This document shows positions 1-47,460 of a DNA stretch of 47,460 bases, in pieces. This stretch comes from Opitutia bacterium (lineage in GTDB: Bacteria; Verrucomicrobiota; Verrucomicrobiia; Opitutales; Seribacteraceae): positions 1 to 47,460 of the forward strand of contig NZEN01000079.1 in the NCBI GenBank assembly GCA_002689665.1. The letters are read 5' to 3'. Below the pieces are notes generated by a model that was given only the letters and a program-made list of their open reading frames with translations, was not told the DNA's origin and made no database searches. Within the stretch, counting starts at the first letter, position 1; the number at the start of each line of letters is the position of its first letter. A program made the position numbers and the translations under genes.

Positions 1-73
<73 letters not shown>

Positions 74-210
74 AAATCGCGAATTGCAGATAAAAACAAT
101 CTGAGGGGTGGAAGTCAAGATACAAGATTCCTTGAAATTTTGCCTACAATCACGATCGTTTTATCCGAAATTGACTTGGAGAACCTCGAATTTCATGCAG
201 TCTGTTTTTT

Positions 211-855
211 ATGAATAATTTGTGTGTGGAAAAGATGGAACTTGGACCGATAGCCACGAATGCATTTTTGTTATGGGAAGAAAATGGAAATGGAGAGGCT
301 GTGCTGATTGACGCACCTCCTTTTGCCCGTGAAACCGTACAGCAATTCCTGGACCGGGAAAAACTCAAGCTCAAGGGGATCTGGCTGACTCATGGCCATT
401 GGGATCATATGGGTGGAGTGGCCGACTTTGATACCGGTGATTTAGAAATCATTGGGCACAAGGATGATCAGATCATGTTTGAGCAGCCGGGAATTATGTC
501 GACTTTTGCGATCCCGGGGCTGGAATTAAAGCCGGTGCAAATTACCCGATGGGTGGAACATGGCGATCAATTAGATCTATGGGGTAGGGAAGTAGGCATT
601 CGCCATTGCCCGGGCCATTGTCCTGGGAATGTTGTTTTCTGGGTCAAGAAGGAGGGGCGGTGCTTTGTGGGTGATGTGATCTTTGCAGGTAGTGTAGGAC
701 GAAGTGATTTGCCGGGTGGGGATTTTGCAGTTCTCGAAAAATCGATCCGTGAAAGTATCTACACATTACCTGGAGAAACCATTCTGCACCCCGGGCATGG
801 AGAGGATACCCTGGTGGATCGGGAAAAAAGCTCCAATCCGTTTGTCCAGGCATAA
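211..855 (+). CDS. MBL-fold metallo-hydrolase (glyoxalase II-like)
   Basis: THGHWDHMGG metal-binding motif, later CPGHCPGN, FVGDVIFAGSVGRSDLPGG, HPGHGEDT. Confidence 0.9.
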   Translation: MNNLCVEKMELGPIATNAFLLWEENGNGEAVLIDAPPFARETVQQFLDREKLKLKGIWLTHGHWDHMGGVADFDTGDLEIIGHKDDQIMFEQPGIMSTFAIPGLELKPVQITRWVEHGDQLDLWGREVGIRHCPGHCPGNVVFWVKKEGRCFVGDVIFAGSVGRSDLPGGDFAVLEKSIRESIYTLPGETILHPGHGEDTLVDREKSSNPFVQA

Positions 856-882
856 AAATTTCAATAACCTGACTGTAATTTT

Positions 883-2937
883 ATGATCAGGGTGCTGGGA
901 AGTGAAGAACCGATGGGTGTCGATGAAGCCAGCCTGGTGGAGAGTATTTTCGAGGATGGTGGTAGCCTGATGCAGGCACTCGATTTTGAACACCGGGCTG
1001 AACAGACGGAGATGGCGATGTCGGTGGTGGATGCTCTGCATGACGGGACTCATTTGTTATTCGAGGCAGGTACGGGAGTCGGAAAAAGTCTGGCTTATCT
1101 GATCCCATCCCTCATCCATGCGGTGCGTAACAAACGTCCCTGTGTAGTGGCCACCAATACAATCAATTTGCAGGAGCAGCTATTGGAAAAAGATATTCCC
1201 GCGGTAAGACAGGTTTTTGAATCAGATGAAAGATATCAATCTTTTGCGGATTTTAAATGTGCCCTTTTGGTGGGGAGGGCAAATTATCTCTGTTCGACCC
1301 GTTTACATCGAGCACTGAGCGGACAGTCCGATTTTCTCGATGGAGGGCAAAGGAAAGAACTGGAAAGGATTGCAGAGTGGGTGAGTGATGGTGCCGTCGA
1401 GGGAATCCGGCAGGAAATGTCTCCTCCTCCATCTGCGGTGGTATGGGATCAAGTGAATGCAGATTCGTCCCTTTGTTCAAACAAGAGATGCCATCCGGAT
1501 CATTGTTGCTATCGCCGAGCACGAGCCCGGGTAGAGGGAGCTAACTTGGTGATTGTAAATCACAGCTTGCTGTTTTCTTTGCTCGGTGCTGGTTTTGGTC
1601 CCGGGGATGACGAGGGTGGGGTTCTGTTTGCCGATGATTTTATTATTTTTGACGAGGCTCATGAGATGCCAGATGTGGCCAGTGATCATCTAGGTCTGTC
1701 GATCAGTTCCTGGGCTTTGGAGACTTTTTTGCGGAGGCTTTACAACCCGAGGCAGGGGAAGGGATTGCTGAAGTTGGCGGGTCGGTTATCTGATTTTGAG
1801 GCGGTGGAGAATGCAATCCAGGCGGTTGAAGATTTCTTTCAGTTTTTGCATGTGGAGAGTCTGGGACAAAAAGACCGATCCCGGTTGGTCGAAAAGGGGA
1901 GGCTGCCGATGGAGGTTTTCCCTCCTCTTAGCTTAGTTTTACGAAAACTTGTGGAATTGGGGGAGCTTTGTGAGGATGAAACTGCAAAACTCGAAATTAA
2001 GGATCAGGCGAAGCGGATGCAGTCTTATTTGCATGGGTTGTCGGAGGTTTTTGATCTGAAGAATCCAGACGCGGTCTATTGGATGGAGAGGACTGGGAAA
2101 AAGAATCAAATTATTCATCTGCGGAGTGCTCCTCTAAAGGTTGCCGAGATTTTACGGGAGGAACTTTTTGCCAAACAATCCTCTATTATTATGACCAGTG
2201 CGACCCTGACCCGAAAAGGAAAAGCGGATTCCTTCCGAAAAGAGGTGGGGGTGGATCAGGCGGAAGACCGGGTAGTAAAATCACCCTTTGATTATGAAAA
2301 TAACATGCAGGTTCGGATTATGTCTGACTTTCCCGAGCCTCAGGGCAGGAACCGGACATTGTACTTAAAATGTCTGGTGAAAGCGATTGATACAGCTGCC
2401 CGCTCGATGGAGGGAGGAACCCTCGTCTTGTTCACCAACTATGCGGATCTGGAGTATTGTTATCACAACCTTCGGGGGCCATGGTCTAAGCTCGGGCGGT
2501 CCGTGTATGCACAAGGACAGGGCTTTTCCCGATCTGAGCTACGGAATAAGATGGTGGAGGAGGGCGATGTTTTACTTCTGGGAGCGGAAAGTTTTTGGAA
2601 GGGGTTTGATGCCAAGGGTCCATGCTTGTCCCAGGTTATTTTGACACGGTTACCTTTTGAAAACCCTGGTCATCCGATCATGGAGGCTAAAACGGAAAGG
2701 TTGGAGTCGGAGGGAAAAAGTTCCTTTATGGAAATTACTATTCCCAAGGCGGTGATTCGTTTTCGACAGGGGATTGGTCGTTTGATTCGCTCGCATACGG
2801 ATGTTGGTGATTTATTGATCCTTGATTCCCGAATTTTGAACAAACGTTACGGTGCCCACTTTTTATCGGAATTGCCAAGCGGAGGCTATGAGTTAGAACA
2901 AATTGGTGAAATGATGGGGGAGGTGGGAACTGAGTAA
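883..2937 (+). CDS. ATP-dependent DNA helicase, DinG/XPD-like family with probable Fe-S cysteines
   Basis: Walker A FEAGTGVGKSLAYLIP, Cys cluster CSNKRCHPDHCCYRRAR, DEAH box (IIFDEAHEMPD), C-terminal RFRQGIGRLIRS. Confidence 0.9.
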   Translation: MIRVLGSEEPMGVDEASLVESIFEDGGSLMQALDFEHRAEQTEMAMSVVDALHDGTHLLFEAGTGVGKSLAYLIPSLIHAVRNKRPCVVATNTINLQEQLLEKDIPAVRQVFESDERYQSFADFKCALLVGRANYLCSTRLHRALSGQSDFLDGGQRKELERIAEWVSDGAVEGIRQEMSPPPSAVVWDQVNADSSLCSNKRCHPDHCCYRRARARVEGANLVIVNHSLLFSLLGAGFGPGDDEGGVLFADDFIIFDEAHEMPDVASDHLGLSISSWALETFLRRLYNPRQGKGLLKLAGRLSDFEAVENAIQAVEDFFQFLHVESLGQKDRSRLVEKGRLPMEVFPPLSLVLRKLVELGELCEDETAKLEIKDQAKRMQSYLHGLSEVFDLKNPDAVYWMERTGKKNQIIHLRSAPLKVAEILREELFAKQSSIIMTSATLTRKGKADSFRKEVGVDQAEDRVVKSPFDYENNMQVRIMSDFPEPQGRNRTLYLKCLVKAIDTAARSMEGGTLVLFTNYADLEYCYHNLRGPWSKLGRSVYAQGQGFSRSELRNKMVEEGDVLLLGAESFWKGFDAKGPCLSQVILTRLPFENPGHPIMEAKTERLESEGKSSFMEITIPKAVIRFRQGIGRLIRSHTDVGDLLILDSRILNKRYGAHFLSELPSGGYELEQIGEMMGEVGTE

Positions 2938-3014
2938 AAGCGAACCAATTTATACTTTTGTCAATTGACTTCAGTAACAACTTTGTATCCTAATAGTCAC
3001 ACGCCCATACTGAT

Positions 3015-3728
3015 ATGATCATTACTTCCCATGGACATAGTGATGTCGGCTTCGTTAGAGAAAACAACGAAGACTCTTTTCTTGTAGATGAAAGCAAGGG
3101 AATTTATTGCGTTGCTGATGGTGTCGGCGGTCTGCCTTTTGGCAACTTGGCCAGTCGCTTGGCGGTGAAATTGTTTGCGGCCATGATTCACAACCCTTCC
3201 GATTGTCTGACCCCTGAAGAATTGAGGCAGATATCCCATCGAGTGCACAAAGATGTGGTGGAGTGTGGCCATCTGGTCGGAGGTGAGAATGGGGTAGGTA
3301 CCACATTTTCGGGGATTCGTCTCTTATCGGACAGCTGCCTGTTTTCACATGTGGGAGATTCTTCCATCTTGTACAGTGACGGTTCCGGCCTGAAAAAAAT
3401 TTCAAAATGCCATACCCTGGGCGATGAATTAATCGAAAAGCATGGACCGGATGCAGCCAATGATATGCCTGAACACTATATGCACACGCTAACGCGCTGC
3501 ATGGGGCAGGATATTGACTTTGAAGTGGATATCGGAGAGCAGAAACTCTCTCCCGGTGATCAATTGATTATTTGCTCCGATGGGATAACGAACATGGTTG
3601 AGTTAGAGGAAATCAATCAAATGATGATAGATCTGGAGCCTAAGGATTTTATCCATTCATTGATTGATGCTGCGAACCAAAACGGTGGAGTTGACAACTC
3701 AACCGCCGTGACCATTCGCATTTCCTAA
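3015..3728 (+). CDS. PP2C-family serine/threonine protein phosphatase (Stp-like)
   Basis: GHSDVGFVRENNEDSFLVDE, YCVADGVGGLPFG, GVGTTFSG, ICSDGITNMV. Confidence 0.92.
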   Translation: MIITSHGHSDVGFVRENNEDSFLVDESKGIYCVADGVGGLPFGNLASRLAVKLFAAMIHNPSDCLTPEELRQISHRVHKDVVECGHLVGGENGVGTTFSGIRLLSDSCLFSHVGDSSILYSDGSGLKKISKCHTLGDELIEKHGPDAANDMPEHYMHTLTRCMGQDIDFEVDIGEQKLSPGDQLIICSDGITNMVELEEINQMMIDLEPKDFIHSLIDAANQNGGVDNSTAVTIRIS

Positions 3729-3741
3729 TCCGCAATCCGCA

Positions 3742-4062
3742 ATGACCGATAAAATTTCGGCCCTGCAGGAAAAGCTCGCTTCAAATCCTGGTCAAGTTTT
3801 TCACCGATACAGCCTGGCTCAGGCATACTACGAAAATAAGCAGCTACATGAGGCTTGTGGTGAATTCGAAAAATGCCTTGAAGCGAAACCGGATTGGATG
3901 ATGGCGGCTCTGTTTTTGGGCAAAGCCTACTTAGAGGACGAAAACAGAGAAAGAGCCAAAGTATATTTGGAACGGGCCCTGTCCTTGGCCGAAGACCAAA
4001 ACCATGATGATCCAGCTGAGGAAGCAACCAAGCTTTTGACGGAATGCAGTCGTCCCGGCTAA
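3742..4062 (+). CDS. Tetratricopeptide repeat protein
   Basis: TPR pattern: FHRYSLAQAYYENKQLHEACGEFEKCLEAKPDWMMAALFLGKAYLEDENRERAKVYLERAL. Confidence 0.8.
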   Translation: MTDKISALQEKLASNPGQVFHRYSLAQAYYENKQLHEACGEFEKCLEAKPDWMMAALFLGKAYLEDENRERAKVYLERALSLAEDQNHDDPAEEATKLLTECSRPG

Positions 4063-4089
4063 CTCCTTGTTTACTTTAGTCTGGGGTCG

Positions 4090-5634
4090 ATGGGGAAATT
4101 AATCGGGCGGTTATCTCTGGTCAGTTCCCTGACTTTATTGTCCCGCATTCTTGGATTGGGAAGAGATGTACTTTTTTTTAGTTGTTTTGGGGCTTCGCTT
4201 ATTGGAGAGGCCTTCATCCTTGCCTTTACCTTTCCCAATCTTTTTCGACGAATGTTGGGAGAGGGGACCCTAAGTTCGGCCTTTATCCCTGTTTTTACTG
4301 ACACACTTAAAGTAAAATCCAAAGAGAAAGCCCTTTTTTTACTCAATCAAGTGACTTCCCGCCTGTTTGTTTTTTTGGGGTTGGCGAGTCTCGTCGTTTG
4401 TGTGGTGTCCTATTTTACAAGCGGCTCAGCGTTCCTGAATCAGGCCAAGTGGGTGGAAGGATTGTTTCTGAATAGTATATCTTTCGGGTATGTGGTGCTG
4501 ATTTGTGGTTCTGCTATTTTAGTGGGTGCCCTGAACAGCACGGGCCGATTTTTTGAGGGAGCGTTTTCCCCGGTGATTTTAAATTTATTTATGATTATTT
4601 CGATGATCGCAGGAAAGTTCATTTTTGGTTTAGAATTAAGAGAATTGGCAATGGCCTTGTGCGTAAGTGTTTTGCTTGCCGGGGTTGTTCAATTATTGCT
4701 TCCATGGTTAAAGCTGAGAAGCTCGCTTACTTGGAAATTCAGCCTGACACTGTCAGCTTCTGCTGAGATGGAGCAGATAAAATCACTCTTCTGGGTGGGA
4801 GCTCTGGGGGCGGCAGTTGGGCAAATCAATATCCTTGTTTCGAGATTTTTCGCTTATTCTCTCGATGAAAGTGGGGGGCTCTCTTACTTATTTTTGTCGT
4901 CCCGATTGGTCGAACTGCCGCTGGGTGTTTTTGCCATTGCTATCACTACTGTGTTCTTTCCAGAAATGGCAAGGGCGGTGAGCGGGAATGACCGGAAAAA
5001 ATTTTTAGAATCGGTGCATCGTGGTTTGCGGTTAACGGCGGGCATTACAATACCGGCTGCGGTGGGCTTAGCGATTCTGGCTGAACCAATTCTGACCACT
5101 CTGTTCCAATGGGGTGAATTCGGGAAAGAGGCAGTAATGGATGCCTCTGAAATTTTACTTATTGCCAGTGCGGGCCTTCCTTTTTACGCGATTTCCACCT
5201 TTTTGGTAAAAGTATATCATTCCAAGAAGAAGATGAATTTACCTTTGCAGGCGGCAGTAATCAGTCTTTCAGCTAATCTCTTTTTTAGTCTGTTTTTGAT
5301 TGGAGAGTACCAAGTGCATGGGCTCGCCTGGGCAAATGTACTGGCAGCCATGATGCAGACTTTGTATCTAGTTTTTCGTTTGGAAGAGATTTCTTTTAAA
5401 ACTCTACTGGCAAAGCAACCCTTGCACCTCTTTTCAATTTTGCTTTCGGCGGCAAGCATGGCTTTGGTTATCTGGCTCTTGCGACAAAATCTCTTTATTC
5501 CAAGTAACAAAATAGAAAATTTGTTGTATCTATTTATGACAATTCCAGCTGGAGTGATCACATATGGAATCGTCCTTTTGGTTTTCAGGTTTCCTGAATC
5601 GAATAAAATAGTACAAAAGATTATTTCCCGCTAG
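4090..5634 (+). CDS. murJ: Murein biosynthesis integral membrane protein MurJ (MviN)
   Basis: Polytopic protein with SRILGLGRDVLFFSCFG, FTFPNLFRRMLGEGTLSSAFIPVF, SRLVELPLGVFAIAI signatures. Confidence 0.92.
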   Translation: MGKLIGRLSLVSSLTLLSRILGLGRDVLFFSCFGASLIGEAFILAFTFPNLFRRMLGEGTLSSAFIPVFTDTLKVKSKEKALFLLNQVTSRLFVFLGLASLVVCVVSYFTSGSAFLNQAKWVEGLFLNSISFGYVVLICGSAILVGALNSTGRFFEGAFSPVILNLFMIISMIAGKFIFGLELRELAMALCVSVLLAGVVQLLLPWLKLRSSLTWKFSLTLSASAEMEQIKSLFWVGALGAAVGQINILVSRFFAYSLDESGGLSYLFLSSRLVELPLGVFAIAITTVFFPEMARAVSGNDRKKFLESVHRGLRLTAGITIPAAVGLAILAEPILTTLFQWGEFGKEAVMDASEILLIASAGLPFYAISTFLVKVYHSKKKMNLPLQAAVISLSANLFFSLFLIGEYQVHGLAWANVLAAMMQTLYLVFRLEEISFKTLLAKQPLHLFSILLSAASMALVIWLLRQNLFIPSNKIENLLYLFMTIPAGVITYGIVLLVFRFPESNKIVQKIISR

Positions 5635-5694
5635 AAAGCGGTGGGCACGAAATCATTGACAAAGCGGTGGGTTTTTAAGAATCTTCGATTTAGT

Positions 5695-6315
5695 ATGAAT
5701 CAATCTAGCGATAAGGTTCGAGGGTTTACTCTGATGGAATTGATGGCGGTATTAGTTATCATCGGAATTCTTTTCGGGATCATTTTTACGGGGGCCAGTT
5801 ATCTTTTCAGTGCACAGGAGGATAAGAAGGCAAATGCTGAGGTTGAGACTATTGCCTTGGCTTTGAAACAGTTTCATTCTGAGCATGGAGATTACCCTAT
5901 TGCCTCGGTCTCTCAGACGGAAGAGCAACGCGGGAAAATTCTATTTATGTCTTTGTCGGGTTGGCTAGATGCTTCCGGAAACGAAATTGAAAAAGATCTC
6001 AGAGGAAAATCATTTTTGCCATCCGATAGCTATGCTCTTGGACAGGTTGATGGTGATGATATCGAGACGGTTACTCTTACTGGAGATCAATTATTGGGAG
6101 ACATTGGTAAGGATGAGGAGATCTTTTTGATCGATCCCTGGTCAACAGCTTATGTCTATGAATATCCTCGCTCCGATGGGCACACAGGGTACTTACTTTA
6201 TAGCAAGGGCCCTGACGGGCAGTCGTCTTATTTTACAACTGAACTTACGAGTACTCCTGAAAAACAGTCGATTGATGAAGATAATATTCCCGCACATGAA
6301 CCAGGGAAGTGGTAA
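5695..6315 (+). CDS. Type II secretion/pilus pseudopilin, GspG-like
   Basis: GFTLMELMAVLVIIGILFG prepilin motif; GspG-like C-terminus IDPWSTAYVYEYPRSDGHTGYLLYSKGPDGQ...GKW. ATG at 5695 preferred over GTG at 5641 because it puts the motif near the N-terminus. Confidence 0.85.
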   Translation: MNQSSDKVRGFTLMELMAVLVIIGILFGIIFTGASYLFSAQEDKKANAEVETIALALKQFHSEHGDYPIASVSQTEEQRGKILFMSLSGWLDASGNEIEKDLRGKSFLPSDSYALGQVDGDDIETVTLTGDQLLGDIGKDEEIFLIDPWSTAYVYEYPRSDGHTGYLLYSKGPDGQSSYFTTELTSTPEKQSIDEDNIPAHEPGKW

Positions 6316-6336
6316 GGGCTTTCCTGAATTAGTATT

Positions 6337-7005
6337 ATGAAAAATAAAAACACCAAAGGTTTTACACTTATTGAATTGCTTGTCGTAATTGCGATCCTGG
6401 GCGTATTAATGGGATTAATTGGACCCAAGGTTTTTGATCTTCTCAGTGGATCTAAAGGGACGAAAACCCAGGCGATTTTTAAGTCGTGGGTGACCCAACT
6501 CTACCAATACAAAGAGTACTACAAATACTTTCCTCCATTCTTACTGGAAAATGAAGAGGGGGAACCCATTTTACTCACAGATGATGAGTCCCATGCCGCT
6601 TTCATTGGAGCCTTGAAAGGCATGCAATGGGATGTCGGAAGTCAATCTTGGTCAAAATTAGATGACGACATGCTCAGAGAAAATAAAAAGTCGAGGCAGT
6701 TTCATTCCTTCACCGAAGACGAGTTTGGAGAAGATGGATATCTGGCCGATGCATGGGGCGGGCGAAATATCCAGATTGTGGTAGATCAGGATGGAGATGG
6801 ATTGATCGAATTGTCTTCCGAAGTGGTGAATGAAATAAAAGAAGCACTGAAAAGTGACTACGACAGCGAGGTTGTCGAAGAAGCCGCCGAAAAATTTAGA
6901 GTAATCCGGGATAAAGTCGGAATTTTCGTGCTCGAGGATAAAACCGGAGAGTTTGATTCTGAGAATGTATTTTCCTGGGACATCCAGAAGTTTCTCGCGG
7001 AATAA
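6337..7005 (+). CDS. Prepilin-type N-terminal methylation domain protein (pseudopilin)
   Basis: MKNKNTKGFTLIELLVVIAILGVLMGLIGPKV prepilin motif. Confidence 0.85.
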   Translation: MKNKNTKGFTLIELLVVIAILGVLMGLIGPKVFDLLSGSKGTKTQAIFKSWVTQLYQYKEYYKYFPPFLLENEEGEPILLTDDESHAAFIGALKGMQWDVGSQSWSKLDDDMLRENKKSRQFHSFTEDEFGEDGYLADAWGGRNIQIVVDQDGDGLIELSSEVVNEIKEALKSDYDSEVVEEAAEKFRVIRDKVGIFVLEDKTGEFDSENVFSWDIQKFLAE

Positions 7006-7023
7006 TCTTTTTCAAATTTACCG

Positions 7024-7716
7024 ATGATTCGCCGTTCTCAGGGATTTACGCTGATGGAACTACTCGTCGTGTTGGCAGTGATGGGGGTGATGATGGGATT
7101 GATTGGTTTCACCCTCCTGGGAGGTGGTGGAAATGAATTGGGTGCCGCTCAACGAGAACTTTTGGGGATGGTTCAAAAAGCCCGAGCCCAGTCGGCTCTG
7201 AGTGGAAGAGAGACCCGGTTGCTTGTATGGAATGATCCTGAAGATGAAGATAAATATCATCGCTACCTCGAAATCGTGACCAAGGATGCCAACCAGAGTG
7301 AGAGTTGGGTAGTCGCCGGAGAGGGATTCTTTTTAACCGATGGAGTATACCTCGTTCCGAATGATGAAAGTCTTTCGGTACAATCGGATGACTGGCGGGA
7401 AGATGCTTTTTCAATTTGGAGTCATGATGATGGTGAAGAGTTTAAGCTTAATCCTGCCTTCAAAGGTATGAGGAAAGAAGGAGGCTCTGAAGATTTTATT
7501 TACATGGCGTTCAACGGATCAGGGAATTTGATCTGCCGGGAGGACAGCAGCGGAGTTCTTCAGCCTCCTAAATTAGTTCTTGCCGTCGGAGAGCCAAATC
7601 CTGCTGATGAAAATAAGGCTCTACGGTTTAATGATGCGAATTCGATAGCCGGAATCCTGATGAGAAGATTTGGAGGTTTTGCGATACTCGATGTGAACGA
7701 CTTTATCCGGCCTTGA
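7024..7716 (+). CDS. Prepilin-type protein, GspH-like pseudopilin
   Basis: MIRRSQGFTLMELLVVLAVMGVMMGLIGFTLLGGG prepilin motif. Confidence 0.82.
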   Translation: MIRRSQGFTLMELLVVLAVMGVMMGLIGFTLLGGGGNELGAAQRELLGMVQKARAQSALSGRETRLLVWNDPEDEDKYHRYLEIVTKDANQSESWVVAGEGFFLTDGVYLVPNDESLSVQSDDWREDAFSIWSHDDGEEFKLNPAFKGMRKEGGSEDFIYMAFNGSGNLICREDSSGVLQPPKLVLAVGEPNPADENKALRFNDANSIAGILMRRFGGFAILDVNDFIRP

Positions 7717-8444
7717 AGCAAATGAATACTAGATTAAAAAAAGGATTCACTCTCATCGAAGTAGTGATCGCTCTGGCTGTTTTTGCTTTTCTAATAGGTG
7801 GATTACTTGGCTTTTTGCCATGGAGCGTGGAAGGAGTAAGTAAAGTCAGGGAACAGGACACTGCATATGGGTTGGTTGATGGCATACAAATAGAGTTGGA
7901 AAGAATGGGGTTTTCTTTGGTGGGTGCTGGTACTCATCGGCTTGCGGGTATGTATAGTGCCTTTGATTCGCCACGTGAGTCAGGCACGAAATTGGATCTA
8001 TTGCTGGTTGCACGAAGGTCGGGGGGGCAGGTAGCTTTCGAGCAGGTGGTGGAAGAGGCGTCACTTGCCGAGATGAATAGCGATCAATTAGAGGAAGGGG
8101 CGAATCAAGATCTTCTGACAAAAGAAACTGGTGGAGTTGTTTATTTTAACCTGACAGAAAACCAGGAGCCTGTTTCCCTGGTTGGTTTTGATGACAGTCA
8201 GAAAGAAATTTACCCGTATTCAACCCGATGGATTCCAGAGGAGGAAAGATATTTCCTGATTAAATGTTCGCAGTTTCCTCTGGAGCATCGACATCAACAT
8301 CACCCAAGTAATGGTTTTCTCGCCTTGCAAGTTGATGTACAGTGGCCTTACAAGGTGCCTGACCCCTCGTCAGATGGTGGGTTTCGCCGAATTCCGATGA
8401 AATACCGCAATCACTTTAGGTTACCGATGGCGATCACCCGCTAG
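7713..8444 (+). CDS. Prepilin-type protein, GspI/J-like pseudopilin
   Basis: RLKKGFTLIEVVIALAVFAFLIGGLLGF prepilin motif; overlaps the preceding CDS by 4 nt. Confidence 0.82.
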   Translation: MKQMNTRLKKGFTLIEVVIALAVFAFLIGGLLGFLPWSVEGVSKVREQDTAYGLVDGIQIELERMGFSLVGAGTHRLAGMYSAFDSPRESGTKLDLLLVARRSGGQVAFEQVVEEASLAEMNSDQLEEGANQDLLTKETGGVVYFNLTENQEPVSLVGFDDSQKEIYPYSTRWIPEEERYFLIKCSQFPLEHRHQHHPSNGFLALQVDVQWPYKVPDPSSDGGFRRIPMKYRNHFRLPMAITR

Positions 8445-8459
8445 GGTTCTTTATTTTTA

Positions 8460-9332
8460 ATGCTCAAGCATTGGTTACTTGCATCGCGACCTAAAACTCT
8501 AGTTGCCTCACTCATGCCGGTGGTTGCTGGTTTCTTGCTTGCGTACGATCAGTCTCCTGATGTCTCAAAAGTAACAGGTATACTTTGCTTCTTATATTGT
8601 CTTCTTGTCCAGATAGGAACTAATTTTGCGAATGATTACTTTGACTTTCTAAAAGGGGCGGACGACAGACGAGAAAATGCACCGCAAAGAATGGTCAGCA
8701 GTGGGCTAATAAAGCCAAAGGTTATGTTTGTGGCGACTTGTCTGGTCTTTTGCCTAAGCTTTATAGTTGGGATTTATATAATGGAGTCGGTGGAAGGCAG
8801 CCGGTTTCTGGTTTTTGTGGGTATGACGAGCATCCTTTTTGGGGTTGGCTATACCGGTGGACCTTTTCCTTTAGCTTACAACGGTTTGGGTGATTTGTTT
8901 GTAGTGGTCTTTTTTGGTTTTGTTGCTGTTTTGACCACTCACTATGTGGTGATTTTGTCTGTTGATTTACCTTGGCAACCTAACTGGATACTTCCTTTGG
9001 GGGTAGGGTTCATGATAAACAACCTGTTGGTGGTCAATAATTATCGCGATTATGAAGAAGACAAAAAAGTGGGAAAGAGAACCTTGGTTGTTATTTTGGG
9101 GAGACCTTTCGGTTTATTTCTCTTTATTTGCGGTGTTCTAATTTCAACCCTTTTAATCCCGTTTCTAGTCCCTAGCGCCTGGCCTACTATTTTTTTACTG
9201 CCTGTGGGGTGCTTCGCATTTCTTCAGTTGCGTAAAGCCTTGATTTCCAATGATTATGGTAAGGTGCTGTCCGTATGTGCCGCAGAGGTTCTACTCTATG
9301 CCTTTTTCTTGTTGCTTGGATATTTGATATGA
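8460..9332 (+). CDS. menA: 1,4-dihydroxy-2-naphthoate polyprenyltransferase, UbiA superfamily
   Basis: ASRPKTLVASLMPVVAGFLLA, NFANDYFDFLKGADD, VNNYRDYEEDKKVGKRTLVVILGR. Confidence 0.92.
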   Translation: MLKHWLLASRPKTLVASLMPVVAGFLLAYDQSPDVSKVTGILCFLYCLLVQIGTNFANDYFDFLKGADDRRENAPQRMVSSGLIKPKVMFVATCLVFCLSFIVGIYIMESVEGSRFLVFVGMTSILFGVGYTGGPFPLAYNGLGDLFVVVFFGFVAVLTTHYVVILSVDLPWQPNWILPLGVGFMINNLLVVNNYRDYEEDKKVGKRTLVVILGRPFGLFLFICGVLISTLLIPFLVPSAWPTIFLLPVGCFAFLQLRKALISNDYGKVLSVCAAEVLLYAFFLLLGYLI

Positions 9333-9345
9333 AGAGATAAGTTAT

Positions 9346-10542
9346 GTGATTATGTTTGTACCACACTTGAATGAATTTCCATCTTTCGATCTAATAAAGT
9401 TATTATCAACATGCTTTGGTAAACCAACCGGAGATACGAGCGTGTGCATTCTGATCGATCTTCCTGAACTCAGCGAGATGGTTAATCATAAGTTTTTAGA
9501 ATCCAATGATTTTTCGGTTCAAGCTCATGCTGTCGATAAATTTTATAATCCTTTGCGTGGCGATCTAGGGAAGGAATTTAATGTTTCCAAAATTGACCTG
9601 TTTGCTTTTAAAACGACCTTTGGAAGCAATCTTGACCCGGAAGATGACGCAATCGACTCGTCCGGCAATACTCTTTCTCTGGATAAGGATGTCTATCCTA
9701 ATTATGATATCATTCTCGCGATTACCGACTATTCGCTCACGGCTCCACTCACTGCAAAAGCTAAAATTTATGGGTTTAGAGGAGCTACCTTGCACGGGCT
9801 CAATGACATAATCCTAAACTCGGGTCTCTCTGTTGATTACAACGATATCAGCAAACAAGCTGAAGTTTTTCGGGCTGTCCTCACTCAATCGGACAATTTT
9901 GAAATAACTTTCGAAACAACCTTCGGGCATTACACCCTCCACATCGACTGTGAAAAGCAGGAGGCCCAGAAAAGCCACGGTTTGTGTCCGGCCGGCAAAC
10001 CTGATGTCGCGAATCTTCCCGCAGGGGAAGTATACTTTGTTCCGTCGGGTGCAAGTGGTTCTTTTCCTTTTAGGTATTCCGATGGCACCTTAGCAGAAAT
10101 GATAGTGGAAGATGGTAAAATCACATCCGCTAAATTTCTTAGCGGTGATGAAAAGAAAGTAGAAATGCGTAATAAGCAGCTCTCTGAAGATCCAGCCACG
10201 GGAATCATAGGAGAACTCGGTTTTGGTACCCAGTTGCTGCCATTTTCAGGTAAAGATATACAAGACGAGAAAATTTTTGGTACTTGTCATGTGGCAACAG
10301 GTCGTAGCGATCATTTGGGAGGAAACTTGACTCCGGATCTTTTTAATTCAAAGATGAATGCTTCACACGACGATATTCTTTACGCTCCTCCAAAAACACC
10401 CGAGATCAATGTTGCAAGTGTCAAAATGCATAAAAACGGTAGCAGTACTGAAATTTTTGCAAATTACGAGCCCACATCATGGTTACTTGATCAAGTTTCT
10501 TCCGAATATCCGGTCGAAAAATTTGCAGCGGTTCCTGTTTAA
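9346..10542 (+). CDS. M29 aminopeptidase/NicX-like metalloprotein
   Basis: LPAGEVYFVPSGASGSF, IIGELGFGTQ, EKIFGTCHVATGRSDHLGGN and SHDDILYAPP resemble M29/NicX-type metal-ligand motifs. Confidence 0.65.
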   Translation: MIMFVPHLNEFPSFDLIKLLSTCFGKPTGDTSVCILIDLPELSEMVNHKFLESNDFSVQAHAVDKFYNPLRGDLGKEFNVSKIDLFAFKTTFGSNLDPEDDAIDSSGNTLSLDKDVYPNYDIILAITDYSLTAPLTAKAKIYGFRGATLHGLNDIILNSGLSVDYNDISKQAEVFRAVLTQSDNFEITFETTFGHYTLHIDCEKQEAQKSHGLCPAGKPDVANLPAGEVYFVPSGASGSFPFRYSDGTLAEMIVEDGKITSAKFLSGDEKKVEMRNKQLSEDPATGIIGELGFGTQLLPFSGKDIQDEKIFGTCHVATGRSDHLGGNLTPDLFNSKMNASHDDILYAPPKTPEINVASVKMHKNGSSTEIFANYEPTSWLLDQVSSEYPVEKFAAVPV

Positions 10543-10855
10543 ATCTGTTTTTTTTGGTTTTTCGGTAACTTTACTTTCGGGCTTTAGGATTGCTCCCAGC
10601 GTTCCTGTTGTACCTAGGGTTTCTAAGGTTAGTCCTGTTCAATCTTTTGCCTCTTTTACTCGGGCACCAAAAGTGCCCTTCGCTCCGAAGGCTAGGTTTG
10701 CTCCACGTGCACCTTCAACCAAGTTCCCACCACGAGTAAAAAGGCCCAAGTTGCCAACCCGCCCGAAACCAACGAGGTTGGTTCCTTTTGTAAAGAGGGC
10801 CCCTGTCGTTCCGAGACCCAAGCCAGTGAGGGTGGTGCCGCAAAGACTTTTTTGA
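10543..10855 (+). other. Low-complexity Pro/Arg/Lys/Val-rich open frame with several short perfect hairpins; coding status uncertain
   Basis: Downstream part of ORF 10358..10855 translates as ...RAPKVPFAPKARFAPRAPSTKFPPRVKRPKLPTRPKPTRLVPFVKRAPVVPRPKPVRVVPQRLF; no ATG/GTG/TTG start after the upstream gene ends (a TTG lies at 10523); hairpins GGGCAC/GTGCCC, CCTTCG/CGAAGG, AACCAAC/GTTGGTT. Confidence 0.45.
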
Positions 10856-10971
10856 CCTCTTATTTTGTTTCCATATGTGATGAAAAGTTTTGCATAAATC
10901 TAAGTTTTAGCTGAAATTTATGGAATGCGTGAGCATTACAGCCCATCTGCTCAAAAATTCTATTCCGGCTA

Positions 10972-13900
10972 ATGAATCGGAAGCTCTTTTTTGGTTTCAT
11001 TATAGCTTATTTCAATGTGCTTCATTGGGAAACTTTTTTGCAGGCAGATAGTTTCCCTTATTTTTCTGAGGTTGAAGACCCCAATGGATCCTACCAGTTC
11101 TTCGAAAATCAATATTATAAATTTACAACTACCAGTCGGAATCTTTTTATAAGTGATCAGGTAAATTCGGATGCAAATTTGAGCGAAGTTTTTCCTTCAA
11201 AGCACGTTTCTAGTGATGAATATATTTTGTTCAATGCAACCCACGGTTCCCCGAGACTGAATTATTATTTTGACCCCGATGATCTTGATTTTAACGGATC
11301 CATTCAAGTTATTCCATATTTGGAGGAGGGTCCCATTATTCCTACCTCTCTAGCCTCAGAGGATTACTTTGGTTATGAGTTGGTGATTAACGATTGGAAC
11401 GAGACCATTGTTAGTTCTCCAAGTAAAAATTCGAATAGTGGGAGCATCTATGTTTTCGAACATAATGCAAGTAATCAGTTTATTCAAAAAAGTCAGCTTC
11501 TACCAGAGTCTGGCGACGAAGGATGGTGGGGTGACTCTCTTGAAGTTTCAGGCGATTTACTTTTCATTGGAGCACCTAATGCAGCTCTAAATGCAGGTAA
11601 GGTGCTTCTTTATCAGCGGATAAACGGAATATATACGAAGCAAGCGGAGCTTTCTGACCCTCGCACAGGTATTACTGAGTTTTTTGGTTCATCCATTTCA
11701 TTTGGTGCTAACCAAGAAAAGCTAATTATATCTCCTAATGTAGAGGGAAGTGATAGGGCCGGCCGTGTGGAGATATTTGATTTGGATGCGTTGGGAAACT
11801 TAACTCATGATCAAACCTTGTGGTCGGATGATAATGTTTCCGGTAATTACTTTGGAATTGATCATGCCTTGACCGAAGAATATCTGATTGTCGGGGCCCC
11901 AAAAGAAGACAACCAATACGGACGGGCATATATTTTTGATCGGGAGAATAACGGAAGCTGGTCCAATAGTCCAACAAGCCTTGTGCCTAGTTCTTTATCC
12001 GCTAACGACGAATTTGGGTACACCGTCGAAATAAATGAAAACTTTGCATTTGTCGGAGCAAGAGTTGGGGATGGAAATGTGACAGATTCAGGGGCAGTTT
12101 ATATTTTTAACAAACAAAATGAATCCTGGGTTGAAACAGCCAAATTGTTTCCACCCAGTGGCGATAGCAATCAAATATTTTCGGTATCTCTGGAAGCTTT
12201 AGATGATTTAATCGTGGTAGGGTCTATTGGAGTGGGAAGCGAAGGGATGGCTTATGTCTATAAAATGCACGAGGGAAATGCGAGTGACTGGCGTTTGATT
12301 TCGGCTCTCGATAACAACGGATCTTCTACTACCAATAGAAATTATTTATCTATAGCCGTGCAGAAAGGTATCATTGCAATTGGTAGCCCTGAGGATTCAG
12401 TAAACTTAACTGACGGAGGCTCATTTAAAGTTTTTTACAATGAGGGGTGGCAGCTCCAAAACCCAATGCCCCTTGATCCTTTGTTTACATCAGTTCCTTC
12501 CGCGACTTTAGACATTTTAGAGGACTCACTAAGTGGTGCATCCTATGACTTTGAAGTAGAGCATCCATTTGAAAATAATTTCACATGGAATATCTCATCG
12601 GATAATGCACCTGCAAATACTTTTTCTGTCTCTTCCGAGGGAAATTTTTCTTATTTGCCTGAGGGCAACTTTAGTGGGGTAAAAAACTTTACTATTGGAG
12701 TTAGCTCGTTAAATGGTGGGAGAAATCATTCATTTCAGGTCAATATCATCTCACAGCCTGACTCGCCGATTTTTGATGCAGGGCAATCCAATGAGTTACA
12801 GGCAGTCTGGGTGGGGGAGGATACAGATCAGACCATCCAAGTATACGATTCTGATGATAATGATACACTTACAATTACTGCGAATTCTTTACCAGATGGA
12901 CTTCTTATTGTAGGTCATTCAATCCAAGGTAGAATAACGGATGACAGCTTACTAAATGGTGCATCCTACAGGGATTTCCAACTTGAACTTGTTGTTTCCG
13001 ATGGAGTCCCTGCAACTGATGACGCGACTAAGTTTTTTAATTTGAGGGTTTATTCAAGAAATTCGGCACCCTTTTTTACCGATGAGAATGGCACGCCTGT
13101 TACAACTAAGGACATCACCTTAAATGAAGATTTTACGGTTGCTGATTGGGCACAAGCATTTGGTCAATTAAGGTTCCAGGATGATTACACCGAGAGTGGG
13201 TTTACTCTTACACTAGAGACAAACGCCAGTCACGGAGTTGTTTATTTGGATGTTTTGTCTTCCACTCCTATTGTTTTCTTACCTGATGAGAATTATTTCG
13301 GGACAGATGTTTTTTCGGTCGCCTTGCATGATGATAACAATCCATCGAAGTCCTTTGTCCTACCTGTGAATGTAACCATAAATCCCGTGAATGATGCACC
13401 CGTTTTGTCATCTGCCATCCAGGTTCAGGCAAGTGAAGGGATCCCGTTCAGTTACGATATTTCCTGGGTAGATGTCGATCATGATTCGGGACATGTGGTT
13501 ACAATCACGGATTTACCTGGGTGGATCACTTATGACGATACAAATTACAGAATTCAGGGAACTCCTGAATGGGAAGATTACAGGAGTGACCCGTATAAAG
13601 TATTCATACTTATCGAGGACCCTGCAGGTGGTTCCGGCTATGCAACTATTGAAATAGACATCATACCACTAAATTATCCACCCAAATTTAATCAAGAAAA
13701 CTTAAGTCTTTCGATTCCAGAGGATACACAATTGACAATTCCCCTTTCTGCTTTTGATCAAGACCTAATTGATGGTTTAGTTACTTGGAGTTTTGTAACC
13801 GAGCCCTTGCATGGCACTTTTTCACTCTCTGCAAATAATTACCAAAGCGTGGTTGAGTATCAACCTGAAGGGAACTACACGGGTGCAGACTTTTTAGAGA

Positions 13901-16900
13901 TTAAAATTTACGATCCCCTGCACCCTCACTTGTTTGATCTTTTAGAAGTAGATATATTTTTGCAAAGCGTTGAAGATCCACCCGTAATTTTTCCAAGGGC
14001 TAAGTATACGGATGCAGTAGTAGGGCATGAGTGGAATTTTGAATATGCTTGGCAAGATGGTGATATTAATCAAACCGTGCAGATAATTCCACCAACTTTG
14101 CCTTCCTGGTTAACATTCCAAGGTAATATTGACAGCAACGCATCTCGAGCGAGAATTTTTGGAGTGCCATCTTCTTCTGATCTTGGAATCACAAGTATTA
14201 CACTGGAAGCTTCAGATAGTACAGAGCTTGTTGGAAATGAAACTTTTGAGATAAATGTATTGGCCGAAAACTTCGTCCCAGAAATCGTTGAGGGTGAGAA
14301 TCTTTCCGTTGAGTTAGTCGAAGATGGTTTTTGGGAGAAAGTCAACGCACTGACTAGCTATGATCAGAATAAGCAAAGACAGCAGTGGACGGTCCTTTCT
14401 GGTCCCCAAAATGGGGTAGTTCAACTTACTGAAGAAAATGAAAACCTAAAGACAATAAGGTATTCTCCTGGCAGTAATTTTAATGGAGATGATTCAGTTG
14501 TTATTCAACTAAGTGATGGGATCGATAGCGATCAATTCACTTATTATTTCAAGGTAATAAGCGTGGATGATGCCCCGTTCTTTACTTCTAATCAAGAAGG
14601 GGACACTTTTAGAGTCGAAGATGGAGAACTATTCGAACAAGAGATTACCTTCTTTGATGGTGACATGGATTTGTCCCATTACACTACAACAGGACTACCA
14701 CCATGGGTGAGTCTGGATGCTTCAAATTTTGCTAATGGAATTCTTCATTTATCGGGAAGGCCATCGGTGGCTGATGAAGGAAACTATCAGGTTACAATCA
14801 ATATTTTTGACGAAAAAAACCTTTCAAGCACTCTATCCTTTAATCTGGAGGCATATGTTTATAATTATCCTCCCGTTTTAACTTTTTCTGAACCGCACTT
14901 AGAGTTTGATGAAGATCAATCCAAGGTAAGGTTAGGAGTTCTCTCAGTTACTGACAGAGATCAAGCAAGTGGTCACAATTGGAGTATCCCTCTTCAACCC
15001 CGAAATGGAATTGCCATTTTTACACTTCTTGGCAATGAACGTGTACTCTATTATTTGCCTGATGGTAACTTTTCCGGGGTAGATGAACTAACATTAGCTG
15101 TCAGCGACAATGGTACAGCATTAGGAGATTCCAAATCTGAAAGTCGAAATATCCAAATAACAGTTAATCCAATTCCGGACTCACCTATTTTTGTTTCGGT
15201 TCCAACTGAGCAGGCTTATTCGGATGAGGATTATATTTACAATATAAAAGCCAAAGATGGAGATTTACCAATAGACGAACTTAAGATTGAGCTCGTTTCT
15301 GCCCCGCCTTGGCTTACTTTCCAGGACCATGGAGATGGCACGGGAGTATTAAGTGGAAAAGCAACTTATAAAGATGAGGGACTTTTTGAAGTTCATTTTA
15401 AAGTTGAGGACTTGAATGGGGATGACGATGAACAGTCCTTTTTACTTGATGTAACAGTATTAGACTATCCTCCGCAGTTTAGATCCAAGAAGACTGATAC
15501 AATTTTAGAAAAAGTCATTCTCTACGTGAATGAAGATCAATTACTCGATAAATGGATAAATCCAAGAGATTTTTATGCCTACAACCCCGACCCTGAACCT
15601 GATGATTATAAAGAAATAAGGTGGTATGTCGAAAAAGACTCTCAGCAGGGAAGCGAATTACAGGTAAGCGGCAGTGGAGATAAGCCCACTCTTTTTAAAT
15701 ATAAACCAAGATCTAATTTTAATGGAACGGATTATTTTAGTTTAGTTATGGATGAGGGAGATCTTAAGACTGAGTTACCCTTCGAGGTCCAGGTTACTCC
15801 GGTGGCAGACCCCCCCTCGTTTTCATCGAATATCCAATCACTCTATTTAGTAAACCAAGGTGAACCTTTTGAACTTCCCATATATGCAGAGGATATAGAT
15901 TCCACGCGGATACAATTTAGACTGTTAGGTCCGACTTGGGATGAAAATCCTTGGTTAAATGTAGAAGATTATAATTCAAGTGGAAATGTTGTACTTCGAG
16001 GTATCCCTCAAGTTGCTCCAAATGGAAATATTTATCAATATTCCATTGTCGCAATGGATGAAAACGGTCTGCTTGCCGAAAAAGGGTTCTCAGTGGAAGT
16101 ACAAGGAATTAATTCCCCCCCGAGTATTATTTCTGAAGAAATTGAAATTCTTTTTGATCCAGATGGTGCACCTATTTCCGACATTGCATCATTGCGTGCG
16201 TATGACCCTGATGGCGATGCATTGACTTGGTCCTTGCTTGGGGAAGACAAGGAACCAGTTTGGGGCACTGCATTTGTAGAGGGTAATGGTAGTACACCAA
16301 GCAGGCTAAGTTATGTCGCTAAGTCCCTAAAAGCTTCCCAGGATAAGTTTTGGCTCAAAGTTTCTGATGGGGTCGGCAGCGACACGATTCTTGTTAGGCC
16401 AATTATTGCATGGGGAACTGGATTGTCTGTTGTCGGTGAATTTACTGATTTTTCAATTAAAGAGATGCAGGGTTTCTCTAAAGACATCAGCTTTTTTCCA
16501 AATAACTCTCTTGACGAAATTACCTTCCATTTAAAAGAGGGACCCTCTTGGATTGCTGTTAATCAAATTTCAAAAAATAAATTTAGAGTCCGTGGAGTTG
16601 CCCCTCAAGGGAGTTCAGCGAACTATCACATTTCTCTGGAAGCGAAAGGGGAGGTTACCGCTCCCTACGGAGTTGATTTTAACTTAGAAGTACAAAGTAG
16701 TGTACCTCCAACTTTGGAACTCAAAGATAATCTTCTGGTTAGACTCTCTAGTTTTGAACCGTTTGATGATCAAAATTTTCGTGCGAGTGATGCCAATGGT
16801 AAAGATTTATCTTCTGATGTTTTAATCGAGGAAAAAGATGGTACAGGTTTTAAAGGTTTCAAGACTTTGGAATACACCGTTTCGGATCAATTTGATAATT

Positions 16901-19900
16901 TCGCATCTGAAACACTTCTCGTTCGTCAATATTTCGAATGTCCCTTGCTCGTCGATACAAAGAGACTGAAGTTTAACTCGAAAAATCTATTAGCTTCTTG
17001 GGCAAATGATGGAAAAATGCAGATTTGTGCAGACCAATTTCAAATTACTGAAGTAAATGGAACAGTAGGATTTTTTCCGCCCGTTGATGGCTCAAGCAGT
17101 CATCTTATTTCCCGTAATTTAGCTGTAATGAATTCACTGGAATTTAAGGGAAGTAATGTAAGTGTTTCTGAACTTTTGAACGATGGCAGAAATACATTCA
17201 TAAGCGGTTATTTCTCAGAACATATCACATTTGGATTTAATTCAATTTATTCAGAATTTCCAAATAATGCTTTTGTTGGATCCTTCGATCAAAACGGAAA
17301 TGTAATTTGGGTTAAATCTTTCGGATCAAGTAATCCAATTGAATCATTGAAACTTTCTTTTTCAGGGGAAGGTAAACTCGTAATGGGGGGGGCTTTTTAT
17401 GAATCTTTAACATTCCGGGGTCCTAATGATCTTCATATGGTGGAAAGGAATAAAGGTGTCTTTTTATTTGAATTTGAAGAAGACGGATTACTTACGAAAA
17501 GCATTTCTTATGAAATAAACTCCGCGGCGTCTGTAGCAGGTGTGGCGTCTGATAGAGAAAATACTTACTTGATTGTTAATAATTGGGAGGGGAATGAAGG
17601 TTTAGATTCCCGCGTTTTGCTCATGGGTAGCGATCTGGAAATACTCAATGAGGTGAGTTTACAAAGCACAAAAAATGTAAACCTGGTTGATTTTGAAATT
17701 GTTAATGGGCATTGTGTAGTGGCAGGGAATTTTGAGGGTACTTTATCTTTGGGTGGCAATAATTTGCTTACTGGCAGTAGCCCGTCTGCATTTTTAATCT
17801 GTCTTGATGATCAAAGTAATGCAACTTGGGCAAAAGTAATTTCAAGTTCAGAAGCTTCTAATATTCATGCCTTAGAGTCCGATTATTGGGGAGACCTCTT
17901 AGTCGGAGTTTCTTTCTCCGGAAGTATTGAGACGGGAATAGGGGCGGTTGCTTCAGCGGGTTTTGATGATTTACTCTTAGTAAATTACAAACTTTCTGAT
18001 GCCAGTCCTTTGTGGTTCAAGAGTATTGGCGGCGTAGGAGAAGAGCGTTTCCATTCATTGAAGACAGGAACAATGGGGACTCCTCTTTTACATTTTGAAA
18101 CTCAGGAAGGACTTTTTATGGATGGATATGACTTTTCTCCTACTACTCACAATGAGGTTCACTCGGTTCGATTTGTTTCTAAATCAGGTATTCCTGAAAT
18201 TGAATTAAATGAAATTATGATTAGCGAGATTGGAGATTTTTCTTTTGGTTTAGAAGTGGTGTATCCTGAATATCTATTTTTCGAAAAAGTTTCTGGCCCT
18301 GATTGGGTGAATATAAAGACCAAAGATGGTAGTTTGGGTAGAGCTTCTATAATAGGAAACAGCAAATATGCTTCTCTTAGTGAAATAAATGCGGAAAATA
18401 TTTTAAAAGTAAGAGTTTTTACAATTGATGGTACTTACAGTGAAAAGAACATAACAATTACATTCTCGAATGATGATGGTTTTGATATACAAGCTGGAGC
18501 TCTGCCAAAAAAGAATGAGGATCTGTCTTTTCATTTTGAAAATAATACAGAAATTTCCTGTATCTCACCTGACCTGAATGGCGGTTGGGTTCTCGCTGGA
18601 TTATTCCCTGAATTAGTCGATGATGATCCGCCACTTTTCAAATCATCAAGTCAGCTGGCTTTACTCTCAGATTCCATGGAGCTTTCGCTCTTATGCTCTT
18701 TTTATTCAAGTGATAAATTGAATGTTTCAGACATTAAATACATCCAAGATAACTCTATTTTAGCCTATGGTACTTTTAGTGGAATTCTGAAATTTAAAGA
18801 TATCGAGTTAACTTCAGCAGGTCTGAAAGATCTATTTCTAATGCGCATTAGTGCTGATGGGGAATTGATTGATTATACAACTTTCGGCTCAGTCTATAGC
18901 GAAGAGTCTGGGGAAATGATACTTAATGAAAAGGGCGATGTTCTGATTTCAGGCTCTTTTCAGGACCAGATAATCATCGGGGTAGAGTCGTTGATGTCTA
19001 GTGGTCAAGAGGATGGCTTTATTGCATCGCTTTCAATCAACGAATTTATGAAAGTTAATTGGGCAGAGAATTATGGTTTCACTGGAATAGATCATATTGA
19101 TTCAATTTGTAGGATCTCTGATGATCAATTCATTGCTGCTTCAATTTCGAGTACAGATACAACCGACTCAGAGTTTTCTCCAAGTTTTCAGCCTATTTCG
19201 AGATTAGACCTAAGACTGATTGATGGGGGAGATGGATTAACCAAAGATATCTTCACATTTTATTCTAATGGGCGGATTAATAATGCAAAAGTTGTCTCTG
19301 CTCTTTCTTTAAGCGGTCGTGTTGTATGTGCATTTGAATTTGAAGGAAAGCTTGAATGGCCTGAAGGAGAGATCCGGTCAAAAGGTGGGTTTGATATTTT
19401 TTCAACATCGTTGGGTGCAAGTTTTGCCAACCCTGTGAACTTTTCATTATTAGGGGGAATGTGGAATGATCGATTAAGCGACCTGCAAAGCATGAATGAA
19501 GACTATTATATTTCGTCAACATTTTATAATAGCATGAAGTTAGGCGATAAATTTATCAATTCGGTCGGTTCCAGTGATGCTGTTTTGGTAAAAGTAGACT
19601 CCGTCTCTCATGAAATCTTAGATTTTTTCCACTTATCCTCTCCGGTTCCGGATGCGATCAAATTTGTTTACCCCATTTCCGACGAATTTATCTTGCTGGG
19701 TGGTTCGACGGAGGCCGTTAAACCATTAATGCAGAATGACGAAGCATTTATTTCTTTTCTAGGTTCAAAGGTAACTGAGCCGAGAGTTTTGTCTTCAGTG
19801 CCTTTTGCGTTACCTCTTTCTTACCCCTTTTCTTTTACTATCAAAACTGGACCTTGGCCATTAGCTGTCACAGAATTGAAACTAGTAGATTATGATGAAG

Positions 19901-20670
19901 AGCTTGCTTATGATTGGATTCAATATCAGATAGATGATTCAGGGAATTTACGATTTTATGGAATATCTCCTTCATTTGAGCAAGTTTTTCCATTTGAGTT
20001 CGCAATTGCCTCTGCAACGGGTGACTACTCACTCCCCATTCAATTTAACTTATCTATCTCTGATGATGGTTCCCATGTGCCGGTTATAGAAGTGGAACCC
20101 GAGATAAAGATGACTTCCGGAGAGATTTATGAATCCAGAATTTCATTTTACGATCTCGATTTAGAGCAATTATCGGTCTTTGTTCAAGGGCCCGAATGGA
20201 TAGAATTAAAAAATAGTCAGAAGGGAGAAGCAGATTTGATCATAGATGGCACCAATCAATCTGGTGTATTTGAATTCCTGACGGTCGTGACAGACACTAA
20301 AGGAAATACATCAGAGCAAGTTTCGAAGGTTATTATCTCGTCGATAGATAACGATCTTAATGAAGAGGGCATTCCCTCTTCTAGCGGTATCTTTGATAGT
20401 TGGCTATTAAACAAAGTAAGCTTCTCAAGTGGCTGGCATTACCACCTCGAATTCGATTGGGTTTATATCAAACAAGACGAAGACGGATCAACTTGGCTGT
20501 GGAAGGAAGGGTGGGGGTGGCTTTGGAGTGAGAATAAGCTTTGGAATGATGACGGGGAGGGCTATTTTTATAAAGACGCTAGTTCTTCTTGGATATTTTG
20601 GAAACCGCAAGTAAGTGATTTAGATAACAATGTCTACGATTTCGAAGCGGAACAATGGATGCAGCTGTAG
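10972..20670 (+). CDS. Giant secreted/surface protein: FG-GAP-like repeats, tandem cadherin/Ig-like repeats, SBBP-like beta-propeller repeats, Trp-rich C-terminus
   Basis: Uninterrupted 3232-aa ORF; hydrophobic N-terminus; repeats such as EDYFGYELVINDWNETIVSSPSKNSNSGSIYVFEHN; E..PP.F....... / LPDGNFSGVDELTLAVSDNG Ig/cadherin-like units; GNVIWVKSFGSSNPIESLKLSFSGEGKLVMGGAF propeller units. Confidence 0.88.
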   Translation: MNRKLFFGFIIAYFNVLHWETFLQADSFPYFSEVEDPNGSYQFFENQYYKFTTTSRNLFISDQVNSDANLSEVFPSKHVSSDEYILFNATHGSPRLNYYFDPDDLDFNGSIQVIPYLEEGPIIPTSLASEDYFGYELVINDWNETIVSSPSKNSNSGSIYVFEHNASNQFIQKSQLLPESGDEGWWGDSLEVSGDLLFIGAPNAALNAGKVLLYQRINGIYTKQAELSDPRTGITEFFGSSISFGANQEKLIISPNVEGSDRAGRVEIFDLDALGNLTHDQTLWSDDNVSGNYFGIDHALTEEYLIVGAPKEDNQYGRAYIFDRENNGSWSNSPTSLVPSSLSANDEFGYTVEINENFAFVGARVGDGNVTDSGAVYIFNKQNESWVETAKLFPPSGDSNQIFSVSLEALDDLIVVGSIGVGSEGMAYVYKMHEGNASDWRLISALDNNGSSTTNRNYLSIAVQKGIIAIGSPEDSVNLTDGGSFKVFYNEGWQLQNPMPLDPLFTSVPSATLDILEDSLSGASYDFEVEHPFENNFTWNISSDNAPANTFSVSSEGNFSYLPEGNFSGVKNFTIGVSSLNGGRNHSFQVNIISQPDSPIFDAGQSNELQAVWVGEDTDQTIQVYDSDDNDTLTITANSLPDGLLIVGHSIQGRITDDSLLNGASYRDFQLELVVSDGVPATDDATKFFNLRVYSRNSAPFFTDENGTPVTTKDITLNEDFTVADWAQAFGQLRFQDDYTESGFTLTLETNASHGVVYLDVLSSTPIVFLPDENYFGTDVFSVALHDDNNPSKSFVLPVNVTINPVNDAPVLSSAIQVQASEGIPFSYDISWVDVDHDSGHVVTITDLPGWITYDDTNYRIQGTPEWEDYRSDPYKVFILIEDPAGGSGYATIEIDIIPLNYPPKFNQENLSLSIPEDTQLTIPLSAFDQDLIDGLVTWSFVTEPLHGTFSLSANNYQSVVEYQPEGNYTGADFLEIKIYDPLHPHLFDLLEVDIFLQSVEDPPVIFPRAKYTDAVVGHEWNFEYAWQDGDINQTVQIIPPTLPSWLTFQGNIDSNASRARIFGVPSSSDLGITSITLEASDSTELVGNETFEINVLAENFVPEIVEGENLSVELVEDGFWEKVNALTSYDQNKQRQQWTVLSGPQNGVVQLTEENENLKTIRYSPGSNFNGDDSVVIQLSDGIDSDQFTYYFKVISVDDAPFFTSNQEGDTFRVEDGELFEQEITFFDGDMDLSHYTTTGLPPWVSLDASNFANGILHLSGRPSVADEGNYQVTINIFDEKNLSSTLSFNLEAYVYNYPPVLTFSEPHLEFDEDQSKVRLGVLSVTDRDQASGHNWSIPLQPRNGIAIFTLLGNERVLYYLPDGNFSGVDELTLAVSDNGTALGDSKSESRNIQITVNPIPDSPIFVSVPTEQAYSDEDYIYNIKAKDGDLPIDELKIELVSAPPWLTFQDHGDGTGVLSGKATYKDEGLFEVHFKVEDLNGDDDEQSFLLDVTVLDYPPQFRSKKTDTILEKVILYVNEDQLLDKWINPRDFYAYNPDPEPDDYKEIRWYVEKDSQQGSELQVSGSGDKPTLFKYKPRSNFNGTDYFSLVMDEGDLKTELPFEVQVTPVADPPSFSSNIQSLYLVNQGEPFELPIYAEDIDSTRIQFRLLGPTWDENPWLNVEDYNSSGNVVLRGIPQVAPNGNIYQYSIVAMDENGLLAEKGFSVEVQGINSPPSIISEEIEILFDPDGAPISDIASLRAYDPDGDALTWSLLGEDKEPVWGTAFVEGNGSTPSRLSYVAKSLKASQDKFWLKVSDGVGSDTILVRPIIAWGTGLSVVGEFTDFSIKEMQGFSKDISFFPNNSLDEITFHLKEGPSWIAVNQISKNKFRVRGVAPQGSSANYHISLEAKGEVTAPYGVDFNLEVQSSVPPTLELKDNLLVRLSSFEPFDDQNFRASDANGKDLSSDVLIEEKDGTGFKGFKTLEYTVSDQFDNFASETLLVRQYFECPLLVDTKRLKFNSKNLLASWANDGKMQICADQFQITEVNGTVGFFPPVDGSSSHLISRNLAVMNSLEFKGSNVSVSELLNDGRNTFISGYFSEHITFGFNSIYSEFPNNAFVGSFDQNGNVIWVKSFGSSNPIESLKLSFSGEGKLVMGGAFYESLTFRGPNDLHMVERNKGVFLFEFEEDGLLTKSISYEINSAASVAGVASDRENTYLIVNNWEGNEGLDSRVLLMGSDLEILNEVSLQSTKNVNLVDFEIVNGHCVVAGNFEGTLSLGGNNLLTGSSPSAFLICLDDQSNATWAKVISSSEASNIHALESDYWGDLLVGVSFSGSIETGIGAVASAGFDDLLLVNYKLSDASPLWFKSIGGVGEERFHSLKTGTMGTPLLHFETQEGLFMDGYDFSPTTHNEVHSVRFVSKSGIPEIELNEIMISEIGDFSFGLEVVYPEYLFFEKVSGPDWVNIKTKDGSLGRASIIGNSKYASLSEINAENILKVRVFTIDGTYSEKNITITFSNDDGFDIQAGALPKKNEDLSFHFENNTEISCISPDLNGGWVLAGLFPELVDDDPPLFKSSSQLALLSDSMELSLLCSFYSSDKLNVSDIKYIQDNSILAYGTFSGILKFKDIELTSAGLKDLFLMRISADGELIDYTTFGSVYSEESGEMILNEKGDVLISGSFQDQIIIGVESLMSSGQEDGFIASLSINEFMKVNWAENYGFTGIDHIDSICRISDDQFIAASISSTDTTDSEFSPSFQPISRLDLRLIDGGDGLTKDIFTFYSNGRINNAKVVSALSLSGRVVCAFEFEGKLEWPEGEIRSKGGFDIFSTSLGASFANPVNFSLLGGMWNDRLSDLQSMNEDYYISSTFYNSMKLGDKFINSVGSSDAVLVKVDSVSHEILDFFHLSSPVPDAIKFVYPISDEFILLGGSTEAVKPLMQNDEAFISFLGSKVTEPRVLSSVPFALPLSYPFSFTIKTGPWPLAVTELKLVDYDEELAYDWIQYQIDDSGNLRFYGISPSFEQVFPFEFAIASATGDYSLPIQFNLSISDDGSHVPVIEVEPEIKMTSGEIYESRISFYDLDLEQLSVFVQGPEWIELKNSQKGEADLIIDGTNQSGVFEFLTVVTDTKGNTSEQVSKVIISSIDNDLNEEGIPSSSGIFDSWLLNKVSFSSGWHYHLEFDWVYIKQDEDGSTWLWKEGWGWLWSENKLWNDDGEGYFYKDASSSWIFWKPQVSDLDNNVYDFEAEQWMQL

Positions 20671-20683
20671 TTTGGATATATAC

Positions 20684-22600
20684 CTAGACTGCCAAACTCT
20701 TCTGTTCGATGTTCAATTCTTGAAGGAAAAATTCTACTTCTTCGAAAATACTGGTAAAATCAAGGGAATATCTTTCTCGCAATGAGTTCACCGAGCTTCC
20801 GTGTTCAATGAATTGATCGGGCCATCCAATTCGCTTAGTGGGGAAGCTTACATTCAATAAATTCAAGCTTTCAATAACCGCCGCTCCAAATCCCCCTGCA
20901 AGAACATTATCTTCTAGGGTGAGAATACCCTTGTGCTTTGAGCTGTGTTCTAACAGTAGTGATTCATCTAATGGCTTGACGAATCTTGGGTCAACAATTG
21001 TCGGCTTAAATCCATAAATGCTAAAGATTGATTCTGAAATCTGCTTAGCAACTTCCACAAAATTACCTAGTGCCCAAATACATAACAGTTCACCTTCCTG
21101 TAATACATTTGCTTTGCCCAGTGGAAGAACTGCGGGCCGACTTTTGAGTTTAGTGCCAATACCATTGCCTCTTGGGTAGCGAATAAAGGACGGTTTTTTC
21201 AAACTAATTCCGGTATGCAACATATCCTGGAGTTCATCTTCATTGGATGGTGCCATAATGATGGCATTCGGTATACACCTAAGGTATGATATATCGAAAA
21301 GTCCATGATGAGTAGGGCCATCATTTGGTGAGAGCCCAGCTCGATCGAGGCAAAAAGTTACTGGAAGTTCTTGCAAGCAAACATCATGGATGATCGGATC
21401 GTATGCTCTTTGTAAAAAAGTTGAGTAAATTGCACAAACAGGACTTAAGCCTTGTGTCGCCATACCTGCGGCTAGAAGCACGGCATGCTCTTCAGCGATT
21501 CCTACATCATGAAATCTTTCAGGGATAGTATTCTGCAGGGCATCCAATCCGGTACCACTTGGCATGGCAGCAGTGATACCCACTATGTTTTTGTTGGACT
21601 GGGCAAGTTTAGCAAGGCAGCACCCAAAGACGTCCTGATATTTTGGCGGACTCTTCGCATTCGCCGGGATACTTTTACCAGTTTCTAAATCGAAAGGACC
21701 TGAACCGTGCCATTTTTCGGGTTCTTCCAAAGCAACTGGATACCCTTTGCCTTTCTTAGTGAGTAGGTGCAGTACAATGGGTTCTTTCGATTTCTTTGCG
21801 AATTCAAAAAACTGAACTAGCCCCTGTATGTCATGCCCGTCGATTGGTCCAAGATATCGGACCCCCAGTTTTTCAAAAATACTGGAAGGGGCGAGGAGCT
21901 CTTTGGTATCTCTTTTTGCCTTAGAAACTAATTTAATAAAAGATTTACCAAGTGGGATTTGAGAAAGAAAAGATTCCGCTTCTTTATGAATCCGAGTGTA
22001 TACAGGGTTGGTAATCAGTTCGTTAAAATATTTTGATAACGCACCGACATTTTTGGCGATGGACCATTCATTATCATTAAGAATTAAAATGAATTTCTTG
22101 GTCGTACAGGCGATGTTATTCAAAGCTTCCAGGGTAATCCCGCAGGTAAATGCAGCATCTCCAGCTACAGCTACAACATGATTATCTTTCCCGTGCAGGT
22201 CTCTTGCCACGCACATGCCAAGGGCACTGGATAGAGCGGTTCCCGCATGTCCTGCACCAAAAGAATCATGAGGGCTTTCGGCTATGTTTAGAAAGCCGCT
22301 GAGTCCATTGTCTTTGCGAATGTCGTCAAATCGCGAATCGTTTCTGCCGGTGAGGAGTTTGTGCACATAACCCTGGTGGGAAACATCCCAACAGAATTTA
22401 TCGTTTGGCGAGTCGAAAGCGAGGTGTAGGGCAATCGTCAACTCAACAACTCCGAGATTGGGGCCAACATGACCTCCATTTTCTGAAGTTGCTCTGATTA
22501 TACGATCGCGAATTTCTTGTGCGAGAGTGGATAGTTGATCTCCCGATAACTTTTTTAAATCTTTTGGGGATTCAATTTTGGATAGGAGAGATTCTTCCAT
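20684..22600 (-). CDS. dxs: 1-deoxy-D-xylulose-5-phosphate synthase
   Basis: ENGGHVGPNLGVVELTIALH, DVSHQGYVHKLLTGR, ILNDNEWSIAKNVGALS, YLGPIDGHDI, DRAGLSPNDGPTHHGLFDISYLRCIPN. Confidence 0.93.
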   Translation of the reverse strand: MEESLLSKIESPKDLKKLSGDQLSTLAQEIRDRIIRATSENGGHVGPNLGVVELTIALHLAFDSPNDKFCWDVSHQGYVHKLLTGRNDSRFDDIRKDNGLSGFLNIAESPHDSFGAGHAGTALSSALGMCVARDLHGKDNHVVAVAGDAAFTCGITLEALNNIACTTKKFILILNDNEWSIAKNVGALSKYFNELITNPVYTRIHKEAESFLSQIPLGKSFIKLVSKAKRDTKELLAPSSIFEKLGVRYLGPIDGHDIQGLVQFFEFAKKSKEPIVLHLLTKKGKGYPVALEEPEKWHGSGPFDLETGKSIPANAKSPPKYQDVFGCCLAKLAQSNKNIVGITAAMPSGTGLDALQNTIPERFHDVGIAEEHAVLLAAGMATQGLSPVCAIYSTFLQRAYDPIIHDVCLQELPVTFCLDRAGLSPNDGPTHHGLFDISYLRCIPNAIIMAPSNEDELQDMLHTGISLKKPSFIRYPRGNGIGTKLKSRPAVLPLGKANVLQEGELLCIWALGNFVEVAKQISESIFSIYGFKPTIVDPRFVKPLDESLLLEHSSKHKGILTLEDNVLAGGFGAAVIESLNLLNVSFPTKRIGWPDQFIEHGSSVNSLRERYSLDFTSIFEEVEFFLQELNIEQKSLAV

Positions 22601-22615
22601 AAGTGTTGAATTTTT

Positions 22616-22852
22616 TCAGTTTTGCTCCAAATCTACCGCATTGAGTTCGGTAAGTTTGAATTCAGCCTCTTGTATTTTTTTTTGGCAAAATTTTAATAAA
22701 GATAGACCAGATTGGTAATTTTCGATCATCTTATCCAGGTCAACATCCGTGCTTTCCATTCGTTCGACAATTTGATTGAGCTTCACAATTGCGTCTTCAA
22801 ACTTTAATCCCTGCGGGATTTCAAGTTCGGAAGTGTTATTAATAGAGGACAT
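22616..22852 (-). CDS. xseB: Exodeoxyribonuclease VII small subunit
   Basis: LKFEDAIVKLNQIVERMESTDVDLDKMIENYQSGLSLLKFCQKKIQEAE; internal ATG at 22852 preferred over the 125-aa ORF start, which would overlap the divergent gene. Confidence 0.88.
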   Translation of the reverse strand: MSSINNTSELEIPQGLKFEDAIVKLNQIVERMESTDVDLDKMIENYQSGLSLLKFCQKKIQEAEFKLTELNAVDLEQN

Positions 22853-22948
22853 GATTATAAAAATAAGCTTTCTTTTGAAATTCGCAATCATTGAAACAAA
22901 AGACGAAAGACCTTCGACTTTATTTTTATTTTGCCTAAACTGAATGGG

Positions 22949-24205
22949 ATGACCTCGATACAACTGATTATTATTGTTGCAGCCTTTTTTCATCTTGTGG
23001 TTGAGATACTGTTAAAGTTTCTCGACCTTAAAAATACACTAAGGTTAAAGGAGAAACAGCCGGAAGAAACGGTCTCTCTTATGAACGGAGATCAGTGGTT
23101 GAAAACAAGTAATTATACTATCGCCAAAACTAAATTATCAATTTTTGAAGATTTATTTGGATTTGTTCTTATGATTCCGATCATTCTTTTTGTATTTCCT
23201 TGGGTCTTTCGTACCTGGAGTGCTTCTTCACTTAACGGAGTCTTTTCATGTGCTTTCATTTCGGTCGCATTCTTAATGGTTCTCCAATTACCGGGCTTAA
23301 TTTTCGACTGGTACAAACAATTCCAATTGGAAGAGCGTTTTGGTTTCAATAAATCTACTTTGAAACTTTGGGTCGCGGATAAAATTAAGGAGAATATCTT
23401 GGGTTTGTTACTCGGTATCCTACTTTTTGCGTTAATCATTTGGCTATTCAGAGAACTTTCCAACTTTTCCTCTTACTGGTGGTTCTTTGCCTTCACCGCA
23501 TTCTTTCTACTGCAACTCACCTTAATGGTTCTTTGGCCGAAGTTTATATTACCTTTATTTAATAAGCTTACTCCTTTGGATGATGGAAATTTAAAGAGTA
23601 GATTATTTTCTCTGGGGGACAGAACAGGTTTTGCTGCTAAAACTATAGAAGTAATTGATGGTAGTAAAAGATCCGGGCACTCAAATGCTTTTTTTACGGG
23701 TTTTGGGAAATTTCGGCGAATTGTCCTTTACGATACGCTTATCGACCAAATGGAAGAAGAAGAGATCGAAGCGGTTCTTGCCCATGAAATCGGCCATTAC
23801 AAAGAAGGGCATATTCCTAAAAAATTAATTCTTTCATTTCTTACGGGATTATTCGGATTTTACGCTATTTCAATTTGCCTTGAACAATCCTGGCTTTATT
23901 CGGGACTTGGTCTCTCCGAAAGCTATGTAGGTTCCATAAGTGTAATTCTGATCGCCCTGATTCTTTTTGTCCCTAATTTCACATACTGGCTTACACCTAT
24001 ATCCAATATTTTTTCGAGGAAACATGAGTATGAAGCTGATCGATTTGCCAAAAATGCAATGAATACCCCTACTTACTTGATCTCGGCATTACAAAAGCTC
24101 TATCGTGAAAATCTCTCACATCCTTTACCACATCCATACCTTGTTTTCTTTCACTACTCTCATCCAACTTTTTTCGACCGAAAAAAAGCATTAGAGAAAA
24201 AGTAA
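22949..24205 (+). CDS. M48-family Ste24-like (CAAX protease) membrane metallopeptidase
   Basis: VLAHEIGHYKEGH zinc motif, ISNIFSRKHEYEADRFA, SHPTFFDRKKAL; multiple TM segments. ATG at 22949 preferred over TTG at 22931. Confidence 0.92.
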   Translation: MTSIQLIIIVAAFFHLVVEILLKFLDLKNTLRLKEKQPEETVSLMNGDQWLKTSNYTIAKTKLSIFEDLFGFVLMIPIILFVFPWVFRTWSASSLNGVFSCAFISVAFLMVLQLPGLIFDWYKQFQLEERFGFNKSTLKLWVADKIKENILGLLLGILLFALIIWLFRELSNFSSYWWFFAFTAFFLLQLTLMVLWPKFILPLFNKLTPLDDGNLKSRLFSLGDRTGFAAKTIEVIDGSKRSGHSNAFFTGFGKFRRIVLYDTLIDQMEEEEIEAVLAHEIGHYKEGHIPKKLILSFLTGLFGFYAISICLEQSWLYSGLGLSESYVGSISVILIALILFVPNFTYWLTPISNIFSRKHEYEADRFAKNAMNTPTYLISALQKLYRENLSHPLPHPYLVFFHYSHPTFFDRKKALEKK

Positions 24206-24212
24206 CAAGACT

Positions 24213-24692
24213 CTAGCTATCGGCGGTGTAGAGTTTTCTAGTCATGTATGAATAAACAAATGCAGCAACTGCCACCCCAGCTAAATTCATAAACAAATCG
24301 CCGGGGGATGGGAAACGATCAGGAATAATGGCTTGTATGCCCTCATTGAAAACGGCGTAAGAAATAGAAACTGCTACTGCTTTGAGATTGTAGCTATTTT
24401 GTGACCTAGCCGCTCCAAAAAACCAATGAGCCATCCAGGTAAATACAAAAAAAAGGGGAAGGTGACTTAGGTCCTGAAGCCAATAAGGATAGTCATAAAG
24501 CTTTTCAGCAAATCGAATAGCAAAATCACTTGCATTAAAGTCTTCAAGAGCATCTGGCTTGGGAATCCCCGTAATCGCTTGGAGAAAAAATAGGTACGCT
24601 AAAGGAGTGAATTTCCTGAAAAAGAGGCTTTCGGGAAGGTAAAACCATTCGATTACATCTCTTGATGACATATTCTTTGAGCCTTTTTGCAT
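24213..24692 (-). CDS. VanZ-like family membrane protein
   Basis: FNEGIQAIIPDRFPSPGDLFMNLAGVAVAAFVYS is VanZ-like; several TM segments. Confidence 0.75.
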   Translation of the reverse strand: MQKGSKNMSSRDVIEWFYLPESLFFRKFTPLAYLFFLQAITGIPKPDALEDFNASDFAIRFAEKLYDYPYWLQDLSHLPLFFVFTWMAHWFFGAARSQNSYNLKAVAVSISYAVFNEGIQAIIPDRFPSPGDLFMNLAGVAVAAFVYSYMTRKLYTADS

Positions 24693-24738
24693 TATCTTAG
24701 CTTGAAAAAAATTAAGTTTATTACAATAAATCGTAGGA

Positions 24739-25302
24739 ATGCCAATCTATGAATTTCATTCACCTGATACCGGAAAAATCTACTCCTTCTATGCACCTTC
24801 TGTGAGTTATGCTAAACTTACTCCACTATGCCCGGATGGGGATAAAATGAAAATGGTTAAGTTGCTGTCAGGTTTTTCAATTACAGGACGCAACGAGGAA
24901 ATTCCTGAAGCAGCACCTGAAGCAGACCCAGATGATCCATTTGCGGGTATGGATCCAGCAAAGTCTGGTGAGTTGATGAAAGAACTTGAAGGTTCAATTG
25001 CTGGCATGGACGAGGAAAATCCTGATCCCAGGCAAATGGCCACGCTGATGAGGAAAATGTGCGAATACAGTGGGGAGCGAATGGACGAACCGATGGAGGA
25101 AGTTATTCGAAAGCTTGAAGAAGGTATGAATCCTGAGGAATTAGAAGATCGAATGGGAGATTTTATGGGAGATGAAAATGATGCAGGGACGGAGGAAAAG
25201 GACGGAGAGGAGTCCATGCAGTCTAGGCTGAAAAAATTGCTTACTAAAACTCCTAAACGGGATCCGCAACTCTATGAATTCCGGGATTACATTAATAAAT
25301 AG
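24739..25302 (+). CDS. FmdB-like N-terminal domain protein with long acidic C-terminal extension
   Basis: MPIYEFHSPDTGKIYSFYAP...CPDGDKMKMVKLLSGFSI resembles FmdB MPIYEYxCxxCG...CPxCG...KLLS, but with most Cys lost. Confidence 0.6.
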   Translation: MPIYEFHSPDTGKIYSFYAPSVSYAKLTPLCPDGDKMKMVKLLSGFSITGRNEEIPEAAPEADPDDPFAGMDPAKSGELMKELEGSIAGMDEENPDPRQMATLMRKMCEYSGERMDEPMEEVIRKLEEGMNPEELEDRMGDFMGDENDAGTEEKDGEESMQSRLKKLLTKTPKRDPQLYEFRDYINK

Positions 25303-25314
25303 CTGGACATAGCT

Positions 25315-25737
25315 TTGAATCAAATAATCCGAATTTACTTTTACAGCCTACTTAGCCTGTCTTTTTCTTGCTCAGAAAATCCACAGGAAGAGGAGATCGA
25401 TTGGAAAGGAGACTATGATTCTTTTGAAAATTCTTTCGAAACAAAACAAGAACTTGAATCCTCTGGAGAAAGTCCTCTTCTTTATCTCAGGGGCAATAGC
25501 CAACCTTTTTCAGGAACAGTTGAAAAAAATTCTACGGACAGACTTAGCGTGGATGAATATAACGCAGGTCTTCTAGAAGGAAAAAGTATAAGAAAGTCGG
25601 TGGACGGTTCTTGGGTTGAGGCCAATTACAGGGAAGGGAAACTTCACGGCAAAATGACTTTTTATGATAAGAATGGAGATATCCGATCAGTGATGAACTA
25701 TGAAAACGGAGCAATCTCCCCGCAGGCTATCGATTGA
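25315..25737 (+). CDS. Putative lipoprotein with MORN/YwqK-like repeats
   Basis: Lipobox-like LSLSFSCSEN near the N-terminus; YNAGLLEGKSIRKSVDGSWVEANYREGKLHGKMTFYDKNGDIRSVMNYENG. Confidence 0.7.
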   Translation: MNQIIRIYFYSLLSLSFSCSENPQEEEIDWKGDYDSFENSFETKQELESSGESPLLYLRGNSQPFSGTVEKNSTDRLSVDEYNAGLLEGKSIRKSVDGSWVEANYREGKLHGKMTFYDKNGDIRSVMNYENGAISPQAID

Positions 25738-25738
25738 G

Positions 25739-27334
25739 TTAAGCCTTTGGCGGATTTGATCTCCGAACTTTGACGAATTCTCGGGTAGCTCTTCGTTCTT
25801 TTTTAAGGTTTTTCTTTTTTGATGCCTCATTTACGAAAAGTGGAATAAACAGAAAGAATGTACTTCCTTTTCCCTCCTCGGAAACAAAGCCTATTTTCCC
25901 GTTGTGATCTTCAATGAATAACTTTGAGTTGTAGAGGCCAAAGCCGGAGCCTTTCGTCGCGTCCTTAGTCGAGAAGAATGGATCAAAGAGTTTTTCCTTA
26001 ATGGAATCTGGTATTCCTTTACCATTATCAGAGATGGAGACTTCAGCACCGGTACACTCTGCAACCTCTGAATCACTTTTTTGGTCTGAAAGCAAAGGAG
26101 ATCCCTCTTCGACCTTGCGAATCGATATAGAAATTTTACCAGTTCTACCAATTGCATCTCTTGCATTTATCGCAAGATTTAGAATTACCTGCCTGAATCC
26201 GGTCTCTTCGATAAAGGCGGGCAACGCCTCTTTCCCAAAGTTAGTTTTTATTTTAGCACTTCTAGGGATAATGATTTCGAGAAGGTCCATTTGATCTTTT
26301 AACAGGAGTCGCAGATCCTGAACCGCTCGATTTGCAGGTTTTTCACGATGTAAGTCGATAATTCTTCTTACAAGTTTCTGTGCCTGCATCGCACTTTTTT
26401 TAATCTGTCCCATTCCGTTAGCCATGGGGTCGTCCTTTTCCATCATGCCAAAATAAAGCTCACTGATTGAAAAAATTCCGGCCATTAAGTTACTGAAGTC
26501 ATGGACCAAACCATTCGTTAGAGTAGCTAAGCCTTCTCGCCATACGGAATTTGATAAACGATGTTCTGCAATAGCTTGCCTTGTAATATCAATCAAAACG
26601 CCATCATAGCTCAAAAGTTTGCCTTGCGAGGTAATACTCGGAGTACGCACATCCAATAGATACAAAACTTGGTGGGTTTGAGGGAGGACGACTCTGTAGG
26701 TAAAACTAAATGTCTGACCAGATGGTTTTTGAGAATTAATTTCATTTAGGTAATGCTCTCTATCCTGCTCGAGGATTTTAGATAAAAATAACCCACTATC
26801 TCTCGAAAACTCCCGGAATTCTTCTGGAAAAAGATTACGGATTCCTTTGGAGAGGTAACTAAATGACATATCAGGTCGCTGAGTAAAAAATATACCCGGA
26901 AAATTGCTTATGTAGTCAGCCAAACGGCTTTCAGCTTTTTGTAGTCTTACTAGTGTGCTGGCAATTGCTTTTGGGTTTTGCATTAAATCCCCAAGGAATG
27001 CGTCTTTTAATGAATCATGTGGAGCTAAGCCGGTGGTTATTGAGAGAATTGAAATCTTTAGTTTGGGGTATTTCTTGTGGGTTATGTGAATGCCAATTGA
27101 GCTTTTGTCACCAATTCCCAGGGGTAAGAAGTATTTAACGTTTTCCTTTTCTTCAATTTTAGGAATGAGTGCTCCCCATTCTTTTTCCATAGAAACCATG
27201 ATCTGCCAAAAGGATTGCCCCTTGATTTTCGACATGGATTGTCCCACCCAGTCGCAAAATTCGTCTGATGCTTCCAATATTAAGCCATTTGGCTCCAATA
27301 TAATTTGGCCGTTTTCGAAGTTAGGAGTCTTCAC
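25739..27334 (-). CDS. PAS-domain sensor histidine kinase
   Basis: H-box LVHDFSNLMAGIFSISEL; N-box LNLAINARDAI; G boxes ISDNGKGIP, LFDPFFSTK, KGSGFGLY; PAS-like N-terminal half. Confidence 0.9.
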   Translation of the reverse strand: MKTPNFENGQIILEPNGLILEASDEFCDWVGQSMSKIKGQSFWQIMVSMEKEWGALIPKIEEKENVKYFLPLGIGDKSSIGIHITHKKYPKLKISILSITTGLAPHDSLKDAFLGDLMQNPKAIASTLVRLQKAESRLADYISNFPGIFFTQRPDMSFSYLSKGIRNLFPEEFREFSRDSGLFLSKILEQDREHYLNEINSQKPSGQTFSFTYRVVLPQTHQVLYLLDVRTPSITSQGKLLSYDGVLIDITRQAIAEHRLSNSVWREGLATLTNGLVHDFSNLMAGIFSISELYFGMMEKDDPMANGMGQIKKSAMQAQKLVRRIIDLHREKPANRAVQDLRLLLKDQMDLLEIIIPRSAKIKTNFGKEALPAFIEETGFRQVILNLAINARDAIGRTGKISISIRKVEEGSPLLSDQKSDSEVAECTGAEVSISDNGKGIPDSIKEKLFDPFFSTKDATKGSGFGLYNSKLFIEDHNGKIGFVSEEGKGSTFFLFIPLFVNEASKKKNLKKERRATREFVKVRRSNPPKA

Positions 27335-27366
27335 TATATCTTATTTTTACAATGAGGTAATAATCT

Positions 27367-27382
27367 TGGCAACCAACTTGCT
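27367..27382 (+). promoter_or_regulatory. Candidate sigma-54 (-24/-12) promoter, distal copy
   Basis: TGGCAaccaacTTGCT: TGGCA-N6-TTGCT with GG and GC dinucleotides at sigma-54 spacing; predicted start ~27393, leaving a ~59-nt leader before flgB ATG 27452. Confidence 0.6.
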
Positions 27383-27424
27383 CAAATGCCAATCACCAAA
27401 ATTCATATTTGAAATAAGTTTTTT

Positions 27425-27440
27425 TGGCACAATTCATGCA
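27425..27440 (+). promoter_or_regulatory. Candidate sigma-54 (-24/-12) promoter, proximal copy
   Basis: TGGCACaattcATGCA, near-consensus TGGCAC-N5-wTGCw; predicted start ~27451, adjacent to flgB ATG 27452. Confidence 0.65.
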
Positions 27441-27451
27441 TTGTTTGAGCC

Positions 27452-27841
27452 ATGCCAGCAGTCTTAGATAACCTTTACAGCCAGGAAAACTATTTGATAT
27501 CCAAAAAGCTCCTCGATGCTACACACTTAAGGCACGAAGCTTTATCCAACAACATTGCCAATGTTGAGACACCGGGCTACAAAAGGCGAGACTTGCCTAA
27601 AAACTTTTCTGTTGAACTAAGGCGTGCCGTTGACCGTGATGATTTCCGTCGGGTTAAAGCATTACTTCCACGAAGTGCAGAAGATCGGCAAGCCAAGCCC
27701 GTTCGTATGGATGGCAATACTGTTCAATTAGACGAGGAAATGCTAGCGATGAATCGTAATGCTCTTAATTACGAGTATCTTACGGGTGCCGTTGGCGGTA
27801 CGATAAAAACAATCAATCAGGCCATCCGTGGTCGGGTGTAG
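27452..27841 (+). CDS. flgB: Flagellar basal-body rod protein FlgB
   Basis: HEALSNNIANVETPGYKRRD rod-protein motif; first gene of the flagellar cluster. Confidence 0.93.
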   Translation: MPAVLDNLYSQENYLISKKLLDATHLRHEALSNNIANVETPGYKRRDLPKNFSVELRRAVDRDDFRRVKALLPRSAEDRQAKPVRMDGNTVQLDEEMLAMNRNALNYEYLTGAVGGTIKTINQAIRGRV

Positions 27842-27856
27842 TAGGAAATTTTTACC

Positions 27857-28297
27857 ATGAGTATGAATCTAATACCAGGAATCGAGTCTACAGGAAGTGC
27901 TTTGTCGGCTGAAAAGATTCGTCTTGAGATCATCGCTCAAAATATTGCCAACTCTAACACAACACAGGATGCATCAGGTAATGTTTACAAGCGAAAGGAA
28001 GTCGTTTTTGAGGAGTTTATTAAAACCCCAGAGCGAAGAGTTCCTGGCTATGTAGACGAGAATTTATACCAAGGTGTAAGGGTGACTGATGTCACAGATG
28101 ATCAAACTCCTGGAAGAATGATTTACAATCCTGGTCACCCTCATGCAAACGAAGACGGAATGGTTGAAATGCCCAATGTGGATGTTTCCAGGGAAATGGT
28201 TGATCTGATAAGTGCTTCTAGAGCTTACGAAGCAAATTTAACCGTAGTCAAAACCTCAAGAAGAATGGCCCAACAAGCCATGGCCATTGGCAAGTAA
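27857..28297 (+). CDS. flgC: Flagellar basal-body rod protein FlgC
   Basis: LEIIAQNIANSNTT motif; C-terminal VDVSREMVDLISASRAYEANLTVVKTSRRM. Confidence 0.95.
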   Translation: MSMNLIPGIESTGSALSAEKIRLEIIAQNIANSNTTQDASGNVYKRKEVVFEEFIKTPERRVPGYVDENLYQGVRVTDVTDDQTPGRMIYNPGHPHANEDGMVEMPNVDVSREMVDLISASRAYEANLTVVKTSRRMAQQAMAIGK

Positions 28298-28306
28298 TTT
28301 TATATC

Positions 28307-28714
28307 GTGAACGAAATATCTGCTCTACCTAGTCTTAATGATTTGCTTACGCAAAATCCTAACCTACGCCCTAATAGCCAAGCCGAACGCTTTGCCCAAA
28401 ACTTTGAAAACCGTCCTAGTGCATTAAGTTCTTCAGATAGTGTTGGGGCACCTGTTCAGTTGGATCGGACCGCACCTGCCGATCGAGTGACTGCTCCCGG
28501 TTTTGCTCAAATGTTTGAGAAATTTATTCAAGGGGTTGACCAAAAAAAGAAGATCTCCGCCAAGGAAACGCAAGATTTGATTTTGGGTAGATCTGACAAT
28601 ATCCAGGAAGCAGTCGTCAAATCCCAAGAAGCCGGTGTAGCTTTTAACTTGATGATCGAAGTCAGGAACAAGCTTGTAGACTCTTACAAAGAGCTTATGA
28701 GAATGCAGGTGTAG
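28307..28714 (+). CDS. fliE: Flagellar hook-basal body complex protein FliE (GTG start)
   Basis: C-terminal EAVVKSQEAGVAFNLMIEVRNKLVDSYKELMRMQV; position between flgC and fliF. Confidence 0.9.
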   Translation: MNEISALPSLNDLLTQNPNLRPNSQAERFAQNFENRPSALSSSDSVGAPVQLDRTAPADRVTAPGFAQMFEKFIQGVDQKKKISAKETQDLILGRSDNIQEAVVKSQEAGVAFNLMIEVRNKLVDSYKELMRMQV

Positions 28715-28731
28715 TTTAAAATATTTCATTT

Positions 28732-30291
28732 ATGAAAGAAAGATTTGAAAAATTAGCAGAACTTTGGGGTAATTTACCCGGCACCAAAAAAGCAACCTTA
28801 GCCTTCGCTGCCTTGGGGATCGTGGGACTGAGTATTGCGATTTTATCATTTTCTGGCGGAAGCACGCAAATGAGAGTACTTGTCAGTGGTGCTGATGCCA
28901 AAGACTTGGGCGAAGTTGTCGAGATTCTTAAAACTAACCAAATTCCGTACGAATACAATGAGGCGGGTGATTCTATCCTTGTCCCCGAAGACAAAAGAGC
29001 TTCCATGAGAATGGAACTAGCGATGAAGGGCTTGCCCAAGACCGGTGATGTAGGTTTCGAGATTTTCGATGAAGGGAACTTTGGGATTAGTGACTTCGTT
29101 CAAAGAACTAACCACACACGTGCCATCCAAGGCGAATTGGCCAGAACCATAAGCATGATGGATGCTATTCGTTCCGCGAAGGTTTTCGTGGTTAAACCCG
29201 AAAATAATCTTTTACTTAGCGAAGATCCAAATGACCGACCCAGTGCTTCTGTTTATGTCGACACAGGAGGAAATACTCTCGATAAAAGCACCGTTGTTGC
29301 AGTACAATTTCTTGTCTCCCGTGCTGTAAAGGGTGTGAACAAATCTCATGTCGCCGTTATGGATAATCAAGGAAATCTTCTTTCCGAAGAAGGCGAAGAT
29401 GGAGGGGGAGCAGCTGGAGTAGCAGGCCAACTAATGAAAGCTTATCAGGCACAGGAGCGGCGGCTTGAACAGAAAATTGAAACAATGCTCGCAAGAATCG
29501 TGGGGAAAGAAAATGTGGTTGCTCGAGTATCAGTCAATCTTGATACAAAATCTTCAACACTTCTGGATGAGAAGTTTGACCCGGAGGGGCAAGTGCCTCG
29601 TACATCAACCACGGATAAAGACGAAGCAACTACCGTTGAAACTCAACCTCAAAGCAACGCTACGGGGATGGGCGCAAATGTTCCTAATGTAAGTCAGGAC
29701 GCTACTCAACAGGATCCGATCATGGCACAAAGTGACGAGAAGAGGGAATCAAAGACTACCGATTTTGAAATAAGTCGTACTTTGAAAGAAGAAATGCAAG
29801 AACCAGGAGCTATAATTGGTCGCAGTGCCGCAGTTCTTATTGCCAAGGGTGAATCCCCCCGGACGGTTGATCAAATTCAGAGCATTCATGATGCGGTTGT
29901 AAACGCTATTGGAGCTCGCTTTGACCAGGTTGATCTAGAAACTCATGTTACTGTGCACGAAGTTGAGTTTCTTCCTGCATTTATGGGACCTGCTGGGGAA
30001 ACTTTTAATCAATTTGAGCACATCCTTCAAACTTACGGTCATCATATCAAAAACCTTGTTGGTATTGTTTTGGCATTAGTAATTTTCGTGATGTTTCTAA
30101 GGATGCTAAAGAAGTTTAAGCCAAGTGACGCTGAAGTTCAGGTTTTGGATGAGGACGATCAGCAATTGCTTAGTGGAACGAGGAGTCTTGGCAGTGGCCT
30201 TACCCCGGAACTTTTAAATGATTTAATTCAGGAGAAACCTGATAATGTTGGTACGGCTCTCAGGAAATATTTAGAGACTGGGGCAAAATAG
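28732..30291 (+). CDS. fliF: Flagellar MS-ring protein FliF
   Basis: MRMELAMKGLPKTGDVGFEIFDEGNFGISDFVQRTNHTRAIQGELARTI. Confidence 0.96.
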   Translation: MKERFEKLAELWGNLPGTKKATLAFAALGIVGLSIAILSFSGGSTQMRVLVSGADAKDLGEVVEILKTNQIPYEYNEAGDSILVPEDKRASMRMELAMKGLPKTGDVGFEIFDEGNFGISDFVQRTNHTRAIQGELARTISMMDAIRSAKVFVVKPENNLLLSEDPNDRPSASVYVDTGGNTLDKSTVVAVQFLVSRAVKGVNKSHVAVMDNQGNLLSEEGEDGGGAAGVAGQLMKAYQAQERRLEQKIETMLARIVGKENVVARVSVNLDTKSSTLLDEKFDPEGQVPRTSTTDKDEATTVETQPQSNATGMGANVPNVSQDATQQDPIMAQSDEKRESKTTDFEISRTLKEEMQEPGAIIGRSAAVLIAKGESPRTVDQIQSIHDAVVNAIGARFDQVDLETHVTVHEVEFLPAFMGPAGETFNQFEHILQTYGHHIKNLVGIVLALVIFVMFLRMLKKFKPSDAEVQVLDEDDQQLLSGTRSLGSGLTPELLNDLIQEKPDNVGTALRKYLETGAK

Positions 30292-30332
30292 TCTGTTTGC
30301 TATTTCAGAGAGTTGAGTGAGGAGTATTATTG

Positions 30333-31376
30333 ATGGAAGAGGTTGAAGAAGAAGAAAGCATAACTGATAGGTACAAGAAGATGGTTAAGCATGATAAGCT
30401 TGCCTTGCTCATGATCGCCTTGGGTCCAGATGCTGCTTCGACTCTACTGAAAAGGTTTGATGCAAAAGATGCGGAAAACATTTGTAAGCGAATTGGTGAT
30501 TTTCCAATTGTTGAGCAAGAGCTGAAAGATTGTGTTTTGGACGAATTCTCAGAAATCATCGAGTCGAGTGTAAACTCGAACTTAGGTGGTATGAATTTTG
30601 CCCAGAAAACACTCGAAATGGCTCATGGTTCCTTGAAAGCAAATAACATCATGAACCGTATTGCTCCTGTCCGAGATTCACTTGATTTTATGGATGACAT
30701 AAAAGAGATGGATTCCGGTCAGATTTACAATGTCCTTCGATTTGAACAACCACAAACAATTGCCTTCGTACTTGCCAATGTAGACCCAGACAAAGCTTCA
30801 GAAGTTTTGCAACTTATGCCACCCAATGTTCAGGAGCAAGTTATCGAAAGAGTGGGTTCAATGGAAACTACTCCTATGGATCAGATTGAAGTTGTGGCAA
30901 CAACTCTTGGCTCGCGTGTTGGCTCCAAAGGTCAATCTCCACAAGTCAAGACGGGTGGAGTCAAGTCCGCAGCAGATTTACTGAATTGGTTCGATAAAGA
31001 AGAAGGTAAAGAATTGCTGAAGAGTATTGAGAAACGTAATCCCAAGTTGGGTGGTTCAATCCGTCAGCGAATGTTCCGTTTCGAGGATCTGGTAAGGCTG
31101 AGCCCTGGAGATATTGCTAAGATAACGAAGGAAGTAGATCAAGATGACCTTGTCATTGCCCTCAAGAATGCATCTGCTGAGCTCAAGAAAATAATTTATT
31201 CGACCATGTCCAAAAGAGCTGTCGAAGCTTTGGAAGAACAACTTGGATTTTTGGGACCGAAGCGTTTGTCGGAAGTTGAGGCGGCACAGGATCGTGTAAT
31301 TCAAATCGTTCGCGAACTCGAGGAGGATGAAGAAATCATACTCGATACAGGAGGCAGCGACGTTGTCGTTCAATAA
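30333..31376 (+). CDS. fliG: Flagellar motor switch protein FliG
   Basis: RFEQPQTIAFVLANVDPDKASEVLQLMPPNVQEQVIERV; C-terminal MFRFEDLVRLSPGDIAKITKEVDQDDLVIALK. Confidence 0.95.
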   Translation: MEEVEEEESITDRYKKMVKHDKLALLMIALGPDAASTLLKRFDAKDAENICKRIGDFPIVEQELKDCVLDEFSEIIESSVNSNLGGMNFAQKTLEMAHGSLKANNIMNRIAPVRDSLDFMDDIKEMDSGQIYNVLRFEQPQTIAFVLANVDPDKASEVLQLMPPNVQEQVIERVGSMETTPMDQIEVVATTLGSRVGSKGQSPQVKTGGVKSAADLLNWFDKEEGKELLKSIEKRNPKLGGSIRQRMFRFEDLVRLSPGDIAKITKEVDQDDLVIALKNASAELKKIIYSTMSKRAVEALEEQLGFLGPKRLSEVEAAQDRVIQIVRELEEDEEIILDTGGSDVVVQ

Positions 31377-32040
31377 ATCTATAGATTTCCCCGCTCCCCC
31401 CAGCGGATTCAAGGTTACTTACATCGGTAACCCTGACATTACAGTTGAGGAATCTAATTCCGCCAGCCAGGAATCTTACAATCGTGGTAAGCAAGAAGCT
31501 ACTAGCTTTTACCAAGCTGAAATCAAAAAACTAAGGGAAGAGATTGCAGTTCAGCAAAATCAGCTACTAGGAGAAATTAATCAAAAAGTAGTTTCTACTG
31601 TTCAAGAGTTAGAAGTAAGGTTGCCAGACTTAGTCATCGGAATCGCTGAGCGGGTTTTAGGGCAAGTCAAACTAGACGGTGAGGAGATCGAGCAATTAGT
31701 TAAATCAATGATAGCTGAATTTGCAGATGAAGATGAAAAGCTGGAAGTCTTCTTAAATGCCAAAGATTTGGACCTACTCAAAGGTTTGCGCCGAACAGAG
31801 GATGATGGTAATTCATCAAGTGATCAAGATGAAGAAGGTTTTGCGAGTGCTATTGCTGGCATTTTCGATGGTCTAGATGGTGATGATGCTTTACTTAGCG
31901 AATATCCTGAAGTGAAGTTTTTTACAGATGACTCACTGGAAAGTGGAGATTGTCAAATTAAGAGTAGATTTGGCTTGTTGGACGGTAGGATTGCAACCAA
32001 ATTGAGAAAAATCGAAGAGGAGCTTCGCGGAGATGATTGA
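31363..32040 (+). CDS. fliH: Flagellar assembly protein FliH (start uncertain; ORF opens at 31327)
   Basis: Coiled-coil EIKKLREEIAVQQNQLLGEINQKV; LPDLVIGIAERVLGQVKLDGEEIEQLVKSMI; between fliG and fliI; TTG at 31363 minimises overlap with fliG. Confidence 0.8.
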   Translation: MSFNKSIDFPAPPSGFKVTYIGNPDITVEESNSASQESYNRGKQEATSFYQAEIKKLREEIAVQQNQLLGEINQKVVSTVQELEVRLPDLVIGIAERVLGQVKLDGEEIEQLVKSMIAEFADEDEKLEVFLNAKDLDLLKGLRRTEDDGNSSSDQDEEGFASAIAGIFDGLDGDDALLSEYPEVKFFTDDSLESGDCQIKSRFGLLDGRIATKLRKIEEELRGDD

Positions 32041-33355
32041 TTCTTTGCACGAGAGATTTTCCCTTATGGAGCAGGGAATCCGTGGCGTACGGACTACTGA
32101 TAAAATAGGGACAGTCAAAAGGGTTACTGGACTAATTATAGAATCAGAAGGTCCGGAATGCTCCATTGGTCAGGTATGTTCGATTACATCCGATAGACAC
32201 AACCAAAGTATAGAGGCACAAGTGGTAGGCTTTCGCGAGAATGCAGTACTTCTTATGGCATTAGAGAGTGTTCATTTAATCCACCCAGGATGTAAAGTTG
32301 TTTCCAAAAAGAATTCCAACGCAGTTCCGTACGGTCCTTCTCTTTTGGGAAGAATAATCGACGGAATGGGCCGGCCTCTTGATGGAAAAGGACCTCTTCT
32401 GGCTCCACAGCGAGAGGGCTTTCACGCTGAGCCTCCCAACCCTCTTTCTCGTGGTTTGATTTCTGATCATTTTAGTACTGGTATCAAATCTATCGACACC
32501 TTTATTCCCTTAGGAGTGGGGCAGAGGATAGGGATTTTTGCTGGGAGCGGAGTAGGGAAGTCTATTCTTCTAGGAATGATTGCTCGAGGCTCCGATGCTG
32601 AGGTAAATGTGATTTCACTTGTCGGAGAACGGGGCCGAGAACTTAAGGAGTTTGTCGAACAAGATTTAGGGTCTGAAGGATTGGCTCGTTCCGTGATTGT
32701 TGTTTCTACTTCTGATCAACCTGCCCCTATGAGAATAAGGGCATCTATCCTAGCGACTGCAATTTCTGAAGGTTTTAGGAATGAAGGTAAGAAAGTTCTT
32801 CTTTTGATGGATTCTTTGACCCGTTTTGCCATGGCTCAGCGAGAGATTGGTCTAGCTACTGGTGAGCCCCCGGCATCCAGGGGGTATGTACCATCCGTTT
32901 TTTCGATGTTGCCTAAAATTCTTGAAAGAACGGGTACCTCCGAGACGGGTGCGATTACAGCGATCTATACAGTTCTGGTTGAGGGCGATGATATGAATGA
33001 ACCGGTTGCGGATGCCGTGCGTGGATTTTTGGATGGTCATATTGTTCTTAGCCGAAAGCTTGCTAATGCAAATCATTTTCCTGCGGTTGATGTTTTGAGT
33101 AGCGTGAGCCGCTTGGATAGAGCCGTTTGCACCGAAGAAGAAATGTCGCTGATTTCGGAGGCTCGTGATTTGCTTTCAGTTTACCGTCAAAATGAGGACC
33201 TCATTAATGTTGGGGCTTATGTCAAAAATAGTAACCCTAAAATTGACCGGGCGATCGACAAATTTGAGCATGTGGAAGCGTTTTTAAAGCAGCGTTATGA
33301 TACCCTGAGCACTAGATCCGATGCCTTTTCTCAACTCGGAGGGATTTTTAAATGA
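32033..33355 (+). CDS. fliI: Flagellum-specific ATP synthase FliI
   Basis: Walker A GIFAGSGVGKSILLGMIAR; LLLMDSLTRFAMAQREIGLATGEPPASRGYVPSVFSMLPKILERTG. Confidence 0.97.
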   Translation: MIDSLHERFSLMEQGIRGVRTTDKIGTVKRVTGLIIESEGPECSIGQVCSITSDRHNQSIEAQVVGFRENAVLLMALESVHLIHPGCKVVSKKNSNAVPYGPSLLGRIIDGMGRPLDGKGPLLAPQREGFHAEPPNPLSRGLISDHFSTGIKSIDTFIPLGVGQRIGIFAGSGVGKSILLGMIARGSDAEVNVISLVGERGRELKEFVEQDLGSEGLARSVIVVSTSDQPAPMRIRASILATAISEGFRNEGKKVLLLMDSLTRFAMAQREIGLATGEPPASRGYVPSVFSMLPKILERTGTSETGAITAIYTVLVEGDDMNEPVADAVRGFLDGHIVLSRKLANANHFPAVDVLSSVSRLDRAVCTEEEMSLISEARDLLSVYRQNEDLINVGAYVKNSNPKIDRAIDKFEHVEAFLKQRYDTLSTRSDAFSQLGGIFK

Positions 33356-33804
33356 AAGTTTTTAATTTTAGATTAGAGACACTTTTGCATTTAAGAGAAA
33401 TTGCTCGAGATAAAGCACTTGGTAACTATGCGAAAGCTATCAATGTAAGGCAAGAGAAGGAAAAAGCTTTGCAAGATAGCCGAACTTTCCTTGACGAATT
33501 GCAAATTCATATCGGCCAGGAGCGTATGGATAGCTTTTCTGGATCTTCGCAAGAATCTTTTGACCTCTCAGTAAAATCGGCCAAAGAGAGAATTATTGAT
33601 GCACACAAAAATTTACAACATTCAATCCAGTCCGAAGAAGCCAAAAAAAGAATCTATCTGAAGGCAGACTCAGAATATAAAAGTCTTCTCAAACTCAAAG
33701 AAAAACAAAAGGAGGAGCATGTTCGTGCGGAATCCTTGAAAGAAGAGAGAGAGCTAGAGGATATCATCGGCGGTCGTTTCGTTTTTAACAACATTAGCAA
33801 CTAA
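33352..33804 (+). CDS. fliJ: Flagellar export protein FliJ
   Basis: Short coiled-coil protein starting FNFRLETLLHLREIARDKALGNYAKA; ATGA overlap with fliI. Confidence 0.85.
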   Translation: MKVFNFRLETLLHLREIARDKALGNYAKAINVRQEKEKALQDSRTFLDELQIHIGQERMDSFSGSSQESFDLSVKSAKERIIDAHKNLQHSIQSEEAKKRIYLKADSEYKSLLKLKEKQKEEHVRAESLKEERELEDIIGGRFVFNNISN

Positions 33805-33809
33805 ATATT

Positions 33810-34475
33810 ATGAAAATCTCACCCACCTTAATAGTCCTCCTTGCTGTCGTGCTTTCAGTTGGCAGTGCTGGTGCCATGTTATGGTTGAATTACGATGCAA
33901 TTTTTAAGCCTAAGCCTGTGATTAAGGCCGAGTTTACAAGTGTGGAGTTTGACGCAGATGACACAAGTTATTCCCCTGCGGAAACCCATTCGATGAACCA
34001 GTTGTCCAAAGAATTGACAGCTCTTAAAGAAAGGCTCTTAGAAAGAGAAAACGAGCTGGATGCAAGGGAATCGGCAATTTCAATGGATTTGGAATCTCTT
34101 GAAAAACAAAAAAAAGAATTAAAACAAATTAGAGAAGATCTTGCCTCTAGGCTTGCCGATTTTGAAGCGAGACAAGGGCAGGATCTTAGTGAGGAACAAT
34201 TAAAGGAATACAAGGATACATCCAAGCGGTGGATTGAAATGGGACCGGAAGTTGCGAGTGTTGAAATTCAAAATTGGAGGCAAAAAAGACGATTTGAAGA
34301 GGCTCTGACCATTTTCGAACTGCTCAAGGCAGAGGAAAAGGCTCCCATCATAGCATTTATGTTGAATAGTGATGAGGATTCATTGATTGAATTAGCGGAC
34401 GCTTTGGCAATGAGAGATCGAGGTTTGTTGCCAAGTGTCGAAGCTGAGAATATCGCAAATCCTCTCCAAAACTAA
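33810..34475 (+). CDS. MotE-like protein (TM segment, coiled coil, MgtE-N-like C-terminus)
   Basis: N-terminal TM LIVLLAVVLSVGSAGAMLWL, long coiled coil, C-terminal FEALTIFELLKAEEKAPIIAFMLNSDEDSLIELADAL; between fliJ and fliK. Confidence 0.65.
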   Translation: MKISPTLIVLLAVVLSVGSAGAMLWLNYDAIFKPKPVIKAEFTSVEFDADDTSYSPAETHSMNQLSKELTALKERLLERENELDARESAISMDLESLEKQKKELKQIREDLASRLADFEARQGQDLSEEQLKEYKDTSKRWIEMGPEVASVEIQNWRQKRRFEEALTIFELLKAEEKAPIIAFMLNSDEDSLIELADALAMRDRGLLPSVEAENIANPLQN

Positions 34476-34481
34476 TTTCTG

Positions 34482-35438
34482 GTGGATTCTGTTACTAACT
34501 CTTTTACGGCAAGGCTTGCAAATGTGCCTGCTCATAAGTCGGTAGGGAAAAATGGTACTTTTTGGTTACCCCCAGAATCCGCCAATTCTTTTTCGTCCAA
34601 GCTAAAAGATTTGAGTAAAAAGAATTCTCGCTCACCCTCGAAAAACTCACAAAACAACCCTGCTTTGCCTAATGCACAAGCCAAACAGGATGGAAGTGCT
34701 AATGCTAAATCAAATTTAACGGTTTCTCGAAATCTAAATAGAACAGAAACGCCGAGGAATAGCCATATTTTGCAGTCCACTCAATCTCACTCGAAACCTA
34801 AGAAGGTAAGCAATAACTCTGGCGTGCAGGTTCAGTCAAATTTATTACCCCGGGCATTGCATGGGGATGGCTCTATTATTGGAAAAAACCAAGTTTCTCG
34901 TGGGGTGGAAAAAAAATCTCCCGAAACCGAAAACTTGCTTTCAAAAGATAAAGAGAATCAAATGCTTGTTGGAGACAAGGAGGAACACGAAGGTCAAAAA
35001 AACACTAAGCATCATGGCGCAAAAGATGCTTTTAGTAGCGATCTGATGCATATGACCGAGAGATTGAATTTAATTTTTACGCAGGCTGCCTCTATCGCGA
35101 AGTCTGAAAATCGCTTGGAAGATAAATCACTTAAACTCTTGGAAGACATAGCAAGAGAAGTCGCCACCAAAATTGCCCTGCTTGAAAAAGATGAATCAAA
35201 AATTGTTCGCATGGCTTTTGATCTTCCCAATGGTTCTGCTTTAAGTGTTCGCATTGAGCAGACGCCTTCTAATCTTTCCATTTCATTTATAACTCAAGAT
35301 GCTGAAACCCAAGATGTGATCGAGTTTATCCAGGAACTTTTGGGTAGAGATCAAAATAACAGCCATGCGAGTTCTATATCTGTATTTTTATTTCAATCTT
35401 ACCAAGATATGGATTCTTACTTTAAACAAGCCGCTTAA
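34482..35438 (+). CDS. fliK: Flagellar hook-length control protein FliK-like (GTG start)
   Basis: Ser/Asn/Lys-rich N-terminus and compact C-terminal domain VRMAFDLPNGSALSVRIEQTPSNLSISFITQDAETQDVI; directly before flgD. Confidence 0.7.
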   Translation: MDSVTNSFTARLANVPAHKSVGKNGTFWLPPESANSFSSKLKDLSKKNSRSPSKNSQNNPALPNAQAKQDGSANAKSNLTVSRNLNRTETPRNSHILQSTQSHSKPKKVSNNSGVQVQSNLLPRALHGDGSIIGKNQVSRGVEKKSPETENLLSKDKENQMLVGDKEEHEGQKNTKHHGAKDAFSSDLMHMTERLNLIFTQAASIAKSENRLEDKSLKLLEDIAREVATKIALLEKDESKIVRMAFDLPNGSALSVRIEQTPSNLSISFITQDAETQDVIEFIQELLGRDQNNSHASSISVFLFQSYQDMDSYFKQAA

Positions 35439-35449
35439 CAATTTTAATT

Positions 35450-35884
35450 ATGATTGACGCAATATCCTCTTCATTGGCTGCAAATCCAAGAGTAAACGAA
35501 ATTTCAGAGCAGGGCACTAGAGATGGTGCTACCATGCAAATGGATGATTTCTTGCAACTTCTGACAGCTCAAATTGCGAACCAAGATCCCTTGGAACCGA
35601 TGAAAGATACTGAGTTTATCTCTCAAATGGCCAACATCGCATCCCTTGAGCAGATGCAACAGTTTTCCAAGGGTTTCGAAAACTTTGCGGATTCCCACAA
35701 AGATATGGTTACCCAAGCTTATTTGGGTAGGAAAGTGAACATTGAGGATGAAGGCAAAAGCATCACTGGAATCGTAGATGCCGTTAATAAAGCTGATGAT
35801 GGTGAAGTCACTGTTCAGGTTAATGGTAAGGATTACAACCCGGAAAACATTTCTCGAGTATCCTTATCTGGAGTCTCTAATTAA
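35450..35884 (+). CDS. flgD: Flagellar hook capping protein FlgD
   Basis: MDDFLQLLTAQIANQDPLEPMKDTEFISQMANIASLEQM. Confidence 0.96.
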   Translation: MIDAISSSLAANPRVNEISEQGTRDGATMQMDDFLQLLTAQIANQDPLEPMKDTEFISQMANIASLEQMQQFSKGFENFADSHKDMVTQAYLGRKVNIEDEGKSITGIVDAVNKADDGEVTVQVNGKDYNPENISRVSLSGVSN

Positions 35885-36750
35885 TGATAGCCTCACTCCA
35901 TAACGGTATAACATCCCTTAAGAGCCTCACACAAGGCCTTCAAGTATTGGGCAACAACATAGCGAATGTAAATTCTCTAGGTTACAAGGCATCCCGAGCT
36001 AACTACTCCGATAATTTTTATCTACATTTAAACGATGCAGAATCGGGAGAGGGCGGGGTTCCGAGCAACAACATTCAACAACATGGCACAGGCGTTCATG
36101 TGAGCTCGATATCTTCTGATTTTAATCAAGGCACTATTGAGGTTACGGGATTAGATCTTGATGTTGCAATCCAGGGAGAAGCTTTACCAAATGCTGGCGG
36201 TTTCTTTCAGGTAGTTGACCCTAATACGGAAGAGGTTTATTACACGAGAGCCGGTGCTTTCGAGGCAACCAATCAAGGACTTCTAGTGACTCGTGATCAA
36301 TACCGTTATCAACTCCAAGGCTTAAATGGTGCTTTGCAAGTTTCGATGGAAGAAGGAGAAACCCTCCTTGCTCGCAGAATTGAGGAAGATGGTAGAATTA
36401 ATTTGGTAGTCTCTAAAGATGATCTTAATGGCGGAACTGAAGATGTAATCCGCAATGCTGGCCAAATTAGTATCGTTAATTTTCATTCTCCACAATATCT
36501 ACGAAGAGCAGGTAATGGCTTTTATTCCAACGGGTCTCCTGGTCAGGATTTAGCTGGTCAGGTAGATAATTTTGTTCCTGCAAGTGGCTCGAATGGGAAA
36601 ATTAAGCAATACTCGCTCGAGCTTTCCAATGTTGATTTAACCAACCAATTTGCTTCTATGATTTCACACCAGCGTTCTTTTCAGGCTGGTTCAAGAGTCG
36701 TAACTACCTCCGATGCTATTCTGCAGGAAGCAGTAAACCTTAAACGATAA
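35884..36750 (+). CDS. flgE: Flagellar hook/basal-body protein, FlgE position (short)
   Basis: HNGITSLKSLTQGLQVLGNNIANVNSLGYKASRANYSDNF; C-terminal VDLTNQFASMISHQRSFQAGSRVVTTSDAILQEAVNLKR. Confidence 0.82.
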   Translation: MIASLHNGITSLKSLTQGLQVLGNNIANVNSLGYKASRANYSDNFYLHLNDAESGEGGVPSNNIQQHGTGVHVSSISSDFNQGTIEVTGLDLDVAIQGEALPNAGGFFQVVDPNTEEVYYTRAGAFEATNQGLLVTRDQYRYQLQGLNGALQVSMEEGETLLARRIEEDGRINLVVSKDDLNGGTEDVIRNAGQISIVNFHSPQYLRRAGNGFYSNGSPGQDLAGQVDNFVPASGSNGKIKQYSLELSNVDLTNQFASMISHQRSFQAGSRVVTTSDAILQEAVNLKR

Positions 36751-36778
36751 CTTTAATCCTTAAATACAGCTATTTGAT

Positions 36779-37324
36779 ATGTGTGCAGCGCAATTAGATG
36801 AAATTCCTGAAAGTGATGAACCCGCGGAAAAGAAAAATGCATCCAGTGGTGGCAATTTAGTACCTGCTTTAATTGCAATCGTTTTGGCACCCGCCTTAAC
36901 AGTCGGGGCTATGTATTTTTTGATTAACCTCAATAAACCTCAAGAAACTGTCAAGCAACAGATTACCGAGGGTGGTCAACCTCTAAACATGGAGCCTTCC
37001 GGAGAAGAAAAATTTTACGAGCTCAGTCAACTCATTACCAATCTGGGTGGGCCTATTAAATCTCGGTATATTAATTTAGACTTAAAATTAGAAGGTTTAG
37101 CCGGAGACTTTGAAAAAATCCTTGAGATGAATGAGCATCGAATACGAGATAAAGCATTATCTATCATGGGCGGGTATAGTTATGAAGATGCACAATTAGA
37201 TGGTTTTCAGGAAAGAGTCCGAGTTGATCTAAAGAAAGGATTCTCTTCAGTTTTGAGGAAATACCGGGATGGTGAGAGCGATCTTATTAGGCAAATATAT
37301 TTCATGCAGTTTGTGGTTCAGTGA
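36779..37324 (+). CDS. fliL: Flagellar basal body-associated protein FliL
   Basis: Single N-terminal TM; YINLDLKLEG; C-terminal VRVDLKKGFSSVLRKYRDGESDLIRQIYFMQFVVQ; precedes fliM. Confidence 0.85.
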   Translation: MCAAQLDEIPESDEPAEKKNASSGGNLVPALIAIVLAPALTVGAMYFLINLNKPQETVKQQITEGGQPLNMEPSGEEKFYELSQLITNLGGPIKSRYINLDLKLEGLAGDFEKILEMNEHRIRDKALSIMGGYSYEDAQLDGFQERVRVDLKKGFSSVLRKYRDGESDLIRQIYFMQFVVQ

Positions 37325-37341
37325 GCTAAAACCTTTTTTTA

Positions 37342-38358
37342 ATGCCAGAAGATACAAAATTTGATGATGAGAGCTTCGATATAAGTGAGATCGAAGGCTC
37401 TGTTGTAACTGGTCCAGTGTTTTTGCATGACGGCACGAAAATCACGGATTCTTCTGCGGTCAGCGTTAAAAAGTATGATTTCACAAACCCAATCGTTTTG
37501 TCGGATGCGGATTTGAGCAAACTCAGGACAAAGTCAGAGCAATTTGTCTATTATTTATCGGGTCATCTCTCAATGTTTCTAAGGACTGAGTTTAATCTCG
37601 AACTCGAAGATCTCAATGCCGATCTTTATTCCAATTTCACCCAATCAATCAAGACACCTTCTTGCATTTCGCTTTTTAAAATTCAGGAATTAAATGGTGT
37701 TTGTCTATTGGATGTTAACTCTCACTTATCCGTAACCGTAGTTGATCGAATTTTAGGCGGCAGAGGCTCGACAAATCCTGAAGAACGAGGTCTGACTGAT
37801 ATTGAGAAAGCTCTCGTTGAGGATTTTAACTTAATTATTCTTGAGGAGTGGTGTAAGCAATGGTCAAGTTCCATGCAGTTGACTCCATCGATTATTGGCA
37901 ATGAGAGTACAGGTAAGTTCCTACAGACATCTCCCTCGGACGCGATGGTCTTAGTTTTAAGCATGGAAGCATCCTTTGGGGATGTTTCCGGTCCTATGAG
38001 GATTGCAGTTCCATACTACACGATGGAACCTGTCTTAAGTAGGCTTTTATCAACAGCCTCAGCGGAAGAAAAGAAACCCGTCGCCAAAATGCCAAGATGG
38101 CATGAAATATACGATGATATTCCTGTAGATGTTTCCGCAGAGTGGGATGCGTTTCATTTAACACTCCGCGATCTGTCGAATCTTCAAGTGGATGATGTGA
38201 TCGAGATGGATCCTGATTTAATAAATAACACTCATTTAAGGGTTGAGGGGCGCACCTGTTTTACGGGAGAAATAGGGTTGGAAGGAGATCAAGTAGCCTT
38301 TCAAGTAAATGAGAGCATTTCAGAAGCAGTAAAATTAATCGGCAAAAAAAATGGATAG
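37342..38358 (+). CDS. fliM: Flagellar motor switch protein FliM
   Basis: YDFTNPIVLSDADLSKLRTKSEQFVYYLSGHLSMFLRTEF; VDRILGGRG; C-terminal SpoA-like domain. Confidence 0.92.
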   Translation: MPEDTKFDDESFDISEIEGSVVTGPVFLHDGTKITDSSAVSVKKYDFTNPIVLSDADLSKLRTKSEQFVYYLSGHLSMFLRTEFNLELEDLNADLYSNFTQSIKTPSCISLFKIQELNGVCLLDVNSHLSVTVVDRILGGRGSTNPEERGLTDIEKALVEDFNLIILEEWCKQWSSSMQLTPSIIGNESTGKFLQTSPSDAMVLVLSMEASFGDVSGPMRIAVPYYTMEPVLSRLLSTASAEEKKPVAKMPRWHEIYDDIPVDVSAEWDAFHLTLRDLSNLQVDDVIEMDPDLINNTHLRVEGRTCFTGEIGLEGDQVAFQVNESISEAVKLIGKKNG

Positions 38359-38599
38359 CAAAAAAATGGATATTGTAATGGACGTGAAAGTTGATGTAAC
38401 CGTCCAGTTAGGGTCTGCGGAACTTCCAATGAAGGAAGTAGTTGAACTTAGTCCTGGTGCACAAATTCAACTTAAGCAAAATGCTAAAGACCCAGTGAGT
38501 CTCTTGGTGAACGGAAAGTTGATAGCACATGGTGAAGTGGTAGTCATTGATGACAAATTTGGTCTAAAAGTGACTGAGATTGTAGACTCTCCGTCCTGA
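38351..38599 (+). CDS. fliN: Flagellar motor switch protein FliN
   Basis: DVKVDVTVQLGSAELPMKEVVELSPGAQIQLKQNAKDPVSLLVNGKLIAHGEVVVIDDKFGLKVTEI. Confidence 0.95.
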   Translation: MDSKKMDIVMDVKVDVTVQLGSAELPMKEVVELSPGAQIQLKQNAKDPVSLLVNGKLIAHGEVVVIDDKFGLKVTEIVDSPS

Positions 38600-38628
38600 G
38601 GTTTTTACTTCTTTAATCCCATTCAAAC

Positions 38629-38982
38629 ATGGGAAATTATTTACCTCTTTGTATACTTTCAGGTACTTCGGTACCTTACGAATCAAACTTCGATGATCCA
38701 TGGGTTTGGGGTAAGGTGGTTTTTTTTCTTCTGGTACTTGGAATTATTGCTTTCTTCTTAAATTATTTATCAAAGCAAAAGGGAGTTAAGACCATGGTTG
38801 GAGGGAAAAATAATTTAAGAATAGTGGATACATGTTCTTTAGGTAATAGGCAATTTATTGTTGTCACTCAATATGAGTCCGAAAGGCATCTTTTAGCGGT
38901 ATCAACTTCGGGGATTTCTCATCTAGCTAAATTATCCAGTCAGAGTACTCCTCCCAATGATGCACCCAAGGTAACTGATTGA
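38629..38982 (+). CDS. fliO: Flagellar biosynthetic protein FliO
   Basis: N-terminal TM followed by LRIVDTCSLGNRQFIVVTQYESERHLLAVSTSGISHLAKL; between fliN and fliP. Confidence 0.85.
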   Translation: MGNYLPLCILSGTSVPYESNFDDPWVWGKVVFFLLVLGIIAFFLNYLSKQKGVKTMVGGKNNLRIVDTCSLGNRQFIVVTQYESERHLLAVSTSGISHLAKLSSQSTPPNDAPKVTD

Positions 38983-39007
38983 TTTTTTATTTTTAAATTA
39001 AATTTTT

Positions 39008-39763
39008 ATGAAAAAATTCTACTTAGTATTCTTTATCCTTAGTGTTTTCTCTATGGGTGATGTATACGCTCAGACAACGGGAACGGGTGCCCCTGGCTTG
39101 AGAATAGATGTAACTGGTTCCAATGAAGAGGGGGATTTTGGTGTAGCGATACAGTTAGTCGTTGCGATGACAATTCTTACCTTGGGACCCTCCGTAATCA
39201 TGATGATGACTTGCTTTACACGAATCGTAATCGTTTTAGGTTTTGTTAGAAATGCTATTGGAGTCAATGCGGCACCCTCTAGTCAAATTATCGTAGGTTT
39301 AGCTTTATTCCTAACATTTTTTGTGATGGGGCCGGTATGGGATCGAATTTATGACGATGCTGTTGTCCCTTATATGGATGCAACGATGAAATCAGGAGAT
39401 GCTTTGATGCTCGCCACCGCTCATATGAAAGACTTTATGATGAACCAGACAAGGCAAGAGGATGCACAATTTTTTCTAGAGATTTCAAGGCAAGGTGCGA
39501 TGACCCGTGATGAATTGCCTCTTAGTATCGTAGTCCCCTCTTTTGTTCTCAGTGAATTGAGGACAGCTTTTCAAATGGGTTTCCTTATTTTTATACCTTT
39601 TATCATTGTCGATTTCATTGTAGCATCATCTTTGATGTCAATGGGGATGATGATGATGCCCCCAGTAGTCATTTCCATGCCTTTTAAATTGCTTCTTTTT
39701 GTATTAGTGGATGGGTGGTATCTCGTAATTCAGTCTGTGGTCAATAGTTTCAATGTAGTTTAA
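39008..39763 (+). CDS. fliP: Flagellar biosynthetic protein FliP
   Basis: Signal peptide; MMTCFTRIVIVLGFVRNAIG; LPLSIVVPSFVLSELRTAFQMGFLIFIPFIIVDFIVASSLMSMGMMMMPPVVISMPFKLLLFVLVDGW. Confidence 0.97.
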   Translation: MKKFYLVFFILSVFSMGDVYAQTTGTGAPGLRIDVTGSNEEGDFGVAIQLVVAMTILTLGPSVIMMMTCFTRIVIVLGFVRNAIGVNAAPSSQIIVGLALFLTFFVMGPVWDRIYDDAVVPYMDATMKSGDALMLATAHMKDFMMNQTRQEDAQFFLEISRQGAMTRDELPLSIVVPSFVLSELRTAFQMGFLIFIPFIIVDFIVASSLMSMGMMMMPPVVISMPFKLLLFVLVDGWYLVIQSVVNSFNVV

Positions 39764-39775
39764 ACCTTCTTTTTT

Positions 39776-40045
39776 ATGACTTTAGAATTGGCAGTTGATA
39801 TTATGAGGAACTTGTTACAGACCGCCTTGCTGTTGGCCATCCCAATACTTGGGACTGCCATGGTCGTAGGCTTACTTATAAGTTTTGTACAATCAATTAC
39901 GAGTTTACAGGAGCAAACTCTCACCTTTGTGCCCAAGCTTGTATGTGTTTCCTTGGCTATCGTCCTTTCGGCAAATTTTATCCTCAAGACTCTGACTGAT
40001 TTTTGTATCTCGATGTTTAATATGATTCCGAATATGGCCCAATGA
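39776..40045 (+). CDS. fliQ: Flagellar biosynthetic protein FliQ
   Basis: Two-TM protein; AMVVGLLISFVQSITSLQEQTLTFVPKL. Confidence 0.96.
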   Translation: MTLELAVDIMRNLLQTALLLAIPILGTAMVVGLLISFVQSITSLQEQTLTFVPKLVCVSLAIVLSANFILKTLTDFCISMFNMIPNMAQ

Positions 40046-40806
40046 CCATTGAAGCAGGGGAGATCGTTGTTTGGGTTTTGGTCTTCCTCAGGACAGGAGC
40101 ATTTTTTATGGGAATCCCGCTTTTCGCTGGTAAAATGCTCCCTGGCAAATCTAAACTTGCTTTCGGTTTGCTTTTATCAATTTTGATTAACCCGTTGGTG
40201 CCCGCAAACTTGGAGCTGTCCACCCATTTTGCTGGTGCAATTCTCCTTGCACTTAATGAGATTTGTATCGGTCTAATGCTTGCGATGATGGTTCGCATGG
40301 TGTTTTTTGCAGTGGAGTTGGCCGGCCATCTTATTTCATACGAGATAGGATTAATGGCAAGTAATAGTATGAATCCTTTGTCAGGTGGATCAGATGGCAC
40401 AATCACAACCCTTTTATATTATTTCAGTCTGCTGATTTTCTTTGTGGCAGGTATTCACTATGATGTTTTGAAAGCTTTTATTATGAGTTTTGAGATCCTT
40501 CCTATCGGAAGCTTTTTTTTACAAGTCAATCCGATGGAGGAGTATGTGGCAGAAGTGGCTAAGGTTTTCGTTTTGGGAACTTTAATTGCGGCCCCTTTTA
40601 TAGCATTAAATTTCTTGGTTAATGTTTCTTTTGCAGTGTTAGGAAAGGCAGTGCCAAAGATGAATGTCTTCATGACGAGTTTTTCAATCAGAATACTTTC
40701 AGGGCTTGTTCTTCTAGTTGCTTCTTTGCTTCTTTTCACTTCTTATATTCTCGAGCACAGTCGTCGTTCTGTGGAAGTGATGTTGGATATCATTCAACTC
40801 GGTTAA
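40042..40806 (+). CDS. fliR: Flagellar biosynthetic protein FliR
   Basis: Polytopic; LRTGAFFMGIPLFAGKMLPGKSKLAFGLLLSILINP; AGHLISYEIGLMASNSMNPLSGGSDG; ATGA overlap with fliQ. Confidence 0.95.
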   Translation: MTIEAGEIVVWVLVFLRTGAFFMGIPLFAGKMLPGKSKLAFGLLLSILINPLVPANLELSTHFAGAILLALNEICIGLMLAMMVRMVFFAVELAGHLISYEIGLMASNSMNPLSGGSDGTITTLLYYFSLLIFFVAGIHYDVLKAFIMSFEILPIGSFFLQVNPMEEYVAEVAKVFVLGTLIAAPFIALNFLVNVSFAVLGKAVPKMNVFMTSFSIRILSGLVLLVASLLLFTSYILEHSRRSVEVMLDIIQLG

Positions 40807-40808
40807 AT

Positions 40809-41930
40809 ATGTCTGATGTAGATAAAAGCTCAAAAACAGAGGAGCCGACTGAGAAAAAGTTAGGTGAAGCACGCAGCAAAGGTCAGTTTGCTAAGGCACC
40901 CGAAATTTCGATGACAACAACCCTTCTTGCTGGGTTATTGATAATTTTGTTTTTTGCTCCTTCAAAAGCCGAGTATATGGCGGAGTTTACCAAGAGTTTA
41001 TTTGAAAACTTAGACTCGATTATACTTAATCAAGTCGGGGCAAGTTCCATGCTCAAGGAGGCTTATGGAACAATGGCAACAGTTGTACTGCCACTCATGC
41101 TTGCCTGTTTTTTTGCGGCATTTGTCTCAGAAGGTATGCAAACAGGCTTTTCTTATACTCCCAAGGTTATCGATCCAAGTCTTAATAAGTTTAATCCTAT
41201 AACTGGGGCGAAAAAAATATTTGGAATTAAAGGACTAAAGACGTTTTTGATTGATTTTTTAAAATTTTTGGCAATCGGAACAGTGGTTTGGTTAACTCTC
41301 TTGATTTTTTTGGATCACCCTATTTTTTACGCCCCAATTCCTATCGAAGAGGTTCTTCGATTTATTTATATACTTTTCTTGGTCTTATTTGCGATTTTGG
41401 TTCTGCTTCTCATCGTAATAGCGGTAATCAACTTTATTATTAAGAAAAAAGAGCACCATGAAGAGATGAAAATGACAAAGCAGGAGGTCAAGGATGAGCA
41501 TAAATCAAAAGAGGTTGCGCCAGAGGTAAAATCCGCCCAGAGAAAAAAAGCTCGTGAACTTCTAAGTGGTCAGGGTGCTCAAGATGTTTCTACAGCAGAT
41601 GTGGTTGTTACTAATCCAACACATTATGCCGTCGCACTTCGATATGAAAAAGGCACGGATCATGCTCCAGTTGTTGTTGCGAAAGGAGAAAATCTGTTGG
41701 CCAGAAGAATCAAAGCGATAGCAATTGAGTTTGAAGTACCATTGGTTGAGAACAAACCAGTGGCTCGTTCTTTGTTTGCACTAGGCCGGGTCGGAGAGGT
41801 AATTCCATTGGAACTTTATCGTGTAGTCGCAGAAATTTTGGCGAATGTTTACAAGGTTCATTCTTATTATTTTCATCGATTGAAAGCGCGTAGGTTGCTT
41901 GCTCGAAAAAAGTCACCTGTAGTTTTTTAA
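40809..41930 (+). CDS. flhB: Flagellar biosynthetic protein FlhB
   Basis: KTEEPTEKKLGEARSKGQFAKAPEIS; autocleavage motif TNPTHYAVALRYEKG; VENKPVARSLF. Confidence 0.97.
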   Translation: MSDVDKSSKTEEPTEKKLGEARSKGQFAKAPEISMTTTLLAGLLIILFFAPSKAEYMAEFTKSLFENLDSIILNQVGASSMLKEAYGTMATVVLPLMLACFFAAFVSEGMQTGFSYTPKVIDPSLNKFNPITGAKKIFGIKGLKTFLIDFLKFLAIGTVVWLTLLIFLDHPIFYAPIPIEEVLRFIYILFLVLFAILVLLLIVIAVINFIIKKKEHHEEMKMTKQEVKDEHKSKEVAPEVKSAQRKKARELLSGQGAQDVSTADVVVTNPTHYAVALRYEKGTDHAPVVVAKGENLLARRIKAIAIEFEVPLVENKPVARSLFALGRVGEVIPLELYRVVAEILANVYKVHSYYFHRLKARRLLARKKSPVVF

Positions 41931-41941
41931 AAACTTAAGAA

Positions 41942-44176
41942 ATGTTTGAGCAAATAAAAGAAAAATTATCCTCCTTAAAAGGTAATAGTGATCTTGGTTT
42001 CGTAGGTGGTCTTTTTCTGGCAATATTTCTTTTAGTTGTTCCTGTTCATAAGGATCTTCTAAGCTTACTGTTAGTAATCAGTATAGCTATTTCTCTCTTG
42101 ATTTTGTTGACCATTATTTACCTGAAGGATCCTTCAGAATTTTCAGTTTTTCCGACCCTTTTGCTCGCCGTCACTCTTTACAGGCTTGGATTGAATGTAG
42201 CGTCAACCCGACTTATTTTGTTGGACGGAGATGCAGGTGGAGTCATCGAAGCGTTTGGCAGTTTTGTAGTTCGAGGAAATTATGTCGTGGGTACGGTTAT
42301 ATTTTTAATTCTCGTTATCATTAATTTTGTGGTTATAACGAAAGGTGCTGGTCGAATTGCTGAAGTTACTGCTCGTTTCACTCTGGATGCTATGCCTGGA
42401 AAGCAAATGTCGATCGATGCGGAAATGCAAAATGGGGTCATTACTGAAGCACAAGCTTTGGCCAAAAGAGAAAAACTCCAAAAAGAAGCGGATTTTTATG
42501 GTTCAATGGATGGTGCCAGCAAATTCGTTCGAGGCGACGCTATTGCAGGAATTATAATTACAGTTGTAAATGTAGTAGGTGGTATCTTGATCGGCTTTTT
42601 TCAGAGAGATATGGAAATCACGCAAGCTCTGGAAACATACACCATCCTTTCGATTGGTGATGGGTTGGTCACCCAAGTGCCGTCGATTATTGTATCCATT
42701 GCTGCTGGTATTCTGGTAACACGTTCTTCTGAGGAGGGAGATTTGGGAGATTATGTCTCAAAGCAACTGATTGTATACCCTCGTGCTATTGCCATTGCAG
42801 GGGCATTGCTTCTGCTTTTTTCATTATTCCTGTACGAGACCTTTTGGCCATTTTTTATTCTCTCAGTTGCCTGTTTTGTTACTGCCTACTTCGTTAAGAA
42901 AAAACTTGATGATGCCGACCCGGAGCAAGATGGAATATCTAATCAGGGCAATCCGAATGCTCTTGCAGGTAATGCTCCTCAAGTCAATGCTGCGAGTCCT
43001 CACGGTGGTTCTCCACAAATTGGAGACGAGGCTTCTGCTTTAACCCCAATGGAGAGTGCAATCGAGCAGGAAGTCTTTGGTCTTGAGATGGGGTATGGTT
43101 TGCTTGTTTTAGCAGATAAAAAGAAAGGCGGGGATCTGTTGGATAGAATTACAGGTGCCAGAACAAACTTTGCCCGTGAAATGGGAATGTTATTACCCAC
43201 CATCGGAGTGCGTGATAATATTGAATTAGAGCCAAATGAGTATCGTTTTTTGCTTCGTGGTAAGGAAATTATCCGATCTAGTGTTATACCTGACCGGGTG
43301 TTAGCCATGAGCATGGGAGGTGGAGACGCTACGAAGCTAGACGGAATTCCTACAATTGAACCCGTTTTTGGTATTGGTGCAACTTGGATTGCTGAAGATA
43401 AAAAACGCGAGGCTGAAGTTGAAGGTTGTACGGTAGTGGACCCTTCCTCTGTACTGGTTACCCATCTTTCTGATGTACTTAAGAGATTTGCATATCTCAT
43501 TCTAGAAAGAGAAGGAACTCAGAAATTACTTGATTTGATTAAAGATAAGAACCCTACTCTTGTGAGCGAGTTATTGCCGGATTTAGTCAATGTTGGAGTG
43601 ATACAGAGAACCCTACAGAATTTGCTTCGTGAAAGAATCTCCATTAAGAACCTAACTCTTATTCTTGAAACAATTGCCGATATGGCTCCAATCACTAAGA
43701 ATCCTGACGAGCTTTCGGAGCAAGCCAGACGGAGACTGGGAATGTATTTTGTCAAAGAATTTGAAGTAGAACCTGAAAAACTTATTGCCCTCACTTTCGA
43801 CCCCTCTCTTGAGCAGGCTTTGATCGGTCGAGTCAAAAGAAGTCAGTTTGATATAGGTTTGGTTATGGATCCAGAAATAACCGAGGGTATTCTTCAGGAA
43901 ATTGATCCGAAGATAAGAGAAATGTCAGAGCAGGGTTTGACTCCATTACTGATTACCACTTCCGAACTCAGGTTGGCTTTTAGAAGATTTATGGAACCAT
44001 CTTATCCTCAATTGATTATTTTATCTTACCAGGAACTACCTACTGAGACTAGAATTGAGCCCTATGGGTCTATAACCTTGCCTCAAAACTCTTTGCCTCC
44101 TGAGGTTTTGCAGGCAATGAACGAAAATCCTGAATTAAATGGCGTTCAAGAGGAACCCACCCCTGTACCCGTATGA
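41942..44176 (+). CDS. flhA: Flagellar biosynthesis protein FlhA
   Basis: FSVFPTLLLAVTLYRLGLNVASTRLIL; GAGRIAEVTARFTLDAMPGKQMSIDAEMQNG; GDGLVTQVPSIIVSIAAGILVTRSS. Confidence 0.97.
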   Translation: MFEQIKEKLSSLKGNSDLGFVGGLFLAIFLLVVPVHKDLLSLLLVISIAISLLILLTIIYLKDPSEFSVFPTLLLAVTLYRLGLNVASTRLILLDGDAGGVIEAFGSFVVRGNYVVGTVIFLILVIINFVVITKGAGRIAEVTARFTLDAMPGKQMSIDAEMQNGVITEAQALAKREKLQKEADFYGSMDGASKFVRGDAIAGIIITVVNVVGGILIGFFQRDMEITQALETYTILSIGDGLVTQVPSIIVSIAAGILVTRSSEEGDLGDYVSKQLIVYPRAIAIAGALLLLFSLFLYETFWPFFILSVACFVTAYFVKKKLDDADPEQDGISNQGNPNALAGNAPQVNAASPHGGSPQIGDEASALTPMESAIEQEVFGLEMGYGLLVLADKKKGGDLLDRITGARTNFAREMGMLLPTIGVRDNIELEPNEYRFLLRGKEIIRSSVIPDRVLAMSMGGGDATKLDGIPTIEPVFGIGATWIAEDKKREAEVEGCTVVDPSSVLVTHLSDVLKRFAYLILEREGTQKLLDLIKDKNPTLVSELLPDLVNVGVIQRTLQNLLRERISIKNLTLILETIADMAPITKNPDELSEQARRRLGMYFVKEFEVEPEKLIALTFDPSLEQALIGRVKRSQFDIGLVMDPEITEGILQEIDPKIREMSEQGLTPLLITTSELRLAFRRFMEPSYPQLIILSYQELPTETRIEPYGSITLPQNSLPPEVLQAMNENPELNGVQEEPTPVPV

Positions 44177-44188
44177 TATTAATCTAAT

Positions 44189-45325
44189 ATGTCAATTCTC
44201 CAACAAGCTAATACAGGTGAAGGAACTGGAAAAAAGTTTCGACTTATCGTGCGTTCAGCAGAAGAAGCTGTTCGCGTGATCCGGGATAAACTAGGTGACA
44301 ATGCGAAAGTAATTTCCGTCAGACAAGTCGGTGGAGAAGGTTTGAAGCGTTTTATTTCGTCGCCAAAGCTCGAAGTGATTGCCCAGGTAGTGGAAGAAAA
44401 TGAAGAGGCTCGTGAAGTAATTGACCAAACTGTCACAGAATCTTTGGTTAATCCTACTCCTGCAAAGGAAAAAACCGCAGAAAAGGCTGGTGATGAGGAA
44501 CCTGCCCCAAATACTAAAAAAGTAGAAGTTAAGGAAGCTGACGAGAATGGTAATGATAATTACAAACTTTTGTCAAAGTTCGGCTTTGATAAAGCTCTTC
44601 TTTCAGATATCCGATCTTGGTCTAACTGGTCGAAATTAGAGCAGGCTTCCATCGCAGAAGTGTTAAAAGAAATCACGGTTGGACTTAGCGACCGCTACCG
44701 TTCAATCACAGAAACCATGTGTACCGAAAAAGTAGCTCTACTAGGAGGTCCAGGGGTGGGGAAGACTACCACCCTTTGTAAGTTTTTGGCTCATGAGGTT
44801 TTCATGAATAAAAATCTTCCAAGTGTGCTTAAGGTTGAAAACGGTGTGCCCAATCCGGATGACGCACTTCGAATATTCTGTGAAGTTGTTGGAGTGACCC
44901 TGTTTCGGGAATCAGAGAGTATCCCTCAGGTAGACGAGAATCATCCATTGTATCTTGATTTTCCAGGGTTTGGTTTAAGTGAGATGGATGAATGGACAGG
45001 TGCCAATCAGATTTTAGATGATTTAGGAGTAGCAACTCGTATTTTAGTGGTCAATGGAGCTTATGATCGAGAAATTATAAACAGGTATATTCGTTCATCA
45101 AAAAGTGTTAATGCGACTCACATAGCAATCACTCACTTTGATGAAATGACAAACTCCACAAAGCTCTGGCCCATCATTCTTAATTCAAATCTTGCTCCTG
45201 TTTGTATTTGTAATGGGCAAAATGTAACCGGGGACTTCTCCACAAGTGTACTTAATCAATTAATAGCTAAAACTTTCCCCGAGGAACTTTACTCGAAGGG
45301 TTTTGCTAGCTATCAACGAATATAG
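44189..45325 (+). CDS. flhF: Divergent FlhF-like SRP-type GTPase
   Basis: N-terminal KFRLIVRSAEEAVRVIRDKLGDNAKVISVRQVGGEGLKRF; P-loop LLGGPGVGKTTTLCKF; CNGQNVTGDF; directly after flhA. Confidence 0.82.
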   Translation: MSILQQANTGEGTGKKFRLIVRSAEEAVRVIRDKLGDNAKVISVRQVGGEGLKRFISSPKLEVIAQVVEENEEAREVIDQTVTESLVNPTPAKEKTAEKAGDEEPAPNTKKVEVKEADENGNDNYKLLSKFGFDKALLSDIRSWSNWSKLEQASIAEVLKEITVGLSDRYRSITETMCTEKVALLGGPGVGKTTTLCKFLAHEVFMNKNLPSVLKVENGVPNPDDALRIFCEVVGVTLFRESESIPQVDENHPLYLDFPGFGLSEMDEWTGANQILDDLGVATRILVVNGAYDREIINRYIRSSKSVNATHIAITHFDEMTNSTKLWPIILNSNLAPVCICNGQNVTGDFSTSVLNQLIAKTFPEELYSKGFASYQRI

Positions 45326-45332
45326 CCGCCAT

Positions 45333-45671
45333 ATGAAAAACGATGCACGATACTTTTTTTGCCTCAATGGTTTTGTCGGCTTTTTACTTTTTTATCTAAT
45401 CGCCTCCTTTTTACACCAAAACTTTGCTTTTTCGTTGATGCACGGTGCTATCGGTTGCTTATTTTTTGCTATTTACGGAAGGTTTCTTTTAAGTATTCTC
45501 TTAAAGAATAATATTGTTCAGTCTGCCCAATCTACACAAGTTTCTAGCACTGTTTCCAAAGTTAAAGATAGTCCACCATCTAACCGAAACCCCAAACCCA
45601 AAGCAATTTCTCGTAATCAAACTTCTGATTTACCTCCCTCAGAGCAACCGATGGTCGACACAAAAGTTTAA
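45333..45671 (+). CDS. Small membrane protein (two predicted TM helices, Pro/Ser-rich tail), unknown function
   Basis: CLNGFVGFLLFYLIASFL and LMHGAIGCLFFAIYGRFLLSILL hydrophobic segments; tail SPPSNRNPKPKAISRNQTSDLPPSEQP; between flhF-like gene and fliA. Confidence 0.7.
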   Translation: MKNDARYFFCLNGFVGFLLFYLIASFLHQNFAFSLMHGAIGCLFFAIYGRFLLSILLKNNIVQSAQSTQVSSTVSKVKDSPPSNRNPKPKAISRNQTSDLPPSEQPMVDTKV

Positions 45672-45677
45672 TTTTAA

Positions 45678-46472
45678 ATGACAACCGCTTCGCATTTATC
45701 CACGAATCCTTCGGCCAACACACCGAGGGTTAGGATTGCTAGCGAGAACTACAGAAAAGCAATGCGTTCCGATGCCGAACGCGAGAAACTTATTCAAGAT
45801 TATCTACCCTTGGTTAAATCCATTGTTGTGAGGATGAGACATAACTTTCCTGATCATTATGACATGGAGGATATTTACGGAGTTGCGGTGAGAGCTTTGA
45901 TCGTTTCAGTAAATCACTTTAATCCTACAAAAGGAAAAGCATTTGGAAATTATGCAGCACTTCGCATTCGAGGTTCCTTGCTGGATGAACTTAGGAAAAT
46001 TGATGCACTTCCTCGTGCTAACCGTGCTAAAGCTAGGTCGTTGCAAGCTACTATTCGGGAATTTGAACTTAAGCACAACCGCACACCAACAGAATCTGAA
46101 GTTTGCTCCGAACTCAATCTTTCTGCATCTGAATATGCAAAGCTCCTTAAGGAGACTCAGCCCATCTCCTTTGTTCCGATAGATGGCAATCAACCGGCAG
46201 GTGTTGGTGAGGAAAATCTACCACTCTCTGAAACTTTAGATGATCCCACTGAAATTACTTCTGCGGAAAGGCTTGAGGAAAAAGAGAAGGTTTTATTACT
46301 ACGAGACAAAATTAAAGAATTGCCTGATCAGCAGAAGAAGATTCTGATGCTTTATTATTTTGAAGAACTTAGGCTCTCTGAAATTGCTCACATCTTTGGC
46401 TTGACCGAAGGAAGAATTAGTCAAATCCTTTCTCAGACTTTGTTAACACTGAAGGCTCAATTTAAATCATAA
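45678..46472 (+). CDS. fliA: RNA polymerase sigma factor for flagellar operons (FliA/WhiG family)
   Basis: YLPLVKSIVVRMRHNFPDHYDMEDIYGVAVRALIVSVNHFNPTKGKAFGNYAALRIRGSLLDELRKID; region 4 LPDQQKKILMLYYFEELRLSEIAHIFGLTEGRISQILSQ. Confidence 0.93.
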   Translation: MTTASHLSTNPSANTPRVRIASENYRKAMRSDAEREKLIQDYLPLVKSIVVRMRHNFPDHYDMEDIYGVAVRALIVSVNHFNPTKGKAFGNYAALRIRGSLLDELRKIDALPRANRAKARSLQATIREFELKHNRTPTESEVCSELNLSASEYAKLLKETQPISFVPIDGNQPAGVGEENLPLSETLDDPTEITSAERLEEKEKVLLLRDKIKELPDQQKKILMLYYFEELRLSEIAHIFGLTEGRISQILSQTLLTLKAQFKS

Positions 46473-46488
46473 TCAAATTTAGTAAGAA

Positions 46489-47349
46489 ATGCTTTTAACA
46501 GTTGGTATAATTATAGTTTTCGTAGCCTGCATAGGCGGTTTTGTTGTAGCGGGCGGGAATCCAGTTTCCCTTATACATGCCGGTGAGATCATGATCATAT
46601 GTGGGATTGGTCTGGGCATTCTAGTGGTTTCCAGTCCCAAAGCGGTTCTTATGAATCTCAAGGATGATATCCTTAAGGCATTTAAAGGGGGAATCGCTAA
46701 CCCTAGCAAATTTGTTGATCTGTTGGTTTTACTTTACGAGCTTTTCATGCTTGGTAGGAGGAAAGGGACACCTGCTCTCGATGAGCATGTGAGTGATCCG
46801 CAAAATAGTACCATTTTCACGAAGTATCCGTCCTTTTTAAAGGATGAAGCACTTGTTGAGTTCTTGTGTAATTCTCTTCGTCCTATCGTGGATGGTAGAT
46901 GTAAACCAGGAGAAATTGGCGGTATATTAAATGCTGAGCTGACAAGTCGAGAAGCTGAAGCCACACGGTCCATCAAAGCGATCGACATGATTTCAGATGC
47001 TTTACCTGGTGTCGGGATTGTGGCGGCTGTTTTGGGAATTATCAATACGATGTCCAATCTGGAAGATCCTGAGTCAGTCGGGTACAAAGTGGCTGCAGCA
47101 TTGAGCGGAACTTTCTTAGGGATTTTCCTGGCTTATGGTATTGGTGTTCCTTTGAGCCGTTTAGTTTCCCTGAACCAGACTCAGGAATTTCTCTATTTTA
47201 GAATCGTGGAGCGATCCGTTTCTGGTTTCGCCACTGGACTCTCGCCGATTATGGCTGTTGAAATTGGAAGAAGATCTTTGGATAAACAAATCCAGCCTAC
47301 AGCGGATGAATTGGAAGAAAAATGTAAGGATGCAGCTAAAGGTGCTTGA
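46489..47349 (+). CDS. motA: Flagellar motor stator protein MotA
   Basis: IGGFVVAGGNPVSLIHAGEIMIICGIGLGILVVSSP; LPGVGIVAAVLGIINTM; ALSGTFLGIFLAYGIGVPLS. Confidence 0.95.
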   Translation: MLLTVGIIIVFVACIGGFVVAGGNPVSLIHAGEIMIICGIGLGILVVSSPKAVLMNLKDDILKAFKGGIANPSKFVDLLVLLYELFMLGRRKGTPALDEHVSDPQNSTIFTKYPSFLKDEALVEFLCNSLRPIVDGRCKPGEIGGILNAELTSREAEATRSIKAIDMISDALPGVGIVAAVLGIINTMSNLEDPESVGYKVAAALSGTFLGIFLAYGIGVPLSRLVSLNQTQEFLYFRIVERSVSGFATGLSPIMAVEIGRRSLDKQIQPTADELEEKCKDAAKGA

Positions 47350-47380
47350 TTAAAGCTTTTTTTCGCACTATTTCATCACA

Positions 47381-47460
47381 ATGTCTCGGCACTTTCAAAA
47401 TAAACCACTCAGGATTGCATACGGCGGAGCATGGAAGGTGGCATATGCTGACTTTGTGAC
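47381..47460 (+). CDS. motB: Flagellar motor stator protein MotB, 5' end only
   Basis: MSRHFQNKPLRIAYGGAWKVAYADFVT matches the conserved MotB N-terminus; runs off the window end. Confidence 0.9.
   Translation, partial: MSRHFQNKPLRIAYGGAWKVAYADFV

Follow-up and report, generated by a model that had tools for sequence, protein, structure and literature searches.

Does the FlhF-like protein encoded at this locus still run the SRP-type GTPase cycle, given its altered GTPase motifs, or is a stripped-down or rewired switch used for the flagella instead? The window (the whole stretch of DNA analyzed, 47,460 nucleotides) carries a flagellar operon in which the gene is preceded by fliO-fliP-fliQ-fliR-flhB-flhA and followed by a small membrane protein gene, a sigma-28-type factor gene and motA. 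It therefore adjoins flhA and lies 5' of fliA, the gene position expected of flhF. The features of this region are as follows.

41942..44176, + strand: flhA (PF00771, 792 bits)
44189..45325, + strand: flhF-variant ORF, 378 aa from an ATG start, with FID-linker-N-G domains
44225..44386, + strand: N-terminal FliG-interaction-domain-like region (aa 13-66), E-H-E-E fold, highly conserved, function assigned by homology to the FID of S. putrefaciens (PMC11236974)
45333..45671, + strand: FlgV-like small membrane protein, 112 aa from the ATG at 45333, two hydrophobic helices, Arg in TM2
45678..46472, + strand: fliA (sigma-28 type), based on sigma-70 region 2/3/4 matches and position
46489..47349, + strand: motA (PF20560, PF01618)

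Descent and operon position mark the ORF at 44189-45325 as an FlhF orthologue, in the form that Verrucomicrobiae carry. Against the NCBIfam FlhF model (TIGR03499), the protein scored 58.3 bits, compared with a curated cut-off of 174.15, and its best-matching stretch was aa 19-117; none of 141 class genomes passed this cut-off. The Pfam SRP54 match was just under threshold. Because both scores fall below their cut-offs, the FlhF of Verrucomicrobiae would escape automatic annotation. A profile of the variant family, searched against solved structures, placed B. subtilis FlhF (2px0) first at 71.6 bits and S. putrefaciens FlhF at 51.4 bits, with FtsY (27.5 bits) and Ffh (22.7 bits) well below. AlphaFold2 modeled the protein from 74 sequences with a mean pLDDT of 86 and a pTM of 0.68, the low-confidence part being the linker, and the top three PDB matches of this model in Foldseek were all FlhF (E 1.9e-12 to 1.5e-10; TM normalized to the target, 0.70-0.75). 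By profile and by fold, then, the NG domain is nearest to FlhF among SRP GTPases, which upholds the FlhF-like label of the preliminary description. The FliG interaction domain (FID) of S. putrefaciens FlhF consists of three strands and one helix (PMC11236974), and the modeled N-terminus has the same fold (E15-21, H24-34, E39-47, E60-67), as is characteristic of the FlhF B-domain. A PF00448 search of the source genome for a second, canonical FlhF returned nothing beyond Ffh, FtsY and one weak P-loop match (20.8 bits).

We placed the G1-G5 motifs by comparison with B. subtilis FlhF (2px0) and with five canonical FlhFs from the same phylum.

44744..44785, + strand: G1 P-loop, GGPGVGKTTTLCKF (aa 186-199), intact in this protein
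44828..44878, + strand: G2/I-box position, LKVENGVPNPDDALRIF (aa 214-230), where canonical FlhF has TTDTYRxxAxEQLKxY; no Thr and no Arg finger
44879..44953, + strand: shortened I-box, the acidic residues of G2 and G3 being separated by 40 residues instead of 46; helix missing from the AlphaFold2 model
44954..44983, + strand: G3, LDFPGFGLSE (aa 256-265); D257 and G260 kept, the next Arg lost
45131..45145, + strand: G4, THFDE (aa 315-319); Lys changed to His, Asp kept
45209..45238, + strand: G5, CNGQNVTGDF (aa 341-350)

In SRP GTPases, G2 is defined as DTxR, in which the Thr contacts the gamma-phosphate and Mg and the Arg is the finger, G3 as DxxG and G4 as (N/T)(K/Q)xD (PMC10910532). The window protein retains the G1 pattern GxxxxGK(S/T) and the DxxG of G3, the latter without the Arg that usually follows, but reads ENGV at G2 and THFD at G4. 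Aligned with the five canonical FlhFs, it has ENGV for DTYR, DFPGF for DTPGR and THFDE for TKxDE. Lost, then, are the G2 Thr and Arg finger, the Arg that normally follows G3, six residues of the I-box and the Lys of G4, which has become His; the G3 core (D257, G260) and T315, D318 and E319 of G4 are kept. No canonical DTYR or DTAGR was found elsewhere in the protein in alignments to FlhF structures and to the five canonical FlhFs. The preliminary description had reported an intact P-loop, an intact G5-like CNGQNVTGDF and an altered DTYRxGAxEQL site, and the alignments bear out all three, since the first two align to G1 and G5 of FlhF and the third coincides with the G2 segment listed above. 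It had also reported that LDFPGFGLSE replaces DTAGR and that THFDE replaces TKLDE. Both strings are present, but the changes are smaller than was claimed: G3 loses its Arg while its DxxG core survives, and in G4 only the Lys is exchanged.

These changes recur across 98 distinct Verrucomicrobiae FlhF sequences. Only 1 retains the G2 Thr, which the other 97 have lost; in no sequence is G3 followed by Arg; and His (H316) takes the place of the G4 Lys in 97/98. The Arg finger is gone in most lineages, with Arg occupying the G2 Arg column in 23/98. Among the surviving residues, D257 and D318 occur in all 98 sequences, E319 in 96 and G260 in 94. New residues have become nearly fixed (W327 in 97/98, Y292 in 96/98, N289 in 95/98 and N222 in 94/98), an acidic residue stands at position 217 in 96/98, and the replacement G2 motif, [ED]xxxPNPDD, is strongly conserved in the variant family. 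In most members, the acidic residues of G2 and G3 are separated by 40 residues, compared with 46 in canonical FlhF, so that a segment of the I-box is lacking.

The P-loop is less uniform. G1 is intact in 70/98 sequences, and the other 28 have Ser, Arg, Ala or Val at the position of its Lys. When the motif columns were left out of the tree, these 28 sequences grouped as one clade, with one inferred change; deep placements are unsure because this was a quick tree with long branches. The members without the Lys include L039, L082, L079, L160 and 24 others, and where Arg has taken the place of Lys, G2 reads EFDRPN. The most basal member of the class, L211 (L040), keeps DMTR, has TQAD in G4, lacks the I-box deletion and has no FlhG; it looks like an intermediate.

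Orthologues 82% identical to the window protein exist in other genomes. Compared with orthologues at 71-82% identity, synonymous sites were at or near saturation, whereas dN was 0.02-0.05 in the FID and 0.06-0.17 in the NG domain; for the nearest orthologues, NG-domain dN was 0.06 with synonymous sites saturated. Fast evolution was confined to the linker. This purifying selection indicates that the protein is in use and rules out a pseudogene. Together with the 82% identical orthologues and the motifs conserved in 98 sequences, it also rules out chance or sequencing error as the source of the unusual motifs.

According to a 2025 review, flhF and flhG occur together, with flhG normally directly downstream of flhF, and FlhG stimulates FlhF through a DQAxxLR helix (PMC12826062). 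Five genomes from other classes of the same phylum (L206-L210) fit this description: their FlhF motifs are intact (DTYR or DTFR; DTPGR, DTGGR or DTQGR; TKxDE or SKTDE), and FlhG with DQAxxLR is encoded directly downstream. Three of these five loci also share the operon arrangement of the window in that flhA lies directly upstream of flhF; of the other two, one is on a contig too short to tell and one has no flhA match. The Verrucomicrobiae variant, in contrast, lacks these motifs and the downstream flhG. No KGGxGK gene was found near the flhF variant in 80 Verrucomicrobiae loci (flanks of up to 6 kb, less at contig ends).

To search beyond the operon, we used an FlhG profile built from the five sister-class FlhGs, which by construction score 434-483 bits. 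As independent controls, the solved Pseudomonas FleN scored 251 bits, Geobacillus FlhG 206 bits and MinD 75-122 bits. Across 47 genomes carrying the variant, several of them single-contig, the best score was 60 bits, and FlhG was not found. Nor was it found in the source genome; since that assembly is only 69% complete, the claim that FlhG is absent rests on the relatives, among which complete genomes agree. Over 286 class genomes, only three (G145, G158 and G212) scored 200-230 bits, and these matches look MinD-like because they lack the N-terminal activator helix and come from genomes without an FlhA or variant FlhF match. The searches of the 47 carriers and the 286 class genomes argue against an FlhG encoded elsewhere in the genome.

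The slot normally held by flhG, between flhF and fliA, is occupied here by the FlgV-like ORF. Pfam and NCBIfam did not recognize this ORF, and we assigned it by inspection of its topology (two TM helices), its position in a flagellar operon beside a sigma-28 gene and its Arg in TM2. FlgV is known from the PVC group (PMC11607428), and the ORF resembles Type-1 FlgV in these respects; Type-1 genes usually follow flhF-flhG, whereas this one directly follows flhF.

Within the 286-genome class sample, FlhA scored at least 600 bits in 63 genomes, and all 63 encode the variant FlhF. Three more carriers lack a full-length FlhA match (split in one, no match in two), probably because of fragmentation. 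Seven class genomes have a divergent FlhA (530-581 bits), and no FlhF match was found within the flagellar cluster examined in these genomes; in five of the seven, the gene order is flhA, a two-helix FlgV-like gene, fliA, motA. The operons at L243, L244, L245, L246 and L248 read flhA-flgV-fliA-motA, with neither flhF nor flhG found in the cluster. In the phylum sample, strong matches to the variant occurred only in the class of the window. As judged from these genomes, the altered FlhF characterizes the whole class and accompanies the lack of FlhG; it is not confined to one protein.

The preliminary description had suggested that the protein may bind nucleotide without canonical SRP-type activation. 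Such activation is indeed very unlikely, because the G2 Thr and Arg finger, the G4 Lys and FlhG (in 47/47 carriers) are all missing. The loss of key GTP-splitting residues from FlhF, coupled with the loss of FlhG, means that a stripped-down or rewired switch is probably used for the flagella. With G1, the G3 Asp, the G4 Asp and G5 intact, the window protein may well still bind nucleotide, whereas family members without the P-loop Lys may fail to do so.

Our preferred reading of these sequence patterns, which we consider probable, is that this FlhF orthologue has become a scaffold that binds FliG, cycles weakly or not at all, and has no need of FlhG. The FID would bind FliG, and the NG domain would supply anchoring and dimer contacts. 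The FlhG-stimulated cycle of GTP hydrolysis and dimer release would no longer be run; instead, the variant would act as a persistent scaffold, GTP-bound or nucleotide-independent, keeping FliG and the nascent MS/C-ring in place where assembly occurs. Flagellar number and release would then be set by something other than FlhG. Experiments in other bacteria provide some precedent. In S. putrefaciens, the FID binds FliG, and the binding of NG to HubP is nucleotide-independent (PMC11236974). In V. alginolyticus, the R334A mutant of FlhF, though devoid of GTPase activity, shows normal localization and flagellar formation, whereas most GTP-binding-site mutants are impaired (PMC6092412). That laboratory mutant resembles the window protein in lacking the Arg finger and indicates that FlhF can work without hydrolysis; however, it carries a single mutation in the presence of FlhG, whereas here Thr, Arg and Lys are all changed and FlhG is absent.

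Several observations count against the scaffold. The conservation of [ED]xxxPNPDD and H316 is as compatible with a rewired pocket as with a dead one, the G2 Arg column still holds Arg in 23/98 relatives, and FlhG may have given way to an unrelated activator. The strong conservation of the replacement motif itself makes a rewired active site the main rival: the ExxxPNPDD loop and the TH-DE motif would form a new catalytic or nucleotide site, at which GTP or another nucleotide would still be hydrolyzed with a different mechanism or activator. The near fixation of N222, H316, D318, W327 and the acidic residue at 217 is consistent with such a site, as are the intact G1, G3 Asp and G4 Asp of the window protein. 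We nevertheless consider an active NTPase unlikely, given that FlhG is absent and that 28/98 sequences no longer have the P-loop Lys, with Ala, Ser and Val among its replacements, which is hard to square with obligate catalysis throughout the family.

A dispensable gene heading for loss, in which the G domain merely holds the fold, would fit the flagellated Verrucomicrobiae that have flhA-flgV-fliA and no flhF. This is improbable in view of the strong purifying selection on the FID and NG domains, the retention of the gene in 63/63 genomes with the main FlhA type and the conservation of the new motif. Even harder to credit is an ordinary FlhF with misaligned motifs or an assembly error. We found nothing in its favor, the family model score being merely low (58 bits), and the alignments to solved FlhF structures and 98 relatives, which fix the motif positions and reveal no canonical motif elsewhere, rule out misalignment or artifact.

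The scaffold might be extended to the whole class, although we offer this only tentatively and rather doubt it: flagella would be positioned and counted with a nucleotide-independent pseudo-GTPase FlhF, after a step-by-step dismantling of the FlhF-FlhG circuit. FlhG would have been lost and FlhF altered class-wide, the P-loop Lys would have been lost in one subclade, and flhF would have gone in some lineages.

Compared with the FlhFs of B. subtilis (2px0/2px3) and S. putrefaciens (8r9r), the window protein shares the FID-linker-NG architecture, the SRP-type NG fold, the gene position after flhA and the G1, G3 Asp, G4 Asp and G5 elements, but it has no DTxR, no Arg after G3, His for the G4 Lys, an I-box six residues shorter and no FlhG partner. 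We found no prior description of an FlhG-less variant FlhF in the open-licence papers searched, nor anything relevant there on FlhF in Verrucomicrobia or on SRP pseudo-GTPases. In contrast to the reviewed pairing of flhF with flhG (PMC12826062), a whole class keeps flhF without detectable FlhG and with a matching loss of catalytic residues. Verrucomicrobiae thus offer a natural test of whether FlhF needs its hydrolysis cycle or only its GTP-bound or scaffold form.

Two minor observations concern the protein and its surroundings. Cys197, Cys231 and His311 (window protein numbering) are conserved in ~95% of family members and found in none of the five aligned canonical FlhFs, making them a possible structural or metal site. 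Near the flagellar cluster, window positions 10972-20670 encode a 3232-aa protein with bacterial Ig, cadherin-like and FG-GAP domains, which is likely a large surface adhesin-like protein.
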